From a virus, in the IMG/VR virus record IMGVR_UViG_3300047547_000161, positions 1-64,000 of that record: a stretch of 64,000 bases of DNA; one strand, 5' to 3'. Under the pieces are notes generated by a model. It made no database searches and had not been told where the DNA came from. It saw only the letters and a program-made list of their open reading frames with translations. A program made the position numbers and the translations under genes. Position 1 is the first letter of the stretch, and each line of letters opens with the position of its first letter. Below, piece by piece: positions 1 to 64,000 of the stretch.

Positions 1-1
1 A

Positions 2-105
2 TCAATTAGCGATGACACATTTGATATAAACGAACTTTTGGGTGGTGATAATAACACTCAAAATGATAATGATATTGACGGATATAATTTTGAAGATTTA
101 TTCTA
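2..105 (+). CDS. 3' end of an upstream gene, possibly frameshifted; acidic SSB-like tail
   Basis: This is the tail of a gene that begins before the window. The opening frame reads an acidic segment (SDDTFDINELLGGDNN). If one base is restored in the short A-run near position 60, the reading continues NDNDIDGYNFEDLF and stops at 103-105. Without the shift the frame runs on as a hydrophobic stretch and stops at 110-112. The acidic, aromatic-tipped ending of the shifted reading resembles the C-terminal tip of single-stranded DNA-binding proteins such as gp32 or SSB. Only about 34 residues are visible, so identity is a guess, and the shift could be a real mutation or a sequence error. Confidence 0.35.
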
Positions 106-129
106 AAAATTGATATTTTTATTAGACAT

Positions 130-156
130 GATTGAGGCCCGATAAGGGCCTCAATC
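130..156 (+). terminator. Rho-independent-type hairpin between the upstream gene and terminase
   Basis: An 11-bp perfect stem, GATTGAGGCCC with GGGCCTCAATC, closes a 5-base loop (GATAA). It is followed by ATTTGATAATGGGCTTTTT, so the T-run is delayed. It separates the preceding gene from the late promoter of the terminase gene. Confidence 0.7.
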
Positions 157-188
157 ATTTGATAATGGGCTTTTTATGCGTTTATGGC

Positions 189-203
189 ATATTTATAATA
201 AAA
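189..203 (+). promoter_or_regulatory. Putative phage late promoter for terminase
   Basis: ATATTTATAATAAAA, one of about a dozen matches to a repeated element in this window. It ends 8 bases before the ATG at 212. An earlier in-frame ATG at 176 lies upstream of this element, so a transcript starting here would not carry it; this supports 212 as the start. Confidence 0.55.
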
Positions 204-211
204 CAATTATT

Positions 212-2017
212 ATGACAGCTCCATTATCAAGGCTAGAAATATTAAAAGAATTTACCAAATGTTTACAATCACCAATCTATGCAATTGAAACATTTTTAGA
301 AACATTTGATAAAACTCAAGAAGGGTTTGTTAACTTTAAACTTTTTCCTCGTCAGAAGGAAATCATCTATGCTTACGAAAAACATAGGTTTAATTTAGTG
401 ACAAAACCAAGACAAGCTGGTGTATCAACAACAACGGCTGCGTATATGGCTATTAAGGTCGCTACAGCTGACCGAGATAACCCAGAAGCGGTATTGATTA
501 TCGCTAACAAACAAGAATTGGCTTTTGAATTCTTGGCTAAGATTAAAGATTTTTTGTCACAATTACCAAGATGGTTCTGGGGTTCTGAATATTACGGAAC
601 TGAGAAAAAAGAAGAGAAATCAATATTTGTTACTGATTCTAAAAAAGAAATCAAATTACCTAACGGTAGTCGTGTAAAAGCGGTTGCTACATCTAAAGAC
701 GCTTTACGTGGTTTCACACCAACATATTTGATTATGGACGAAGCGGCGTTCATTGATAACGGTGATGAAGTATTTGGTGCGGCTTTAACTGCGTTAGGTA
801 CTGGTGGTAAAGCAATGCTTATCTCAACACCTAGGGGTCACGATGCGCTTTATTATAAAACATACAAACAAGCAAAGGCCAAAGAAAACAACTTTAACAT
901 TATTGAAATGCGTTGGTATGAGGATTTAAGGTATAATAAAGACCTTAGATGGATTAAAGGCGATATTTCTGAACCAGAAATTGAATTTACATTCGACTCT
1001 TATGAAAGAAGATTAGCCGATGATTGGAAACCAACATCTTCATGGTATGAAGAAATGTGTTTAGGTATGAACAATGACGCTAGAATGATTGCGCAAGAGC
1101 TTGATGTATCATTTATTGGTTCTGGTGGTAACGTTATTGATGAGAAAGATATCGCTAACCAAAGAAAATACAACGTAAAAGAACCAATCACGGTTATTAA
1201 GATGGGTGAAACGTCATCTACATGGATTTGGGAGTTACCTCAAGAGGGTCACCAATATGTTATGGGTGTTGACGTAGCTAGAGGTGACGGTGAAGATACC
1301 TCAACAATTATTGTTGTTGATTTTACAACCATGGAACAAGTATTGGAGTATCAAGGTAAAACACCACCAGACTTATTAGCTCAATTGGTTGAAGAATATG
1401 GTGAAATGTATAAAGCCTATACAGTTGTTGACGTAACTGGTGGTTTGGGGGTGTCTACTGTCTTAAAACTACTTGAATTCAACTATAAAAGATTACACTA
1501 TGATACTACTGATGGTAAGATATTATCACATAAGCAAAGAGAATTGGTGAGCTTTAGTAAAGCCGCAAAAACACCAGGTTTTCACGCTAACTCAGTTCGT
1601 CTTCCAATGATAGCAAATCTTGAATTAAAGGTTAGAACTGGTGAAATAAAGATTCGTTCTGAAAGAACCTTAACTGAGATGGAAACATTTATCTATAAAA
1701 ATGGTCGTCCAGACCACCAAGATGGTTTCCACGATGACTTAATCATGGCATTGGCCATGGCTCTTTGGGTTTTAGAGCACTCATTTAAAAACCTTGAACG
1801 TTTAGAGAAGCAAAGCAAAGCTATGCTTAGTGCTTGGTTGAATGGAGCTTCTGAAACAAAACAAGCTCAAGACGAGGACCTTAAAAGAACTGGTTTTGTG
1901 AGCAACGCAAATAGACATAAACAAGCAACCCCTAGACCTAAATTTAACCCAATTGTGTCAAAAAATATGCAAGACCCAACTGGGCAATATATGTGGTTAT
2001 TTAGCGGAATGAAATAA
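212..2017 (+). CDS. Terminase large subunit (gp17-like)
   Basis: The motor and nuclease that packages DNA into the prohead. The N-terminal ATPase has a Walker A-like segment KPRQAGVSTTT near residue 65 and a Walker B segment YLIMDEAAF near 172-180. The C-terminal RNase H-like nuclease shows GVDVARGDGEDTS near 351, VVDVTGG near 408 and HDDLIMALAMA near 507, which supply the acidic metal ligands. At 601 residues it matches T4 gp17 (610). The open frame extends back to 176, but the ATG at 212 is preferred because the putative late promoter lies between the two. It opens the head-gene block and is followed closely by a small unknown gene and the portal gene. Confidence 0.95.
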   Translation: MTAPLSRLEILKEFTKCLQSPIYAIETFLETFDKTQEGFVNFKLFPRQKEIIYAYEKHRFNLVTKPRQAGVSTTTAAYMAIKVATADRDNPEAVLIIANKQELAFEFLAKIKDFLSQLPRWFWGSEYYGTEKKEEKSIFVTDSKKEIKLPNGSRVKAVATSKDALRGFTPTYLIMDEAAFIDNGDEVFGAALTALGTGGKAMLISTPRGHDALYYKTYKQAKAKENNFNIIEMRWYEDLRYNKDLRWIKGDISEPEIEFTFDSYERRLADDWKPTSSWYEEMCLGMNNDARMIAQELDVSFIGSGGNVIDEKDIANQRKYNVKEPITVIKMGETSSTWIWELPQEGHQYVMGVDVARGDGEDTSTIIVVDFTTMEQVLEYQGKTPPDLLAQLVEEYGEMYKAYTVVDVTGGLGVSTVLKLLEFNYKRLHYDTTDGKILSHKQRELVSFSKAAKTPGFHANSVRLPMIANLELKVRTGEIKIRSERTLTEMETFIYKNGRPDHQDGFHDDLIMALAMALWVLEHSFKNLERLEKQSKAMLSAWLNGASETKQAQDEDLKRTGFVSNANRHKQATPRPKFNPIVSKNMQDPTGQYMWLFSGMK

Positions 2018-2025
2018 TTAAAGAT

Positions 2026-2283
2026 ATGATGTTAAAACCTAGACCCTGCCGCCGTGTATTTGTCATGAAACAATACACGCCAGATTTATATAGATGGACA
2101 CCACCATGTAATCAAAAAAAGGTGAAAATAAGCGGTAACGCAGCTAGAATGCCAATCTATGGTTGTACAGCTATTGCTGGTACCCAAGGGCAAGACTGGG
2201 TTACTACGTACACTTACGATATATTGATTGTCGATTATCAACAAGAAAGAAGCGCTTACATGGCGTGTGATTACGTTGTTTAA
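2026..2283 (+). CDS. Small protein of unknown function
   Basis: I do not recognise this 85-residue protein. It starts 8 bases after the terminase stop and lies before the portal gene, so it is probably co-transcribed with head genes. It contains four cysteines, in CRR, PPCNQKK, YGCTA and MACDY contexts, and is rich in aromatic residues. The start could be 2026, 2029 or the ATG at 2065 (MKQYTPDLYRW), which would remove a basic N-terminal segment. No signal peptide or membrane helix is evident. Confidence 0.55.
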   Translation: MMLKPRPCRRVFVMKQYTPDLYRWTPPCNQKKVKISGNAARMPIYGCTAIAGTQGQDWVTTYTYDILIVDYQQERSAYMACDYVV

Positions 2284-2327
2284 TCTTTATTTTGTCAAAT
2301 AACGTATTATATTAACTAAAAAAACTT

Positions 2328-4376
2328 ATGGCAAATAATAAACTAACAGTTTTCCAACGATTAGGTTTGGCTTTATCACCTGATAACGCAAAACGTAATC
2401 AACCAGCAACAAAACAAACAAGTAGGTACAACCTAGGTAATGATGTTTTGTTAAAAACCCAAAACAAAGCCGAATACGAAATGGCTTTAAAACAAGCCCA
2501 TCAAAATAAATTGTTGGGTAATGTGTGGAGAAAAGTTGAAAATGGGTTGTTTCAACAATCCATCAACTATGAAACAAGTCGTATCAGTTCATACGCTGAT
2601 TTTGAGGCGATGGAATTTTATCCAACGATTGCCGCAGCTTTAGATATTATGGCTGAAGAATCAACCACAATAAACGAAAAAGGTAAGATTCTAAACATTT
2701 ATTCAGATAGCAAAAGAGTTAAAGGTATCCTTGAGGACCTTTTCTATAACAGATTAGATGCTCACGTATCGCTTCCTGTTTGGACTAGGAATACATGTAA
2801 ATACGGTGATAATTTTGTATTCTTAAATATAGATGATACCCACGGTATTCTAGGCGCTAAACAAATGCCAAACTATGAAATGGACCGTGTTGAGGGTTCT
2901 CTTGTGGATATGATTAATAATACAAGCACAAATGATGTTGATAAAACAAGATTTGTTTGGAGAGGTCATAACGTTGAATTTAATTCATGGCAAATTGCCC
3001 ATTTTAGATTAATGGGTGATGACAGAAGATTACCATATGGTACTTCAATTCTTGAAAAATCAAGACGTATTTGGAAGCAACTTATATTAGCTGAAGACTC
3101 AATGCTTGTTTATCGTGTAACTAGAGCTCCAGAAAGACGTGTCTATAAAATCTACGTTGGTAACATTGACGATGCTGATGTACCAGCATATGTTGATGCT
3201 ATTGCTGATAGATTTAAGCGTATACCAGTAATTGACCCTCAAACTGGTCAAATGGATTTGAGGTTAAACCAATTGGCGAATGACCAAGACTATTTCATAC
3301 CTGTTCGTACTGAAGATGCACCAAACCCTATTGATACTTTACCAGGTGCTCAAAACCTTGACCAAATAGCCGATATCGAATATCTAAGAAGCAACTTGTT
3401 TACCGCTCTTAGGGTACCTAAACCATTCTTAGGTTTTGATGAAACCAATGGTGAAGGTAAAAATTTAGCGCTTCAAGATATTCGTTTTTCAAGAACAATC
3501 AACCGTATCCAACAAGCAATTTTGCAAGAACTAAATAAAATTGCAATCATACATTTATTCTTGTTAGGGTTTGAAGAGGATTTTGATAACTTCACACTTA
3601 CTCTTAATAACCCATCAACTCAAGCCGAAATGCTTAAGATTGAGCACTTGCAAAATAAGGTTACACTATTCAAAGACGCTGTTTCTGATGCTGGTAATGG
3701 TTTTGCTGCGATGTCAATGACCAAAGCAAAACGAGAAATTTTGGGTATGTCTGATGATGAAATTAAACAAGATTTACTTGAGCAACGTATGGAAAAAGCA
3801 GCTGCTGCTGAGCTTGCTAGAACTGAAGGTGTTATTAAACATACAGGTGTATTTGATGTTGTAGATAGGATTTATGGTGATATGAATGCGGCAATCAACG
3901 GTGGTGGTAACCCTGCTGGTGGTGAAGAAGGTGAAGGTGGCGCTGGAGGCGGCGGTGGACTAGGTGGTTCATTTGGCGGCGGTGGCGTAGGTGGTGAAGA
4001 CTTAAATTTTGGTGAAGAAGGTGAAGACGAAGCTTCAACAGAAGCTGGTGGTGAAACTGGCGCTGCTGATGACTTGGAAGGTGGTGCAGAAGCTGAAGCT
4101 GGCGCAGAAGACCAAGAATTAGCGGACACTGAAAATTTAGCCGAATCAATTAGAAAAACTGATAAATTATTGAAAGAGCAAAAATTAGCCCTAAACGAAA
4201 AACTAAAAAATAGAGCTAAAAAATACAAAGGCAGATTTGTTGATGTTTTGATTGAATCAATTAAGCCAGATGGGAAACCAACTGTTGAAAAGGTAAAGAT
4301 TTACGATAAAAGTATGAAAATCAATAATGATGTCAATGATATGATTAACGGTATCAATAAAATGTTAGGTGAATAA
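2328..4376 (+). CDS. Portal protein (gp20-like)
   Basis: Dodecameric head vertex through which DNA is packaged and ejected. Core segments typical of T4-type portals are visible: YADFEAMEFYPTIAAALDIMAEEST near residue 90, then RMGDDRRLPYGTS-like text (FRLMGDDRRLPYG), then DIEYLRSNLFTALRVPKPFLGF. It is followed in order by a core candidate, the protease, scaffold and capsid genes, as in T4. At 682 residues it is longer than T4 gp20 (524). The excess is mainly a Gly/Glu/Ala-rich low-complexity stretch at about residues 520-600, just before a basic coiled-coil tail. Late expression is expected as part of the terminase transcript. Confidence 0.93.
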   Translation: MANNKLTVFQRLGLALSPDNAKRNQPATKQTSRYNLGNDVLLKTQNKAEYEMALKQAHQNKLLGNVWRKVENGLFQQSINYETSRISSYADFEAMEFYPTIAAALDIMAEESTTINEKGKILNIYSDSKRVKGILEDLFYNRLDAHVSLPVWTRNTCKYGDNFVFLNIDDTHGILGAKQMPNYEMDRVEGSLVDMINNTSTNDVDKTRFVWRGHNVEFNSWQIAHFRLMGDDRRLPYGTSILEKSRRIWKQLILAEDSMLVYRVTRAPERRVYKIYVGNIDDADVPAYVDAIADRFKRIPVIDPQTGQMDLRLNQLANDQDYFIPVRTEDAPNPIDTLPGAQNLDQIADIEYLRSNLFTALRVPKPFLGFDETNGEGKNLALQDIRFSRTINRIQQAILQELNKIAIIHLFLLGFEEDFDNFTLTLNNPSTQAEMLKIEHLQNKVTLFKDAVSDAGNGFAAMSMTKAKREILGMSDDEIKQDLLEQRMEKAAAAELARTEGVIKHTGVFDVVDRIYGDMNAAINGGGNPAGGEEGEGGAGGGGGLGGSFGGGGVGGEDLNFGEEGEDEASTEAGGETGAADDLEGGAEAEAGAEDQELADTENLAESIRKTDKLLKEQKLALNEKLKNRAKKYKGRFVDVLIESIKPDGKPTVEKVKIYDKSMKINNDVNDMINGINKMLGE

Positions 4377-4396
4377 GGCTTTTTAAGATATTATTC

Positions 4397-4411
4397 ATAT
4401 TTATTATTAAA
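4397..4411 (+). promoter_or_regulatory. Putative phage late promoter
   Basis: ATATTTATTATTAAA ends 7 bases before the ATG at 4419. Same element and spacing as upstream of terminase, PhoH and fibre genes. Confidence 0.55.
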
Positions 4412-4418
4412 TTGAACA

Positions 4419-5198
4419 ATGGCAGATATCACAAACATATCAAAAAATTTTGGAATCATTAAAACAGCTTATAATAATTTGCTGTCAGAGGCTATTACTT
4501 CAAAAAATGACGCAAATAAAGGGTTATTTAAGAAGTACGTTAAGTCTATAAAAGAAAATGAAATTCTAAAAACTCAGTTTTTGGTTTACACAAATATTGA
4601 GAATAAGGTTGAGTCAGATGTTGAGAAAGCAAGAATGTTTGTAAAAGAAAATATCGAACTTTTTAATAAGTTCGATAAAAATGAAATATTGGAGGCGAAT
4701 GCCAAATTAGCCAAAGATATTTTATTTGAAGAAAATCCAGAAACCAATGAATTGTATGAAAATATAACAACATTGATTTTTACAGCTAAGCATCCTCTAA
4801 CAGTTGACAAAATTGTTGAAGCTACTAGTAACGTGGTAAACTACATCATTAACAACAAACCTAAGGTTGTTAGTGAATCAATAGATTTACCACCTAGTTT
4901 GGTTTCAAGAATCCTTATTGATAAATTCAACGAAAGGTATTCAACATTAGACGAATCAGAAAGAAAAATGATTTCGGTAGTTATTGAATCTACAGATGTT
5001 GAGAAAGCTGAAGCGTATAATATGGTATTAAGTGAGTGTTTGGGTTTAATAAATGAACAACTAAACACTAGTGACTTAGAATTGAAGGACAAGTTACTTA
5101 GAGTTAAAGAAAAACTTTTAAATGACAAGAAGGAAATCAACGAAGATTTTGTTAAGAATTTATCAAAATTGGTTGAGTTGAGGGACAACTTGAAATAA
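4419..5198 (+). CDS. Probable prohead core or internal head protein
   Basis: A 259-residue, mostly helical, charged protein that I cannot assign by sequence. Its place between portal and protease is where T4 encodes core proteins gp67 and gp68. The N-terminus carries LLSE followed by A at residues 21-25, which fits the (L/I)xE cleavage rule of T4-type prohead proteases, and the same LLxE pattern occurs in the capsid and scaffold proteins of this window. I infer an internal head protein processed during maturation. It has its own putative late promoter. Confidence 0.6.
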   Translation: MADITNISKNFGIIKTAYNNLLSEAITSKNDANKGLFKKYVKSIKENEILKTQFLVYTNIENKVESDVEKARMFVKENIELFNKFDKNEILEANAKLAKDILFEENPETNELYENITTLIFTAKHPLTVDKIVEATSNVVNYIINNKPKVVSESIDLPPSLVSRILIDKFNERYSTLDESERKMISVVIESTDVEKAEAYNMVLSECLGLINEQLNTSDLELKDKLLRVKEKLLNDKKEINEDFVKNLSKLVELRDNLK

Positions 5199-5216
5199 TT
5201 AAAGTTGGTGTTTTAT

Positions 5217-5262
5217 GGTTAGTGTTGGTGCTAACCAAAAAGATTAGATTGGACAACCAATC
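5217..5262 (+). other. Two adjacent small hairpins
   Basis: GGTTAG/CTAACC (5217-5236, 8-base loop) and GATTGG/CCAATC (5247-5262, loop ACAA) sit back to back between two genes. Neither is followed by a clear T-run, so attenuation or transcript processing is as likely as termination. Confidence 0.35.
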
Positions 5263-5292
5263 ATTATTTGACTATAAAAACTGTTACTGAAA

Positions 5293-5949
5293 ATGAAAGA
5301 AATTCTTGTTGCATTATCCCCAATATTGGTGGCTGTACTTACCGCTATTATTGGTCCATCAATATTAGAATGGGTAAAATCAAAGTTTGCAAAAAACAAA
5401 GAGAACAAAGTAAAAAAAGAAGAAAAAGATAGTGGATTGATGTTTTCATTGACCCTTAATAAGTTTAACATTTTAAAAGACACTATTGAAGAATTGTTTG
5501 CAAAAACCAAAGTTGATAGGTTTTTGATTCTTGTTGCAAAAAATGGCAAGGAAGATTTTAAATTCGCCACGGCTATCTATGAACAACATGCTGACAATGA
5601 TAAGGTAAAACTATCATTTGGTGCTGTTGGGAAATATGTTGATTTCCAGTTTGACGATAATTACCGTCAAATTTTAAAAGAAGCTGAGATTAAGGGATTA
5701 TATCGTTTTGATGTTGACAAGGAGCCAGATTCAGACTTAAAAAATATCTACATATCCGAGGGGGTTAATTATTCAACAATTTACTTCCTTAAGAGAATTA
5801 AAAATTATGATGGTGAAGACAACGATTGTATACTATATTCATCATTTGCCACACACGATACTGAAGCTTTTTCACCTAATGACCACATAAATAAAAAATT
5901 GGTTGTTAATAAAATAAAGGCTGATGTTATTGACGAAATAGAGTTCTAA
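5293..5949 (+). CDS. Membrane-anchored protein of unknown function
   Basis: 218 residues. Residues 4-24 (ILVALSPILVAVLTAIIG) form one N-terminal membrane helix without an obvious cleavage site. A Lys/Glu-rich linker to about residue 50 leads into an alpha/beta domain of about 160 residues with strands such as RFLILVAKNG and STIYFLKRI. The domain layout is loosely like a GAF-type sensor fold, but I see no diagnostic motif. It lies among head genes without a clear promoter. Possible roles include superinfection exclusion or host membrane modification; this is speculation from topology only. Confidence 0.6.
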   Translation: MKEILVALSPILVAVLTAIIGPSILEWVKSKFAKNKENKVKKEEKDSGLMFSLTLNKFNILKDTIEELFAKTKVDRFLILVAKNGKEDFKFATAIYEQHADNDKVKLSFGAVGKYVDFQFDDNYRQILKEAEIKGLYRFDVDKEPDSDLKNIYISEGVNYSTIYFLKRIKNYDGEDNDCILYSSFATHDTEAFSPNDHINKKLVVNKIKADVIDEIEF

Positions 5950-5958
5950 CACACCAGG

Positions 5959-5988
5959 TTGACTTTTCCTTATAAATTCGTATATTTG
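5959..5988 (+). promoter_or_regulatory. Host-type (Bacteroidota) promoter
   Basis: TTG at 5959-5961 and TATATTTG at 5981-5988 are separated by 19 bases, matching the -33/-7 arrangement of Bacteroidota primary sigma promoters. It lies 14 bases before the ATG at 6003, inside the otherwise late head block. Confidence 0.75.
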
Positions 5989-6002
5989 TAAAAAACAGTT
6001 AT

Positions 6003-6443
6003 ATGAAAACAGGAAAAGAAATGAAGACCAACTCTTTTAAAGAGTTTAACGTGGTTTATGGCAGTGTGGATAATAAGAATCCTAAAGCTGTTTACATAAA
6101 CATATCATCGTGGTTAGAACCGCTACATGATGGCGATATAAACTATAATCGCGCTATACGAAACATCAACAAAAAACTTAAGCAATCATTATACGCATTT
6201 GATTCAAGTGGGTATTGTTGTTTTATAAAGGATAGAACTATAGTTGATTTAGACATCAGAGAATCAGGGATTAGGTTTGGAAAAAGAAGCTTTATGAATT
6301 GCGAAGTAACATTATTTTCAACCATAGAGATACCAGTCAATGATGATAGTATGAAAGAGACTATGATGACATTCATTGAACACATCATAGATGATGTTTT
6401 GAAGAAGAATGAATATTTTTCATTCAACAAGAAAAAGAAATAA
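6003..6443 (+). CDS. Moron-like small gene of unknown function
   Basis: I do not recognise this 146-residue protein. It has no membrane helix or signal peptide; it mixes beta-rich and basic segments and ends in a Lys-rich tail (FNKKKK). A second in-frame ATG exists at residue 7 (MKTNSFKEF). What stands out is the setting: a complete host-type promoter directly upstream and a strong terminator directly downstream, isolating it within the late head cluster. That is the classic layout of a moron, an accessory gene expressed independently of its neighbours, here probably early in infection. Confidence 0.65.
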   Translation: MKTGKEMKTNSFKEFNVVYGSVDNKNPKAVYINISSWLEPLHDGDINYNRAIRNINKKLKQSLYAFDSSGYCCFIKDRTIVDLDIRESGIRFGKRSFMNCEVTLFSTIEIPVNDDSMKETMMTFIEHIIDDVLKKNEYFSFNKKKK

Positions 6444-6444
6444 G

Positions 6445-6475
6445 AAAGGCCCCAATCACTGGATTGGGGCTTTTT
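6445..6475 (+). terminator. Rho-independent terminator
   Basis: Stem GCCCCAATC / GATTGGGGC with loop ACTG, flanked by A-rich and T-rich arms (CTTTTTC). It begins two bases after the stop of the small gene at 6003-6443. Confidence 0.9.
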
Positions 6476-6487
6476 CTTTATATCCAT

Positions 6488-6502
6488 ATATTTATTTGTA
6501 TA
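6488..6502 (+). promoter_or_regulatory. Putative phage late promoter for prohead protease
   Basis: ATATTTATTTGTATA, 14 bases before the ATG at 6517. The ATATTTAT core is intact; the A-rich second half is weaker than in other copies. Confidence 0.45.
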
Positions 6503-6516
6503 CAAGCTAGCAAATT

Positions 6517-7239
6517 ATGGATATAAACTATAACAACTTAAAAGTACTTAAGCGTGGCCAAACAGGTTTCGGTTATCTTATCGAACACGATGCTGGGTAC
6601 ATTAGTCCTGATGAACCAAGGAACCAGCCATTCATCAATGAGATAAAAAAATTGGACACTGGTAAAATGGTGTTGGCCGAGCCACTTATTGTTTACGTTA
6701 TCCTTCAAAAGTATGGTGTCCTTAATCGTAATGGTCGTGTTTATTCTGAACAACTTTTAAAAAGACAAAACGAACTTTATCAAACAGCTATTAAAGAAAG
6801 AGCTGCAATAGGTGAATTGGACCACCCAGAATCAAGTATTATAGCTGGTGATAGAATTTCTCACAACATTATTGAAACATGGTGGGAAGGTAATACGCTT
6901 ATGGGTAAGATGGAAATCTTAATGTCGCCAGGTTTTATCAATTACGGTATTGTATCAACAAAGGGTGATGAAGTCGCAAACCTTCTTAGACACAGAATTA
7001 AAATTGGTGTGTCATCACGTGGTGTTGGTTCATTAAAAGAAGGTCGTAATGGTGAACAAATCGTACAAGATGACTTTGAATTGATTTGTTGGGATATTGT
7101 TACAGCGCCATCAACACCAGATGCGTGGATATTTAAAAACCACGGAGAAGCTAGACATTTCGCTGAAAATATTGAAGAAAAGAAGAATATTGTTAGTGAA
7201 TCATTGACTGACAAGTTGAGTAATTTTTTAAATGATTAA
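6517..7239 (+). CDS. Prohead core protease (gp21-like)
   Basis: Serine protease that digests the scaffold and trims head proteins during maturation. Family features visible are the NRNGRVYSEQLL segment near residues 68-80, the histidine in GELDHPESS near residue 103, and the serine-containing GVSSRGVGSL near 163-172, consistent with a herpesvirus/T4-type Ser-His protease fold. At 240 residues it is close to T4 gp21 (212). It sits directly before the scaffold gene, as in T4. Its likely substrates in this window carry LLxE sites (capsid, scaffold and several N-termini). Confidence 0.9.
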   Translation: MDINYNNLKVLKRGQTGFGYLIEHDAGYISPDEPRNQPFINEIKKLDTGKMVLAEPLIVYVILQKYGVLNRNGRVYSEQLLKRQNELYQTAIKERAAIGELDHPESSIIAGDRISHNIIETWWEGNTLMGKMEILMSPGFINYGIVSTKGDEVANLLRHRIKIGVSSRGVGSLKEGRNGEQIVQDDFELICWDIVTAPSTPDAWIFKNHGEARHFAENIEEKKNIVSESLTDKLSNFLND

Positions 7240-7288
7240 AAAATTTTTTTGAAAAAGCCGTTTTTTATGTCTTTTCAAAATATACCAT

Positions 7289-7303
7289 ATATTTATTATC
7301 AAA
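7289..7303 (+). promoter_or_regulatory. Putative phage late promoter for scaffold and capsid
   Basis: ATATTTATTATCAAA with an unusually long 41-base gap to the ATG at 7345. The gap holds a small hairpin (AGGTAA/TTACCT), which might act in translation or mRNA stability. Confidence 0.5.
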
Positions 7304-7344
7304 TAAGGTAATATTTTACCTATGTTTAACATTAACAAACAAAA

Positions 7345-8598
7345 ATGAATAACAAAAAAACATTGCTTGAGGAAGCGCTTTTAGATATCGAACATATCAA
7401 AAACGCACTCAATGCCAACACAAAAGAAATACTTCGTTCGGTTTCGAAAGAAGAAATTGATGCTGTTGTAAAAGAGTCTCTTGCTCAAGAGGCTTACACT
7501 GAAGAAACAATCCCAATGGATGAACCAGAAATGGAACCAGAAATGGGGGGTGATTCTTTAGAGATGACAGATGTTGAATCCCCAGAAGGTTTGGGTGGTG
7601 AAGAAGCCCCAGAAATGGATATGGCTCCAGTAGCTGGTACAGACGAATTAGGAATGGATGGTTTACCATCGGATGAAATGGATTTGACTGATGCGTCAGA
7701 TGACGATGTTATCGCAGTTTACAAAAAACTAAGCGGTGAAGATGAAATCGAAATCGTTGGTGATGAAATTCACTTAAATGTATCACAGCCAGGTGAGTAC
7801 GTAATCAAAACATCAGATGTTGACACAATGCCAACAGGTGACATGGCTCCAGAAATGGGTGGCGAAATGGAACCAGAAATGGGTGGTGAAGACGATGTAG
7901 ATTACGAAATCGAAATGGATGATGACGCTGAAGGTTCTGAAGAAGCACCAGAAGGTGGTGAAGAAGAAGAAGCTGGTGAAGAATCAGCTGAAACTGAAAC
8001 CCCAGAAGGTGGTGAAGAAGAATCAGGTGAAGAGGAAGAAGAAGAAACTATTGATGAAAAAATTGCTGTAGGTACAGGTATGAGTGTGGGTAACCACAGA
8101 AACCCAACTACTGCTGGTTCAATAGGTGCTGCTGAAAACCCTAAATCAATCATGAACGAATCAGTAGCTGCTAAGAAATTAGTTTCTGAAACAACAAAAA
8201 AATATAACGCTCTATTGACTGAAGCTAAAAAACTTAAAACTGAAAATGAAGAATTCAGAAAGGTTCTTAAGCAATTTAGAACACAGTTGGTTGAGACGGT
8301 AGTATTCAACAGCAATTTGAGTTACGTAACCAGATTGTTCACTGATTATTCTACAACAAAAGCTGAGAAGCAAAGCATTATCAAAAGATTTGACGAAGGT
8401 GTTTCAACACTTGCTGAATCTAAGAAACTCTACAAGACAATTATTAACGAATTGGAATCTAGAAAGAGCATTGCTGAATCAGTTGAAAGCAAAATCGTTA
8501 AAGAGTCAACATCTAGTTCTTCAAAACAATTAAATGAAACAACTGCATATGTTGACCCATCAACCAAGAGAATCTTGGAATTGATGAAAATAAAATAA
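7345..8598 (+). CDS. Prohead scaffold protein (gp22-like)
   Basis: Forms the internal core around which the capsid assembles. Assignment rests on position between protease and capsid genes and on composition: residues about 52-238 are extremely acidic (Glu, Asp, Gly, Pro, Met; repeats such as EPEMGG and EGGEEE), followed by a long helical, coiled-coil-like C-terminal half. Several sites fit the (L/I)xE rule for gp21-type cleavage, including LLEEA at the N-terminus, LLTEA near residue 290, LAES and IAES, consistent with scaffold degradation. At 417 residues it is longer than T4 gp22 (269) because of the acidic region. Confidence 0.85.
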   Translation: MNNKKTLLEEALLDIEHIKNALNANTKEILRSVSKEEIDAVVKESLAQEAYTEETIPMDEPEMEPEMGGDSLEMTDVESPEGLGGEEAPEMDMAPVAGTDELGMDGLPSDEMDLTDASDDDVIAVYKKLSGEDEIEIVGDEIHLNVSQPGEYVIKTSDVDTMPTGDMAPEMGGEMEPEMGGEDDVDYEIEMDDDAEGSEEAPEGGEEEEAGEESAETETPEGGEEESGEEEEEETIDEKIAVGTGMSVGNHRNPTTAGSIGAAENPKSIMNESVAAKKLVSETTKKYNALLTEAKKLKTENEEFRKVLKQFRTQLVETVVFNSNLSYVTRLFTDYSTTKAEKQSIIKRFDEGVSTLAESKKLYKTIINELESRKSIAESVESKIVKESTSSSSKQLNETTAYVDPSTKRILELMKIK

Positions 8599-8631
8599 AA
8601 TAACCAAAACCAAACAAATAAACAGAAAATT

Positions 8632-10509
8632 ATGTCACATTTATTGACTTCTGGACAAGTAGGTAACATCGGATTGAATCACATGAAAGCAATCCGTCAA
8701 GAAACCCAAGCAAAATGGGATTCTTTAGGTTTCCTTGAGGGTCTTAAAGGCCACGTAAAAGAAAACATCGCACAGTTGTACGAAAACCAAGCTTCTAGCT
8801 TGTTGACTGAATCAACTACTGCGCAATCATCAGGTTCTTTCGAAACTGTTGTATTCCCAATCGTAAGACGTGTGTTCTCTAAACTTTTAGCGAACGATAT
8901 CGTATCAGTACAAGCTATGAACATGCCAATCGGTAAGTTGTTCTTCTTCGTACCACAAACTTCTAGCCGTGTTAACGGTTCAGGTGTTGCTGGTAACGAC
9001 TACGCTACAACTAACTCATCTGATGTGTACGGTACTACTTACTCAGCTCACACTGGTCTTAACGGTATGCACGATGGTACCGCTACTTCAGCTGCATTGC
9101 CAGTTGCTGTAACTAAAGCATCTACTCCGTTGACACAATGGGCAGCTAAGAACCTTTACGATATATTCTATAACGATGGTTTGTTCGACAACTCAAAAGG
9201 TACTCTTACAATCGTTGCTATGAACGTATCTGGTCTTAACGCTTACACATTGAACAGTTCAGGTGAATTCGTTGTATCAGCTCCAGCTTCTACTCAACCA
9301 ACAGCTACTGATGGTTCTGTAAGAGAAATCATCATCGGTCTTTCAGGTTTCACTGGCGGTGCAGGTTCTGCAAACGGTCGTGAAGTATTGACTGGTCCTG
9401 ATGGTAACAACATGGACACTGAGTCATTCTTGGCTTCATTGCACGTTGTAACAACTAACGCTATCCTTGACCGTGACGGTAACACAATTATCGCTGCTAA
9501 CAAGGAAGTTCCTTTCCGTGTAGTTACACAAAAATACGGACAAGGTATTGTAACATCATCATCATATAGCCCAGCTAATGTAATGTATGTTGCTCTTGAC
9601 CTTCGTCACCCAGTAGGTACTACCGCTTCAGGTACTGCTAACGCTGGTACATCAACTTACGATGGTTATATAGGTGCTTCTGCTACTACTACATCTGCTT
9701 TCACAACAACAGCTGGTCTTCAGTTCGCATGGGCTGAGTACGAGTCTCTTGAACTTGAAACTGAACTTGGTGAAGTTTCATTCAGATTGGACGAAGTTGT
9801 TGTATCTGTTGAAGAAAGAAAATTACGTGCAACATGGTCACCAGAATTGGCGCAAGACGTTAGTGCATTCCACAACATTGACGCTGAAGCTGAATTGACT
9901 GCGATGTTGTCTGAACAAGTTGCGGCAGAAATTGACCGTGAAATCTTGAGAGACCTTCGTAAAGCTGCTGCATGGCAATTGCGTTGGGACTATAACGGTT
10001 GGAGAAGAGCTTCTTCTGCTGCTAGCCCATACACTCAAAAAGACTGGAACCAAACTCTTATTACTAGAGTTAACCAATTGAGTGCTCAAATCCACAAATC
10101 AACCCTTCGTGGTGGTGCAAACTTCATCGTTGTATCTTCAGAAATCTCTGCGATTTTCGATGACCTTGAATACTTCCACGTATCTGACGCGAACCCAGAA
10201 CAAGACCAATACAACATGGGTATTGAAAGAATTGGTACATTAAGCGGTCGTTACCAAGTGTATCGTGACCCTTATGCACCAGCTTACTCTATCATCGTTG
10301 GTCACAAAGGTAAGTCATTGTTGGACACAGGTTACATTTACGCACCTTACGTGCCATTGCAACTTACACCAACTATGTATAACCCATTCAACTTCGCTCC
10401 AGTGAAGGGTATCATGACCCGTTACGCTAAAAAAGTTGTTAACAACAGATTCTACGGCCACGTGCGTGTAGACGGTGTTCCAACATTTGACGTAAACGAA
10501 TTGAGATAA
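8632..10509 (+). CDS. Major capsid protein (gp23-like)
   Basis: Main shell protein. The N-terminal half carries the T4-type signature VVFPIVRRVFSKLLANDIVSVQAM near residues 73-97, and the C-terminal half has the conserved EVSFRLDEVVVSVEERKLRATWS-type segment and RYQVYRDPYAP. At 625 residues it is longer than T4 gp23 (521), with extra Ser/Thr/Gly-rich loops around residues 115-350. The N-terminal propeptide probably ends at E60 in LLTE followed by S61, close to the T4 cleavage position. It is transcribed with the scaffold gene and followed by a strong terminator. Codon choice is more GC-rich than in its neighbours, as expected for a highly expressed gene. Confidence 0.95.
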   Translation: MSHLLTSGQVGNIGLNHMKAIRQETQAKWDSLGFLEGLKGHVKENIAQLYENQASSLLTESTTAQSSGSFETVVFPIVRRVFSKLLANDIVSVQAMNMPIGKLFFFVPQTSSRVNGSGVAGNDYATTNSSDVYGTTYSAHTGLNGMHDGTATSAALPVAVTKASTPLTQWAAKNLYDIFYNDGLFDNSKGTLTIVAMNVSGLNAYTLNSSGEFVVSAPASTQPTATDGSVREIIIGLSGFTGGAGSANGREVLTGPDGNNMDTESFLASLHVVTTNAILDRDGNTIIAANKEVPFRVVTQKYGQGIVTSSSYSPANVMYVALDLRHPVGTTASGTANAGTSTYDGYIGASATTTSAFTTTAGLQFAWAEYESLELETELGEVSFRLDEVVVSVEERKLRATWSPELAQDVSAFHNIDAEAELTAMLSEQVAAEIDREILRDLRKAAAWQLRWDYNGWRRASSAASPYTQKDWNQTLITRVNQLSAQIHKSTLRGGANFIVVSSEISAIFDDLEYFHVSDANPEQDQYNMGIERIGTLSGRYQVYRDPYAPAYSIIVGHKGKSLLDTGYIYAPYVPLQLTPTMYNPFNFAPVKGIMTRYAKKVVNNRFYGHVRVDGVPTFDVNELR

Positions 10510-10529
10510 TCTATTTAACTCTATAAACT

Positions 10530-10560
10530 AAAAAAGGTGAGGATTTTCCTCACCTTTTTT
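10530..10560 (+). terminator. Strong terminator after the capsid gene
   Basis: Stem GGTGAGG/CCTCACC with a 5-base loop, extended by six A-T pairs and ending in TTTTTT. Confidence 0.93.
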
Positions 10561-10585
10561 GTTTTATATCAAGATATTTATGTAT

Positions 10586-11215
10586 ATGAAAGAGACGATA
10601 AAAAAGTTACTTAGGGAAAATCTAGATTATCAAGGTGAACACCAAGCGCCAGATAAGGATGATATACCAATCTATGACATGACCAAAGGTTTTCCAGAAG
10701 ACATTTATTCAAATGAGGCTGTAAGGATGTACGGTGAACATAGTGATGAATACTCAGACCAATATTCTTTAAGTGTTATCAATTCTGTTAGAAATAAACC
10801 AAAAGCTAAAGTTAAAATATATCGAGCAGTACCAAATGCTAACCATGATGTTGCTAAACAAATTAAAGAGCTTAGCGATATTGTCAACTACTATTATAAG
10901 TTTGGCTTCTTTCCGATGAGAAATAAAATTGTAAGTGACTTAGAAGATAAGTATTATAACAGTATTCCAGATTATGAACAACGACAAGCTAAAGTATTGG
11001 ATGATATAAAATCAGAGATAACTTCGTTGGAATCTAGCAAAGTAAAAGGTTTAGGTATAAATAATGGTGATTGGGTGACGATAAATCCAGACTATGCTAA
11101 ATCACACGGTAAAAATAATTTGAACAATAAGTTTAAAGTTATTACAAAAACAGTTCCAGCCTCTACGTTATTTACTTACGGAGATAGCATACATGAATGG
11201 GGGTATAATTTATGA
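10586..11215 (+). CDS. ADP-ribosyltransferase-like protein, possible injected effector
   Basis: The C-terminal domain resembles the ADP-ribosyltransferase fold found in phage and mobile-element effectors. It has R80 in KIYRAVP, the segment GDWVTINPDYAKSHG at 161-175 and a terminal E204 in SIHEWGY, which fit an R-S/T-E layout. The N-terminus MKETIKKLLREN shares its pattern with the next gene, and LRE at 9-11 fits a prohead-protease site. T4 packages the ADP-ribosyltransferase Alt in its head after gp21 processing, so an injected enzyme is a reasonable inference. The start at 10586 is chosen by similarity to that neighbour; 10559 and 10580 are alternatives. Position just after the capsid gene supports a late role. 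Confidence 0.6.
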   Translation: MKETIKKLLRENLDYQGEHQAPDKDDIPIYDMTKGFPEDIYSNEAVRMYGEHSDEYSDQYSLSVINSVRNKPKAKVKIYRAVPNANHDVAKQIKELSDIVNYYYKFGFFPMRNKIVSDLEDKYYNSIPDYEQRQAKVLDDIKSEITSLESSKVKGLGINNGDWVTINPDYAKSHGKNNLNNKFKVITKTVPASTLFTYGDSIHEWGYNL

Positions 11216-11742
11216 AAAAAATAATCAGACAATTACTAAGAGAAAACCTAGCGGTTAACGATATGGCAATATTGGTAACCGATTCATACATTATCCTAAC
11301 CGATAAAACAGGAACCAATTTTTATGCTGTTGCGACTTATGAGAAAATAGAAAATGGTTTATATCACATACCAGCCATGGGTGCTGAAAAAGGCTACGGG
11401 TTTTATTTATTCAATATCATACTAACGCTCATTTCGCCAGAATATTTAATTGCTGATAGAGATTCATCAACTAGCGCTCTAGCAGCTAAAATGCTTCAGA
11501 GAGCTTATCAGGACCCAAACATTGAGCATGTGACCCTAAATCCAGATGATAAAAATTACATGAAATATGATAGGGAATCACCAGAATATAATGCTATTGT
11601 AAACACTAAGTTTAGGATAAAGAAACCAATGAATGTGGCAAAAATGTTAGCTGACGGTAAGACCATCATGACCAAAAAGAAGATACCAATGGATGTTTGG
11701 AATGATAAAGCATTTGATTACTTCAGTAACAAATTAGGATAA
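11212..11742 (+). CDS. GNAT-like acetyltransferase domain protein, possible packaged protein
   Basis: 176 residues, overlapping the preceding gene by 4 bases (ATGA), so translation is probably coupled. The central text, GAEKGYGFYLFNII followed by IADRDSSTSALAAKML, resembles the acetyl-CoA-binding and following segments of phage GNAT-type proteins, though the classic Q/RxxGxG/A loop is poorly kept. The first 13 residues (MKKIIRQLLRENL) nearly repeat those of the ADP-ribosyltransferase-like neighbour and include the LRE motif. I infer a second packaged, host-directed protein. It ends at a large bidirectional terminator. Confidence 0.5.
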   Translation: MKKIIRQLLRENLAVNDMAILVTDSYIILTDKTGTNFYAVATYEKIENGLYHIPAMGAEKGYGFYLFNIILTLISPEYLIADRDSSTSALAAKMLQRAYQDPNIEHVTLNPDDKNYMKYDRESPEYNAIVNTKFRIKKPMNVAKMLADGKTIMTKKKIPMDVWNDKAFDYFSNKLG

Positions 11743-11744
11743 AT

Positions 11745-11772
11745 AATAAAGGGACCCATGGGTCCCTTTATT
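11745..11772. terminator. Bidirectional terminator between convergent genes
   Basis: A perfect 28-base palindrome centred on AAAGGGACCCATGGGTCCCTTT-type sequence, with AATAAA and TTTATT arms. It separates the rightward head block from the leftward baseplate block. Confidence 0.9.
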
Positions 11773-11796
11773 TATGCGTTAACTTTATAGTTGTTT

Positions 11797-12735
11797 TTAG
11801 ATTTTAGTTCCGCATTTTGAGCAGAATTTATCGGTTTTGCCGACCTTACTACCACAGTTTGTACAGTATCTTTTTACCATAAGCTCATCAACACTAATCG
11901 TTTTTTGAGATACAGGAAGAAGCTTATACTCTACTGTGTGGAATGGGTAAGAATAGAAGTCCTTACTCACATATTTGAAACTTTGGTTAGAATGTGAACC
12001 TTGTTCTACTCTACCAGTTTCAATTGTTTTAGACAGCTTTCTACTTCTTATTGGAGACGATTTGCGACTTAATTCTTGTGGTGCAAAATCAATAGAACCA
12101 GATGTAAGGCTTGACATACCATTCGTTGTGTAAGTTATGTCGCTAGAATAATAACTAGCAGAACCAATACTATCAGTAGTGACAGAATTAGTGTTTGTCG
12201 GCACACTTTTTAAATCGGTTGTTGTAACTGACCCGCCAGCGGTTCCACTTGAACCAATACCCAAACTAGATGGTGATGACATTGAGTTATAATACCAATA
12301 TTGTTGCCAAGATGGTACTGATGGTGATAACGGATAGTTGGTTATGACTGGATAAGACACTGGGATTTTAACTTCTTCATTATAGAAGTATACCTTGATG
12401 TCCCCATTGTTTTTAATGGCTTCTTTTACCTCTTCAGATTTACCAACCTCATAGGTATCAAATAGAAACTTCTGAGCTACATCAATATAACGGTCTAGGA
12501 ACACTCTCTCACCTGGGTTTAAGACCAGTCCTGATTGTGAAATCAATCGTCCATTTAATTCGATTTTAGCAAGTACAACGTTTGTTGTTGGGTTGAATAA
12601 TTCAATCTGGAACTCTTGTCCTTTTTGAAGATAGCATGTTGGCATTTCGCCAGACTTGTTGTAGACCTTGATTCTACTTTTGTTCACAGCAATGTTTGCT
12701 GTAGGCACCTTTTGGGTGCTAGTTGTTTTGTTCAT
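11797..12735 (-). CDS. Virion-type protein with C-terminal zinc ribbon
   Basis: 312 residues. The N-terminal part (about 20-130) is a beta-rich domain with LVLNPGERVFLDRYID, a motif I associate with phage and viral virion proteins of unclear role. A Ser/Thr/Gly-rich stretch follows at about 150-235. The C-terminus ends in a compact zinc ribbon with two CxxC pairs (CTNCGSKV and CSKCGTKI). Zinc ribbons at the end of structural proteins are uncommon; it might bind nucleic acid or the neighbouring baseplate. It has its own transcription unit, with a putative late promoter about 100 bases upstream and a bidirectional terminator downstream. Confidence 0.65.
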   Translation of the reverse strand: MNKTTSTQKVPTANIAVNKSRIKVYNKSGEMPTCYLQKGQEFQIELFNPTTNVVLAKIELNGRLISQSGLVLNPGERVFLDRYIDVAQKFLFDTYEVGKSEEVKEAIKNNGDIKVYFYNEEVKIPVSYPVITNYPLSPSVPSWQQYWYYNSMSSPSSLGIGSSGTAGGSVTTTDLKSVPTNTNSVTTDSIGSASYYSSDITYTTNGMSSLTSGSIDFAPQELSRKSSPIRSRKLSKTIETGRVEQGSHSNQSFKYVSKDFYSYPFHTVEYKLLPVSQKTISVDELMVKRYCTNCGSKVGKTDKFCSKCGTKI

Positions 12736-12836
12736 AATGTTTATTAACTTTTTAACATTGTTATTTGTACTGATATCTTCGTTGCCTTGACAACTCTAAA
12801 CCTTTATTTCACGGTCGAGACCAATACGTTAGTTAA

Positions 12837-12851
12837 CGCAATTATAAATAT
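12837..12851 (-). promoter_or_regulatory. Putative phage late promoter with long leader
   Basis: Coding-strand ATATTTATAATTGCG, 101 bases upstream of the ATG at 12735. This is the longest leader among the late-type elements; the leader contains a small GTTG/CAAC hairpin but no riboswitch I can recognise. Confidence 0.45.
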
Positions 12852-12861
12852 ACACCAAAAT

Positions 12862-12887
12862 AAAAAAAGGTCAAGTACTTATTGACC
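12862..12887 (-). terminator. Rho-independent terminator overlapping a stop codon
   Basis: On the minus strand, GGTCAA/TTGACC with a 7-base loop is followed by seven T. The stem begins within the last codons of the 12879-14285 gene. Confidence 0.88.
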
Positions 12888-14285
12888 CCTTCTTAGTTCA
12901 GATTGGTTCACAATATCAAAAATTACAGCATCTTTAAGTGTTGTAACTTCTTGATTAGAAGTAGATTGGATGTCTAAATAGTAAGTATTTGGTATAAGAC
13001 TTTGTGTGTCCAATAAAAAATAATAATTGTTGTTTGACCTTTCAACTGGTTGCCAATCTATGACGGTGAGTTCTGATTTACCTTCTCTAACATATAGCCT
13101 ATATTGAAGGTCATCTATGTATTGAGTTTGTTCTACGGTATACGGAATTCTAGCTGAAACAATAACTTTTCGGATATCACCTCGCTTGATTCTATCTTGG
13201 CTACGAATACCAGAGACAGTCACCGCCACCTTCTTAGGTAGCATAGTATTGTCACCGATGTTGTAATAATCCATCGAATCTTTTGTTGCAAATTGCATTT
13301 CAATATTTGGTCGGCTAATACCGTTTACGGTAATACCAGTCCAAGTATCATAATACATGACACCAACATTATCCCCATTTGATTCTATCGTCAAATCTAT
13401 TGAATAAACACCCAATGTTACGTGATTAACATCTGAAGATGTATAAGCTGAAATAAGGGTATCTGAACTATCATAGATGTTTACACTTGGTGTTGAATCT
13501 AGATTGGTTGGGTTACCATTAAGGTTGACGTATAGATAAAGCTTGTTAGGTTTATCCAAAAAGAAATTAGCTCTATCATCTACGATATGGTTATCGTAAA
13601 TTGTTTCAACATATGGTTCGTAAAATGTTTGAGTATTATTTGTGAAGAAACCGACATATTGTAATTTTGTCGTATTCATTTCTTCATATGCTCTAGCGTA
13701 TGCAATACCTAATCCGTAATTTGTAGCACCAGTAAGCAAACCATTTACATAATCGGTTATGTCTATGTCAATATTTTCATTACCTTTATCAAAATGTTGT
13801 GTGTTTACTGTAATACCAGATGGTGAACCAGAATATACACCAGTTCCGTTGGCCCATTCAACACCTGTTTGGGCTTCAACCCAGTTTGATGCTTCGTTTG
13901 AATAAGCTGAGTCACCAGCTACAATGAATGGTACTTCATAATCATAACCAACACCGTTATCCCAATCTTGGTTTATTTTAAAGACAATTAAATCGAATGA
14001 GCTAGCTCTATCTTTCCCACCCATGGTACCGTTTAGATATTGAGTGTCAAATGAGCCAGTATTGGTCATTTTAAGAGTGTGTGTAAGTTTGGATAGGTCT
14101 GTATATGTCCCACCAGTATAAAGCTCTCTTAATCTTGTCTCATCAAATTTGAATAAGAATCTACTGTATTTTTGTTCACCAATAGCACCACCATAAAATA
14201 ACTCAGTAACTGGGTTTAATCCAGTATTCACGTTTAAGTTACTTACAATAGTGTTATTTTTATCGAAATATGTGCGTACTACCAT
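12879..14285 (-). CDS. Tail or baseplate structural protein of unknown family
   Basis: 468 residues, beta-rich throughout, with no membrane helices or enzyme motif. The first half holds repeated FKF/FDL/DITDYV strand patterns seen in carbohydrate-binding or adhesin-like beta-sandwich domains (for example IDIDITDYVNGLL near residue 175). The second half has Ig-like text such as GVYSIDLTIES and YYLDIQS. It is directly upstream, in the same direction, of nothing else, but shares its divergent flank with the gp5-like hub gene, which reads the same way. A virion role is inferred from context and a late promoter 7 bases before the start. Confidence 0.6.
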   Translation of the reverse strand: MVVRTYFDKNNTIVSNLNVNTGLNPVTELFYGGAIGEQKYSRFLFKFDETRLRELYTGGTYTDLSKLTHTLKMTNTGSFDTQYLNGTMGGKDRASSFDLIVFKINQDWDNGVGYDYEVPFIVAGDSAYSNEASNWVEAQTGVEWANGTGVYSGSPSGITVNTQHFDKGNENIDIDITDYVNGLLTGATNYGLGIAYARAYEEMNTTKLQYVGFFTNNTQTFYEPYVETIYDNHIVDDRANFFLDKPNKLYLYVNLNGNPTNLDSTPSVNIYDSSDTLISAYTSSDVNHVTLGVYSIDLTIESNGDNVGVMYYDTWTGITVNGISRPNIEMQFATKDSMDYYNIGDNTMLPKKVAVTVSGIRSQDRIKRGDIRKVIVSARIPYTVEQTQYIDDLQYRLYVREGKSELTVIDWQPVERSNNNYYFLLDTQSLIPNTYYLDIQSTSNQEVTTLKDAVIFDIVNQSELRRGQ

Positions 14286-14292
14286 GGTTTTG

Positions 14293-14307
14293 TTTTTTTA
14301 TAAATAT
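14293..14307 (-). promoter_or_regulatory. Putative phage late promoter
   Basis: Coding-strand ATATTTATAAAAAAA, 7 bases before the ATG at 14285. It lies just past the 3' end of the hub gene, so the gene behind it can be expressed separately. Confidence 0.55.
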
Positions 14308-14316
14308 CGTAAAACC

Positions 14317-15297
14317 TTAGTTAATACGGATGTTTTTAGACAACATTCGTTTTTCCAAATCGTTGGCTTTTGCCTTAAGTTCGGCAATAGTTTGTTGGTT
14401 ACCGCTAGTCGTCAAATCAGTGGCTGGGTTACCAGAACCGTTGTGGACGTGGTAAAGTATGGCGTTCTTCAAAAGTATCAAATATTCCAATAAGATATCA
14501 CCAAAAGGTAGTTGATGGGCATCCTTTAAAATAAGTGCCAACGTTTCATCACTAATTAAGTCTTTTTGGTCCAATAGATTAAATCTTGGGTTACCGTCTT
14601 CGTGTGTTAAGAAGTTAATCTTGTTTGCAACAACATTTGTAACGGTACCTAATTTAGCCTCAGAATTCTCCGTTTTAGGCTTAATAATGACATCATTCTT
14701 CATTTGGATATAAGATTGTGTCTTATTGTTAAAAACGAAGCCATATGGCTTGCTAGATGGGTTTATTTCAAACTTACCAGCTCTAATTACAACTTGATTG
14801 TGTTTTTGGGTGATATCTGTATTATATCGACCCTGAATACTGACATCGTTAACATCTGGATATACCCCATCAAGTTCAGGTATGCTATCAACGCTTGTAT
14901 TTGGTTGAACACTGGCAAAAGTGAACCCCCTTAGCGCCGTATTGTAATATGGGTCGTTGTTTAGTTTATCTGGTTGGGATATAATTGGACCGATGTATAA
15001 CCTATCAGCAAATTCTCGATATCTACTAAAAAACATCACAAAAACCGCTTCTTTAGGTTTAGGGGTTGTGGTAAATGTTTTTGGCAACAAAGGAAAACAC
15101 CATGGTAAATCAGCATCAAGTGTACCATCATCACCACCTGTTGATGCTGGACCCTTGATTCTAACCTTTATTCTACCCATATGGTACGGGTCATCTACTG
15201 AGATAACTTCTGCCACCTCTAAGTACCTGTGCCTTTCGAATAAATGGTCCATTGGGTTTTTATCCCCTCTAGCCGACCTTGATGTACCTTCGTTCAT
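14317..15297 (-). CDS. Baseplate hub subunit, gp5-like OB-fold protein without lysozyme domain
   Basis: The N-terminal 120 residues match the OB-fold of T4 gp5 and other phage spike proteins: HRYLEVAEVISVDDPYHMGRIKVRI, then DLPWCFPLLP, KEAVFVMFF and RLYIGPIIS. The middle (about 150-230) is short and beta-rich, and the end is a helical tail. T4 gp5 has an internal lysozyme domain and a long triple beta-helix; neither is apparent in these 326 residues, so wall digestion must be supplied elsewhere. It is the last gene of a leftward baseplate operon whose members overlap by a single base (TAATG). Confidence 0.8.
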   Translation of the reverse strand: MNEGTSRSARGDKNPMDHLFERHRYLEVAEVISVDDPYHMGRIKVRIKGPASTGGDDGTLDADLPWCFPLLPKTFTTTPKPKEAVFVMFFSRYREFADRLYIGPIISQPDKLNNDPYYNTALRGFTFASVQPNTSVDSIPELDGVYPDVNDVSIQGRYNTDITQKHNQVVIRAGKFEINPSSKPYGFVFNNKTQSYIQMKNDVIIKPKTENSEAKLGTVTNVVANKINFLTHEDGNPRFNLLDQKDLISDETLALILKDAHQLPFGDILLEYLILLKNAILYHVHNGSGNPATDLTTSGNQQTIAELKAKANDLEKRMLSKNIRIN

Positions 15298-15470
15298 TAT
15301 TTATTTAATCGTTTAATTAGTATTGATTGGATTCTATCGAAACGTCTATCCATTTCATCCATCTTATCTAAATCTTGAAGCATCTTTATCTTAAGAGCTT
15401 CATAGTCCGCTTCCATTTGTTTAATTTCAAATAGAAGGTCATTGTTTGATTTGTTCTCTAAATCTTCCAT
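15297..15470 (-). CDS. 57-residue coiled-coil protein in the baseplate operon
   Basis: A short gene, MEDLENKSNN to LIKRLNK, easily missed by length filters. Its stop overlaps the start of the hub gene by one base (TAATG), and its start overlaps the stop of the preceding gene in the same way, strong evidence for coupled translation. The sequence is almost wholly helical with heptad-like hydrophobics (LLFEIKQMEADYEALKIKML), so an assembly chaperone or small baseplate subunit is likely. I do not recognise a family. Confidence 0.75.
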   Translation of the reverse strand: MEDLENKSNNDLLFEIKQMEADYEALKIKMLQDLDKMDEMDRRFDRIQSILIKRLNK

Positions 15471-15904
15471 TATCTTATTATACCGTCACCGATACCCATT
15501 GCTGTTGTTGCGCCTTGAGAAACGACTGGTGCTCCTAAGTTACCAATACCTATGGTACTAACTGAAACACCTGGTGGAATAACGACATCCACTCTAGCAT
15601 CGTTTAACAATGCACTTATTATTGCTTTTACTCTTATCACTTCCATAGCTTCCTCGACATTAGGACCATCAGCAAAAACATCACCGACAACTCTACCAGC
15701 GTCTGATTGTTGACTTATGATTTCAGCGGCAATACTCTCTGCTGATAATCCTGGCCTTAACTTAGCCCCAATCATAATCAATGGTGGTGGTAGTGGTTCT
15801 ATTGGTGCTTCTGGTATTTTAAACGCAGATAAAACAGTATTAAGAACACCATTTAATGAGTATATGTTTACACCAGTACTTGGTATTGGTTTAGTATCTG
15901 CCAT
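15470..15904 (-). CDS. Small baseplate or spike-associated protein
   Basis: 144 residues, not recognised. The N-terminal half is Pro/Leu-rich (EAPIEPLPPPLIMIGAKLRPG), the middle is helical, and the last 40 residues are Gly/Val/Ile-rich (IPPGVSVSTIGIGNLGAP), a pattern compatible with a small beta-structured tip or packing domain. It lies between two baseplate-type genes, with a 1-base gap before it and a 1-base overlap after it. A baseplate hub accessory is inferred from context. Confidence 0.6.
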   Translation of the reverse strand: MADTKPIPSTGVNIYSLNGVLNTVLSAFKIPEAPIEPLPPPLIMIGAKLRPGLSAESIAAEIISQQSDAGRVVGDVFADGPNVEEAMEVIRVKAIISALLNDARVDVVIPPGVSVSTIGIGNLGAPVVSQGATTAMGIGDGIIR

Positions 15905-15905
15905 T

Positions 15906-17354
15906 TTATATGCTGTTTAGTAAACTATTCACTTGTGATTTTGGAACCCCTAACAAAGTTTGCATTTGTGCTAATCTGTTTGTGGCTCTTTCTTTTTGTT
16001 TCTTGAGCATTGCTGCCGAAACAAGTGATGAAATCTCTTTTAATGCAACCGCCAATAATATCTTTATTATTTCTTCCGAAATAGCTTTCATAATACTACT
16101 CATCAATTGCTTGTTCTTTTTAATAAAATCTATTGCGCCATCAAAATCTGATGTTGGTCCATAGATTATCTTATAGTTGATAACAAAAGCCATCATCACC
16201 TTAGGTGATAAGAAAATACTAACAATAGCTTTGATAAATGTATCAAGAATGTTTTGGATAAAATTAAGCTTAACGTTTGGCTTATCAGTAAAATTGTTTA
16301 TTGCTGAAGTTGTTGCATTTGCCATTGATTCTAAAGCAGAATCAATCGTTTCTTTTCTATCTAAAGGTGTTGTTGACGCTGATAGACTGGTTGTGAACCC
16401 AGTTAATTGCTGTACAGGAACTGTTGACACCATAGGTACCATTACACCACCAGTAGGATTGGCTGATGTTGGTAGAGATAGGTTTAGAGGTTTGTAACCT
16501 TTTTTTCTATGATAAGCGTTTAATTCATTTTGTAACGTTTCTTCTTTACTAAAAGCAAACGCATCATCATTCATTGGGTCCTTATTTAAGTTATTGACCA
16601 TCTTATCAATGATTGCGTTTATTTTAGCTTCTTCCTCTAATTGCTTTAACGATTTAGATGTTGATATGGTACCAAAGTTAAAGTCTATGGTTTTTGTCAA
16701 AACATTTTCTGTGTTTAAAAAAGTATTACTATAAATGTAATCATTGTTTAAATCAGTTAATGTTTTAGTATTATACGATGGGTTAGCCTTTATTGTTATC
16801 GTATTATTTGGGGTTGAACCCACACCAACGGAATTGAATGTAAAGTCTAATATGTTTTGCCACGTATGAGTAATACCATCATCTTGGATTACCCCATATA
16901 GGAACGTATTGAAATCTGAGCTATTGGTTAGCGTTGGTGTAATGTCGTTATAGATTAGGCTACCAGCTAAAGTATTTGGGTCTGTTCGTAACATATCCAA
17001 AAAATCAATCTTAGATACTGGTATAGTTATACCAGCACCTGTGGATTTCAACCAATCTGGTAGATGTGGGTCAACACCACAACTAACTAAACTCTTAAGG
17101 TCTGTTGCTAGAACGTGTTTAATGTTCTTTTCAATAGTCGGTAACGAGTTAGATAGTATTTCGCTGACAGAAGATTTCAACGCCTCATAACCAATAAGCG
17201 ATTTAATTAAATCACTTAAAAAAGAAATACTATCCCCACCGTTATTAATAGACGGTAGAGAAGATGTTTTCTTTAATTTTGGGAGACTTTCGGTAAGCGT
17301 TTTAAACGCCGCTATTTTACCAAAAACTTGCTTCTTCTTATCAACGATAGCCAT
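15906..17354 (-). CDS. Large baseplate or tail protein of unknown family
   Basis: 482 residues without a motif I recognise. The N-terminal third is helical with a Ser-rich start, the centre is Asn/Thr-rich and beta-like, and residues about 365-460 contain long hydrophobic helices (FIKAIVSIFLSPKVMMAFVINYKIIYG and IIKILLAVALKEISSLVSAAML). Those could be membrane-active or buried packing helices. The length and position upstream of the gp5-like hub suggest a wedge or hub component. It starts 2 bases after the previous gene's stop. Confidence 0.6.
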   Translation of the reverse strand: MAIVDKKKQVFGKIAAFKTLTESLPKLKKTSSLPSINNGGDSISFLSDLIKSLIGYEALKSSVSEILSNSLPTIEKNIKHVLATDLKSLVSCGVDPHLPDWLKSTGAGITIPVSKIDFLDMLRTDPNTLAGSLIYNDITPTLTNSSDFNTFLYGVIQDDGITHTWQNILDFTFNSVGVGSTPNNTITIKANPSYNTKTLTDLNNDYIYSNTFLNTENVLTKTIDFNFGTISTSKSLKQLEEEAKINAIIDKMVNNLNKDPMNDDAFAFSKEETLQNELNAYHRKKGYKPLNLSLPTSANPTGGVMVPMVSTVPVQQLTGFTTSLSASTTPLDRKETIDSALESMANATTSAINNFTDKPNVKLNFIQNILDTFIKAIVSIFLSPKVMMAFVINYKIIYGPTSDFDGAIDFIKKNKQLMSSIMKAISEEIIKILLAVALKEISSLVSAAMLKKQKERATNRLAQMQTLLGVPKSQVNSLLNSI

Positions 17355-17356
17355 AG

Positions 17357-17749
17357 TTACTCAATATCTAAATCACTATTATCACCAGATTTTTTCAACA
17401 TATCTCTAATCGCTGAAAAATCATCAAAATTAGCCTCACCTTGTTGTTGTTGTTCGGTATTGGCTAATTGGTTAACCGCACCACTATTTTTAATCAAATC
17501 ACTTTGAACCTTAGCTAATTCAAGTTTAATTCTAATAGCAGAGTCTTTAACCTTCAAAAAGTTGCTTTTTTCTTTGGCTATTTTTGTATAGTCGTCAACA
17601 TCGTTTGGTGTTGCCGCATTTGCAAGTTCGTTAATACCGACCTGCGCTTCTGTGATTTGTAAACACGCATCGTTATATGTCTCTTGTAGAAGACCTTCCA
17701 ACGATGCAGTACTGTTTACTTTAACCTCTTGTTTTTTCTTTCTTGGCAT
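17357..17749 (-). CDS. Small helical protein, first gene of the baseplate operon
   Basis: 130 residues, not recognised. It starts with a basic cluster (MPRKKKQE), then is almost fully helical with coiled-coil character (IAKEKSNFLKVKDSAIRIKLELAKVQSDLI), a Gln run (EQQQQG) and an acidic tail. This resembles small baseplate chaperones or adaptor proteins, but that is inference from composition and position. A putative late promoter lies 9 bases before the start, so it probably leads the transcript running through the hub gene. Confidence 0.6.
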   Translation of the reverse strand: MPRKKKQEVKVNSTASLEGLLQETYNDACLQITEAQVGINELANAATPNDVDDYTKIAKEKSNFLKVKDSAIRIKLELAKVQSDLIKNSGAVNQLANTEQQQQGEANFDDFSAIRDMLKKSGDNSDLDIE

Positions 17750-17758
17750 AGTATGTCC

Positions 17759-17773
17759 TTTGTATATAAATAT
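17759..17773 (-). promoter_or_regulatory. Putative phage late promoter for the baseplate operon
   Basis: Coding-strand ATATTTATATACAAA, 9 bases before the ATG at 17749. Confidence 0.5.
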
Positions 17774-17799
17774 TTGAAAAAGACATTTTTTACCATTTT

Positions 17800-18519
17800 T
17801 TATAACCCACGCTGCTTTATGAATTCATACAGCACTTTATAGCGCTTCATGGCTAAACGTATGTCTTTTGTGGATAAATGGGTGTATTCCCTCATTGTTT
17901 CAAGAACTGAGTTCTTATTATACTTTGAACCGCCATCCATGGCGTCAAAAGCTGTTTCCCAATTTTCGAGTATCTCAACTAAAGCAAAACCTACTTTTTT
18001 CTCGTTTTCGGTTAGCTTCTTTTTTGGTAAGTGATTTTCATTATTAAGCTCATCTTTTATACCTTGGATGATGTTTAATATAAACTCATCTGAAGATATA
18101 TTATCTGAATCAATACTATAAGATAAATCCTCATCTTCTTCTAAATCCATCGAAACGTCTTCATATGAAGTGGTTTGTTTCATCATTTTCTCATCTTTCA
18201 TTATGAGACCTAGGATGTAGTGTTTAGTTATTGTGCCAAAATATGAATATGCTTTTTTATTCTTACCCTTTTCAAACTTATGTACTTTTGTCATTAAGAA
18301 AGATATTGTGTCACCATGCAATTGCTCAAATGTATAACCTTTCCTAAATAATTTGTACCTTCTAATTATCGCCTCAACCATTTTAATGAGTGGTCCATTT
18401 AACCACTCATTAAAAATTTGATTCCTTTCTTTTTCGTCTTCCGATTCTAAAAACTTAATAACTGCTTCTTCTTCATTTGGACCAAAGTACGGTTCGTTCT
18501 TTTTGCGTCCTCTTTTCAC
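17800..18519 (-). CDS. Late-transcription sigma factor (gp55-like)
   Basis: Directs host RNA polymerase to phage late promoters. The N-terminal segment FGPNEEEAVIKFLESEDEKERNQIFNEWL and the following IRRYKLFRKGYTFEQLHGDTISFLMTKVHKF resemble sigma region 2 in T4-type gp55 proteins, which also retain a PNEEEA-like start. The C-terminal part is basic and helical. At 239 residues it is longer than T4 gp55 (185), with an acidic insert around residues 125-145. It lies between baseplate genes and two glycosyltransferase genes. It is the obvious candidate to recognise the repeated ATATTTAT element of this window. Confidence 0.8.
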   Translation of the reverse strand: MKRGRKKNEPYFGPNEEEAVIKFLESEDEKERNQIFNEWLNGPLIKMVEAIIRRYKLFRKGYTFEQLHGDTISFLMTKVHKFEKGKNKKAYSYFGTITKHYILGLIMKDEKMMKQTTSYEDVSMDLEEDEDLSYSIDSDNISSDEFILNIIQGIKDELNNENHLPKKKLTENEKKVGFALVEILENWETAFDAMDGGSKYNKNSVLETMREYTHLSTKDIRLAMKRYKVLYEFIKQRGL

Positions 18520-18521
18520 GA

Positions 18522-19322
18522 TTAAGATATTTGTTCGGTATATGTTATTTCTCTATCTTTTGCGAAATAATGTTCTTTTTTAGCCTGTGCAATCCACCAT
18601 CTGTTTTCATCTGGTTTCATTGTTTCTTTGTATTGCGCAAACAATGAATTCTTTCTTTGGTTGACGTGTTTATAACCAAATTTAGGGATTACCATAGTTT
18701 TAACTGACTTGAAAGTCATTCTAAGCAAAAACTCATAGATAAAGGTTAGTTTTACGTTTGATTTGAAGCCACCGAATTGGTCAAACAATTCTTTCTTCAT
18801 TACGATTCCATCAATACCAAAGTTTTGATAAGCTAATAGTGCATTGTAATCCAAAATACCTAATTCATCAGAAAAACTTTGCGCCCAAACAGCTTCATTG
18901 GTAAATCCTTGGAAGGTGTTGTCTTTATCGACATCAACAATAAGTGGCATAAAGATTTCAACATCTTTATGTGCCGCTCTGTACTTGATTACATTGTCAA
19001 ACCAGATTGATGCGTATTCATCATCAAATTCTAGGAAGCTAACCCAATCTGATTTAGCATTAGCAACGCCCAAGTTTATTTGTGTTTGAACGTCTGTCTT
19101 ACCTTCGTTATCAACGAATGTAATCAATGATTTAATGTCACCAAAATCAAATTCGTTTTTAATGTACGACATTGTTGTACTACCTTTAGGTGCTACTATT
19201 ACAACCTCATCAGGTCTTACTTTTTGAACTCTAATGCTTTGAATAGCGTTAGCGAACATTGGTTTTGTTGTGTCATCTAATTCATGTACTGGTAAGATGA
19301 CTGAAATATTTGTGTTACTCAT
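18522..19322 (-). CDS. Family 2-type glycosyltransferase
   Basis: GT-A fold enzyme transferring a sugar from a nucleotide donor. It begins ISVILPVHELDD, has IQSIRVQKVRPDEVVIVA near residues 28-45, and the metal-binding acidic motif EFDDEYAS near residues 97-104. The 266-residue length fits a single catalytic domain; no membrane helix is present. It ends 2 bases before the sigma factor gene. A glycosyltransferase among late genes suggests decoration of virion proteins or late modification of the host surface. Confidence 0.8.
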   Translation of the reverse strand: MSNTNISVILPVHELDDTTKPMFANAIQSIRVQKVRPDEVVIVAPKGSTTMSYIKNEFDFGDIKSLITFVDNEGKTDVQTQINLGVANAKSDWVSFLEFDDEYASIWFDNVIKYRAAHKDVEIFMPLIVDVDKDNTFQGFTNEAVWAQSFSDELGILDYNALLAYQNFGIDGIVMKKELFDQFGGFKSNVKLTFIYEFLLRMTFKSVKTMVIPKFGYKHVNQRKNSLFAQYKETMKPDENRWWIAQAKKEHYFAKDREITYTEQIS

Positions 19323-19325
19323 ATT

Positions 19326-19496
19326 TTATTTTTGTTTTTTGTATTCTTCTAATAATTGTCTATATAACAATGATACGGCATCAATCTCATGGAGAATTGA
19401 TGTTTGTGAGATAACATCACTCGTTGCGGTTGCTATTACCTTTTCTTCGCCGTTCTCATCTAAGATTGACATCCTTAAAGTATATTTTTTATCCAT
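19326..19496 (-). CDS. 56-residue protein between two glycosyltransferases
   Basis: Short gene beginning MDKKYTLRMSILDENGEEKV and ending EEYKKQK. It overlaps the end of the preceding glycosyltransferase gene by 8 bases and is followed 3 bases later by the next, so it fits snugly in the operon. It has a beta-hairpin-like first half and a helical second half with SQTSILHEIDAVSLLYRQLL. Function unknown. Confidence 0.7.
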   Translation of the reverse strand: MDKKYTLRMSILDENGEEKVIATATSDVISQTSILHEIDAVSLLYRQLLEEYKKQK

Positions 19497-20640
19497 TTAC
19501 TGTTTCATTTTTTGACGCTTCAAGGTTAGCTATCAATTTAACAATTTCTTTTTTTCTGTTGTCAAAAATACCACCATAAACTTTTTCAATTTCAGCGGCT
19601 TGTCTTTCTGGGGTGTACTTACCACAGCTTTCTTCCATTGTTTTAAGAAGTTCTGTTGGGACTGAATCTTCCAACCAGTGTTTCAAGTAAGTTGCAATCA
19701 ATTCTGGGATATTGATGGTTGTGTTTGTCCAGACACCATTAGATTTGATTGTAAGGTTACCTTCAGCATCTTTGCTCTCCATCCATTCTGGGATAAGGTT
19801 AGGCATCTTTCCGATTACAGGTGTCTTACATTCCATGGCTTCAAGCGGGAATGTACCAAAACCAGCGGAGTCATCTATCCAAACAGCCAAACAACATTTA
19901 CCCAATTCTGTAGCAAACTGTTCTCGTGACATACCTCTCATATCCTTAAATGTAATCCATTTGTATAGTGGATATTGAAGATAGAATGATTTAGCTATTT
20001 TAGCAGCGTCTGATTGATTTCTTGTTGACAAAGCAACAACAGGTATTTTTGGTTTATCACTTTCCTTAAAGAATTTAGGGATGGATACTGGTACCACGTG
20101 AGTGTTGATGCTTGGGAATAGGTTACTAATGTAGATTGCTTGGTTTTCACTAGTTGTAATAACATCAGCAAAACCGTAATCAATATTCCAACGCTTACCT
20201 ATAGGTAATAATTCCAATAGGTAATCGTAGCTTTGTGAAAAAACAATCTTCTTACATGGGAACCCTTTGATTTGGTCCATAATGTTTGAGAAGATTTCTG
20301 GTATAACAACAAAATCGTGTGGATTAATGTTTAACTTACCGCTTTCAATTGAAACGTGTGGTAGTGCAGCATATTCTTCACCTAGCCAATCTGAGATACC
20401 ATTACCTTCGGCGTTACCTCTAATTCTGTAGTCGTTTTTCTCGCACAAAATTGAGGCTTTATAGCCCAATTGGTTTAATACTTTGACGTGTTCGTAAATG
20501 TTTGCAACACCAGCTGTTGGGTTACCTTTTGTGTCAAGGGTAAAGAAATATAGTGTAAATTCATTACCGTTTAATTTGTTTAATACAGATTCAGCATTCT
20601 TAATTTGCTCATCTATTCTTTGCAATTGTTCTGTGTTCAT
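19489..20640 (-). CDS. GT4-like glycosyltransferase (GT-B fold)
   Basis: 383 residues. After a helical N-terminal extension, TLYFFTLDTKGNPTAGVANIYEHVKVLNQLGYKASILCE has the look of the first Rossmann domain of GT-B enzymes. The donor-side domain carries DDSAGFGTFPLEAMECKTPVIG near residues 275-297, the usual E(x7)E-type region that contacts the nucleotide sugar. It shares an operon with a family 2 enzyme and lies upstream of the sigma factor gene. Likely part of the same decoration pathway. Confidence 0.8.
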   Translation of the reverse strand: MNTEQLQRIDEQIKNAESVLNKLNGNEFTLYFFTLDTKGNPTAGVANIYEHVKVLNQLGYKASILCEKNDYRIRGNAEGNGISDWLGEEYAALPHVSIESGKLNINPHDFVVIPEIFSNIMDQIKGFPCKKIVFSQSYDYLLELLPIGKRWNIDYGFADVITTSENQAIYISNLFPSINTHVVPVSIPKFFKESDKPKIPVVALSTRNQSDAAKIAKSFYLQYPLYKWITFKDMRGMSREQFATELGKCCLAVWIDDSAGFGTFPLEAMECKTPVIGKMPNLIPEWMESKDAEGNLTIKSNGVWTNTTINIPELIATYLKHWLEDSVPTELLKTMEESCGKYTPERQAAEIEKVYGGIFDNRKKEIVKLIANLEASKNETVNG

Positions 20641-20641
20641 A

Positions 20642-20992
20642 TTAGTCTTGCTCTTTTATAATTTCGTATTTATATAAAGTATTAAAGGCCACTTTATAAG
20701 CCATAGGCATTTGTTCTAAAGCCGATTCCGCACCTAGGGCTGAATCACCTTGGTCATCTGAATCTAAAATGATATCAATACAATTTCTTATGATATCATA
20801 CTTAGCAGCATCCAATTCTTTCATTTTTGGTAGGCTTGCTTGAACTGTAGTTGTCTCAATTGTGCCGTCTACAAAAGTTTTAGTTGTCGTTTCAATGCTA
20901 GTGTGATATTCACCTTCTTCAGGTTGAATAGTGATGATTTTTTCTAGAGTATCTAGGTCTATGTAATAATAAATTCCACCAAATTCTATCAT
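20642..20992 (-). CDS. Small protein of unknown function
   Basis: 116 residues, not recognised. The first 60 residues are beta-rich (GGIYYYIDLDTLEKIITI, TTTKTFVDGTIETTTVQ), the rest helical with an acidic DSDDQGDSALGAESALEQ stretch. It overlaps the preceding gene by 4 bases (ATGA) and ends one base before the glycosyltransferase gene. Confidence 0.6.
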   Translation of the reverse strand: MIEFGGIYYYIDLDTLEKIITIQPEEGEYHTSIETTTKTFVDGTIETTTVQASLPKMKELDAAKYDIIRNCIDIILDSDDQGDSALGAESALEQMPMAYKVAFNTLYKYEIIKEQD

Positions 20993-21597
20993 GATAATTC
21001 TTCGTAAGTTGTTGTTATTGTTTTTGTTAATATTTTAGCTCTTAAATCAGAATCATTCATGAATTCTAAAATTGAGTCTAGTGTGTAATCAGCATCCGAT
21101 TCTTTGTTATATGGAGCATTTATTTTTACACTAACTTTGCCAGATGGTTTGGCAGCTAAAGCTACTGGATTAGCCGTAATTAAGACATCAAAATCTGACC
21201 ATTCATCTTCGTTATTTTTAACGAATTTAATACTATTGATTCTGGCCCCAGTTTTAGATAAAAAGAAGAAGGTCGCTGGGATTGCTTTATTTACTTCTCT
21301 ACTGACCAAACAGATTTCGTGGTCAGTGTCATCAGACATATCTGATAAAAACATATTGAACTTGTTTATTAAACCATCCACCATTTGGTCAGCATGACCA
21401 AATATTTCTAATGGGGATTCAAGATACAAAAACGTGTTCATTCTCCCAACCGAATCAAAAGCATAGTGCTTTGTTAGGTCAAAAGACTCTATGTCGGAAA
21501 TCTCAATTTCTGATTTTCCGATGTATTTGTTGTACGTGTAGTCAAATTGACTTAAAAAGTCTCGTAAAACTTCATTAATACTTATACCTATTTTCAT
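20989..21597 (-). CDS. HAD-like protein with degenerate active site
   Basis: 202 residues resembling the HAD 5'-nucleotidase (NT5C-like) fold. It starts KIGISINEVLRDFL, where active HAD enzymes carry a DxD motif; here the first Asp position is Ser and the second is Asn. Downstream, ATFFFLSKTGARINSIKFVKNNEDEWSDFDVLITANPVAL resembles the later HAD segments, but the usual DD pair is also altered. I infer a catalytically inactive or repurposed HAD protein. It starts the small operon with the 20642-20992 gene and the late glycosyltransferases. Confidence 0.5.
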   Translation of the reverse strand: MKIGISINEVLRDFLSQFDYTYNKYIGKSEIEISDIESFDLTKHYAFDSVGRMNTFLYLESPLEIFGHADQMVDGLINKFNMFLSDMSDDTDHEICLVSREVNKAIPATFFFLSKTGARINSIKFVKNNEDEWSDFDVLITANPVALAAKPSGKVSVKINAPYNKESDADYTLDSILEFMNDSDLRAKILTKTITTTYEELS

Positions 21598-21646
21598 AAA
21601 ACCAATCTAATGGCTAAATAGTGATAAGTAAATAAAAAATCAGAAT

Positions 21647-22474
21647 TTAACGAAAAAAATTCAAAATTTTAGTAAAAAAGTTTGGTGAGGCGTGTTTAAC
21701 CACTTTAAACTTCCTAGTAGGTTTTTCCTCTTCGGTTTCTTTAAACATAGTAATGAAGTAACTGGTTAGCCTATGTCTAACAGTGTCTTTCTCACTAAAT
21801 TCAACGACTTCAACACCTTCTACTGGATTTGATTTAACTCTATTAGCCAAACGTTCCAAAGAACTTTCTTTTTTGTTCTTAAGGTCTATTTGCCCACTGT
21901 CACCTAAAACTATTACTTTGGTATTGTCGGAAAATCTGGTCAAAAATGTTTTAGCATTGTCGTGTGTAATATTTTGGAATTCATCAATAATGATAATCGC
22001 ATTGGTAAAAGAGCGACCTCTTATTGCTCCAAATACTTCCATTTTGATAAGACCAGACTCAATTAGTTTGTTGGTGTTTGATTCACCGATTAGTTTATGA
22101 AAAGCATCTAAATATGACATCATGTGAAACTTAAGTTTATCCTTTTCATCACCTGGTAATGTGCCAAGTTCTTCATTCTTAAGTTGTGTGATAGATTTCA
22201 CAAGTTTTATCTCTTTATACACCTCTGGGTTTTGTTTAAGTAATATAAGAGCCTCGAATACACTAAGAAGTGTTTTACCAGTACCAGCTGGGCCAGTACA
22301 TATAGTTACATCATTCTTTTTGATTGCATTGGTGAGTTTCTTTTGAACTTCGTTCTTGTGTTTGATATCTAGTTTGATATCGTTTAGAATTGACTGTTGA
22401 TAACCAGTTTCAATTAAATTGAAATCTGTTTCTTTCTTTTTACGTTGTCTTGTTGCAGGTTGTTTTTTATTCAT
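21647..22474 (-). CDS. phoH: PhoH-like ATPase
   Basis: P-loop NTPase of the PhoH family, common in large phages, with proposed roles in RNA or phosphate stress metabolism. Walker A is GPAGTGKT at residues 61-68, Walker B is IIIIDEFQN near 162-170, and the later GDSGQIDL and RHRLTSYFI segments are typical of the family. At 275 residues it is a single-domain form. A putative late promoter sits 7 bases before the start and overlaps the stop codon of the glycan-cassette gene behind it. Confidence 0.9.
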   Translation of the reverse strand: MNKKQPATRQRKKKETDFNLIETGYQQSILNDIKLDIKHKNEVQKKLTNAIKKNDVTICTGPAGTGKTLLSVFEALILLKQNPEVYKEIKLVKSITQLKNEELGTLPGDEKDKLKFHMMSYLDAFHKLIGESNTNKLIESGLIKMEVFGAIRGRSFTNAIIIIDEFQNITHDNAKTFLTRFSDNTKVIVLGDSGQIDLKNKKESSLERLANRVKSNPVEGVEVVEFSEKDTVRHRLTSYFITMFKETEEEKPTRKFKVVKHASPNFFTKILNFFR

Positions 22475-22481
22475 GCATGAC

Positions 22482-22496
22482 TTTTATTATAAATAT
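22482..22496 (-). promoter_or_regulatory. Putative phage late promoter for phoH
   Basis: Coding-strand ATATTTATAATAAAA, identical over 15 bases to the terminase copy, 7 bases before the ATG at 22474. Confidence 0.6.
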
Positions 22497-23500
22497 CACC
22501 AAAAATTGAAGTTTGTCAATACATCACAAATATATTCCGCTGAATGCCCGTTACCATATGGACAAGCTTGAAAATCGTGTTTTTTAGCCAAATTACGGTA
22601 AAATTCAGATTTTAGCATTCTTGGTGACTCAACAAGGTGGCTAGTAAAACCAAGCGCTTCTGGTCTTTCAGTCACTTTTCTACACACTAGACACTGTTTG
22701 TTTAGAAACGAACATTCTTCTTGTAAACCACCACTATCTGTTATGACCATTTTAGTTTTAACCAAAATCTCCAACAAATCTTCATGAGATAAAGGGTCTA
22801 TAACTTTAACGTGTTTTAAAATGTGTTTTTTTGATTGAACGTTTGGATTAGGATGAATGGGTAAGATAAATTCATAGTTTGTGTGTTTTGCTAATTCATT
22901 TATTACTTCAAACCATTCGTCAATATTTTCATGGTTTTCGCGTCTATGTAACGTAACTAGAATTTGATTACCTTCTTCACATTTATCTTTATAAGATAGT
23001 AAGTTATCTAGAGCTGTGTTACCAACAACGTATACATCATTAAAGATGTTTTCTTTTTTAAGGTTTTCAGCACTAACATTTGTAGGACATAGATGTATAT
23101 CGGCGATGGTTGAAACTATTTTTCTGTTGTACTCTTCTGGATATGGGTTTTTTGTATCATAACTTCTTAACCCAGCTTCTAAGTGAATAACTGGTATTTG
23201 TCTGTGCATAGCAGCCATGGCCATACCAACAACAGATGTTGTATCACCTTGCACTATAACAGCTTTTACATCTTCAAAAACATGATAATTAAGAGTCATC
23301 AAATTAGCCATGATATTATCTAATCTATTTTCGTGACTATATTCTTCGATATCCAAACGCATATCGTAGTAACCATTAACCAAAGTTTCGTGTTGACCAG
23401 TGAAGAATACCCTAAACGGTATTTCACGTTTTCTCATTTCGTTAATGATGGGTTGTATCTTTATGTATTCTGGTCTAGTCCCGTATGTTAGTAGTATCAT
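22496..23500 (-). CDS. wecB: UDP-N-acetylglucosamine 2-epimerase (WecB-like)
   Basis: Interconverts UDP-GlcNAc and UDP-ManNAc, a precursor step for surface polysaccharides. It opens ILLTYGTRPEYIKIQPII, then has VQGDTTSV near residue 85, PVIHLEAGLRSYD near 103-115, PEEYNRKIVSTIAD and VTDSGGLQEEC-like text (VITDSGGLQEECSF), all typical of the family. Length (334) is slightly under the usual 370. It is the last gene of the cassette and overlaps its upstream neighbour by 26 bases. Confidence 0.88.
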   Translation of the reverse strand: MILLTYGTRPEYIKIQPIINEMRKREIPFRVFFTGQHETLVNGYYDMRLDIEEYSHENRLDNIMANLMTLNYHVFEDVKAVIVQGDTTSVVGMAMAAMHRQIPVIHLEAGLRSYDTKNPYPEEYNRKIVSTIADIHLCPTNVSAENLKKENIFNDVYVVGNTALDNLLSYKDKCEEGNQILVTLHRRENHENIDEWFEVINELAKHTNYEFILPIHPNPNVQSKKHILKHVKVIDPLSHEDLLEILVKTKMVITDSGGLQEECSFLNKQCLVCRKVTERPEALGFTSHLVESPRMLKSEFYRNLAKKHDFQACPYGNGHSAEYICDVLTNFNFW

Positions 23501-23942
23501 CTGTTTTGTATTTTTCTATATAATCGCTGCAAACACCCACACATTTTGATACGTCAAAATTATGTTTTTCTGGCATCATAGCGATTGAACCCTCAATTGG
23601 TTCTTGGTCAACGTGTGATATAATATAAATTTTAGATGTTACTGTGGCTCTATCGTTTTCATGCCAAAAATAATTTATTTCATGTGTAAAATTTTTAAAA
23701 TATTCCAACGCTTCTATATTTTTACAGTGTATCCAAAGTTTATTAGCCCGTTTTAAAAACCAGTTAATACTTAAACCACCATATAATGGTTTATCATGCC
23801 CTAACCAAATGATACCATCAACACACCAGACATCTATTTCAACATCATAACCTTTTTGAATCGCTAAATCAATATACGTTGGTTCATTTTCCCAAGATTC
23901 AAAACGACCATTAATGTTGCCCCTATGAGAAATTAGTATCAT
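23475..23942 (-). CDS. Glycerophosphodiester phosphodiesterase-like protein
   Basis: 155 residues with a reduced GDPD-type TIM barrel. ISHRGNINGR at residues 4-13 and GYDVEIDVWCVDG near 31-43 correspond to the HRG and ExD metal-binding elements, and WLGHDKPLYGG supplies the next His-Asp. Such short forms occur in polysaccharide loci, where the substrate is unknown. It overlaps the FkbM gene upstream by 4 bases (ATGA). Confidence 0.7.
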   Translation of the reverse strand: MILISHRGNINGRFESWENEPTYIDLAIQKGYDVEIDVWCVDGIIWLGHDKPLYGGLSINWFLKRANKLWIHCKNIEALEYFKNFTHEINYFWHENDRATVTSKIYIISHVDQEPIEGSIAMMPEKHNFDVSKCVGVCSDYIEKYKTDDTTNIRD

Positions 23943-24577
23943 AAATTTTTGTTTGTTGCAATAATATCCCCTTCGTTAAATGGGTGATAAGCTTCGTTTA
24001 TGAATATCAATTCAAAACCGTTTTCTTCTAAAAATTTAACTAGGTCTGTTTTAAGTAAATGACCCTCGTAGTATGGTAGCTCAGATGCCTCACAGTGTAT
24101 AAATTTAACTTGTTTGATTTTATCACCCATACTTTTCAAAGCATCCAATTCAACACCTTGTGTATCTAACCACATAACATCAACAGTATCAATATTATTT
24201 TCATCTAACCATTCACCTAATCTAACTGATGGTACCGATATTTTGGTAAATGCTTGCGTTGACGCAAATGGTACATTCATAGGTTTTAATAATGATGAAG
24301 CACCAACATTACCGTGCGTCACATAGAAATCTAGTGTTCCGTTAGTATTACTAATTGCTAGTTGTGCGACTTCAATATTTGGGTATTGTTTTGACCTTTC
24401 AAAACAAATATCATATTGCGGTGGATTTGGTTCAAAGGCGAATATCTTTGCCTCACCAAACACAGAGTTAAACTCAATGCTTTGGTCCAAATCTCTAGAG
24501 CCAATATCTAGGATTACGTTAGGTACGTAATCTGGTTTTACTGTACGTATATGTGTTATGAATTTATCTATTAGCAT
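23939..24577 (-). CDS. FkbM-type methyltransferase
   Basis: SAM-dependent O-methyltransferase of the FkbM family. NVILDIGSRDLDQS holds the glycine-rich SAM motif, IFAFEPNPPQYD the acidic loop, and VDVMWLDTQGVELDALKSM the family-specific D-x-x-G-x-E segment. The start is set at 24577, where ATG overlaps the stop of the RuBisCO-like gene by one base (TAATG), rather than at an in-frame ATG 15 bases further upstream. It probably methylates a sugar hydroxyl. Confidence 0.82.
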   Translation of the reverse strand: MLIDKFITHIRTVKPDYVPNVILDIGSRDLDQSIEFNSVFGEAKIFAFEPNPPQYDICFERSKQYPNIEVAQLAISNTNGTLDFYVTHGNVGASSLLKPMNVPFASTQAFTKISVPSVRLGEWLDENNIDTVDVMWLDTQGVELDALKSMGDKIKQVKFIHCEASELPYYEGHLLKTDLVKFLEENGFELIFINEAYHPFNEGDIIATNKNL

Positions 24578-25752
24578 TACTTTTTCCCCCATTTTTCTAT
24601 TGCCTTGTTATATTCTTCACCGTAGTTTTTATCTATCGCTTGACGCATAGCTAAACAACCGCCATATGTTCCGTCTGGGTGTCCATGAAGAGCGCCACCG
24701 ACATTTGCCATATAATCAACACCTATGTTTTCATTTATGAAATCAATTAAACCTGGATGCATACCACAGCTAAGTGCTGGTGTTACGTCATGGTCTCTTA
24801 ACACTTTAAGGACTTTTATCAACTCTTCTTTTTCATCATTTAGATAACCACCATACATACCAGCGTGTATTGAGTCAACACCCATGTACGCTGCTAGTTT
24901 ACAGATAACATACCACTCAATTCTAAAGTCGTGAGTTTTGTTAGTTAAAATCTTATCACCACTTTTTTGAAAATGAATAAAGATTGGGAGATTCAAATCT
25001 CTGATAGATTTGTATACACCCATACCAGACCAAAAGTTTACGTGTACTGAGTTACCACCTAATTCATGTACTAATTTAACTCTATCTAAAATATATGCTG
25101 GGTCTGAGTTTATACATACAGAGTAAATAACATTTTTACCTTTTAAGTATTCCATGATTTTAGGTACCCTATCTTCTATCTTACAAAAACTTGGGTTTGA
25201 TAAGATTTCATCTTCTTTGATAAAATTGACACCACCTTCAACCATTTCTTTAACCATCTCTAGCAAAGTGTCGCTAGAGATACCTGTTTTAGGTTTAACA
25301 ATACCACCAAAAAGAGGCTTGTCAAATGTGTTGGTAAATTCTCTGAACCCACTTAACCCATATGAAGGTTTCTTAAACGTTTGTTTAATTGATTCAGGGA
25401 ATTCAATATCCAATACGTGACATTTAGTTATGTTATCAATATCCAATTGACCACCCATGATAAAACATAAAAGTTGTGAGACACCATCTGTGTCCCAGTC
25501 GATGTTAATTTTAGGGAAGGCAATTTCTACGTTACCGTCTTTTTTGGTTTTGAGTTCTTCTTCATCACCAATAACCATGGCTGAATATTTTTCAAATAAC
25601 TCGTCACTTTCCCATTTATTTCTAACGTTAGGATTACCAACGCTTTGACCTATTGCTAAGTTCCAAGCAGCGTCTCTTAAAGAGGTTACAGACTCAAGGT
25701 AGTATTTAACCATGATGTAATCTTCTCTGTTTATTTCTTGTTTAAATATCAT
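24577..25752 (-). CDS. RuBisCO-like protein (RuBisCO large-subunit superfamily)
   Basis: A full-length member of the RuBisCO large-subunit superfamily at 391 residues. The N-terminal domain includes LRDAAWNLAIGQSVGN; the barrel includes VLDIEFPESI (113-122), GGIVKPKTG (149-157; K153 and K155), and GGVNFIKEDE (173-182) with the carbamate lysine K179 and metal ligands D181 and E182 retained. H260 and H296 match His294 and His327 of plant RuBisCO, S328 matches Ser379, and GG at 352-353 is kept. The loop-6 lysine (Lys334) is replaced by Y303 and Arg295 by F261, so carboxylase activity is unlikely; an enolase, isomerase or transcarboxylase-type reaction on a sugar phosphate is more plausible. It lies between cupin and FkbM genes, overlapping both. 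Confidence 0.88.
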   Translation of the reverse strand: MIFKQEINREDYIMVKYYLESVTSLRDAAWNLAIGQSVGNPNVRNKWESDELFEKYSAMVIGDEEELKTKKDGNVEIAFPKINIDWDTDGVSQLLCFIMGGQLDIDNITKCHVLDIEFPESIKQTFKKPSYGLSGFREFTNTFDKPLFGGIVKPKTGISSDTLLEMVKEMVEGGVNFIKEDEILSNPSFCKIEDRVPKIMEYLKGKNVIYSVCINSDPAYILDRVKLVHELGGNSVHVNFWSGMGVYKSIRDLNLPIFIHFQKSGDKILTNKTHDFRIEWYVICKLAAYMGVDSIHAGMYGGYLNDEKEELIKVLKVLRDHDVTPALSCGMHPGLIDFINENIGVDYMANVGGALHGHPDGTYGGCLAMRQAIDKNYGEEYNKAIEKWGKK

Positions 25753-26072
25753 TTTACAATTACTTTATCATCAACAATTGATGGGGTTTTTATTATTACC
25801 AATTCACAATCTTCTAAGAATGTTGGTGCCGCCACAAACATTGGTTCTATTACGAAGATTTCACCTTCGTTAATTTCCGTGTCGTTAATCATCATCTTAC
25901 CTTTAACTAGTAGATTTATTTCATGGACATGTTCGTGATAATGGGTATCCCAAAATTCACCTTTTTTGTGTTTCTTATAACATACTTCAAAATCTTTAGA
26001 AGTAAATGCTGCTGGTTGGAAATTACCCACAAACCAGCCGCCAACCATATCTTTTAAATTATAGATTTGCAT
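25749..26072 (-). CDS. Cupin-domain protein
   Basis: 107 residues forming one small beta-barrel. The metal-binding segment HYHEHVHEINLLVKG near residues 43-57 supplies histidines and a glutamate, and EGEIFVIEPMFVAAPTF near 68-84 is the second cupin motif. Single-domain cupins in sugar loci are often isomerases or epimerases, or act in sugar-nucleotide chemistry. It overlaps the RuBisCO-like gene by 4 bases (ATGA) and the nucleotidyltransferase gene by 14, so the three may act in one pathway. Confidence 0.75.
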   Translation of the reverse strand: MQIYNLKDMVGGWFVGNFQPAAFTSKDFEVCYKKHKKGEFWDTHYHEHVHEINLLVKGKMMINDTEINEGEIFVIEPMFVAAPTFLEDCELVIIKTPSIVDDKVIVK

Positions 26073-26796
26073 GGTCTAAATATAGTTTTAAATCGCTGGG
26101 TGTACCTACAGCCCAGTGTTTATTTGTTGGTATTTCGTAAATTCCTATTTTCTTACCTAGTTCAATAAGTTCGTTATAGGTTTGTGAAACGTAAAATTCG
26201 TTATTGTAACGTATGTTTTTTTCAATCATTTGCTTTGTTGATAAGACAAAATCTGAACCTTTCTTCCAGAAGTGGATTCCATTTAGTGAATGCTCACTTA
26301 TTATTTGTTTTTCAGCAAACATTACGGCGTTACCGTTTTCGTCTATTTTCACGTAACTATTTTTTTCGGTAACTACATTATAAGTAACAACCAAACCATC
26401 TTTATCTGTGTTGAAGATGGCATCACTAAATTCATTTTCACCCCACTCCATGATTTGGTCACAATTTGCTATTACTAGAGGTGTGTCATTATCAATGTAT
26501 TCAGAAGCCAATAAAGCAGTACTAGCTGGTCCTTCTGTCAAATAATCAATTTCGATAATTATTGCATCAGGAACTACTCTTTTTATTTCTGATACAAGCT
26601 CTTCCAATTGACCGTTACCCTTATTAACCACGAAAATAAATTGACCAGATAGCTGTAAAGAATTTATGGCTAGTTCAATCATTGTCTTATCACCTATCTT
26701 AATCATTGGTTTGATATCTGTGTAACCGTCAATTTTAAATCTAGAGCCAGTACCAGCTGCTGGTATTAAAATGTTTAACTTATTTGTCATATTCAA
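26059..26796 (-). CDS. Sugar-phosphate nucleotidyltransferase-like protein
   Basis: GT-A-fold NTP transferase. ILIPAAGTGSRFKIDGYTDIKPMIKIGDKTMIE near residues 9-41 is the signature for nucleotide binding, followed by NCDQIMEW near 111 as the acidic metal site. It would activate a sugar phosphate with NTP. The substrate cannot be read from sequence. Start could be at the first ATG or at the third codon (MTNKLNIL). Adjacent to the cupin and RuBisCO-like genes, which may provide its sugar. Confidence 0.8.
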   Translation of the reverse strand: MNMTNKLNILIPAAGTGSRFKIDGYTDIKPMIKIGDKTMIELAINSLQLSGQFIFVVNKGNGQLEELVSEIKRVVPDAIIIEIDYLTEGPASTALLASEYIDNDTPLVIANCDQIMEWGENEFSDAIFNTDKDGLVVTYNVVTEKNSYVKIDENGNAVMFAEKQIISEHSLNGIHFWKKGSDFVLSTKQMIEKNIRYNNEFYVSQTYNELIELGKKIGIYEIPTNKHWAVGTPSDLKLYLDHANL

Positions 26797-27367
26797 ATGC
26801 TGGGTATTTTTTGTAATCTTTGATACTTATATTCTTTTTTAACCATAAGATATCATTATCGTTGTTTAATTTTCCACCAAACAAACTTACCTTTTTACCT
26901 TGTTGGTTTATGTATTCCGTAATAATTGCTTCGGCATGTGTTGGGTATATATTTGTGAAGCTCCAGATGTTAATCATTGTATCTGTTTCCGATTCCATGA
27001 CGTAATCAACAAAGTAGTCACTCCTATCTGGCATTACATGATGGTAAAACAAGATGTTTATGTCTTCAGATAATGAACCCAACAAAGCCTCTGCATTCGT
27101 TGGTATCATATCGCTTCTCCATTTAAACACCCTGTCATACCCTAATTCTTTGGCCTTTAAAACACCGTTATATGTGCTTACTTTTTGTAAGTTAACATTG
27201 CCAAAACCAGTCTCGTTTGGTTTCGGCGAATAAACCACAATATCATCTTCTTGATAGTGCGAATCTTCTCCGCTCCAAGTAGACCAAATTAAATCATAAC
27301 CATCCCAAGCCCTTTTTAATTCATTAACATGTGTTGATGGACCTTGAATCACTATTGCACGTTTCAT
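26780..27367 (-). CDS. WavE-like LPS synthesis protein
   Basis: 195 residues resembling the WavE family of lipopolysaccharide biosynthesis proteins, which have a GT-A-like core. AIVIQGPSTHVNELKRAWDGYDLIWSTWSGE forms the N-terminal strand-helix pattern, and RVFKWRSDMIPTNAEALL near residues 82-99 holds the RxDxx acidic site. Probably a glycosyltransferase. It overlaps its neighbours by 4 bases upstream and 17 downstream. Confidence 0.7.
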   Translation of the reverse strand: MKRAIVIQGPSTHVNELKRAWDGYDLIWSTWSGEDSHYQEDDIVVYSPKPNETGFGNVNLQKVSTYNGVLKAKELGYDRVFKWRSDMIPTNAEALLGSLSEDINILFYHHVMPDRSDYFVDYVMESETDTMINIWSFTNIYPTHAEAIITEYINQQGKKVSLFGGKLNNDNDILWLKKNISIKDYKKYPAFEYDK

Positions 27368-28395
27368 TTGCTGACTTGTTCTTCAATCCATTCATAGGTT
27401 TCCATTAAACCATTAAACAATGGCTCGGAAACAACCCAACCAACTTTTTCTTTATAGAGATTGTTATCTGAATTTCTACCTTTAACACCAATAGGACATT
27501 TGTGTCCGTATTTTATAAGGAATTCATCACCATAAATGTTTTTTATTTTTATATTTTTTCTTGATAGGATAATAGCCATTCTAGCTAATTCGTTTATTGT
27601 AACCATTTCCTCAGAACCAATATTAACTGGTCCCATGAAGCCAGAATCCATTAATCTTAAAATGGCTTCAACACATTCATCAATGTATAAGAATGAACGA
27701 GTCTGTGTACCATCTCCCCAAACCTCAAGTATTCCACCATCTGGTGTTTCAGCAGCCTTTCTACACATAGCAGCTGGTGCTTTTTCTTTGCCACCTTTCC
27801 AAGTACCTTGTGGTCCAAATATGTTGTGAAATCTAGCTATTCTAACGTTTAATCCGTGATTTCTGTGATAAGCCATGTATAGGCGCTCACTAAACAATTT
27901 TTCCCAACCATATTCAGAATCTGGGTTTGCTGGGTACGCTGAAGATTCTTCACAATTAGGGTTTTCTGGGTCTAGTTGATTATGTTCTGGATACATACAA
28001 GCTGATGAAGAATAGAACAGTTTCTTAACATTTTTATCAGTGGCTTCTTTAGCAACATTTAAGTTGATTAATGCTGAATTATGCATAACATCTGAATCGT
28101 GTTCACCAGTAAAAATATATCCAGCACCACCCATGTCAGCGGCTAATTGATATACTTCATCAAATGAATTTACATTATCTTTTGGTGACATTTGTTGTGG
28201 CGCATACATAACGACAGAAACCAACGATGGGTCTCTTAAATCACCGACTATGAATTCGTCACATATTTCTTTTTCGTCAAAATATTCGTGTCTTTTAATA
28301 TCAACGATTCTCACCCAATGCCCTTCTTGTTTTAATCTTTTAGCTAGATGACCACCAATGAAGCCGCCACCACCTAAAATCAATATTGTTTTCAT
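27364..28395 (-). CDS. GDP-mannose 3,5-epimerase-like enzyme
   Basis: Short-chain dehydrogenase/reductase fold epimerase of 343 residues. The NAD motif GGGGFIGGHLAKRL is at residues 8-21. The text that separates this family from other sugar epimerases is present: SSACMYPE with the catalytic cysteine, YGWEKL with Tyr and Lys, RFHNIFGPQGTWKGGKEKAPAA with the catalytic lysine, GDGTQTRSFLYIDECVEAILRL and VKGRNSDN. The known reaction turns GDP-D-mannose into GDP-L-galactose or GDP-L-gulose. It implies that the cassette builds a glycan with an unusual L-sugar. Confidence 0.87.
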   Translation of the reverse strand: MKTILILGGGGFIGGHLAKRLKQEGHWVRIVDIKRHEYFDEKEICDEFIVGDLRDPSLVSVVMYAPQQMSPKDNVNSFDEVYQLAADMGGAGYIFTGEHDSDVMHNSALINLNVAKEATDKNVKKLFYSSSACMYPEHNQLDPENPNCEESSAYPANPDSEYGWEKLFSERLYMAYHRNHGLNVRIARFHNIFGPQGTWKGGKEKAPAAMCRKAAETPDGGILEVWGDGTQTRSFLYIDECVEAILRLMDSGFMGPVNIGSEEMVTINELARMAIILSRKNIKIKNIYGDEFLIKYGHKCPIGVKGRNSDNNLYKEKVGWVVSEPLFNGLMETYEWIEEQVSK

Positions 28396-28973
28396 AAATT
28401 TTTAAGTATCTCAGTATATTCTTTGTTTTCACAAATTATGTGTTTGTATAAGGTCTCATCAATATAGTTAGGGTTAATCCACCAATCTTCAAAAGGATTC
28501 CCACTACATTTAACGTTTTTACAAACTAAAACGTATCCTAATTTTTCCAATAATTCTCTTTGTGGTTTTGCTTCAGTTAATTCATACCCCCTATATGAAT
28601 CATGTTCAACTGTAATGACTTTAAATGTTCTATTGGATTCTAAAACTTTTTTTAAAGCTTTAAAACGGTGACCGTCACCTTCAATGTCTACTGTTAAATA
28701 ATCAATAACCATTGGCATTTCATTTTCATCGAACAACGAAGTGTAATCGGTTAATAAAGCATCGCCTTGTACAAATTTTGTTTTTCTAATCGCCCATTCT
28801 TCTGACATATCCAATATGTCTAATGATAAACCATTCCAACCCATTTGTTCAAACATCAAAGTATTATTTAGTTCTTCTGGCATCCAACAACCAACGTCAA
28901 CAAAAGTTCCGTTATTTATTGGCAACATCTTCTTTATGAAAACATCTTGTCCCGATTGTGAGTGTGTGTTCAT
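28392..28973 (-). CDS. FkbM-like methyltransferase (second copy)
   Basis: 193 residues. SQSGQDVFIKKML and GTFVDVGCWMPEELNNTLMFEQMGWNGLSLDI give the N-terminal SAM-binding motif; MVIDYLTVDIEGDGHRFKAL gives the D-x-x-G-x-E family element. It is only distantly similar to the other FkbM gene in the cassette, so it probably methylates a different position. Overlaps both neighbours by 4 bases. Confidence 0.8.
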   Translation of the reverse strand: MNTHSQSGQDVFIKKMLPINNGTFVDVGCWMPEELNNTLMFEQMGWNGLSLDILDMSEEWAIRKTKFVQGDALLTDYTSLFDENEMPMVIDYLTVDIEGDGHRFKALKKVLESNRTFKVITVEHDSYRGYELTEAKPQRELLEKLGYVLVCKNVKCSGNPFEDWWINPNYIDETLYKHIICENKEYTEILKNL

Positions 28974-29725
28974 TTTAATAGGTATTTAGCTCTTTCAATA
29001 CAAGCTTGTTTGTTATCGTATAAATGGTCAACTATATCGTGTGTCTGAATGATTTTATAGCCATTGGTTTTGAATATCCAGTTATTGGCCGTTTGTTCGC
29101 AACAATGCCAAATTTTAACACCCAAATCACTAACATCGCTGATATCAACATCAACCATTTTATCACAAATGGTTTTTAGTTCGGTTTCTGGGTAATTAGC
29201 TGGTATACCTAACACACCCAAATTATAGATTGGTAGTGACAAATCTTTGACCGTTTCTTGCACCACTTTTATCTCACCCATTCTTGGGTCTCCCTCACCA
29301 ACCAATCGTTCGTATTTCCAAACAAAAACAGCGTTGTCTTCTGGAGATGGTAATTGACCAGTAAAGACCAAATCATTATCTATTTTTACTGTAAAATCAT
29401 CATTGCTTTTGGCACAATAAATAAAATGGGTTAACATATCAAAGCTGTATCTAGACTCCCTTAATTTATTAATGTCTTCACTAAAATCAACATACACAAC
29501 ATTTTGAGGAACGCTGTATTTTTCCATTTTTGATTTTAAAAAATCAACGTCATCGGTGTAAATGTGTAATGTTTGTTCCCTATGTTTATCCAAAAATGTC
29601 GCATATGACGCCGCTGAATATTCAAATATGAAATCTTTATCGCCATAGACACTTGGTGCCCATTTTCTACCAATATCAATTAATTTTGGTAGACTATAGT
29701 TGTATGTTAATGCTATTACTTTCAT
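28970..29725 (-). CDS. Glycosyltransferase-like protein (GT-A type)
   Basis: 251 residues. The first 95 residues form alternating strands and helices, ending in the probable metal site FTVKIDNDLVFTG near residue 128, where DxD is represented by DND. The following VWKYERLVGEGD and the C-terminal CCEQTANNWIF would frame the acceptor site. I cannot place it in a numbered family. It is separated from the methyltransferase behind it by 17 bases, the largest gap in this part of the cassette. Confidence 0.6.
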   Translation of the reverse strand: MKVIALTYNYSLPKLIDIGRKWAPSVYGDKDFIFEYSAASYATFLDKHREQTLHIYTDDVDFLKSKMEKYSVPQNVVYVDFSEDINKLRESRYSFDMLTHFIYCAKSNDDFTVKIDNDLVFTGQLPSPEDNAVFVWKYERLVGEGDPRMGEIKVVQETVKDLSLPIYNLGVLGIPANYPETELKTICDKMVDVDISDVSDLGVKIWHCCEQTANNWIFKTNGYKIIQTHDIVDHLYDNKQACIERAKYLLK

Positions 29726-29742
29726 CGGTAAAATTTAACAGT

Positions 29743-30504
29743 TTAAACGGATTTGTCAAGTTTTTTTGCTGAAAAATAGTACATTCCTTGTCCGTGTTCT
29801 ATCTTTATAATCCTACACTCATAACCTTTCTTTTCAAGTTGTGGTATTATTGTTTCAGTTAACCAACCCATATTATTCTCGTTATAAAAATAATCACCCA
29901 TCGCTATAAAAATGTTATCATGTTCTAACATTTTAAGATTATTGACGTAGTAATCCCTAGTATTTATTGGTGTCTCGGAAATAGACCATAAGGCTAAGAA
30001 TAATGACCCAGTTTTAACATCAGTGATTTTATCCTCACCAGAAAGTAATGAAATATCTGTGATAGAATTTTGTTTTAAATAATAGTCTTGTATTCTACAA
30101 AGTTCTGGTATGTCATAGATAATGAAATCACCACTGAAACCAGCTTTTCTAAAAAGTCTAGCGGTATTACCGTAACCACCACCAAATTCTGTTACCATAG
30201 AAAAATCAGACAGCTGAATGCCGATATTATCCATCATTATTTGTAGTGAATAGGCGTGATGTAAATTATTGGTTGACGACATTGAGTAGATTGGGTGGGA
30301 GTTTGGTTGTAATACCGACTCACCTATTTTATCACTCCAATAACCCCAATTATTCCTCAAATAATCAACTTCAACTGAATCTACCCCAGCTATCATTGTA
30401 TTAATTAAAACATCCCACGTCATAAACGTAGAAATATCTTTTGTGTCTAAGTAATTTTTTATTCTGTTTGTGAATGATTCCCACTCACCTAAATTTATGC
30501 TCAT
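29743..30504 (-). CDS. Putative sugar O-methyltransferase
   Basis: 253 residues with a class I methyltransferase core. FSMVTEFGGGYGNTARLFRKAGFSGDFIIYDIPELCRIQDYYL near residues 97-140 holds the glycine-rich SAM loop and the acidic residue that binds the ribose. The arrangement matches proteins annotated as putative sugar O-methyltransferases in O-antigen loci. Its start overlaps the stop of the upstream gene by 4 bases. Confidence 0.72.
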   Translation of the reverse strand: MSINLGEWESFTNRIKNYLDTKDISTFMTWDVLINTMIAGVDSVEVDYLRNNWGYWSDKIGESVLQPNSHPIYSMSSTNNLHHAYSLQIMMDNIGIQLSDFSMVTEFGGGYGNTARLFRKAGFSGDFIIYDIPELCRIQDYYLKQNSITDISLLSGEDKITDVKTGSLFLALWSISETPINTRDYYVNNLKMLEHDNIFIAMGDYFYNENNMGWLTETIIPQLEKKGYECRIIKIEHGQGMYYFSAKKLDKSV

Positions 30505-31193
30505 ATTGTTCCTCTATTGTTTATATCTATGTGATATTGGTTTGTTAACCTAGTTAGTTCTTCAGCGTATTCAGATGTTATCCACTTACCCTTAACCAAA
30601 GCTGTTGCTATGTATGGGTAAACATTGCTATCATGGTGATTACCACCTCTTTTGGGTTCGTTATCAAAATGACACAAACCCTTTATGTTATTGGCTTTCA
30701 TGAAGTCTTTATACCTATGTGTTTCTAACCATTTTGATTCATGAACATTTTTTAAAATGTTGATGTAGTCTTTGGTTTTCCATATGGTAGCTTGCATTGC
30801 AAAGATGTAATCATTATCTGATGAAATTTCATAAAGTGTGTCGGTTATTTGTTGGTTTATTTCACCTGATTTAATCAACCTAACAAATGAATAATCACTG
30901 TTTTTCAAAAACATAGAATATTCGTTTAGTTTGTGTTCTTTTACTCTATCGTATAAAATAAAGTCTTCTTGTAGGTACATAAACTGCTCTACATTCAATT
31001 TCTCCAATGCATTTATCCAGACATCAGAATAGTTATCAGACTCTGAATACAGGTATTGTTTATCTTCTGGCCAATATGGTATCAGTTTATCAGTTATAAA
31101 AATAATTGGCCAACTAAGCTTTTTAGTTTGTTCACCTATGAACATAGGCCATATATCACTACATTTGCTATTTGTGTATACAACTTGTACCAT
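30501..31193 (-). CDS. Glycosyltransferase-like protein of unknown family
   Basis: 230 residues, tentatively a GT-A-like enzyme. VQVVYTNSKCSDIWPMFI and WPIIFITDKLIPYW look like N-terminal strands; EQFMYLQEDFILYD near residues 70-83 provides the LQEDF acidic motif seen in some LPS glycosyltransferases. GNHHDSNVYPYIATALVKGKW is in the C-terminal part. Overlaps its neighbours by 4 bases and 1 base. Confidence 0.55.
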   Translation of the reverse strand: MVQVVYTNSKCSDIWPMFIGEQTKKLSWPIIFITDKLIPYWPEDKQYLYSESDNYSDVWINALEKLNVEQFMYLQEDFILYDRVKEHKLNEYSMFLKNSDYSFVRLIKSGEINQQITDTLYEISSDNDYIFAMQATIWKTKDYINILKNVHESKWLETHRYKDFMKANNIKGLCHFDNEPKRGGNHHDSNVYPYIATALVKGKWITSEYAEELTRLTNQYHIDINNRGTI

Positions 31194-31912
31194 TAAAATC
31201 TTGAGACCATTTGTCCGTATTGGCTGGTTGGTTCCATGTATGGTCTAGTTTTTCTACCATGGATAAACTCATCTATAGATGAGCCAACGTCAACGTAAGT
31301 GTTATAAGGATTGAATTCGTAAAGTTTGTGGATGATTATTTCCGAAACTGGACCACAAGAAACGAAGAATAATTCATTTTCTTTTGTGCCAACCATTTCT
31401 TTCATACCTTCAATGAACAAGTCACCAGATATAGCCCAAAAACTTATGCAGTTGTCTGGGAATAAAATCAAATTTTGAACCTTGAATGGGAAATTTTCCT
31501 TTTTAGCTCTATAGTTACATATCAAATTAACTGGTCTATCTAACGATTTATAATTTTCAAGACTTCTTTGATAGTTGCTATTAATCCAAAGGTTTACAAA
31601 GGTTAAATTTTCTTCGCTGGTCTTTAAAGCATTTTTCAAATAATTGTAATCGCTTAAATTATCAGTGGGTGCTGATATAGCATAATAGTAATTAGGTTCA
31701 GTGTGGTTAATTGTCTCTAACAAATCAGTACCCACTTTTGTCATACCTAACGGAGCTGTCCATTTATCAACTAGCGCCGCTTGTGTTAAGTGATTGACAG
31801 CGTTACCGTTCATTAACATAACTTCACCATCAGCATATCTAGCAAAAGCGAAGTTTTCGCCTTTATTAATCATTGACCAGAATTTATCAAAATCAGTATT
31901 AAATCTTTCCAT
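31193..31912 (-). CDS. GT-D fold glycosyltransferase (DUF1792-like)
   Basis: 239 residues. The segment FAFARYADGEVMLMNG at residues 21-36 matches the RxGDGE-type site that binds metal and nucleotide sugar in the GT-D fold, first described in streptococcal adhesin glycosylation. FVSCGPVSEIIIHKL near 180-195 fits the second half of the domain. In the known system the family extends O-linked glycans on a serine-rich adhesin, which fits a model in which this cassette decorates a protein. Confidence 0.72.
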   Translation of the reverse strand: MERFNTDFDKFWSMINKGENFAFARYADGEVMLMNGNAVNHLTQAALVDKWTAPLGMTKVGTDLLETINHTEPNYYYAISAPTDNLSDYNYLKNALKTSEENLTFVNLWINSNYQRSLENYKSLDRPVNLICNYRAKKENFPFKVQNLILFPDNCISFWAISGDLFIEGMKEMVGTKENELFFVSCGPVSEIIIHKLYEFNPYNTYVDVGSSIDEFIHGRKTRPYMEPTSQYGQMVSRF

Positions 31913-32630
31913 GTCTTACAAGTTTAAAACCATCGTTAATCAATTGCTTATGATACCAATCCATGTAACGTATGTTATCTTCATTCAATGACAGCCCGTT
32001 TTTTTCGGTACCCATTTCCCAACCTTTTATACTACCCCAAAGTCTTTTATTATCTTCAGGGTGTGGGGGGACAAAAGTGTTTAACCCCAAATATTTTTGA
32101 AGCATGTATGAAAAGTGCATATCTTCACCAACGGTTGTTAACCCTATTGGTGGGAGTTCTCTCCAATAAGCAGATAACCACTCTCGTTTGAAGAACCATG
32201 CGTGTCCAACAATATCTACTTCGATAGTTTCTGGGTTATTGATGTCAGCCCAACCAAAACGTTTGTTTGGTCTGTATTGATTTGGTGTGTCATAGATTAA
32301 ACCAACAGTTCCCAATAATCCCTCATGTGTTTTCATTGTTTCTAGACAATTTTCAAACCACATATCCCCAGGTATTGTATCATCATCAAAAATGCATATG
32401 TATTCAGTTTTAGCATTGAGAGCGTAGGCAAATCTAGCCCAAACACCTAAATTTTTATTGCAAGATGCGGTAGTTAATGAAGCAATAAGCTCTGGGTCAA
32501 AACCTTCAGTGTGGTTTTGCCAGAGCATAATTTCAGTTGGCGGTATTGTTTGATTTCTTATTGCGTCAACTTGTTCTTTTAAAAATTGTGGTCGTTTATA
32601 ACCATTTAGTATGGCTGTTATTTGACTCAT
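31899..32630 (-). CDS. Family 2 glycosyltransferase
   Basis: 243 residues, one GT-A domain. It opens ITAILNGYKRPQFLKEQVDAIRNQT, has a long nucleotide-binding first half, and shows the metal motif FDDDTIPG at residues 81-88 and EDMHFSYMLQ near 165. Overlaps the gene upstream by 35 bases, an unusually long overlap within the cassette, and the gene downstream by 14. Confidence 0.82.
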   Translation of the reverse strand: MSQITAILNGYKRPQFLKEQVDAIRNQTIPPTEIMLWQNHTEGFDPELIASLTTASCNKNLGVWARFAYALNAKTEYICIFDDDTIPGDMWFENCLETMKTHEGLLGTVGLIYDTPNQYRPNKRFGWADINNPETIEVDIVGHAWFFKREWLSAYWRELPPIGLTTVGEDMHFSYMLQKYLGLNTFVPPHPEDNKRLWGSIKGWEMGTEKNGLSLNEDNIRYMDWYHKQLINDGFKLVRHGKI

Positions 32631-33534
32631 TTTTTCTTTCTTTATTTTTGTATTTGTTATCTAACTCTTCTTCTCTATATTTTTCAAAAATGCTTTCACC
32701 ATCAATGGTTTCATCACAATAGAATTTAATCACGTAATAACCATTAAATTCGGTAACTTTATGTATAACCAAATTTTCGTATTTAAACTTTAAATGGTCT
32801 GGCTTACCCAAACAATTTTGTGTTATAAACTCAACGCTATCAATGTTGATAATGTTTGATGATATTGGGTTTACGATTAATTTTTGAACCTCTTTGATGA
32901 ACATATATGTTTTTCTATCTTCTTCAACGGGGTATTTGCTTACATAAAACTCCAACAATTTTTTATCTGTATCGGTTGATTTTACGTGAAGCATTTTTGT
33001 GTAGTTTTCAATATTAAATTTTGGATATGAATTCCTATGTACAGTAATTCGTTTATCAGGTTTAACAAACGAATGATAATTATTACCATCAATAACTCCA
33101 TGTGAAGCAACTACTGTCTTCTCATTATCAATAACCCTAATATCAATGGTTGGTGTAGCGGTTGAATTTAAACCATAAATGGCCATGGCTTCTGTTGTGC
33201 TCAAATATTCTGTTGTGTTATCAACAACGATTTCTAAAACAGCGTTTTCATCAGTTAAATCCGTCTTATGTTTTTTAAGAGCATTCACATCTAATACAAG
33301 ATTTTCAGTTGCAGCCATAACCTTATAAGTTCTCCATCTTAAATCTTGAACTTCTTGTGTTACTCTACCGTTGATTAAATCATCCATTACATCCCCTTGG
33401 TTGTGTCTTTGGACTTCACCAACATTATCTGATAACATTTGGCCATTCTGACCAAATGCATTCTTTTCAACATTTGACATTGAAAGGGACAACATAGCCG
33501 CTTTTCTTTTAAACCAATTTGTTATTCTACTCAT
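32596..33534 (-). CDS. Phage protein of unknown function inside the glycan cassette
   Basis: 312 residues, not glycosyltransferase-like. The N-terminus is basic and helical (ITNWFKRKAAMLSLSMSNVEKNAFGQ) and is followed by RVTQEVQDLRWRTYKVMAATENL; the centre is beta-rich. I have the impression that similar proteins occur in other T4-like marine phages as hypothetical or virion proteins, but cannot verify it. The start at 33534 gives the usual 4-base overlap (ATGA) with the upstream gene; an in-frame ATG 9 bases earlier also exists. It could be the acceptor protein for the glycan. Confidence 0.55.
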   Translation of the reverse strand: MSRITNWFKRKAAMLSLSMSNVEKNAFGQNGQMLSDNVGEVQRHNQGDVMDDLINGRVTQEVQDLRWRTYKVMAATENLVLDVNALKKHKTDLTDENAVLEIVVDNTTEYLSTTEAMAIYGLNSTATPTIDIRVIDNEKTVVASHGVIDGNNYHSFVKPDKRITVHRNSYPKFNIENYTKMLHVKSTDTDKKLLEFYVSKYPVEEDRKTYMFIKEVQKLIVNPISSNIINIDSVEFITQNCLGKPDHLKFKYENLVIHKVTEFNGYYVIKFYCDETIDGESIFEKYREEELDNKYKNKERKNESNNSHTKWL

Positions 33535-34355
33535 AATCCACATATTTGTTTTATCTTATTTAAGTTATCTTCGCTTTGCATTCTAAGGAAGTCTATTAAG
33601 TCTTGTCCAGACAAATCAAACCAGCCCTCTAAAGAAGCCCCATAGTTTTTTGTTGTTATAACATCAATACCCATGCATTTAGCCTCAACAACCAATCTAC
33701 AAAAAGTTTCTCTTGCGATTGGAAAAAATACAAGGTGTGAACATTGTGCCAATAAGCTCAAGAAATCTTCTCTCTTTTCTTGGTTTGGTATCAACTCATA
33801 TTGTAAGTTGTTTTCAGAACAGTATCTGATTGCACCTTCAGTATTTTTAATCCAGTTGTTTGTAGCATAAATACCGTATTTACCATTTTTTGTCTCGTGG
33901 GTTTTTAACATATTTTCCAGTAAATTCAAATCATCATCTGCCCATATTGATGAATGCAGACTGATAAAATTACCTTTAACGTCATTGTTTTTATAAACCC
34001 TTAAATGGTCGTTGGTTTGTACAAAAATAGCTTTAGCTTTTTCATATAAATCATAGTTGATTCTCTCATTTTTTGGAACGATTGAATCTGGCCATCTCCA
34101 CGGATGCCTAGAAGCACAAATTTTATAATCATGCTCCATTATAACGTAGTTCAACGATGGTATCTGTCTAACAACAGATGGGTGCATCAAAGAAATGTTA
34201 GATATGATGTAAAAAGCGTCTTTATCAAATTCAACAATTTGGTTTGAATACCAAAACTCACAACCAAACTTATCAATTAAAACTTGATTAACCCATTCTG
34301 AACCACCATGCGGTACTTCTTTTATCGTAAAATCAGAAACAATTATTGTTCTCAT
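33531..34355 (-). CDS. GT-B type glycosyltransferase
   Basis: 274 residues. TIIVSDFTIKEVPHGGSEWVNQVLIDKFG resembles the glycine-rich acceptor-side entry of GT4 enzymes, and CSHLVFFPIARETFCRLVVEAKCMGIDVITTKNYG near residues 210-245 matches the donor-binding E(x7)E region. It is shorter than usual for the family (about 370), with a reduced first domain. Confidence 0.72.
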   Translation of the reverse strand: MRTIIVSDFTIKEVPHGGSEWVNQVLIDKFGCEFWYSNQIVEFDKDAFYIISNISLMHPSVVRQIPSLNYVIMEHDYKICASRHPWRWPDSIVPKNERINYDLYEKAKAIFVQTNDHLRVYKNNDVKGNFISLHSSIWADDDLNLLENMLKTHETKNGKYGIYATNNWIKNTEGAIRYCSENNLQYELIPNQEKREDFLSLLAQCSHLVFFPIARETFCRLVVEAKCMGIDVITTKNYGASLEGWFDLSGQDLIDFLRMQSEDNLNKIKQICGL

Positions 34356-35068
34356 ATAACTTCTATTTGCTCACTTAAGAGTTTATTCATATAATCGTAT
34401 GGTACGTTAAAGTAGTGCTCACCAAATTTATTGGCTTTGTTAAACTCACTTAATCTTTCGGCCCTAGCTTTGTATATGTTCTCAACATACTCCACCCCTA
34501 AAAATTTATAATGTAGAAGTTTTAATTCAGCACTGTTAGAGTAGACAGCACCGTTTGCGTTAAACGAGTGACCACCAATGCCGTACTGGACATCTAATTT
34601 TGGGTTGAAAACAATATTTTTACAAAATGGTGGGTAAACCTCAGAACCAACCTTTATCTTGTCGGTTATAGGTTTTCCGTCATATTCTGGGAAACTTTCG
34701 CTTACCATATCATGTCCATTTATTTTAGGTACCGTTATACCATTATCCTTATAATACTGAAGTTTTTCCAAAAGTCTAGGGTGATATAAAAATTCATCAC
34801 AATCACACACAATTACCCAATCAGCACCTCTACTTTCTTGTTTATATCCGTTAGATTTGATGTTGATGTAATTCATTTCATTTATCTCGTCATTGCTGGA
34901 CCATTTTATAACTTTTACCTTAGGGTATTTAGCGTATATCTCGTCCGAACTATCAGTAGACATGTTATCATATATGAATATCTTTTCGCAGATATTTGAA
35001 TAATAATCTAGCGTAAATGGTAGTATTTTTTCTTCATTAAACGCTAATATGTGTGCATGTATTATCAT
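34352..35068 (-). CDS. Family 2-like glycosyltransferase
   Basis: 238 residues beginning MIIHAHILAFNEEKILPFTLDYY. It has the nucleotide-binding IFIYDNMSTDSSDEIYAKYP segment and the metal motif VIVCDCDEFLYHP near residues 93-105. The start at 35068 is chosen for its 4-base overlap (ATGA) with the upstream stop; an in-frame ATG 21 bases earlier exists. Confidence 0.78.
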   Translation of the reverse strand: MIIHAHILAFNEEKILPFTLDYYSNICEKIFIYDNMSTDSSDEIYAKYPKVKVIKWSSNDEINEMNYINIKSNGYKQESRGADWVIVCDCDEFLYHPRLLEKLQYYKDNGITVPKINGHDMVSESFPEYDGKPITDKIKVGSEVYPPFCKNIVFNPKLDVQYGIGGHSFNANGAVYSNSAELKLLHYKFLGVEYVENIYKARAERLSEFNKANKFGEHYFNVPYDYMNKLLSEQIEVI

Positions 35069-35850
35069 ATCTCTAAAACTCTTTTCCACTCTTGAAAAAT
35101 CTCATCATTGGTTAATGGTGAGACAATGTTATTTGTTTCTTCATTTCCGAAGAATTCAGTGTTGGTTAACCAACATTCATCTTTGACCAAACAAGCTACT
35201 TCACCTTTAGAAGAGTGGTAAACCCTACCTATTGAATCATACATAACTTGTTTGTTGGTTGAAAATCCGACTATCTCAATATCGCTATTAAGAAGTGGGC
35301 TAACGTACTTATCAAAGTAATTCTGGTCATTTATATGGCCAAATATTTTTATTTTGGTACATCCATCAGCCAAAGCTCTTTGAATTGAAATATGGGTCTG
35401 TTTTCGGTCTTCTATAGCACCAATAATACCTGCTACCATTTCAAGCCCTTCTTTAGAATTAGGTTTAAGGTCTGGCTTTAGATTAGGTATGATTTCAAAT
35501 GGACCTTGATACCTTCCATGGTATTCTCTATGAGCATCGTGTAAGAAAACAACAGTATCCCAATACTGTTTAACATCGGCAACTTCAAACCACCATTTTT
35601 CGTGACAATGAAGTATAACTTTTTTGGCGTTTGGTCTGCTTGGTAGTTTTAGAAAATGACATATCAAAATATCGTCTTTATTGATGATAAGACTGTCATT
35701 TAATAAACCAGATTGGCACTTATCTAAGTGCCAATTGTGGGGACCATAAAAAGTAGTGTCAACTCCACGTTTATTGAATTCATTTGTTAAATCAATAAAT
35801 GCAGATGTTGACCCACCCTTTTCTGACCACCCAGAAATTATTTTTATCAT
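35065..35850 (-). CDS. GT4-like glycosyltransferase
   Basis: 261 residues. KIISGWSEKGGSTSAFIDLTNEFNKRGVDTTFYGPH near residues 3-38 is the first-domain glycine-rich pattern of GT-B enzymes. IIGAIEDRKQTHISIQRALADGCTKIKIFGH marks the start of the second domain. VYHSSKGEVACLVKDECW aligns with the donor site, although the second glutamate is uncertain. The end overlaps the downstream gene. Confidence 0.68.
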   Translation of the reverse strand: MIKIISGWSEKGGSTSAFIDLTNEFNKRGVDTTFYGPHNWHLDKCQSGLLNDSLIINKDDILICHFLKLPSRPNAKKVILHCHEKWWFEVADVKQYWDTVVFLHDAHREYHGRYQGPFEIIPNLKPDLKPNSKEGLEMVAGIIGAIEDRKQTHISIQRALADGCTKIKIFGHINDQNYFDKYVSPLLNSDIEIVGFSTNKQVMYDSIGRVYHSSKGEVACLVKDECWLTNTEFFGNEETNNIVSPLTNDEIFQEWKRVLEI

Positions 35851-37037
35851 TAAATTACGTCCACATAATTGCTTACGATGGTGTTGATATCCATTGATTT
35901 GATTTCAGACAAATCTGTTGACATCTCTATCGTTTTCTTAACCATTGGGTTTGTTTCCGTAGACACAAACAATCCGTTATTAAATCTAGAATTTACAATA
36001 TTGAAGCCACCGTATAATTTGTTCATGTGTTCGATAATGTCATCATCAAACGCATGGATAATATCGAATTTAACGTCTTTAACCTTGTATAAGGTTTTAG
36101 GCGCTGATGGTTTAGGACCTTCTGGTGTTGGTATTTGCCATCTTCCGTCACCTAATGCAAAACCTGGTGGTTGTTGTATTGGTGCTAAATTAATTCCGCT
36201 TTGTTTAGCCAACATAGGCAGTTTTCCGCTCATGTTAGAACAAATCGTAACGTTATGTTTTAAAGCTTTCAAACGTTTAGCAATGTCGAAAACTATTTTG
36301 GCCTTGTTAGAGCTATCATCAAAAGCTAAGCTTGTCAACATGATATTAAGGCTTTCACCTTTTCTAAGTACTTTTTTTACATTAGCTGGTAAAAACGGTT
36401 TGTAATCATGAGCAAATTTTTCTCTGTTTTCTTCCCATTGTTCGTTAACTTGACCGATAGATTGGTGATTGATTCTTATGACGGTTGTTACACCGTTTTT
36501 AACACCACCCAAGAAGTTTTCAAAGCAAAAAGTTACATCATAGAAGTGATACCCAACAACGTTTTCGTTAAACTTTTGAACAATTTTTGTTTTGTCAACA
36601 GCAAAGAAAACACCATCGACAATAACTGTTTCTTCTATGTCTTGGTTTTGGTCTTTTGAATATTCAGATAACCAAGTTTTTCCTTCATGTGTATGAGCTA
36701 CACGACCATACATTTTGGTTCTGTCTTCCCACCATTTACCAGTTGTTGGTAGAGATTTCGTACCAGCAACACCTAGAATACCATATTCTGGGTTTCTCTT
36801 AAAAAGCTTTAAAAGTTTGTTACCCCATTGTTTTGTTTCAATGGTAATATCATCGTGACAAAACACAACAATATCGTTTTTGGCTTGTGATAAACCTCGG
36901 TTATATGATACGGTCAACGATTCTCCGTTATTGATAATTTCAATAACTTCTAATTTATTATGAAGACCTGAAGACTTTATCAAGTGTTCTGTATGTTCTG
37001 GCTTTGGTGCCCTAGTGCAGTATACTACTGAAATCAT
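35850..37037 (-). CDS. Two-part glycosyltransferase, family 2-like N-terminal domain
   Basis: 395 residues. Residues 1-225 form a GT-A domain of the kind in which a short N-terminal part (ISVVYCTRAP, VIEIINNGESLTVSYNRGLSQAKNDIVVFCHDDI) leads to a HDD metal motif near 61-63 and FFAVDKTKI. Residues 230-395 (LNIMLTSLAFDDSSNKAKIVFDIAKRLKALKHNVTICS) start like a GT-B N-terminal domain but no donor domain follows, so the second half may be incomplete or structural. It overlaps the GMP reductase-like gene by 4 bases, linking the cassette to the early nucleotide genes. Confidence 0.72.
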   Translation of the reverse strand: MISVVYCTRAPKPEHTEHLIKSSGLHNKLEVIEIINNGESLTVSYNRGLSQAKNDIVVFCHDDITIETKQWGNKLLKLFKRNPEYGILGVAGTKSLPTTGKWWEDRTKMYGRVAHTHEGKTWLSEYSKDQNQDIEETVIVDGVFFAVDKTKIVQKFNENVVGYHFYDVTFCFENFLGGVKNGVTTVIRINHQSIGQVNEQWEENREKFAHDYKPFLPANVKKVLRKGESLNIMLTSLAFDDSSNKAKIVFDIAKRLKALKHNVTICSNMSGKLPMLAKQSGINLAPIQQPPGFALGDGRWQIPTPEGPKPSAPKTLYKVKDVKFDIIHAFDDDIIEHMNKLYGGFNIVNSRFNNGLFVSTETNPMVKKTIEMSTDLSEIKSMDINTIVSNYVDVI

Positions 37038-38026
37038 TTTTTAAATCTGTTATATGCGTTATCTGTTATTTGTATTGTGTTTGCTTTACCTATAAAATCA
37101 TTGAGTGTCTTGGCGTTGCAATAACTCATAGCTGACCTTAAATAATCCTCAAAATTTTCAACCCATCCGCTAAGCGTATATTCAACTTTGCGTTTTCTAA
37201 CAACACCCTCAGATGTTTTAACGGTTTCTCTACCCCACTTCATTTGTACTTCTTTGGTTGACATACCTCTGAACTTCTTATAAATTGGTAAGCCCCAATC
37301 GTAAAAAATTTCAGCATCTGTTTGATTGATTTTGATACCATAAAGGTAGTTATCACCACACGATTCAATAGCTTTATTAAAAAGACTACCAACCATAACG
37401 AAATCGGCACCTAACGCTAAAGCTTTTATGATGTCACTATAATCCTTCATGCCGCCATCAGCAACGATTTTAGCTGGTTTTTGTAACGTGCAAGAAATGT
37501 CGTAACATTCTTTAATCAAAGAAGCCATAGGGAAGCCGACACCAGTATGTACCGTTGTACTACAAGCGTTTCCGTTTCCAATACCAACCCTTACCATATC
37601 GGCACCAGCTTCAGATAACATTGCATATGTTTCTGGGTTGGCTACGTTACCAACCATAAGCGTCATTTTCGGATAGGCTTCTTTAACAACCCTAGTTGTT
37701 TCAATCAAATTCTCCATATGCCCATTTGCAATATCTATCAAATACTTTCCTCTAGGTTTTAAATCACTGGACAAATATTTTGAGAAAAATTCGCTCAATG
37801 AATATGATGTAAACCCATCAATAGTGTGTTCACCCCTTGGTAAGCAAGTATTGATACGTAAATTGGTGAAGATTTTTTCGTTATCACTAGAAATTACAGT
37901 ATCCATAGGTGCTGTTATAATTGGTAATCTACCGTCAACATATGGGTTTATTTGACCCCTAGATTCAATTGTTGACACAGCAGCTGGCATCAACAGAATA
38001 TCGTTAAAATCTAACTTTACGCTCAT
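37034..38026 (-). CDS. GMP reductase/IMP dehydrogenase-like enzyme
   Basis: TIM-barrel purine enzyme of 330 residues lacking the CBS domains of most IMP dehydrogenases. LDFNDILLMPA and PIITAPMDTV are the N-terminal signatures, VRVGIGNGNACSTTVHTGVGFP at 146-166 contains the catalytic C155, and VADGGMKDYSDIIKALALGADFVMVGSLF is the phosphate-binding loop. It more closely fits GMP reductase by length. In a phage it would recycle guanine nucleotides; guanine nucleotide supply is also relevant to GDP-sugars used next door. Confidence 0.85.
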   Translation of the reverse strand: MSVKLDFNDILLMPAAVSTIESRGQINPYVDGRLPIITAPMDTVISSDNEKIFTNLRINTCLPRGEHTIDGFTSYSLSEFFSKYLSSDLKPRGKYLIDIANGHMENLIETTRVVKEAYPKMTLMVGNVANPETYAMLSEAGADMVRVGIGNGNACSTTVHTGVGFPMASLIKECYDISCTLQKPAKIVADGGMKDYSDIIKALALGADFVMVGSLFNKAIESCGDNYLYGIKINQTDAEIFYDWGLPIYKKFRGMSTKEVQMKWGRETVKTSEGVVRKRKVEYTLSGWVENFEDYLRSAMSYCNAKTLNDFIGKANTIQITDNAYNRFKK

Positions 38027-38031
38027 GTTTT

Positions 38032-38607
38032 TTAGTTACTTCCAGTTGAACCAAAACCACCTTCACCTCTTTGAGTTTCGTCTAAAGACTCAACCTTTTC
38101 AAACTTCATAACGTGACCAGACATTACAGGTGCAACAACACCTTGAGCAATTCTGTCTCCGTGATTTATTTTGAACGATTCGTTACCCAAATTAATAAGG
38201 ATAACTTTAACCTCACCGCGATAATCTGAATCAACAGTACCTGGTGTGTTTAGTACAGTGATACCGTTTTTAGCAGCAAGACCGCTTCTTGGTCTTACTT
38301 GTAATTCAAGTGTTTCTGGGATAGCAAAGTATAAACCAGTAGGTACTACAGCACGTTCGCCAGCCATGAGAATTATTGGTTCATCAATATTAGCCCTAAT
38401 GTCAAAACCAGACGAGCCACTTGTCGCAAAACTAGGGTCTTCGTTGTTTGATTTATTAATTAGTTTTATAGAAACTCTTGGGTCGGTTATTTGACCAGTT
38501 AAGTGTTCGAATTCTTTGTTAAAGTCATCTACACTATATGAGTTATTAGGGTCGTTAGCTTCGTCATATTTTTGACGAATGTATTCTAATTCTTCAGTTG
38601 AAAACAT
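38032..38607 (-). CDS. dut: dUTP pyrophosphatase (dUTPase)
   Basis: Trimeric dUTPase that removes dUTP and supplies dUMP. All five family motifs are visible in order: [17 protein letters not shown], the [14 protein letters not shown] segment with the catalytic Asp and Tyr, GDRIAQ and the C-terminal [10 protein letters not shown]. At 191 residues it is longer than usual because of a 40-residue acidic N-terminal extension. It ends 5 bases before the GMP reductase-like gene. Confidence 0.95.
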
Positions 38608-38608
38608 A

Positions 38609-39172
38609 TTAGTTGTTGTTTTGTTCGTGTTTGATTGCTAGTGTAATTCCCATTTTCAAAAGCTCACCCAACATTGAATTGTGGTGTTGTGACATTTTAT
38701 CGTCAGCTTTATCATAGAAAAGGATTGCCGTATATTCCTCTTCAGTAAATTGAATACCATGGCTCATAGCGTAGTATATGCTGCGTTCAGATACCCTCAT
38801 AGACACAATATCCTCGTTGAATTCGTACATTTTACCTTGGTTTTTGCGGTGCCATTCTGATGTACAAGGTACATACAACTTAGCTTTACCGATACCATGC
38901 AAAAGACAAACTTTCAACAAGGATGCTTGGTCAACTCTTTCTTCTTCAGGAAGTGAATTGTTTATTCTTACAGCATAATTAGCAACACGAAGCAAATGGT
39001 CAATAAGACCACCTTCAAATGCGTTGTTATAGTCAGCCATGCTACTAGCAGGTGCTTTGATGAAGTCATCACCCAAAAAGGTCATAAGTTCATCGTTCAT
39101 GAAACCATTTTTGGCAGCTGTTTCAAAAAATTTTTTTGTGTTTGAAACAACCCTCGTTTGTTCTAAGGTCAT
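38609..39172 (-). CDS. HD-domain-like protein with altered HD motif
   Basis: 187 residues with HD-phosphohydrolase layout: [17 protein letters not shown] provides the first His, but the diagnostic HD pair is HG in [12 protein letters not shown], so the central metal-binding Asp is missing. Further possible ligands are the His in AMSHGIQF and the Asp in LFYDKAD. It may be catalytically inactive or use a different metal site. It leads the operon with dUTPase and GMP reductase and is preceded by a host-type promoter, so expression is probably early. Confidence 0.65.
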
Positions 39173-39205
39173 TAAGTATAAATCTAAAAAACTCGTTATT
39201 TTTTA

Positions 39206-39236
39206 CAAATATACTACATTTTTTCCAAACTTACAA
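39206..39236 (-). promoter_or_regulatory. Host-type (Bacteroidota) promoter for the nucleotide and glycan operon
   Basis: On the minus strand, TTG (39236-39234), 20 bases, then TATATTTG (39213-39206), about 33 bases before the ATG at 39172. No other convincing promoter is seen downstream until the phoH gene, so the transcript may run through the whole glycan cassette. Confidence 0.75.
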
Positions 39237-39240
39237 GTTT

Positions 39241-39864
39241 TTAATCGTTTAATGATGCATCTACGAAAAAATTTCCGTAATCATCAGTTTTTTTAACAAC
39301 TGATTGGTCTTCATATACGTACTTTAACTCACCATTAACAACTTCAATCCCTTTAACCTTTCTATCTGGTTCATTATTAGGTATTTCTGTATTACCTTCA
39401 TTAAGTGGGCTGAATCTATTGAACTCGGTTTTATTACCAGTCTTATTATCCATAAACTCAGTTGTGTCGAACAATCCGTTATGGTAACCATGACCTAACG
39501 TTTCTTCTGCGCCACGATGGGCGGTTCTCATTCTATCAACCAAACCACTTGCTTTCATAGATAAGTCTCTATGCGTGTTTAGTTCTTTAAGTCTTTTGAT
39601 TTCTTTTCTTAGTTCAAGTATTTCTACATCCTTAAGTCTTGAAACGTTTTTGAGTTGTACTCCGTCATCAACATTTTTCATCAAATTACGAATGTGGTCC
39701 AAATCCAAATTATGTTTTTTAGATAGCTTATCTATTGAACTGGTTGGTTCTGGTTCAATTTCGGTTTCTATTTGTACCGTATTTTTTTGCTCTGACATAT
39801 CTGAGTCATCATCTAACATTGTAGATATGAACTCAAAAACTTTTTTTAATTGTTTGTTATCCAT
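39241..39864 (-). CDS. Acidic coiled-coil protein of unknown function
   Basis: 207 residues, not recognised. The first half is acidic (STMLDDDSDMSEQ) and then coiled-coil-like (VSRLKDVEILELRKEIKRLKEL, near residues 74-95). The second half is polar with an HRGAEETLGHGYHNGLF segment. It directly follows the glycosyltransferase gene upstream (1-base overlap) and ends just before the host-type promoter at 39206-39236. Confidence 0.55.
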   Translation of the reverse strand: MDNKQLKKVFEFISTMLDDDSDMSEQKNTVQIETEIEPEPTSSIDKLSKKHNLDLDHIRNLMKNVDDGVQLKNVSRLKDVEILELRKEIKRLKELNTHRDLSMKASGLVDRMRTAHRGAEETLGHGYHNGLFDTTEFMDNKTGNKTEFNRFSPLNEGNTEIPNNEPDRKVKGIEVVNGELKYVYEDQSVVKKTDDYGNFFVDASLND

Positions 39865-41117
39865 TATACCGTTTCTATTAATACTGGGTTATTTTCTTTT
39901 ACCAACGAGTGATAAAGTTCTCTTCTGGTTTTGGTTGTTGTTTCTAGCGAATAAGTATCCTTAACCGTTTCGAACAAGTTGTTTTGTAGAGTTGTGATTA
40001 ACTCTGGGTTTTGAATTAGTTTTTTGATTGCACCATACCAATCTTTATGGTTTTTAACTGAATCAACCAAGATACCGTTAGCGGTGGTATCAAAACCACC
40101 ACCATATACCAAAGCATTCTTAAGGTCAATTTTGTAAGGTCCAAAATTTTGTGCTACGATAGCTTTCTTATGGAACCCAGCTTCAATAACTTTCAATTGG
40201 CTCTTTACCTTATTGAAAATGTTCTCTTGTAGTGGAGCTAAAGAAATATCAAATAAGTTATAGTTTGACGCATAAGATGAAATTGGTTTGGTCCAAACTC
40301 GTCTGTATGGTTCGTTTTCTACATTAGGGTATTCTTCGTTAACGAATTTCAACAAAAATTCTTTATACTCAGGGCTAACACTTCTGTAATCATCAGTGAA
40401 GATTCTTTCATACTGATACCAAACACTTTCTTTAGGTTGAATTGGTCTGGTGGTTTGTTCTTTGGTTACTGGGTCAATGATAGTGTGGTTACCTCTGAGG
40501 TCAAAACCACAAAGAACAAACTGAACTTTGTTTAATAATTTATCACCACTAAGCTTGCTTACCACACCTTCTAAAATTTTCAAGTCGTGTAAGTGTGATG
40601 AACCACCTAACCAACCAATTCTTAACCTATCAGATTTTGTTGGTTTTGGTTTAAATTGATATTCTTCTGGGTCAACAGCATTAGGTATAACAAAAACATT
40701 TTTGTTTAGCTTCTTAATTTCATCGGCGAATAACGTTGTTGTCGTTGTAACGTATTGCGCCATCTTTAAATTGTTCGCTATCTTTTTATCCAAATCATTG
40801 TTTTTGATAATGTGATAAGCTGGGTGGTGTTGACCTGGTGCCCAGTAATCATCTATATCCATAATTGATACAATGCCCATATTTCTAAGTTTATCATTCA
40901 ATAAGCTCATATATTCATAAGAACCTAGTGTTCTATGATAATGGATAATATCATATTGTTTTAACCATTCATCATTTTGTAATTGTGGTTCGTAATCAAT
41001 ATCAACGTGAAATTCGTCTGGATACATGCTCTCTAGCATAAGGTGTGGGTTTGTACTCCTAAAATAGGATACACCTGTTCTGTCACTTGGGACAACTAAA
41101 ACTTTAAGTTTCTTCAT
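39864..41117 (-). CDS. GT4-type glycosyltransferase
   Basis: 417 residues beginning MKKLKVLVVPSDRTGVSYFRSTNPHLML. It has the IHYHR and VTTTTTLFADEIKKLNKNVFVIPNAVD first-domain segments, RIGWLGGSSHLHDLKILEGVV at the start of the second domain, and VKSQLKVIEAGFHKKAIVAQNFGPY at the donor site near residue 320. The start at 41117 is chosen over an upstream in-frame TTG because a host-type promoter overlaps that TTG. It is expressed separately from the main cassette, probably early. Confidence 0.82.
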   Translation of the reverse strand: MKKLKVLVVPSDRTGVSYFRSTNPHLMLESMYPDEFHVDIDYEPQLQNDEWLKQYDIIHYHRTLGSYEYMSLLNDKLRNMGIVSIMDIDDYWAPGQHHPAYHIIKNNDLDKKIANNLKMAQYVTTTTTLFADEIKKLNKNVFVIPNAVDPEEYQFKPKPTKSDRLRIGWLGGSSHLHDLKILEGVVSKLSGDKLLNKVQFVLCGFDLRGNHTIIDPVTKEQTTRPIQPKESVWYQYERIFTDDYRSVSPEYKEFLLKFVNEEYPNVENEPYRRVWTKPISSYASNYNLFDISLAPLQENIFNKVKSQLKVIEAGFHKKAIVAQNFGPYKIDLKNALVYGGGFDTTANGILVDSVKNHKDWYGAIKKLIQNPELITTLQNNLFETVKDTYSLETTTKTRRELYHSLVKENNPVLIETV

Positions 41118-41134
41118 AAATTGTAACTTTGCGA

Positions 41135-41164
41135 CCAATATATACCATTAAAAATATTAGTCAA
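41135..41164 (-). promoter_or_regulatory. Near-consensus host-type promoter for the glycosyltransferase
   Basis: On the minus strand, TTG (41164-41162), 19 bases, then TATATTGG (41142-41135), one mismatch from TAnnTTTG, 17 bases before the ATG at 41117. Confidence 0.55.
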
Positions 41165-41166
41165 TG

Positions 41167-41195
41167 AAAAAAGGGGAAAAATCCCCTTTTTTTTT
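41167..41195 (-). terminator. Rho-independent terminator
   Basis: On the minus strand, GGGGA/TCCCC with a short loop and flanking A and T runs (CCCCTTTTTT), just after the stop of the 41211-41825 gene and immediately before the next promoter. Confidence 0.9.
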
Positions 41196-41210
41196 ATGTT
41201 TTTCTTGAAA

Positions 41211-41825
41211 TTACTTCTTGGTTGTGATTTTACCTTCTTTAATCAAAGTGTTAATGGTTTTTTTTATTGTTTGCTCACTAACAGTTTTTGTAAACATTTC
41301 AGCAAGAATCTTATTGACTCTATTATCAATCATTTCATTTAACTGAGACATACTTATGGTCACCATTTGTTCTGTTGAATTGTGATTAACCGATTCTCTA
41401 ATTGGACCTCTTTGCGGTGCTGGAGCTCCTTGTCGTCTAATTGGTTTTTCAATCAAATCTTCAAGTCCCTCTAAACCAAAGGAAGATGTTACCGCACCAT
41501 AACTTAATTTAGGTATAGGTTTATTTAACATAGCTTGTTTAACGTTATCTGGCATTTTAGACCTCATCACGTCTTCGGCTGTGTAATCTCTAACTTCAAC
41601 CTGCGCTTCAGTTTGAGGGATATAGTTTTCATAGACTGGTTCTCTTTCATCCATTTCATTGTAATAAGGTGTCTGAGGTGCGTAGTTATCATAACCACCA
41701 TAACCTTCATCCATTCTATTTTTAGATTTGGTAGGTGATTTCTCTTCTACTGCTTTCATAACCTTTTTTGCGTTACCTAGAATGTTTTTTAATCTATTAA
41801 CGTCTACTGGTGTTGGTGTTTCCAT
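41211..41825 (-). CDS. Protein of unknown function, late cluster
   Basis: 204 residues, not recognised. It has a basic helical N-terminus (VNRLKNILGNAKKVMKAVEEKSPTKSK), a Tyr/Pro-rich low-complexity middle (GYGGYDNYAPQTPYYNEM), the short motif LSYGAVTSSFGLEGLEDLIEKP near 108-129, and a helical C-terminus (MSQLNEMIDNRVNKILAEMF). A peptide-like linear-motif protein or virion component is possible. It overlaps its upstream neighbour by 29 bases. Confidence 0.55.
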   Translation of the reverse strand: METPTPVDVNRLKNILGNAKKVMKAVEEKSPTKSKNRMDEGYGGYDNYAPQTPYYNEMDEREPVYENYIPQTEAQVEVRDYTAEDVMRSKMPDNVKQAMLNKPIPKLSYGAVTSSFGLEGLEDLIEKPIRRQGAPAPQRGPIRESVNHNSTEQMVTISMSQLNEMIDNRVNKILAEMFTKTVSEQTIKKTINTLIKEGKITTKK

Positions 41826-42297
41826 TTGTTTGTTGTGTTTGTTGCGGTTGCGCTTGTTGTGTTTGTTGGGGTTGATTCAAATTTACTTTGTACATAATTG
41901 ATGACATTGTTGCGTCACCATTAGGGTTATAGCTAGGTATGCTTGAATCATAGTCAGAGATAGGTTTGGACCATTTTACTTTCGTAGGGTACCAACCAAC
42001 TATTCTGTCTAACCTAAACGTTTTCCAAAAACCGTTTTTATTTCCTGTTTTAGAGGCACCAACAATTTGATACGCTCTAATTATATCGTTTCCACTTTTA
42101 GATTTACCCAAAACATAAACTTGAATGTATCGTTTACTAGGTACTGTTTGACCTTCATCCATATATTCAATGTTTACGTTATACTTACCATCTATACAAG
42201 CTTTAACGTCATCAATAGACACAGCTTCGGTTAACAACCGTCTGTATTCATTGATACTTTCTAATATAACTTCTTGATATAGATTGTAAAGCTTCAT
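41797..42297 (-). CDS. WYL-like domain protein in the late cluster
   Basis: 166 residues. Residues about 35-110 resemble the small SH3-like WYL domain: NIEYMDE, RYIQVYVLGKSKSGNDIIRAYQIVGASKTG and WKTFRLDRIVGWY. WYL domains commonly bind nucleic acid or nucleotide ligands. The N-terminus contains LLTE followed by A at residues 21-25, identical in form to the predicted capsid-protein cleavage site, so packaging in the head is possible. The C-terminus is a Gln/Thr-rich low-complexity tail. No DNA-binding helix-turn-helix is seen. Confidence 0.55.
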   Translation of the reverse strand: MKLYNLYQEVILESINEYRRLLTEAVSIDDVKACIDGKYNVNIEYMDEGQTVPSKRYIQVYVLGKSKSGNDIIRAYQIVGASKTGNKNGFWKTFRLDRIVGWYPTKVKWSKPISDYDSSIPSYNPNGDATMSSIMYKVNLNQPQQTQQAQPQQTQQTNGNTNTSRR

Positions 42298-42304
42298 AAA
42301 AAAA

Positions 42305-42688
42305 TTAGATAATTACTTGACCGATATTTGCTGATGTATCTGGGTGTGTATAGTTTTGTAAACCTAAACCTACTGGACCATAACCCCACATACCGCTATT
42401 CATAGCAAATGCTGGTACACGACCAGAACCTATATAAAGGCTTTGGTTACCATAAATGTCGTATGAACCACCGACACCACCATAGTTGTCGATATCTAAG
42501 TATTGACCAGAACCCTTACCATAAACTGGTGTGGTTTGGTCAGATACAGCTCTAGTGTGTGTTGCACTATATTCGTTAGCTGGGTTAGCATTGTTGTAAG
42601 TGTTGATTGGCAACAATGTGTTTCTTGCAGCAATTGCTGCGGCTTCAAGTGGTGATTGACCACCGTTGTATGGGCTACCTACTGGCAT
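42305..42688 (-). CDS. Small structural-type protein
   Basis: 127 residues, Gly/Asn/Tyr/Ser-rich with no charged patches or enzyme motif (GGQSPLEAAAIAARNTLLPINTYNNANPANEYSATHTRAVS near the N-terminus; YGGVGGSYDIYGNQSLYIGSG in the middle). Composition suggests a virion decoration or tail component. It is the third gene of a leftward late operon of five small genes. Confidence 0.55.
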   Translation of the reverse strand: MPVGSPYNGGQSPLEAAAIAARNTLLPINTYNNANPANEYSATHTRAVSDQTTPVYGKGSGQYLDIDNYGGVGGSYDIYGNQSLYIGSGRVPAFAMNSGMWGYGPVGLGLQNYTHPDTSANIGQVII

Positions 42689-42692
42689 GTTT

Positions 42693-43142
42693 TTAAATTT
42701 TTAATTTTTTGTTGTTATCCATATACTCTATTAAATATCTAATTTCTGAGATTTCTTTCTGAATTGATTCATTATAAACTTCTTTGTTAGACATTATTTT
42801 TCGACTCATATCACCTTTTGTAACTTTTGGTGTACCACCTACGGCTGTTGGATTGGCATTGTCTCTATCTTTATTGTGAGCTTTGATGAATTGGTTTTCT
42901 CTACCAGCATCCATACCAACTTTTTTCTCATTGTAATTGGCGTCTTTGGCTGTTTTCACCAAACCGTTAACTTCATTAAACCTAGCTTCACCACCCATTC
43001 TTTGATATTCAGAGCAATTTTGACGATTTTCACAATCATCTTTTGCTTGTCTTAATCTTGACAATTCCATAGCAAAGGCTTGGTGATTTTTAGTGTGACC
43101 ATCCTGTGTAGCGTGTATGTCGTTGCTTATTTGTGAGTTCAT
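42693..43142 (-). CDS. Small helical protein, late operon
   Basis: 149 residues, not recognised. Highly polar and helical, with two cysteines close together (DDCENRQNCSEYQRMGGEARFNEV near residues 32-55), a middle rich in Lys and Asn, and a helical end (IQKEISEIRYLIEYMDNNKKLKI). It lies one base after the previous gene. Confidence 0.5.
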   Translation of the reverse strand: MNSQISNDIHATQDGHTKNHQAFAMELSRLRQAKDDCENRQNCSEYQRMGGEARFNEVNGLVKTAKDANYNEKKVGMDAGRENQFIKAHNKDRDNANPTAVGGTPKVTKGDMSRKIMSNKEVYNESIQKEISEIRYLIEYMDNNKKLKI

Positions 43143-43143
43143 T

Positions 43144-43608
43144 TTACAGGTTTTTTGAGCTTATTTTGTTTGCAATAGCTTTTTTAAGGTCTTCTAATTG
43201 TTTTTCTGTTAATTCAGCATCTTCTATTGTGTCAACAAGATTCGCAACTTTAGGGTTGTAATCTTTATCTGTAACGTCAAATGAGTTGCTTTTTTTAACC
43301 AAATCGCTTATTTTTTCTTCAACTGATGTTTTTGTAACAACAGCTTTGCTTTCAAAAGTCCTAAGTCTACCTTCTCTTGAGCTACCGTATGAGTACACAG
43401 CAAACCATGGGATGTTTTGTCTATAACGAGAAGTTGTTTTATCCATTGTTGTTGGTGTACCTTTTTCGTAACTAGACATATCATCTGGTGTTTTAGTAAT
43501 TGGTCCTGTTTCAATTTCACTATCTCCATTTATTGGTTTATTACCACCAATAGAGTTGAAATCACCACCTACCAATTCTTGTATGTTGCTTTTTTTAATG
43601 GTTTTCAT
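43144..43608 (-). CDS. Small protein, first gene of the late operon
   Basis: 154 residues, not recognised. The sequence holds an Asp/Gly/Pro/Ser-rich start, a short RYRQNIPWFAVYSYGSSREGRLRTF segment near residues 60-85 and a helical C-terminus (DLVKKSNSF, LVDTIEDAELTEKQLEDLKKAIANKI). A putative late promoter lies 8 bases before its start, so it leads the transcript to the terminator at 41167-41195. Confidence 0.5.
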   Translation of the reverse strand: MKTIKKSNIQELVGGDFNSIGGNKPINGDSEIETGPITKTPDDMSSYEKGTPTTMDKTTSRYRQNIPWFAVYSYGSSREGRLRTFESKAVVTKTSVEEKISDLVKKSNSFDVTDKDYNPKVANLVDTIEDAELTEKQLEDLKKAIANKISSKNL

Positions 43609-43616
43609 AAATTAGC

Positions 43617-43631
43617 TTTTATTATAAATAT
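43617..43631 (-). promoter_or_regulatory. Putative phage late promoter (leftward)
   Basis: Coding-strand ATATTTATAATAAAA, 8 bases before the ATG at 43608. Together with the copy at 43646-43660 it forms a divergent late promoter pair. Confidence 0.6.
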
Positions 43632-43645
43632 ATTGGAAGTCTTGA

Positions 43646-43660
43646 ATATTTATAAGAAAA
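43646..43660 (+). promoter_or_regulatory. Putative phage late promoter for the fibre genes (rightward)
   Basis: ATATTTATAAGAAAA, 10 bases before the ATG at 43671. Confidence 0.58.
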
Positions 43661-43670
43661 CCTTTAAAAC

Positions 43671-45455
43671 ATGGGATTTCTCACTAAAATTGATACATCA
43701 GATAACAGACAAGCCAGACAACGAATAGAAACATCAACACATTATTCTGGTGCAACTGTACTAGGTGTTACTTTTGATATGTTACCTACTGGGCCTAGCA
43801 CGACTGATTCTGGGGTTACATCAACAATAACTGGCGCTACAGCCACTTTTTCTGGTAATAGTGGGACAACTAATTTTTCTTGGTATGACCCAAGGATGAA
43901 TCTAGCTACTGGTTTTTCAGCTATCACACCAACCAATACTGGTGAAACACAAAGCACTGGTTTTTTATTTGCACCTAATTTAACTGGTACTAGTTTAGAT
44001 GGTTATCCAATTACACTAACTTATAGTGGTGTTAGTTTTGATATGTCACCAACAACGTTCATAAATTTAGGTGGTGGTAATTATAGTGGGACTGTGTTTA
44101 CTTACGATATAGATTTCTTGTCGGCAGGTACTATTGATTTCACTGGTTCAACTATTTGGTTAGATGTTTCTGGTATTACAAGAACAAACGGTTTAATTTT
44201 TACTGATAATCCAGTTGTTGGTTACGTTGTAACATGTATTGATACAGATGGGACGCTATCTTTGCAACCATCCTCTGGTTCAAGTGCAACAACTGTAACA
44301 ACTTATTGGTCTGCTGGTACTGGTACCAAATCAATAGTTGTTAAAGGTTTTCAATCAACTGCTGGTGGAGATTACGCTGTTGCTGAAGGGTTTCAAACAT
44401 CTTCAGACGGTAATTACTCAATAACTAAAGGCTATCGAACTTGGACAAAAGCTGACTACGGTTATGCTGAAGGTTATACTAGCACTGCTGGTGGTACAGC
44501 AGCCCATGCTGAAGGTTATTTGACTAGCGCATCAGGTAACTATTCACACTCTGAGGGTTCTGGTACAACCGCTATAGGTAGTGCATCACATTCAGAGGGT
44601 GGTTTAACTACCGCTACTGGTGCTTATTCACACGCTGGTGGTAATTCATCAGCAGCAACTGGTGCTACATCATTTGTTCACGGTTCCAATTCTAGGGCAC
44701 ACGGTAGTTCAACGATAGTTTTAGGTAGTAATATAACGGGTACAACAGCTGATACAACCTATGTTGACAACTTAAACATAAAAACTGTGGGTGTAGGGCC
44801 AGGTGTAACTGATATCGGTGTTGATGCCAATGGTTTTGTAGTTAACCAAGCGTCAGATTTACGCATGAAGAAGAATATTTCAACTATTGAAAACGCTTTG
44901 GATAAGGTAAAACAACTTAGGGGTGTCAAATATCAGTGGAACGATGAAGAAAAAGGTGGTTCTGAATACCGTTTAGGTTTTATAGCACAGGAAGTTTATG
45001 AAGTTGAACCGCTTTTAAGCTTTGTAAACACATCAACAAGCGAAAATTACATGGGTGTTCTTTATAAAGATGTCCCAGCGCTGCTTGTTGAAGCGATAAA
45101 AGAGTTGGTTTCCGATGAAGTGGTGATAAATAAAACGTATTTGGAGACTCAAAGTATCATTGCTGAGGATAATAACATTGATTTAAACTATGGTGGTACT
45201 AAAGAAACCGCTATAAATGGTGGTATTAGGGTAATAAACGGTCTTGGTGATGAAAACGCAGAATTTATTTTAAATGAAGACGGTAATTGGGTAACAAATA
45301 ATGGTTTTAAACCTAAAAATTTAACCCTACCTACTGGTACCCCATCATCAACCAATGATGTTATGGGTAATATTGGTGATGTTTTAGCTGATGAAAATTA
45401 CATATACGTAAAAACACAAACAGGTTGGAAGAGGTCTTCTTTGACTAATTTCTAA
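43671..45455 (+). CDS. Tail fibre with YadA-like repeats and internal peptidase S74 chaperone domain
   Basis: 594 residues. The N-terminal 210 residues are beta-rich and probably attach to the virion. Residues about 220-345 carry around ten 14-residue SHAEG/SHSEG-type repeats, as in the left-handed beta-roll of trimeric adhesin heads. A short neck (NITGTTADTTYVDNLNI) leads to an intramolecular chaperone at about 395-480: SDLRMKKNI with the Ser and Lys expected for self-cleavage, then LGFIAQEVYEVEP and KDVPALLVEAIKEL. The remaining 115 residues follow the chaperone and end NYIYVKTQTGWKRSSL. Cleavage would remove about 200 residues after trimerisation. Confidence 0.85.
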   Translation: MGFLTKIDTSDNRQARQRIETSTHYSGATVLGVTFDMLPTGPSTTDSGVTSTITGATATFSGNSGTTNFSWYDPRMNLATGFSAITPTNTGETQSTGFLFAPNLTGTSLDGYPITLTYSGVSFDMSPTTFINLGGGNYSGTVFTYDIDFLSAGTIDFTGSTIWLDVSGITRTNGLIFTDNPVVGYVVTCIDTDGTLSLQPSSGSSATTVTTYWSAGTGTKSIVVKGFQSTAGGDYAVAEGFQTSSDGNYSITKGYRTWTKADYGYAEGYTSTAGGTAAHAEGYLTSASGNYSHSEGSGTTAIGSASHSEGGLTTATGAYSHAGGNSSAATGATSFVHGSNSRAHGSSTIVLGSNITGTTADTTYVDNLNIKTVGVGPGVTDIGVDANGFVVNQASDLRMKKNISTIENALDKVKQLRGVKYQWNDEEKGGSEYRLGFIAQEVYEVEPLLSFVNTSTSENYMGVLYKDVPALLVEAIKELVSDEVVINKTYLETQSIIAEDNNIDLNYGGTKETAINGGIRVINGLGDENAEFILNEDGNWVTNNGFKPKNLTLPTGTPSSTNDVMGNIGDVLADENYIYVKTQTGWKRSSLTNF

Positions 45456-45470
45456 GTTGAATAAATAAAA

Positions 45471-47351
45471 ATGGGAAATATAAATAATCAAACATACAGA
45501 GCATTAGACTTTCAATTATCGAATAACGGATATTGGGATATGTACCTTGCTGCCGATTCATTAAGTTCTGGCGGCGATATAAATCCAGTATTGACTGGTG
45601 AATGTTTTGTTGTATGGTATGACTTTAATAATCCAGAAACCTTTGGTACTGGAGGAACTGAGGATACAATTTATAGTTTGGTAAGTTGGACTGGTGCAAC
45701 AAACACTGGTTATACCTTAAACACAGTTGGTTTGACTGGTTTGGATAATGGTTTAGTCACTTATGAAAGAGATGTGTTGGACCCAACCAACGCAGCTTTG
45801 GTATCAGCATTGACCGAATCTGTTCTTATTGTACCATCAGGTGACACAAGATTAACGTTACACGCCGTAACTGGTTTCTCTGGAAACTATAGTTACCCTA
45901 TGGAATTAATATATGCACCAGATACTGGTAACTATATGCAACTATGTGGTGGTTTTTATCAAGGTTTTTATAAACTAGATGGAACCGACTACGAAGTTTT
46001 ACCTAACAGGGTTAATCAAGCTTGGGTTAGCGAATTGTGGTTAAACCCACAAGTTGACTATTGTGACACATCAGTTATTACTTTAAATGATGCTTATCCA
46101 GATAACTATGGGTTTTTCTTGTATTTTGGTACAAGAGCTGAAAACAAATATTGGGACCAATTTTTTGGTAATAACACTGGGTGTACTAGCGCATGTACAG
46201 TTCCAGATACTGCATGTACGGATACGGTAACAGCGTTTTGTACAGTACCAAAAGAATCAGATATTACAATTATTGATGAAAACGGTTTCGGTATACCTTT
46301 GATTCCACCTCAAGTTAAGGTTGATTTAATTACCAATCAATTTTTGATTTATGGTAGAGCTAGAGATGTTTCTAGCGAAAGATTGACTGGTGAAACAGGA
46401 ACAATAATTTTATCAGCAATTACAAATGCGACAAGTGGTGACACTGGTTGTCATTTTAACTATGGTAGTTATGATGGTTTAGGTACCAAAACTGTTTACA
46501 CATACGATGGTGAAGGTATTGCTGTTGCTAGAATAAGTGAAAGAAACGCTTCAGATACCAACCCATTCTTAATTTATGGTAGAAGTGCTGGTTACAATAC
46601 TGGTGCAACATGCGGTTGTTCAGCTGCTGATGATAGCGGTTATGGTACACAAACGACTTCTGAATACAATAGATATGAACCAATAACCCAATTAGACTAT
46701 AATTTAGACATTATTGATAACGCTTTAGGTTTTAGAATCAAACCTGACGGTAGTATAGGTTATAGATTAATGACTGTAACTGGAAGTTGTGTTACAAATG
46801 ATGTTGGTGAGAGAATTTATCAATCAGGTGTGACAATTCAAGAAGAATATTCAGCTTCTGGTATGGTTAAAACCGATGAGTGGTCATATGTTGTTGTGAA
46901 ATTTGTAACAAACTACGAAGAAATTTGTGACGATTTAATACCAAAACAACGAACAGGTAAGTTAATGTTCTACGTAAATGCCAGATTAAAGTTTGTTGTT
47001 AACGATTTTCCTGAATTTATAGCTAGAAGATTAGATGAACATAGGTTAAAACAAGTTGGTGTGCCTTTTAACATAAGTTTAGGTGGTGGAACACAAGGTT
47101 TAGCTGATTCAATGACATTTGATGGACCAGATGATTCAGACATTGCTCTACCACTAGAACAAAATTTTGGTGGTTCATTCATTGGATACATATCTCAATT
47201 CAAATTTAATATTTGTAATTTGAGTTTTAACGATATTTATAGAAACTACTTACTTGACGCTAATAGATACAACATTGTAGGGGCTGATTTCATGCTTACT
47301 GAAGAAGGTTTTTACTTAGTTCAAGAAAATGGTGACGCAATCATATTATGA
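45471..47351 (+). CDS. Fibre-associated structural protein
   Basis: 626 residues, beta-rich with no transmembrane helix. A cysteine-rich stretch near residues 235-265 (NNTGCTSACTVPDTACTDTVTAFCTV) stands out for a phage protein and could bind metal or form cross-links in the virion. The final 200 residues (EWSYVVVKFVTNYEEICDD, GKLMFYVNARLKFVV, GSFIGYISQFKFNICNLSF) have the strand pattern of a LamG or concanavalin-like sandwich, suggesting glycan binding. It lies between two fibre genes and is probably part of the same host-recognition assembly. Confidence 0.65.
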   Translation: MGNINNQTYRALDFQLSNNGYWDMYLAADSLSSGGDINPVLTGECFVVWYDFNNPETFGTGGTEDTIYSLVSWTGATNTGYTLNTVGLTGLDNGLVTYERDVLDPTNAALVSALTESVLIVPSGDTRLTLHAVTGFSGNYSYPMELIYAPDTGNYMQLCGGFYQGFYKLDGTDYEVLPNRVNQAWVSELWLNPQVDYCDTSVITLNDAYPDNYGFFLYFGTRAENKYWDQFFGNNTGCTSACTVPDTACTDTVTAFCTVPKESDITIIDENGFGIPLIPPQVKVDLITNQFLIYGRARDVSSERLTGETGTIILSAITNATSGDTGCHFNYGSYDGLGTKTVYTYDGEGIAVARISERNASDTNPFLIYGRSAGYNTGATCGCSAADDSGYGTQTTSEYNRYEPITQLDYNLDIIDNALGFRIKPDGSIGYRLMTVTGSCVTNDVGERIYQSGVTIQEEYSASGMVKTDEWSYVVVKFVTNYEEICDDLIPKQRTGKLMFYVNARLKFVVNDFPEFIARRLDEHRLKQVGVPFNISLGGGTQGLADSMTFDGPDDSDIALPLEQNFGGSFIGYISQFKFNICNLSFNDIYRNYLLDANRYNIVGADFMLTEEGFYLVQENGDAIIL

Positions 47352-47372
47352 TTATTTTAAACACAAAAAACG

Positions 47373-50300
47373 ATGCCAAATCAAAAAATTAGTCAATTTA
47401 ACATTAACACAAACATTGGTGGTGATAACTTAATCCCAATGGCAGCATCTGGTACAACGTATGCCGCGACTGTTAGTGGTTTGACAGAATATTTTACAAC
47501 ATTTGTTAGCGGTTATTCAGGGACTGATATATACGTAACAGGTGGTACATACTCAAACGGAACTGCCGTATTTACAAATAATACTGGTGGTACATTTACC
47601 GTATCTGGTTTTTTGACTGGCGGCACCTCTGGTACTGAAGTGTTCGTAACTGGCGGTACATATTCAAATGGTACCGCTATCTTTACTAACAATACAGGTG
47701 GTACATTTACCGTTACAGGTTTCTATACTGGCGGTACAATAACCAACGACACATTTGTAACTGGTGGTACATATACCAACGGTACAGCTACTTTCACCAA
47801 TAATACTGGTGGTACGTTCAATGTTAGCGGATTTTACACTGGTTCAACTGAACTTTATTTAACAGGCGGTACATATTCAGATGGTACAGCCACCTTTACA
47901 AATAACACAGGTGGTACATTTAATGTTAATGGGTTTTATACTCAAAATATGAAAAATTATGTCACAGTTGGTGTTAGCGGTAATACGGATTTTACCTCTA
48001 TTAAAGCCGCTGTTGACTCAATAACTGACGCATCAACGTTTAACCCGTATGCGGTGGTCATTTTCCCAGGTGTTTATTTTGAGGATAGTATTACCATGAA
48101 AAGTGGTATTCACCTATTCTCATTTAGTTTGGGTGAAGTTTTATTGATACCTAATAGCACAACACAAACAATTTTTGTTGGTGCTGATGGTTCCTCTATA
48201 ACCAATATAATCATGAACGGTGCTAGCGGTACTGGTGGTAGAGCTATCTATCACGTTGGTACAGGTGGTACTGGTTTTTTGGTTAAAGACTGTAACTTTA
48301 ATAATAACTATATCAACGTAGAATGTTATGGCGCTAGCTCTACATCAACTGTTTATGTTGACAGATGTAGCGTCACTGGTAATAATACATATGGTTTTAT
48401 AGCAAACAATAGTGGTACAACCGCATCTCAAATTATTTTTGTTAATTCAACTTATCGTGATACTACTTTACCAGTTACTGAAACATTTTTGAGTGTTTCA
48501 GGTACAAATTCGGTTATAACATTAACCAACACCACACTTAGAACAACATCACAAAGTGGTTCTACATGTATAAAAGCGTATGATGGTGGTGAAATAAGAG
48601 TAGTTGGTAGTACAATTAGAGGTTTTGAAACAGCTATTAAATCGGTTGCTGGTGGTGCCGCTCCAAAAATGTTATTTGATAGCGTAGCTATTGACGAGAC
48701 GACTAATCATTTAGTTATCGAACATACTGGAACTACTGGTTATTACAACGGTGTTGTTGATTTAAACAAAGTCACTTTAGATAACACTACACCGTTTTAT
48801 ATTTATAGTTCAGACTTAAGAGAAATACACGTTGCAAAAAAAGGTGAACAATTCACTTCAATTGCCGATGCCGTTAATTTTATTACCGACTCGTCAGAAA
48901 CCAATAGATATGTTATTAAAGTTGGGGCTGGTGAATATACTGAGCCACTAATTGATTTAACTGATAAACCATATATTTCTATTGTTGGTTCATCAATTGC
49001 GTCAGTATTGGTACAACCAGACTCTGATTCACATCACGTTTTTAAAATAGCTGCTACTAATGAAATTTCTTTCTTGACAATTAAAAATGCTGGTTTAGGA
49101 TATGCTGGTATCTATATGTTAGATGGTGGTGATTACGCTCAAGCGCACAAAATTTCATTCATAGATTGTGATACAGGTATCTATATTGAATCTGATGCTG
49201 CTGATTCAATATTCTATGGTGAATATATTGACTACAACGGAACTTATAGCTACGGTACAAAAGTTTATTCAGCAAACGGTAATGTTGCTTTTGCTAATTT
49301 GGAAAACTATTACAACTTACCAACTGGTACTGGAACAACAATAGGTAACTATATCGAAGGTACTGGAGCGACCATAACCGTATTAAGTTCGTCAAATAAT
49401 GGTGTGGACACAAGTGGTTCAACATGTTTTGAAGTAAGAGATGGTGGTGAAGTAAACGGTAGCGCTATTAGGATAACAAACTACGATTATGGTATTAGAG
49501 TTTTAAACATAGGTTTGCCTAGTACAGTTAATGTAGCTGGTACACTTATTAAAGATTCTGGTGTTTATGATATGTCATTTGAACACGCTCAAGGTAGAGC
49601 AACATATGTTGGTTCAGCTAGTCACACTAAAATAAATAACCAATCACCATATAGTTCTTGGATATTCTTGGATATTGACGATAGTGAATTTGAAATAAGA
49701 AACAAACTTTCTATAACATATAATAACGGTACACATACCGATTTGTCAACACTTATTACAGAAACATCAACAATGGGTGTTTTCCATGGTGGTGTTATTT
49801 CTATCGTAAGTGGATTAACCGTAAACGTATCTAGTGGTTTTGGTTATTTTGAAGACGCTGTAAACGACACATATAACAGAAATGATTGGAATAGTCAGAA
49901 TCTAACTTTACCTGATAACCAAGCTAACTACGTATACTTTAACGAGAATCAAATTTTATCATATAGTACGAGCGAACCTGATACAGTAACAAATATTTTG
50001 TTGGGTAGAGTTGTAACACATAGTGGTAATACTGAAATTATAAACGCGACTCCACTAAGGGCAGAACACACATCAAATAATTTTGCACAATTATTTAGAA
50101 ACGCGATTGGTCCAGTATATGCATCTGGTTCAATAGTGAATGAAAACACAACACCGTTTAAGCTAGATGTTACTAGTGGTACGTATTATTTCTCAACAAA
50201 TGAGTTCACACCTTCTGGTGGTACAGCCATAACTTTCACATCAATCTACAGAAATGGTTTGGGTGGTCATGTGTTTACTACGACAGATACTGTTGATGCA

Positions 50301-52325
50301 TCTTATTTTGATAACAATAACGGTACCTTATCTGCTTTAACTACAAACTACTACACCAAACACTCTTTGTACGTTGTTGGTGAAGGGGATGACGAAAAAT
50401 ACTTTTTAGTTTATGGTCAATCGCAACATGACACATTACTAGGTGCAGAAAACGTTGGTTTAAATTTACCACCTAGTTATTTTAATTCATCAGTTGCTTT
50501 AATCGCTACAATTATTGTACAACAAGGTAATTCAAACATTATTGAAATATTGGATAACAGACCAATTATTGGTTTTAGAAGCCAAGGTGTTAGCACAGCT
50601 GCTAGTACACATGGTGAATTGTTTGGGTTGTCAGCGGATGACCATACACAATATTTGAGAGTTGATGGTGCTAGACAATTAAGTGGTAACTTAGGTTTAG
50701 GTGGGAATAATATCTATAGTGCTGGTACTATAAACAACGTTACGATTGAATCTCACGCTTCTAGACATCAACATGGTGGTGCTGATGAAGTTGGTGTTGA
50801 AACACCAGCGCCTAACGCAATACCTAAAGCAAACACAAATAGTAAACTTGATGCGTGGATTTCAACAGCTACAACAACTACATTAGGTTTAGTTAAATTA
50901 AGTCAAGCACCTGTTAATTCTGCAAGTCCTGTTGTGTTGACACAATCTGATACTAGATTCCAAAACGCAATTACTGGTGTTACATCTATTAATAATGTTT
51001 TAACTGTTACCAACGTAAGTGGTGGTACTAGTAGCTACATTATATCTGATGTTTATGTAACTGGAGGTACATACTCTAATGGTACCGCTATATTTACAAA
51101 CTCAACAGGTGGAACATTCAATGTAAGTGGGTTTAAGACAACCGATACATTTGTAACTGGTGGTACGTATTCTAACGGAGCAACTACTTTTACAAACAAT
51201 AGTGGTGGTACCTTTACTGTAAACGGTTATTATACTGGTTCAACTGATGTGTTTACTACAGGTGGTACATATACCAATGGTATAGCTACCTTTATGAATA
51301 ATACAGGTGGTACATTTAGTGTATCTGGATTTTACACTGGTTCAACTGATGTATATGTAACTGGTGGTACATATACTAACGGTACTACTACATTTATAAA
51401 TTCAACAGGTGGAACATTTAACGTTAACGGTTATTATACTGGTTCAACTGATGTATATGTAACTGGTGGTACATATACCAACGGTACAGCTACTTTTACT
51501 AATAGCACTGGTGGAACGTTTAACGTATCTGGATTCTTAACACAAGCTGGTGATAATACATTCATTACTGGTGGTACGTATTCAAATGGTACAACTACGT
51601 TTACTAATAACACGGGTGGTACCTTTACAGTAACAGGTTATTATACTGGAAACACAGATACATACGTAACTGGTGGTACGTATTCAAATGGTACCGCTAT
51701 ATTTACAAACTCAACAGGTGGTACGTTTAACGTAAGTGGATTTAAGACAAATGATTTATATGTAACTGGTGGTACGTATACCAATGGTACAGCTACATTT
51801 ACGAACAATACAGGTGGTACGTTTAATATAAGTGGGTTTAGTACAGCAACTACATTTACTGGTGGCGTTGTTGTTAATGACACCAAATTTAATAATGGTA
51901 TATCCGCAACTACAATATCCGCAACTACATACGTTAACCTACCTTTAAGTCATACTGCTGGTGTTGGGGCGACACCTACGGCTTCTTCAACATCAACAAT
52001 TACTCACAATTTGGGTAGAGTGCCAACAACAATACGACTAAACGGTAAAGGTAGTTTTACAGCTAACGCTTCAGCCACACCTACACCTAGTTCTGAGGGT
52101 GTTTGGTGTTCTAGCGGTAATTTCTGTATTTACCAAGGATATGGTGCGGCTGTCACAACAGGTGTAGCCGCTGCTACATCAAACACATTTGCAATTGCTG
52201 TATATACAGGACCAGGTAACTTTGTGACTGGTGTTGTACAAAACGTAACTTCAACATCGTTTGATATTGTTTGGACAGAAACTGGTACTGCAACCGCACA
52301 AGTATTTATGTGGGAAGCACAATGA
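47373..52325 (+). CDS. Long tail fibre with beta-helix domains and flanking repeats
   Basis: 1650 residues, the largest gene here. Residues about 50-190 hold four repeats of the form VTGGTYSNGTxxFTNNTGGTFxVxGF; about 1225-1490 hold eight more. Between them lie two right-handed beta-helix regions of pectate-lyase type, starting FTSIKAAVDSITDAS near 205 and FTSIADAVNFITDSS near 492. Then come the fibre motifs HGELFGLSADDHTQYLRVDGAR near 1085 and HASRHQHGGADEVG near 1130, common in phage fibres and possibly metal binding. The C-terminal 150 residues form a compact beta domain that probably contacts the host. No chaperone domain follows. Confidence 0.82.
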   Translation: MPNQKISQFNINTNIGGDNLIPMAASGTTYAATVSGLTEYFTTFVSGYSGTDIYVTGGTYSNGTAVFTNNTGGTFTVSGFLTGGTSGTEVFVTGGTYSNGTAIFTNNTGGTFTVTGFYTGGTITNDTFVTGGTYTNGTATFTNNTGGTFNVSGFYTGSTELYLTGGTYSDGTATFTNNTGGTFNVNGFYTQNMKNYVTVGVSGNTDFTSIKAAVDSITDASTFNPYAVVIFPGVYFEDSITMKSGIHLFSFSLGEVLLIPNSTTQTIFVGADGSSITNIIMNGASGTGGRAIYHVGTGGTGFLVKDCNFNNNYINVECYGASSTSTVYVDRCSVTGNNTYGFIANNSGTTASQIIFVNSTYRDTTLPVTETFLSVSGTNSVITLTNTTLRTTSQSGSTCIKAYDGGEIRVVGSTIRGFETAIKSVAGGAAPKMLFDSVAIDETTNHLVIEHTGTTGYYNGVVDLNKVTLDNTTPFYIYSSDLREIHVAKKGEQFTSIADAVNFITDSSETNRYVIKVGAGEYTEPLIDLTDKPYISIVGSSIASVLVQPDSDSHHVFKIAATNEISFLTIKNAGLGYAGIYMLDGGDYAQAHKISFIDCDTGIYIESDAADSIFYGEYIDYNGTYSYGTKVYSANGNVAFANLENYYNLPTGTGTTIGNYIEGTGATITVLSSSNNGVDTSGSTCFEVRDGGEVNGSAIRITNYDYGIRVLNIGLPSTVNVAGTLIKDSGVYDMSFEHAQGRATYVGSASHTKINNQSPYSSWIFLDIDDSEFEIRNKLSITYNNGTHTDLSTLITETSTMGVFHGGVISIVSGLTVNVSSGFGYFEDAVNDTYNRNDWNSQNLTLPDNQANYVYFNENQILSYSTSEPDTVTNILLGRVVTHSGNTEIINATPLRAEHTSNNFAQLFRNAIGPVYASGSIVNENTTPFKLDVTSGTYYFSTNEFTPSGGTAITFTSIYRNGLGGHVFTTTDTVDASYFDNNNGTLSALTTNYYTKHSLYVVGEGDDEKYFLVYGQSQHDTLLGAENVGLNLPPSYFNSSVALIATIIVQQGNSNIIEILDNRPIIGFRSQGVSTAASTHGELFGLSADDHTQYLRVDGARQLSGNLGLGGNNIYSAGTINNVTIESHASRHQHGGADEVGVETPAPNAIPKANTNSKLDAWISTATTTTLGLVKLSQAPVNSASPVVLTQSDTRFQNAITGVTSINNVLTVTNVSGGTSSYIISDVYVTGGTYSNGTAIFTNSTGGTFNVSGFKTTDTFVTGGTYSNGATTFTNNSGGTFTVNGYYTGSTDVFTTGGTYTNGIATFMNNTGGTFSVSGFYTGSTDVYVTGGTYTNGTTTFINSTGGTFNVNGYYTGSTDVYVTGGTYTNGTATFTNSTGGTFNVSGFLTQAGDNTFITGGTYSNGTTTFTNNTGGTFTVTGYYTGNTDTYVTGGTYSNGTAIFTNSTGGTFNVSGFKTNDLYVTGGTYTNGTATFTNNTGGTFNISGFSTATTFTGGVVVNDTKFNNGISATTISATTYVNLPLSHTAGVGATPTASSTSTITHNLGRVPTTIRLNGKGSFTANASATPTPSSEGVWCSSGNFCIYQGYGAAVTTGVAAATSNTFAIAVYTGPGNFVTGVVQNVTSTSFDIVWTETGTATAQVFMWEAQ
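47530..47945 (+). repeat. Four tandem coding repeats, N-terminal fibre array
   Basis: Units of about 100-125 bases encoding TGGTYSNGTAxFTNNTGGTF. DNA identity between units is high, so recombination could change copy number. Confidence 0.85.
51050..51850 (+). repeat. Eight tandem coding repeats, C-terminal fibre array
   Basis: Same repeat family as the array at 47530-47945 in the same gene. Direct repeats flanking about 3.1 kb would allow deletion of the whole beta-helix region by recombination. Confidence 0.85.
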
Positions 52326-52327
52326 TG

Positions 52328-52342
52328 ATATTTATTAAAAAA
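52328..52342 (+). promoter_or_regulatory. Putative phage late promoter
   Basis: ATATTTATTAAAAAA, 7 bases before the ATG at 52350. Confidence 0.55.
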
Positions 52343-52349
52343 CTTTAAA

Positions 52350-54917
52350 ATGAGCAATATTTTAACCTTAAGAAGTACTAGCAGCCCTTACGGAGATACC
52401 GTTAAGGGTTCTGTACTTTCACATACAGAAGTTGATACCAATTTTATACGATTAAAAGGTATGTCAATTTACAGCGCCCAAACAATCGGTGATACTGTAA
52501 ATTTATTGGCATATAATGGTGATAGTTTTTCTTTTACCGTAGGTTCAACACAAACTGGTTCTACAACGGATTCATATTGGACATCTGGTTCAACGTGGAG
52601 CGGTACAAACTATCCTATTAAGGCTAACAATGATTCAGGGTTAGATGCTCAAGGTATTTATGCAGTTGCTGAAGGTAGAGCAACTTTAGCAAAAGGTAAT
52701 TATTCCCATGCTGAGGGTTGGTTGACGACAACCAACGGTGATGCAAGTCACTCTGAAGGTTTAAGCACTAAAGCTAATGGTACCGCATCACATGCTGAGG
52801 GTTCAAGTACAACAGCATCAGGTGCTTCAGCACACGCTGAAGGTAATTTAACTATAGCTAATGGTGCATACTCACACTCTGAAGGTTTTACAACAACAGC
52901 ACAGGGTCAGGCAGCACACGCTGAAGGTAGAAGTACAACAGCTATTGGGACAGGTTCTCATGCTGAAGGTATTTCAACCGTAACAAACGGTAATTATTCA
53001 CATGCTGGTGGGTCAGGTTCATCCACTACAAATGCATATTCATTTGCTAATGGTTATGGTGTTAGAGCCATAGGGACTGCTTCACATGCTGAAGGTGGTA
53101 TAACTTCAGCGATTGGTAATTATTCACACGCTGAAGGTTGGGCCACTTCTGCCAATGGTGCTTATTCACATGCTGAAGGTTATGAAACAAGTGCTAATGG
53201 TGATTACTCACATGCTGAAGGTTTTCAAAATAACGCTGGCGGTGATTTCGCACACGCTGAAGGTTATTTAACGACTGCTAATAATGTAGCAACACATGCT
53301 GAAGGTAACTCTACAACAGCAAGTGGTAACAATTCACATGCCGAAGGTAATTTAACCATAGCATCTGGCGATACTTCACATGCTGAGGGTAATCAGACAA
53401 CAGCAAGTGATTTTTCACATGCCGAAGGTATCTTTACTTTTGCTAGCGGAGTTAATTCACATGCAGAAGGTCACCAAACAACTTCTGAGGGTCTATATTC
53501 GCACGCTGAAGGTGACCAAACAACAGCGTTAGGTGAAATATCACACGCTGAAGGTAAAAATACTACAGCTATTGGTGATGCTGGGGCACACGCTGAAGGT
53601 TATTACACCATAGCAAGTGGTGGGACATCACACTCTGAAGGACAAAATACTATTGCTGGTGGTGAAGCTTCACATGCTGAAGGTATATATAGCATTGCTA
53701 GTGGGGTTGTATCACACGCTGAAGGTTCTGGTACCACAGCAAGTGGTTATGCTTCGCACTCTGAAGGTTCTGGTACCACAGCTAGCGGAATAGGTTCACA
53801 TGCTGAAGGTGCTTTTACGACAGCAAGTGGTTTATATTCACATTCTAGTGGTTATCAAACCATGGCTTATGGTAGATACTCACATACTGAGGGTACATTA
53901 ACTAGGGCTAACGAAGCATCACATGCTGAAGGTTGGGGTACGACTGCGACTGGTGTTTATGCTCACTCTGAAGGTTTAACAACAACTGCGTCTGGTGATT
54001 ATTCACACTCAGAAGGTGGTACAACAACAGCGACTGGTCTTGGTGGTCACTCTGAGGGTTATCAAACAAAATCTTTAGGTTTAGGTTCACACAGTGAAGG
54101 TAGAATTACAACCGCTACTGGTGAGGCATCACATGCTGAAGGTTATGGTTCAGTAGCAGCAGGTATAGCGTCACACTCTGAAGGTTCTAATACAACAGCA
54201 AGTGGTGTTGGTTCACATGCTGAAGGTGATGGTGTAATAGCTAATGGTGATTATTCACACGCTGAAGGTTTTCAAACTTATTCATATGGGACCCAATCGC
54301 ACGCTGAAGGTTATTTAACAACAGCACAGGGTAATGTTTCACACGCTGAGGGTGAATCTACTACCGCTATTGGGGTTGATTCACACGCTGAGGGTTATAC
54401 TTCAACAGCATTAAATGATTACTCACACGCAGAGGGTTATGCTTCAATAGCATCTGGTATCACTAGTCACGCCCAAGGTTATCAAGCTATAGCTGGTGGT
54501 GATAACTCACACGCTGAAGGTAAAGGTACAATAGCTAGCGGTGCTCAATCTCATGCTCAAGGTAGAGGCACTTTAGCAAGTGGTGACCAATCTATGGCAA
54601 GTGGTGATTTAAGTGTTGCTTATGGTTCGAACTCATTTGCTGGTGGTTATAACACTACAGCTAGTGGTGAGACTTCTTTTGCAATAACACAAAACTCAAT
54701 CGCTGGTGGTAGTGCATCAGTAGTTTTAGGTAAAAACATAACAGGAACAACTGATAATACAGTATATGTTAGGGATTTTGTTATAACAAAATCAGCAACT
54801 GTACCAACAGCGACTGGTGATGCTATTGGTGAGCCTGGTTCAATTACTTGGGACGATACATATATTTATTGGAAAACAAATAGTGGTTGGTTAAGAGTAG
54901 CTGGTAGCACATTCTAA
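52350..54917 (+). CDS. SHAEG-repeat fibre protein (YadA head-like)
   Basis: 855 residues. After a 105-residue N-terminal domain (SSPYGDTVKGSVLSHTEVDTNFIRLKG, a motif seen at fibre attachment ends), residues about 108-755 consist of some 45 repeats of 14 residues, consensus SHAEGxxTTASGxY, as in the left-handed beta-roll of trimeric adhesin heads. The end has the neck segment NITGTTDNTVYVRDFVI and a small domain finishing YIYWKTNSGWLRVAGSTF, closely similar to the end of the S74 fibre gene. It lacks its own S74 chaperone, so folding may depend on the other protein. Confidence 0.85.
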   Translation: MSNILTLRSTSSPYGDTVKGSVLSHTEVDTNFIRLKGMSIYSAQTIGDTVNLLAYNGDSFSFTVGSTQTGSTTDSYWTSGSTWSGTNYPIKANNDSGLDAQGIYAVAEGRATLAKGNYSHAEGWLTTTNGDASHSEGLSTKANGTASHAEGSSTTASGASAHAEGNLTIANGAYSHSEGFTTTAQGQAAHAEGRSTTAIGTGSHAEGISTVTNGNYSHAGGSGSSTTNAYSFANGYGVRAIGTASHAEGGITSAIGNYSHAEGWATSANGAYSHAEGYETSANGDYSHAEGFQNNAGGDFAHAEGYLTTANNVATHAEGNSTTASGNNSHAEGNLTIASGDTSHAEGNQTTASDFSHAEGIFTFASGVNSHAEGHQTTSEGLYSHAEGDQTTALGEISHAEGKNTTAIGDAGAHAEGYYTIASGGTSHSEGQNTIAGGEASHAEGIYSIASGVVSHAEGSGTTASGYASHSEGSGTTASGIGSHAEGAFTTASGLYSHSSGYQTMAYGRYSHTEGTLTRANEASHAEGWGTTATGVYAHSEGLTTTASGDYSHSEGGTTTATGLGGHSEGYQTKSLGLGSHSEGRITTATGEASHAEGYGSVAAGIASHSEGSNTTASGVGSHAEGDGVIANGDYSHAEGFQTYSYGTQSHAEGYLTTAQGNVSHAEGESTTAIGVDSHAEGYTSTALNDYSHAEGYASIASGITSHAQGYQAIAGGDNSHAEGKGTIASGAQSHAQGRGTLASGDQSMASGDLSVAYGSNSFAGGYNTTASGETSFAITQNSIAGGSASVVLGKNITGTTDNTVYVRDFVITKSATVPTATGDAIGEPGSITWDDTYIYWKTNSGWLRVAGSTF
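52670..54620 (+). repeat. Tandem 42-base coding repeats
   Basis: About 45 degenerate copies with a dominant 42-base period, each holding TCACA(T/C)GCTGA(A/G)GGT or a close variant. A few units are one codon shorter. A shorter array of the same type lies at about 44380-44700 in the S74 fibre gene. Confidence 0.9.
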
Positions 54918-54931
54918 AAAAAAAATGAACA

Positions 54932-55306
54932 ATGGAATTTAGTATAAATAAAAACGCAACATTGCCAGTTTTGAAAATGGAATTAGTGAATGACGGAAGA
55001 AACGATTTCTCCGAATTCCATGAAAAAATTCAAAACGCTGATATAACTTTTACAATGACAGATGTTGTAACTGGTGTTAAGCGCATTGCAAAAAAAGCCA
55101 CTGGTATTGAACAGATATTGCCTGAAAATGATTGTGTTGGTGAGGAATTTTACGTGATATACCAATTCACTTCTAGGGATACATCACAAGCTGGCAGATA
55201 TGTTGGACAGTTTACCATAGATTTTTTGGATGGTTCTGGAACTCTTGTTGTACCTATAGTTGAGGAATTGTTTATCAACGTTTTGGATGGTTCTATAAAA
55301 AAATAA
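54932..55306 (+). CDS. Small Ig-like/BppU-type structural protein
   Basis: 124 residues. NATLPVLKMELVNDG, ADITFTMTDVVTGVKRIAKKATGI, YVIYQFTSRDTSQAGRYVGQFTIDF and LFINVLDG give alternating beta strands like the N-terminal domain of phage BppU/DUF2479 baseplate or fibre-holder proteins. It closes the fibre gene cluster, where a small adaptor or attachment protein is expected. Confidence 0.6.
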   Translation: MEFSINKNATLPVLKMELVNDGRNDFSEFHEKIQNADITFTMTDVVTGVKRIAKKATGIEQILPENDCVGEEFYVIYQFTSRDTSQAGRYVGQFTIDFLDGSGTLVVPIVEELFINVLDGSIKK

Positions 55307-55318
55307 TTCACATTTTAC

Positions 55319-55349
55319 TTGCATAAATGGAATTTTTTTCGTAAGTTTG
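55319..55349 (+). promoter_or_regulatory. Distal host-type promoter for DNA polymerase
   Basis: TTG at 55319-55321 and TAAGTTTG at 55342-55349, 20 bases apart. It is the first of two tandem promoters in a 125-base gap. Confidence 0.65.
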
Positions 55350-55363
55350 TAATGTACAAACTT
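55343..55363. promoter_or_regulatory. Inverted repeat over a promoter, possible operator
   Basis: AAGTTTGTA and TACAAACTT form a perfect 9-bp inverted repeat around ATG. It covers the -7 element of the distal promoter and the expected transcription start. A repressor-binding site or an mRNA hairpin at the 5' end are both possible. Confidence 0.5.
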
Positions 55364-55386
55364 AAAAATTTTTTTGCTTAAAACAC

Positions 55387-55417
55387 TTGTCAGGCTATAA
55401 AGTTTGTAGTATATTTG
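55387..55417 (+). promoter_or_regulatory. Proximal host-type promoter for DNA polymerase
   Basis: TTG at 55387-55389 and TATATTTG at 55410-55417, 20 bases apart, 14 bases before the ATG at 55432. Matches the Bacteroidota consensus exactly. Confidence 0.8.
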
Positions 55418-55431
55418 CTAAAAATTCATAG

Positions 55432-58400
55432 ATGAGTGAAGCAAAACAAGTTTTAAGCAACGAAACAATTGAAAAGTTTTTGCAAGGTTCTGACCCGCAA
55501 AAATACATCGTTGCAGTTGAAGCTGAATATGACAAACCATTCGTTAAACTAGTTATCAACGACCCAGAACTAGGTAAACGAATTGAAGAGCATAAGGTTC
55601 AGCCTTTTCTTTGGTTCAAGGAAGAAGTCAAAGATATTCTATATGGTGGTAAAAGAATGGCAATTCTTGAAGCCTGTCAAAAGTTTGATGTTAAGATAAC
55701 CGCACTACGCACATGGAATGATGAAGGTCATTCACCTAAACGTATGGAAAACGGTTATAAGTTTTTAGCTAAGACAAAGCGAAGTTACAACGACCTAATT
55801 TTATTTTTTAAACATGGTGGTATTGATGTCTTCAGTAAAGAACACCAAAAACTTTTTGTAATGTTCAGCCCAACTGAACAATTTCTAATACAATCTGGTA
55901 AGCGTTTATTTAAAGGTATGGATGATTACGATGATGTTCATCGTCTTCAGTTTGACTTAGAAACAGAAGGGCTTTTACCTTCAAAGGACGCTATTTTCCA
56001 AATTGGTGTTAGGGATAATAAAGGCAATGAAATAGTATTGGATGCTGATGGTGATACGCCACAGAAGAAAAGAAATGCTGAACGTGAAATGCTTGAAAAA
56101 TTTTTCAAGATTATTGATATCGTGAAACCAGACATTATCACTGGTTATAACTCAGAAAGTTTTGACTGGAACTTTATATTTGAACGTGCAGAACGTTTAG
56201 GTATGGATGTAACGGAACTGGCTATTACTTTAAATCGTTTGAGTAAAATCAAACGTAAAGAATCAACACTTAAACTAGGTGGTGAGACTGAATCATACAA
56301 ACAAACACACATGTATGGTTACAATATCTTGGACGTGGCTCATGCTGTTAGAAGAGCAATGGCTATTAACTCTGAGATTAAGGGTTGGGGGTTGAAGTAT
56401 ATCACACAATATAGCGGTATCGCTAAACCTAATCGTGTTTACATACCAGGTGATAAAATCAACACAATGTGGGCCGATAAGGTAAACACATTTGCATTTA
56501 ACGATACAAATGGTGAATGGTATCGCATAACTGAAAAAAACCCATTAAAAGAAGGTTTTAGGATTGAAACTGGTAAGTATTTGGTTGAACGATATCTTCA
56601 AGATGACTTATGGGAAACAGAACAAGTTGATTACATCTTTAATCAAGCATCATTTCTTATTGCTAAAATTCTACCAACATCCTTCATGCGTTCTTCAACC
56701 ATGGGTACCGCTGGTCAGTGGAAACTTATTATGTCTGCATGGTCGTATGAAAATGGTCTAGCGATTCCAGAAACACAAACCAAACGAGATTTCGTTGGTG
56801 GTCTTTCAAGATTGTTGCAAGTAGGTTTTGCTAGAAATGTTGTTAAGCTTGACTTCGCAGCTCTTTATCCTAAAACGCAATTGACTTGGTTGATTTTCCC
56901 TGACTTAGATATTACTGGTGTAATGAAAGGGTTATTGACTTATGTGGTTGACACACGTGACCATTTCAAATTCTTAACTGGTATTGAAAAGAAAAAGGCT
57001 AAAAAGCTTCAAGCAAAATTAGATGAACTAAAAGACACCTTGTCTGACAGTGAAATCAAAGAATTGAAAGAGCAAATAGCTGAGCATAAGCGTTTATCTA
57101 ACCTTTACGATAAAAAGCAATTGCCGCTTAAGATTCTTGCTAACTCATGGTTTGGTTCTTACGGTGCCCCTTATATTTTTAACTGGGGTGATACCGATTC
57201 TGCGGAAGAAACAACATGCCGTGGTCGTCAATCTTTACGTCTTATGGTTCGTCACTTTAGTGGTAAGTATGGTTTCATACCTCTTGTGGGTGACACGGAT
57301 GGTTTTAACTTTGCGTTCCCTGACAATGTTAATGAAATAAAATACATTGCTAAGGGTAACCACTGGAAAACCAAAGACGATGCTGGTAAAGAACTTGTAG
57401 GCTTGGATGCAGTGTTGGCTGAATTTAATGAGAATTATATGGAAGGTCGTATGGGTCTAGATATTGACGATATTTGTGATTCTACAATCAACTTTGCTCG
57501 TAAAAATTACGCAAACCTTATTGACGGTAAAATAAAATTGGTTGGTAACTCAATCAAGTCAAAAAAGATGTCTGTGTTCATTGAAGAGTTTTTGAATAAA
57601 GCTATTAAATTACTCTTGAACGGTGATGGTTACGGTTTTATTCAAGAATACCAAGCTTACGTTGATAAGATTTACAATTATCAAATACCGCTAGTTAAAA
57701 TCGCTTCAAAAGCTAAAGTTAAGTCTAGTATCGCGGATTACAAAAAGAAGTCTCAGATGAAGAATAAAGCAGGTAATCCAATGCCTAAACAAGCACACAT
57801 GGAACTTGCCATACAAAATGGGATGGAGATTAGTCTTGGTGACACTTTGTATTACGTAAACACAGGTACATCTAAGTCAACTGGTGATTTAAAAACCGTT
57901 GATAAAAACAAGATGAAAAAGAAAGACCGTGAAATTTATTTTGCTCAACACGGAGAATACCCAAAGGTTAACAAGGTGACTGAATTGAATTGTCGCCTTA
58001 TCGACCCACTTATTGTTGAACGAGATTTTGAGGCGCTTAAAGAATTGGAGATGCTTAAGAAGAGTCTTGTTGATTTGGAAGATGTTCAAGACCCAGAATA
58101 CATTCAAGAGATTGAGGCTAGGATAGAAGAAATCAATGAATCATTGTTTGTTGAGGACTACAATGTGGCTAGATATTTAGATGCCTTTAACAAAAAGGTT
58201 AAACCACTCCTAGTTTGCTTTAAACCAGAGGTTAGAGATAAAATTTTATTGGATATCGTTAAGGTTAAAAACAAAGAGACAAAAACAACTACCGAAAAAC
58301 TTAAAGACAGAACAGTTTTCTTGAAGGGAGAATGTGAATTATGTTCTGGTGTACCATACAAAGATGTAGACCAAGACTCTTACGAAGAACTTATGACGAT

Positions 58401-59157
58401 GGAAGACAAAGAAATTAAGTTCTGGGTTAAGGTTAATAAAATACCTAACTATATGGAACCAGAAGAGTGGGAGCGTATCAAAATAGATTACGAAGAGAGA
58501 ATGATTAAGATGAAAGAAGAAGGCGTTGCTAATGAAAAAGCCTTGATGGACGAATACATTAGAAGACTTGAAATATCTGATTTGAACCTTATTATTGAAA
58601 AATCTATTTTACCAACAAACATCTTTATTTTAGCTGATGTTCTAACCGACACCGAAGGTAATGGATGGTTTCTATCAAGAAAATGGGGTGAAATCCTATG
58701 TCCTATTACCGACCTATTAAAATACGAAGAAGAGGCTATTGAAAGAGATGCATACTATAAAGCGATAGCTCCTGATTTTACAGAAGAACAAATGGAAGAA
58801 AAATATCAGATTTGGTTGGATTACATTGCTGAGAGAAAAGTTCTAATGGGTGACGGTGTTGAAGTTGAGGTTGAATCGGTGTCTGATTTGGATAGCGGAA
58901 AAATTGTTGATGCGGTTAAAACTAGTTTTGACAATGCTATACGTGAAACAAAAATCAACCAAGAAAAGAAAAAACGTATTTGGTTAGAAGACGAGGACAC
59001 TGACACTGAGTTAGAGATGGAAGAAGATGAAGACGGTAATTTAACTAGAGTAGATGAAATACTAAAACTAGATGATGAGGTTGATGATACATTACCAGAA
59101 AAACCAGAAGAGTTTTATGACGATACACCACCAAGTGATGACGGATGGTTATTCTAA
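55432..59157 (+). CDS. DNA polymerase, family B (gp43-like)
   Basis: Replicative polymerase with 3'-5' proofreading. Exonuclease motif I is FDLETEGL near residue 173 and motif II is ITGYNSESFDWNFIF near 237. Polymerase motif A is KLDFAALYPK near 472, motif B is KILANSWFGSYG near 566, and motif C is VGDTDGF near 618. At 1241 residues it is well above T4 gp43 (898); the excess is a charged, helical region in the thumb and C-terminal part (about 770-1200). The last residues, PSDDGWLF, resemble a sliding-clamp-binding tail. Two tandem host-type promoters precede it, consistent with early expression. Confidence 0.95.
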   Translation: MSEAKQVLSNETIEKFLQGSDPQKYIVAVEAEYDKPFVKLVINDPELGKRIEEHKVQPFLWFKEEVKDILYGGKRMAILEACQKFDVKITALRTWNDEGHSPKRMENGYKFLAKTKRSYNDLILFFKHGGIDVFSKEHQKLFVMFSPTEQFLIQSGKRLFKGMDDYDDVHRLQFDLETEGLLPSKDAIFQIGVRDNKGNEIVLDADGDTPQKKRNAEREMLEKFFKIIDIVKPDIITGYNSESFDWNFIFERAERLGMDVTELAITLNRLSKIKRKESTLKLGGETESYKQTHMYGYNILDVAHAVRRAMAINSEIKGWGLKYITQYSGIAKPNRVYIPGDKINTMWADKVNTFAFNDTNGEWYRITEKNPLKEGFRIETGKYLVERYLQDDLWETEQVDYIFNQASFLIAKILPTSFMRSSTMGTAGQWKLIMSAWSYENGLAIPETQTKRDFVGGLSRLLQVGFARNVVKLDFAALYPKTQLTWLIFPDLDITGVMKGLLTYVVDTRDHFKFLTGIEKKKAKKLQAKLDELKDTLSDSEIKELKEQIAEHKRLSNLYDKKQLPLKILANSWFGSYGAPYIFNWGDTDSAEETTCRGRQSLRLMVRHFSGKYGFIPLVGDTDGFNFAFPDNVNEIKYIAKGNHWKTKDDAGKELVGLDAVLAEFNENYMEGRMGLDIDDICDSTINFARKNYANLIDGKIKLVGNSIKSKKMSVFIEEFLNKAIKLLLNGDGYGFIQEYQAYVDKIYNYQIPLVKIASKAKVKSSIADYKKKSQMKNKAGNPMPKQAHMELAIQNGMEISLGDTLYYVNTGTSKSTGDLKTVDKNKMKKKDREIYFAQHGEYPKVNKVTELNCRLIDPLIVERDFEALKELEMLKKSLVDLEDVQDPEYIQEIEARIEEINESLFVEDYNVARYLDAFNKKVKPLLVCFKPEVRDKILLDIVKVKNKETKTTTEKLKDRTVFLKGECELCSGVPYKDVDQDSYEELMTMEDKEIKFWVKVNKIPNYMEPEEWERIKIDYEERMIKMKEEGVANEKALMDEYIRRLEISDLNLIIEKSILPTNIFILADVLTDTEGNGWFLSRKWGEILCPITDLLKYEEEAIERDAYYKAIAPDFTEEQMEEKYQIWLDYIAERKVLMGDGVEVEVESVSDLDSGKIVDAVKTSFDNAIRETKINQEKKKRIWLEDEDTDTELEMEEDEDGNLTRVDEILKLDDEVDDTLPEKPEEFYDDTPPSDDGWLF

Positions 59158-59161
59158 AAAT

Positions 59162-59187
59162 AAAAAGGGGCTTGAGCCCCTTTTTTT
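59162..59187. terminator. Terminator between convergent genes
   Basis: AAAAAGGGGC and GCCCCTTTTT around TTGA. It sits between the DNA polymerase stop and the stop of the neck-protein gene and can serve both strands. Confidence 0.9.
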
Positions 59188-60328
59188 ATTTTACATAGAA
59201 ACCTAGCGGTGTATGTTTTAATGCTACGTTTAAATCTTGCGCTTCCTTCGCACTTCTTTCTAATTGTGATGTGGTCGATAACCTTATTAATCTAGCCTCT
59301 AATCTTTCTAGAACAGCTTTTCTTTCTTCATTACCTTCAGCCAATAAACTTTCATAGTCCATTGTTCTTTCAGCTTCTGGCGGTCCTACAACACCACTAA
59401 ACTTACCTCTGACTCTACCCAACGCTCTTTTAGCTTCAGCTATGAATAATTGACGGACTAGAGTTTTTGTTGGTTCGTTAAAATCAGAATAATCTAATTT
59501 TGATAGCGGAACTTGGTTTGGCATTTTGATAATGTCTGGGTTATCCAAAAGGCATTGGTTTTCATTGTCTGGATTTGTATCGTAGTAAAAATACCAAACG
59601 TGGCAACCTCTTAGACCTATTGCACCACCAGCGGTACCTAAACCAGTACCTAAGGTATATCTAGAACCTGGAGTAGAAATAAGATGTAATAATCTCGTAC
59701 CATCTGGACCAGCGGTGATTTTATAAACCAAATCACTTCTAAGCATTCTATTTTTTAGGTTCATATCAGCAGCTGTCAATAATACATCAAACGCTGGTGC
59801 TATGTAATAACCCATACGAGATGAACCTGGACCGCCAGTTCCAACACCACCACCAACTTGTGAATACCCACCACCAAAACCGTAGTCTATACCACCGTAA
59901 TTAGCTAATAACGCTTGATTGGTTGCTGGTGGTGTTATCCAAAGAACTTCATTAACTTGTCTACCAGCTGGGATAGTATAAACTTGTCTACCAGCTTCTA
60001 ATTCGATGTAATCTTTTTTAAGCTCCCACGGACCATTGGTTTGTAAACCGACTTGTTTAGAGTAAGCATATGATGCTTGGTGAACGTAATCTAAACTACG
60101 CACACTCAAAGCAAAAGCCATATCCATGGTTGTAATATTACCACCCAACAATGATTGCCATTGGTGTTCTATCAACCATTCTTGAACATATTGGGCGTAG
60201 TCCTCTATGGCCATTTCTAATAGAGTGCAAAGCATTTCATCTTTCATCTCAACCTTAACCAATGGAGCGCCTACCGATGTTCTAAACTGGTTAAATAATT
60301 TTTCTTTTTCTGTATCGCTTATAGGCAT
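59186..60328 (-). CDS. Neck protein (gp13-like)
   Basis: 380 residues. The helical start (EKLFNQFRTSVGAPLVKVEMKDEMLCTLLEMAIEDYAQYVQEWLIEHQW) resembles the first helices of T4-type gp13, the connector between portal and tail. It continues with a long beta region containing a Gly-rich loop (GGIDYGFGGGYSQVGGGVG near residues 145-165), and ends with a helical segment (LFIAEAKRALGRVRGKFSG). T4 gp13 has 309 residues. The neighbouring rightward genes look like gp14 and gp15, which supports the call. A putative late promoter precedes it. Confidence 0.65.
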   Translation of the reverse strand: MPISDTEKEKLFNQFRTSVGAPLVKVEMKDEMLCTLLEMAIEDYAQYVQEWLIEHQWQSLLGGNITTMDMAFALSVRSLDYVHQASYAYSKQVGLQTNGPWELKKDYIELEAGRQVYTIPAGRQVNEVLWITPPATNQALLANYGGIDYGFGGGYSQVGGGVGTGGPGSSRMGYYIAPAFDVLLTAADMNLKNRMLRSDLVYKITAGPDGTRLLHLISTPGSRYTLGTGLGTAGGAIGLRGCHVWYFYYDTNPDNENQCLLDNPDIIKMPNQVPLSKLDYSDFNEPTKTLVRQLFIAEAKRALGRVRGKFSGVVGPPEAERTMDYESLLAEGNEERKAVLERLEARLIRLSTTSQLERSAKEAQDLNVALKHTPLGFYVK

Positions 60329-60336
60329 AATGTTTT

Positions 60337-60351
60337 CTTTCTTATAAATAT
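60337..60351 (-). promoter_or_regulatory. Putative phage late promoter for the neck gene
   Basis: Coding-strand ATATTTATAAGAAAG, 8 bases before the ATG at 60328. Confidence 0.55.
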
Positions 60352-60366
60352 AAGAAATCTAAGCAT

Positions 60367-60621
60367 TTAGCCTAAAAATTTCTTAGTGATATCAGCACAT
60401 TCTCGTATGGTCTTAAAACTGACGTTTGGGACCAGAATTTGTTTTTCAACTAGAACAATTGGAACCATGTCTGACTTTGTTACCTCATGTAGTTTATTCC
60501 ATTCTTCTTCGTTTTCTGGTAAATTAACGTCAATTTCTTTATATTCTACCCCTTCATTGGTTAGGATATCTTTTAACTCATTACAATATGGGCAATTTGG
60601 TATTGTGTAAATTTTTATCAT
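60367..60621 (-). CDS. Glutaredoxin
   Basis: 84-residue thioredoxin-fold protein with the dithiol site CPYC at residues 10-13, the conserved cis-proline region SDMVPIVLV near 49-57 and NVSFKTIREC at the end. Phage glutaredoxins reduce ribonucleotide reductase. It overlaps the end of the helicase gene by 4 bases (ATGA), so it is expressed with that early gene rather than with the late neck gene. Confidence 0.93.
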   Translation of the reverse strand: MIKIYTIPNCPYCNELKDILTNEGVEYKEIDVNLPENEEEWNKLHEVTKSDMVPIVLVEKQILVPNVSFKTIRECADITKKFLG

Positions 60622-62465
60622 AATATTTCGTTTAATAATTCTTCAGTCATTAAAGCTAACAATTCTTCTTCATCCATCTTTTTATCCCCCATAATGGTGG
60701 CAATAATGTCTTTCTTATTTTGCAATATATTCCACATCCTGATAGATATAGTATCTAAAAACAACTGATAATACACTGTTACATCATTTTTTTGTCCTAT
60801 ACGAAAGGCCCTATCCTCGGCTTGTTCATTATCACCTGGAACCCATGAGAAGGAATTAAAGATAACCACTGTTGCTTCAGTCAATGTAATCGCTACACCA
60901 GCTGATTTTATGTTACCAATAAATACCTTAACCTTCGGATTTGTTTGAAATTCATCAACAGAGCGTTGTTTTGCTTTGGTTGACATGGGTCCGTTATGTG
61001 ATACAGCTATTTTACCGAAATGGTTTTGAAGGATTTGTAATTCTTCAGTGAAAGATGTGAACACAATTACTTTCCTACCCATCTCAATAGCGTTTTCAAC
61101 CATTTCTATGGTATGTGGTATGGCTGCGGCGGCAATAAATTGCCTTAAAAGAATCAATTCAACCAAATCTTTTTGTAGATTTCCATTCTTTTTACCCATT
61201 TCAGCTCGTTTTATCAAGAATTCTTCCCATAAATTATCATACTGCTTCCATTCTTTATCACTTAATTCATGATAACTTGGTATTATAACCTTATCTGGCA
61301 TATCCAACACATCTTTTTTCAACCTTCTAATGATTGAATCCTTAGTTTTAGATGCTAATTCATCTAAGTTGGATGCACCATCGGTTAACCATATCTGTTT
61401 TCTTTGCCCATTTTTAAGTGTTTTAAAGAATCTTTTCGCATCACAATATCTTTGTGCATAGTATTTCCAGTTTTTTGCTAAAGGGGATTTGATTATGGTC
61501 AACAAATTGAAGAAGTCCATGGGTCTATTTGCCACTGGGGTACCAGTAAGTAACCATACTTTTGGTATATGGGCACTTAGTTCTACCATAATTTTACCAC
61601 GTATACTATCATTATTCTTTAGGTTGTGGGCCTCATCTATGATTGCTAAATCAAAACCAGCTTCTTGTAATTGACGATTAATCACTTCATCAACTTCTGG
61701 TTCACCTTTTTTCTTAACCTTAGCTTTTGGTAATGTATGGAAATTTTTCAATATATCAAAATTGATTATTGTGAATTTAGCTTCAGACCATTTCTTACCG
61801 TCAATGATTACCGTATCATCACAGAATACGTTTATTTCGCGTTCCCAGTTGATTTTAGCCGATGAAGGGGCCACAACTAGTATTTTCTTAGCCCCGCTTT
61901 CTAAAGCGGCTATAATTGATTGTATTGACTTACCTAGACCCATATCGTCAGCCAAGATACAACCATTTCTGGATAATAAAAATCTGATACCTTCTTTTTG
62001 GTGGTTGTATAGCTGTTTACCATATTTAGACAGTATTTCGTTATATTTGGTGAAATCAACTTCCACTGTTATTGGTGTAAAATAAGGGTCTTCCAATACT
62101 TGAGTTTTTGGTACCCAGTACATTTTAGACTCTTTTTGTTTTGTTGTTAATTTACCATAAACATGATAACTTTTATCGGTTTCTGCTAATATAAATTCGA
62201 ATAGCATACGTTCTGGTACAAAACTCAAATCTTCACTTTTCTTTAATTCTTCACCAAAATACGGTGTTATCGCTATTACTCTGTTTATAAAAGATGGTTC
62301 ACGATTATAGTTATCTTTGATATATTTGGTTTGTGTTTCGGTTAATGCAAGTCCAGCTTTTGATTTTAAAGCTATTTTAAGTTTTAAAAGATACGGGTTT
62401 ATACCTTCATACCCTTCCAGAAGTGTCATGGCAGCACGCCCTTTTATGTCGTCTAAGTTTATCAA
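60618..62465 (-). CDS. SNF2-type DEAD/DEAH helicase
   Basis: 615-residue superfamily 2 ATPase of the SNF2/Rad54 kind. A 140-residue N-terminal part precedes motif I ADDMGLGKSIQSIIA (172-186), motif II IIDEAHNLKNND, motif III LLTGTPVANRPMDF, and in the second RecA domain KVIVFTSFTEE and motif VI QAEDRAFRIGQ. In T4, UvsW and Dda fill analogous repair and replication roles. The start is taken as TTG at 62465, 28 bases after a host-type -7 box; an ATG at codon 13 is the alternative. It is followed by glutaredoxin. Confidence 0.9.
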   Translation of the reverse strand: MINLDDIKGRAAMTLLEGYEGINPYLLKLKIALKSKAGLALTETQTKYIKDNYNREPSFINRVIAITPYFGEELKKSEDLSFVPERMLFEFILAETDKSYHVYGKLTTKQKESKMYWVPKTQVLEDPYFTPITVEVDFTKYNEILSKYGKQLYNHQKEGIRFLLSRNGCILADDMGLGKSIQSIIAALESGAKKILVVAPSSAKINWEREINVFCDDTVIIDGKKWSEAKFTIINFDILKNFHTLPKAKVKKKGEPEVDEVINRQLQEAGFDLAIIDEAHNLKNNDSIRGKIMVELSAHIPKVWLLTGTPVANRPMDFFNLLTIIKSPLAKNWKYYAQRYCDAKRFFKTLKNGQRKQIWLTDGASNLDELASKTKDSIIRRLKKDVLDMPDKVIIPSYHELSDKEWKQYDNLWEEFLIKRAEMGKKNGNLQKDLVELILLRQFIAAAAIPHTIEMVENAIEMGRKVIVFTSFTEELQILQNHFGKIAVSHNGPMSTKAKQRSVDEFQTNPKVKVFIGNIKSAGVAITLTEATVVIFNSFSWVPGDNEQAEDRAFRIGQKNDVTVYYQLFLDTISIRMWNILQNKKDIIATIMGDKKMDEEELLALMTEELLNEIL

Positions 62466-62499
62466 TGGTTTTCTTGTTTTAAATCCAGGTAATTATTAA

Positions 62500-62529
62500 C
62501 AAATATACGAAAAAATCATAGAAAATCAA
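62500..62529 (-). promoter_or_regulatory. Host-type promoter for helicase and glutaredoxin
   Basis: On the minus strand, TTG (62529-62527), 19 bases, then TATATTTG (62507-62500). Confidence 0.78.
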
Positions 62530-62558
62530 TAGTTCTCAAACCAATAAACGAAACCTTT

Positions 62559-62573
62559 ATATTTATAGTAAAA
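62559..62573 (+). promoter_or_regulatory. Putative phage late promoter
   Basis: ATATTTATAGTAAAA, 6 bases before the ATG at 62580. It is divergent from the host-type promoter at 62500-62529, so early and late units abut in one 114-base gap. Confidence 0.58.
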
Positions 62574-62579
62574 CACGAC

Positions 62580-63101
62580 ATGGATAACAAGAAAATCACA
62601 CCAATTAATAGGGTCAACAAGTTCTTCTCAGAAGAAGATTATGAGTTACAAATAGCCATGGGTAGAGAAGCAATCGAAGACCAAGGTAACTTTGTCTTAA
62701 TTCTATACAAGGTTGATAGAGAAATGACACAATCCGATGAATTATACGGTGAAGCTGTTGTAGACGGTATTAGATTTTTTCCACCAGTTGAATTGAGGGT
62801 TGTTCCAATTATTGAAAAGGCTGAGAACAAATCTTATAACCCAGAAGGTACTCTTAGATACATACAAGATGGTAAATTAACATTTGGTATTTATCAAGAA
62901 CAATTGGTTGAATTTAAAACCGATATCAATTATGGTGACTATATTGGTTATCCTATAAATGAAACTGAAATTAGATATTATTCTGTTGTTGATGACGGGA
63001 TTAAAAATTTTGACAATCAACACACTATTTTAGGTTATAAATCTGCTTTCAGAACCGTAATATGTGCTCCTGTTGACTCAACAGAATTTAGAGGTGCTTA
63101 A
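62580..63101 (+). CDS. Neck or head-completion protein (gp14-like, tentative)
   Basis: 173 residues, beta-rich. The middle and end (KLTFGIYQEQLVEFKTDINYGDYIGYPINETEIRYYSVVDDG) loosely match the gp14 segment in which a QDEVTLSI-like strand is followed by GDLIYFP and an interface strand. It is shorter than T4 gp14 (256). The next gene looks like gp15, and gp13 is nearby, so a neck role is reasonable but not proven by sequence. Confidence 0.5.
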   Translation: MDNKKITPINRVNKFFSEEDYELQIAMGREAIEDQGNFVLILYKVDREMTQSDELYGEAVVDGIRFFPPVELRVVPIIEKAENKSYNPEGTLRYIQDGKLTFGIYQEQLVEFKTDINYGDYIGYPINETEIRYYSVVDDGIKNFDNQHTILGYKSAFRTVICAPVDSTEFRGA

Positions 63102-63112
63102 TATTTAGTAAC

Positions 63113-64000
63113 ATGAAATTACCAAAAGGATTTAGAAATAACATAAACATTGTACAAGGTAAAATTGGTCCAGAAAAGCGTCAAGAATTACTTGACAACA
63201 TAGCCAATCAGGGGACTTTTTTGCCTAGAGGTGTTATGGAAGAAGATATGGACCAAGCCTTTATTGACTTTGTTGGTGGTAAAGATGGGTTAAGTGTTAC
63301 CATAAATGGTAAAAAAGTACCTGTTTTTTTCTTGACTATTCAAAGATGGTCAGAATTTTCAAAAACGTGGCAATTTACCGATGAAAATCGAAACGTTGAT
63401 ATGCCATTCATTACTGTTGTTAGGAAACCAGATATTCAACAAGGTAACAACCAAGCTGGATTGTGGAATATTCCAGGTAATAGAACTTACACATACATGA
63501 AAGTCCCAACTTTTGATGGTGAAAGAAGGGGTATGGATTTATATAAAATTCCGCAACCAACTTCAGTAGATATTACATATGAAGTTAGATTGTTTACCAA
63601 TAGAATGAGGGATTTGAATAAGCTTAATCGCAAAATTCAAAGGGCTTTCCAATCAAGACAACATTACATAAACGTAAATGGTCATCCTATGCCTTTGTAT
63701 TTAGAAACTATAGGTGATGAGAGTAATATTGATGATTTTGAAAACAAGCGTTTTTATGTCTCTCTATTTGAGATTAAAATGGAGGGTTATATTTTAGATG
63801 AAGAAGAATTTGAAATTATACCGACCATCAATAGAGTTATGACAACATTAGAAATTGAAGAGGTTAGGATTCTAAACCAAGTTATTTTCGAACCTTATAA
63901 ACGAGGCCATGAGTTGACTTGGACATTTGTGTGGAAACCTAACTCTCAAGCAACATTTAATTTCAATGCACAATATGATACACAAATAACTCAATTGACA
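63113..64000 (+). CDS. Tail terminator / sheath-stabiliser (gp15-like), cut by the window end
   Basis: An open frame of 296 codons that runs off the window. It starts MKLPKGFRNNINIVQGK. The order of segments matches T4 gp15, which caps the tail tube and sheath: PVFFLTIQRWSEFSKTW, then PFITVVRKPDI, SVDITYEVRLFTNRMRDLNKLNRKIQRAFQ, and RFYVSLFEIKMEGYILDEEEFEI near 220-245. T4 gp15 has 272 residues, so little is likely missing. It begins 11 bases after the previous stop. Confidence 0.7.
   Translation, partial: MKLPKGFRNNINIVQGKIGPEKRQELLDNIANQGTFLPRGVMEEDMDQAFIDFVGGKDGLSVTINGKKVPVFFLTIQRWSEFSKTWQFTDENRNVDMPFITVVRKPDIQQGNNQAGLWNIPGNRTYTYMKVPTFDGERRGMDLYKIPQPTSVDITYEVRLFTNRMRDLNKLNRKIQRAFQSRQHYINVNGHPMPLYLETIGDESNIDDFENKRFYVSLFEIKMEGYILDEEEFEIIPTINRVMTTLEIEEVRILNQVIFEPYKRGHELTWTFVWKPNSQATFNFNAQYDTQITQLT

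Follow-up and report, generated by a model that had tools for sequence, protein, structure and literature searches.

The DNA analysed here (the window, 64,000 nucleotides) is part of an IMG/VR virus record of 67,127 bp, in which the tailed-phage hallmark genes for terminase, portal and major head protein are present. On its plus strand the ORF at 52350-54917 is open and encodes 855 aa that include a long repeat array. The features discussed below are the following, in window positions.

43671-45455, plus strand: fibre gene of the S74-chaperone type with a small SHAEG array of 4 strict motifs (Pfam, PHROG, motif count).
52350-52541, plus strand: N-terminal domain of the array protein (aa 1-64, ...SSPYGDTVKGSVLSHTEVDTNFIRLKG...), kept in proteins with another following module (alignment A4, seven IMG/VR loci, motif counts 0-55).
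52662-54734, plus strand: array of 48 14-residue SHAEG layers and two closing layers, SFAIT and SVVLG (motif counts, lattice walk, Pfam, model 2, PDB matches).
53253-53272, plus strand: copy A of a 20-bp repeat, CACGCTGAAGGTTATTTAAC; contig L039 departs from the window nearby, the last identical base being 53275.
54300-54319, plus strand: copy B of this repeat, 1047 bp downstream of A, after which L039 rejoins the window sequence.
54735-54767, plus strand: remainder of the closing segment (...VVLGKNITGTTDNTVYVRDF...), ahead of the C-terminal domain (alignment A3).
54768-54914, plus strand: C-terminal 49 aa, with weak structural similarity to trimerization domains.

An earlier note had described this gene as holding about 45 SHAEG repeats with a 42-base period over nearly 2 kb, and that observation is real. 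Exact SHAEG occurs 25 times in the ORF and a looser motif 44 times, with 40 of the 43 spacings between the looser matches being multiples of 14 aa, and a lattice walk along the ORF counts 48 14-residue layers, of which 44 carry His at position 5 and 41 carry Glu at position 7. The array stretch contains 45 His, all but one at position 5, and three layers are odd-sized (13 or 15 residues). TRF returned rows with a period of 42 or 84 bp between 52767 and 54586, and the layers span residues ~105 to ~795 (~2.07 kb). Behind them, a closing segment similar to that of the window is conserved among 21 aligned array ends (alignment A3). The amino-terminal 64 residues are presumed to be an attachment domain. 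The C-terminal 49 aa fall in a low-confidence part of our full-length structure model (model 1), where they show VIA Z scores of 3.9-4.3, a weak similarity, to collagen XVIII/XV trimerization domains, and a Pfam scan of the C-terminal 57 aa gave no match at E 1; they could possibly form a small trimerization domain.

The four strict motifs at 43671-45455 bear out the shorter array that had been placed in an S74 fibre gene, and the Pfam S74 domain is present in that ORF and absent from 52350-54917. A third SHAEG ORF, missed earlier, starts at 64171 and extends past the end of the 67,127-bp record; it is closed in contig L039, with 1345 aa from stop to stop and 24 strict motifs. The reading of the array protein as a phage fibre agrees with the tailed-phage genome, the adjoining fibre genes (among them the S74 neighbour) and relatives annotated as fibre or spike, and draws nothing from the protein's own best PHROG, 25468, which has no assigned function. 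Its named phage relatives, whose annotations are not experimental, are from Verrucomicrobia phage P8625 (tail fiber protein), Flavobacterium phage immuto (tail spike protein) and a crAss-like phage (hypothetical protein). We did not find a C-terminal membrane-anchor barrel in Pfam scans of the whole ORF at E 0.01 and of the C-terminal 57 aa at E 1, and a trimeric module of a phage fibre is the best reading of the protein, in preference to an autotransporter. One scan of genome contigs with six peptides gave a single weak cellular match (Lentzea, 28% identity), which is no proof of absence from bacteria since the six peptides are query-specific. For the polymerase, the phage matches are all distant (Salinibacter, Anabaena and Nostoc, 23-29%), and the 626-aa neighbour protein has one relative, at 55%.

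Pfam YadA_head (PF05658) scores 63 bits in the ORF against a cut-off of 25, and no other domain was found in it by Pfam at E 0.01. Two structure models were made, both of single chains. Model 1, the full-length array protein, has a pTM of 0.42 with high local confidence in the array; it had no match in the PDB at E<=0.001, its VIA realignment placed no YadA head among the best 50 of 111 chains, and against a viral model library it gave 7 matches at E<=0.001, including two pithovirus proteins and one mimivirus protein. Given its pTM and the lack of a YadA match, it was discarded as a basis for the fold. Model 2 covers 205 residues at the array end (window 54177-54791), aligned with 20 relatives, and has a mean pLDDT of 87.5 (93-97 over residues 111-200, or about six layers, and 64-73 around residues 61-90). 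Foldseek at E<=0.001 gave six matches from three entries, all YadA-like heads, and in the VIA realignment of 494 chains the top ten rows were all trimeric-autotransporter heads with Z from 21.5 down to 14.6 (BpaC 21.5, UspA1 19.5, BoaA 17.9, CbpF 17.0 and YadA 16.8), superposing at 1.6 Å over 128 residues for BoaA and 2.2 Å over 139 for YadA; an ice-binding protein (Z 12.2) and phage phi29 gp12 (Z 11.4) came after them. A profile from the alignment of model 2 retrieved ten PDB sequences at E<=0.01, all trimeric-autotransporter adhesins or constructs thereof. A YadA-like left-handed parallel beta-roll, as the earlier note had proposed, is thereby well supported by prediction, through the Pfam score and the matches of model 2, with model 1 giving no YadA match. 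By analogy with the YadA family, the protein would be trimeric.

In YadA-type heads the core positions of the layer are 5 and 7, Gly8 is the sole position described as invariant, and the rise per layer is 4.8 Å (available text of PMC9543794), so that 48 layers would make a rod of about 23 nm. The array conforms to the YadA-head layer GxNSVAIGAxSxAx in its 14 residues and its G8, and departs from it at the Val/Ile of core positions 5 and 7, which in the register argued for here are His (44/48) and Glu (41/48); BpaC, an accepted member of the YadA-head group, also departs from the Val/Ile core (available text of PMC9543794). In a profile of 1,398 units, whose pattern fixed Gly at 8, restricted 4 and 6 to small residues and left 5 and 7 free, and whose loci had been collected with SHAEG-containing or neighbour-gene queries with arrays below 30% His5 left out, a fraction of 0.88 have His at position 5 and 0.86 have Glu at position 7, entropy reaches 3.1-3.9 bits at positions 2, 3, 9, 10, 12 and 14, and position 12 is often T/I/V/L and position 14 often S. 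The pairing of His with Glu has an odds ratio of 53 (1,448 units, last four layers per array left out), to be taken as suggestive since the seed motif contains His and favours Glu.

Since the layer is made of two half-motifs, SHAEG could be either its core half or its outer half. If the half-layers were reversed, or the solenoid wound otherwise, TTASG would point toward the core, comparable to the Thr/Ser core of BpaC, and His/Glu would lie outside as a binding surface. The residues at positions 12 and 14 are such as a core could have, model 1 has no YadA head match and the predictions are of single chains, all of which would suit this arrangement. However, [SATG]H[ASV]E is followed by Gly 1250 times out of 1254 and the other half-layer (TxAx) 1187 times out of 1377, and the closing layers (SVVLG, consensus TIVLG) keep the spacing of the SHAEG lattice and pair with SVALG/SVVLG in the alignments to CbpF and AtaA. 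The profile alignments to PDB sequences place SHAEG on the core SxAxG in four of five cases (BpaC, two CbpF sequences and AtaA), and the fifth, BoaA, is shifted by half a layer, so that the register is not unanimous; on account of this shift the main reading was weighted lower and the outside position of His/Glu higher. Long insertions between units, 37 of which were tallied, fall after Gly8 in 2 cases, after position 14 in 5 and at an unclear position in 30. Altogether an outward-facing His/Glu surface appears unlikely, and His5 and Glu7 probably lie in the trimer core. What is unusual about the array is this motif, which has His and Glu at the positions that form the trimer core in solved heads, and it had gone unremarked in the earlier note.

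The codons of the repeat are biased by position. In the window array, Ala6 is GCT in 27 of 32 cases against 17 of 37 for Ala13 (p 0.001), TCA makes up 27 of 35 Ser4 codons, compared with 37% in 16 other window genes, and Gly8 is GGT in 41 of 42, compared with 78% in the same 16 genes, and other arrays fix other codons, such as only AGT/AGC for Ser4 in L012. This bias fits a derivation of units from one another within an array, which would leave many layers with a common 15-base tract, and we infer that this tract could drive recombination.

The length of the array is ordinary for its group. In the 63 arrays from the loci fetched, which were found by SHAEG-based or neighbour-gene queries and in which near-identical phages were counted apart (L015/L048, L022/L062, L009/L039 and L073/L089), there are 5 to 81 layers; with 7 of them longer, the window's array ranks eighth, and the idea of a giant, unusually long stack was dropped. 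Behind the S74-type fibre N-terminus there are 0 to 49 strict motifs (23 loci), and behind the N-terminus of the window array protein (7 loci) there are none in four loci, three of them near-identical, and 2, 10 and 55 in the others. Such different counts behind common N-termini indicate that the array is a swappable module.

The clearest change between near-identical phages is seen in L105 and L106 (contigs of 306 and 206 kb), which are alike over 10,609 bp save for 7 differences confined to 18 bp of the array. The sequence of L105 at this place copies exactly, over 32 bp, a unit that lies 210 bp (five layers) downstream, and no exact copy of the L106 version was found elsewhere in L106 or in L103; this is the footprint that gene conversion would leave. 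Compared in blocks of 120 bases, L103 and L105 agree at 119-120 positions over ~4.8 kb upstream of the array and at 107-120 in most blocks beyond the gene, and in the array itself 163 of 903 aligned bases differ and the strict motifs number 23 in L103 and 17 in L105. The two also diverge in a second stretch, near L105 480-885, so that the difference is not confined to the array. L049 and L072 have 89-100% DNA identity on both sides, fall to 63-76% within the array and differ in length by exactly 84 bp, or two layers, and in L029/L031 and L022/L071 identity falls from high to low at or within the array. As to exact repeats in 25 array genes, some of them from related contigs, the longest lay above all 60 codon-preserving shuffles in 12 genes, or 11 in the SHAEG part since the excess in L024 is outside it. 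Taken together, the sequences compared support a change of arrays by recombination between units in the relatives; recombination was one of the two mechanisms that the earlier note had raised for the window array.

It could also be that the array is a passive spacer that sets length, that its variation is old, and that the apparent recombination is whole-gene exchange between lineages, not driven by the repeat. Ten near pairs, each from different contigs, have array sequence that aligns, and in six of them the arrays are identical (L010/L011, L016/L017, L022/L062, with only 410 bp of array, L049/L061, L057/L081 and L077/L084), with repeats of one contig pair via other loci left out of the count, L103/L106 counted with L103/L105, and L029/L031, L042/L059, L063/L065, L071/L080, L080/L114 and L081/L096 omitted because no array sequence aligned. 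The pairs that differ are L105/L106, L103/L105, L039/window and L048/L056, the last through a gap of 8 bp, possibly an error, that disrupts the reading frame of L056. Array change is thus not constant across lineages, and this stasis, as well as the lack of recent duplications in the window array and the mostly structural nature of the conserved layer positions, would be expected of a spacer. Nevertheless, old variation and whole-gene exchange would not confine the L105/L106 differences to a few bases that copy another unit of the array, nor would they put the divergence of L049 and L072 and their length change of exactly two layers between well conserved flanks, and we consider a purely passive spacer improbable.

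For the window's own array, the evidence comes from L039 (14,061 bp), which matches record positions 54400-67127 with one SNP, including the record's part of the third array. Its first 106 bp correspond to window 53170-53275, and it resumes the window sequence from 54323, a jump of 1,047 bp in array 1 that is in frame (349 aa, ~25 layers) and falls at the 20-bp repeat given above; at 54320 it carries the base of the upstream copy, with one further change at 54362. This is suggestive of a short allele of the window's phage, with the junction 106 bp from the contig end, so that for the window itself recombination is suggested by a single contig end, whereas in the relatives it is supported by L105/L106 and others. 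Slippage, which had also been proposed, was dropped as the main cause in the window array: the longest exact repeat there is 22 bp, which 36 out of 200 codon-preserving shuffles equal or exceed, as do 8 of 60 in a second set, and there is no excess of long exact DNA repeats over such shuffles.

The differences between near-identical contigs (the L039 junction, the 8-bp gap of L056 and the contig ends near arrays) could in principle be assembly artefacts of a repetitive gene. L039 and L048 both depart from their partners near contig ends, and among the 38 of 46 polymerase loci that matched almost in full (near-identical contigs being counted apart) a contig ends within 3 kb upstream of the polymerase gene in 11 and downstream of it in 1 (Fisher p 0.003). 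Four of those 11 contigs begin in a SHAEG-motif ORF, and the contig ends are at best a weak sign of array variation; short-read assemblies may break or misjoin at SHAEG array genes. The L105/L106 and L103/L105 differences, however, lie kilobases inside contigs of 306, 206 and 29 kb, L039 has a single SNP against 54400-67127, and its junction sites share 20 exact bases plus one mismatch, which would be short for a k-mer error. We give an artefactual origin of these differences little credence. Least likely of all is short-unit replication slippage as the main source of copy-number change, which would account for an adjacent 54-bp duplicate at distance 42 in L020, but the best copies in the other ten array genes with a SHAEG-part excess are ~3 to 43 units apart, favouring recombination or conversion over slippage, and the longest repeat of the window array is within shuffle range.

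We consider, with a probability of roughly 0.72, that the gene product is a trimer serving a tailed phage as its tail fibre or spike, with a YadA-like beta-roll array that has a His/Glu core and recombines between its units. After the conserved N-terminal domain, some 48-50 layers would stack as the beta-roll rod of ~23 nm, followed by a conserved cap and the short C-terminal domain. The small conserved residues S4, A6, G8, T11, A13 and G1 would build the roll, His5 and Glu7 would face the threefold axis in place of the usual Val/Ile, and the variable positions 2, 3, 9, 10, 12 and 14 would form the rod surface. The near-uniform coding tract (TCA CAY GCT GAR GGT) in most layers would allow recombination within an array as well as between arrays, with unequal exchange altering layer number in frame and short conversion tracts moving surface residues between layers. 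Fibre surface and length would in this way alter faster than the remaining genome, plausibly tracking changes in the host receptor. If this is right, an uncultured phage group from many metagenomes uses one small layer as an interchangeable block of its fibre rods, reshuffled by recombination, and the His/Glu core would be a new core type for the beta-roll fold, useful for building rigid rods.

A bolder and rather doubtful extension is that His/Glu rings are stacked without a break inside each rod, as a buried column (three of each residue in every 4.8 Å layer, ~44 layers, ~21 nm) held by salt bridges or bound metal ions, and that the codon tract for His and Glu is at the same time the source of the homology by which array recombination is driven. 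It would be a charged or metal-bearing counterpart to the hydrophobic YadA core, with fibre assembly or stiffness possibly dependent on pH or metal, and one motif would be both the core and the engine of variation.

In comparison with known systems, the array resembles the YadA-like heads of trimeric autotransporter adhesins (Ylhead, Hep_Hag; PDB 1P9H, 3S6L and 3WP8; PF05658) in its 14-residue layer, its small conserved residues and its predicted fold, and differs from them in being in a phage, with no membrane anchor found, and in having His5/Glu7 for Val5/Ile7. The C-terminal head of BpaC (PDB 7O23), the best structural match to model 2 (Z 21.5), also combines a long stack (42 predicted layers), a hydrophilic core and hydrophobic closing layers, and layer gain or loss has been proposed for it as a way to alter adhesin length; according to the available text of PMC9543794, however, it is a bacterial adhesin whose core of Thr/Asn/Ser with buried water is uncharged.

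Among phages, ORF108 of cyanophage S-TIM4 is likewise a YadA-domain structural protein, and it acquired clustered changes as the phage adapted to its host, 15 synonymous ones in one evolved population, for which at least two recombination events with up- and downstream regions were hypothesised (available text of PMC6224464). The deposited ORF108 has just 4 SHAEG-type motifs and 5 lattice units, and so its repeat is different from the window array. Pelagiphage tail fibres with a C-terminal YadA domain lie in marine metaviromic islands, where the YadA-like fibre region under-recruits metagenomic reads, and the available portion of PMC3909814 describes no long SHAEG array or unit-level recombination, unlike the case here. 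The literature matches listed for the SHAEG motif were all unrelated, no literature was found on Hep_Hag together with phage tail fibres, and no description of a His/Glu core of this fold was found in the literature searched, which lies mostly outside subscription journals. In the T4 tail-fibre adhesin, domain duplications reportedly alter host range, as Tetart is said to have found in 1996; this is likewise duplication within a fibre adhesin, but in a different protein. Variable YadA-domain phage fibres are already known, and the new element here is the His/Glu core motif.

The exact DNA repeats of the 1650-aa neighbour of the array protein, the predicted YadA-like tail fibre with 48 SHAEG layers, reach 41 bp, a length not attained in the SHAEG array itself, and this neighbour may be a likelier site of slippage than the array.

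47373-52325: 1650-aa neighbour of the array protein, with 102-111-bp repeats (VTGGTYSNGTATFTNNTGGTF...)

A PHROGs search with this ORF at E 0.01 returned no match. Farther upstream, on the minus strand, lie three ORFs which from their sequence features we take to resemble an IMP dehydrogenase/GMP reductase (37034-38026), a dUTPase (38032-38607) and a glycosyltransferase (39864-41138).

SHAEG arrays also occur in a third, larger fibre ORF, which runs off the end of the record and has a closed version in L039, a near-identical contig of the same phage; the two are identical over their common part.

64171 to record end at 67127: part of this third fibre ORF that the record covers
L039, 9946-13980: closed version of this ORF, 1345 aa stop-to-stop, 24 strict SHAEG-type motifs

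Among the relatives, the 70-80-layer arrays of the near-identical contigs L056 and L048 differ by an 8-bp gap (L056 at ~1354 vs L048 at 115-122) that breaks the frame in one of them, and which could be either an error or a real inactivation. In another such pair, L105 (~480-885) shows a second stretch of low identity to L103, upstream of the fibre gene, in phages that are otherwise near-identical.

By eye, the C-terminal segments of the array protein (54768-54914) and of the S74-chaperone fibre protein (45228-45452) are alike, sharing G.I..D..YIY.KT..GW.R. The terminal segment of the array protein matched collagen XVIII/XV trimerization domains weakly (Z ~4). When the predicted structure of the array protein was compared with a viral structure library, proteins of Pithovirus LCPAC404/406 and mimivirus LCMiAC01 were recovered at 28-40% identity, and similar repeats are therefore present in giant-virus records.
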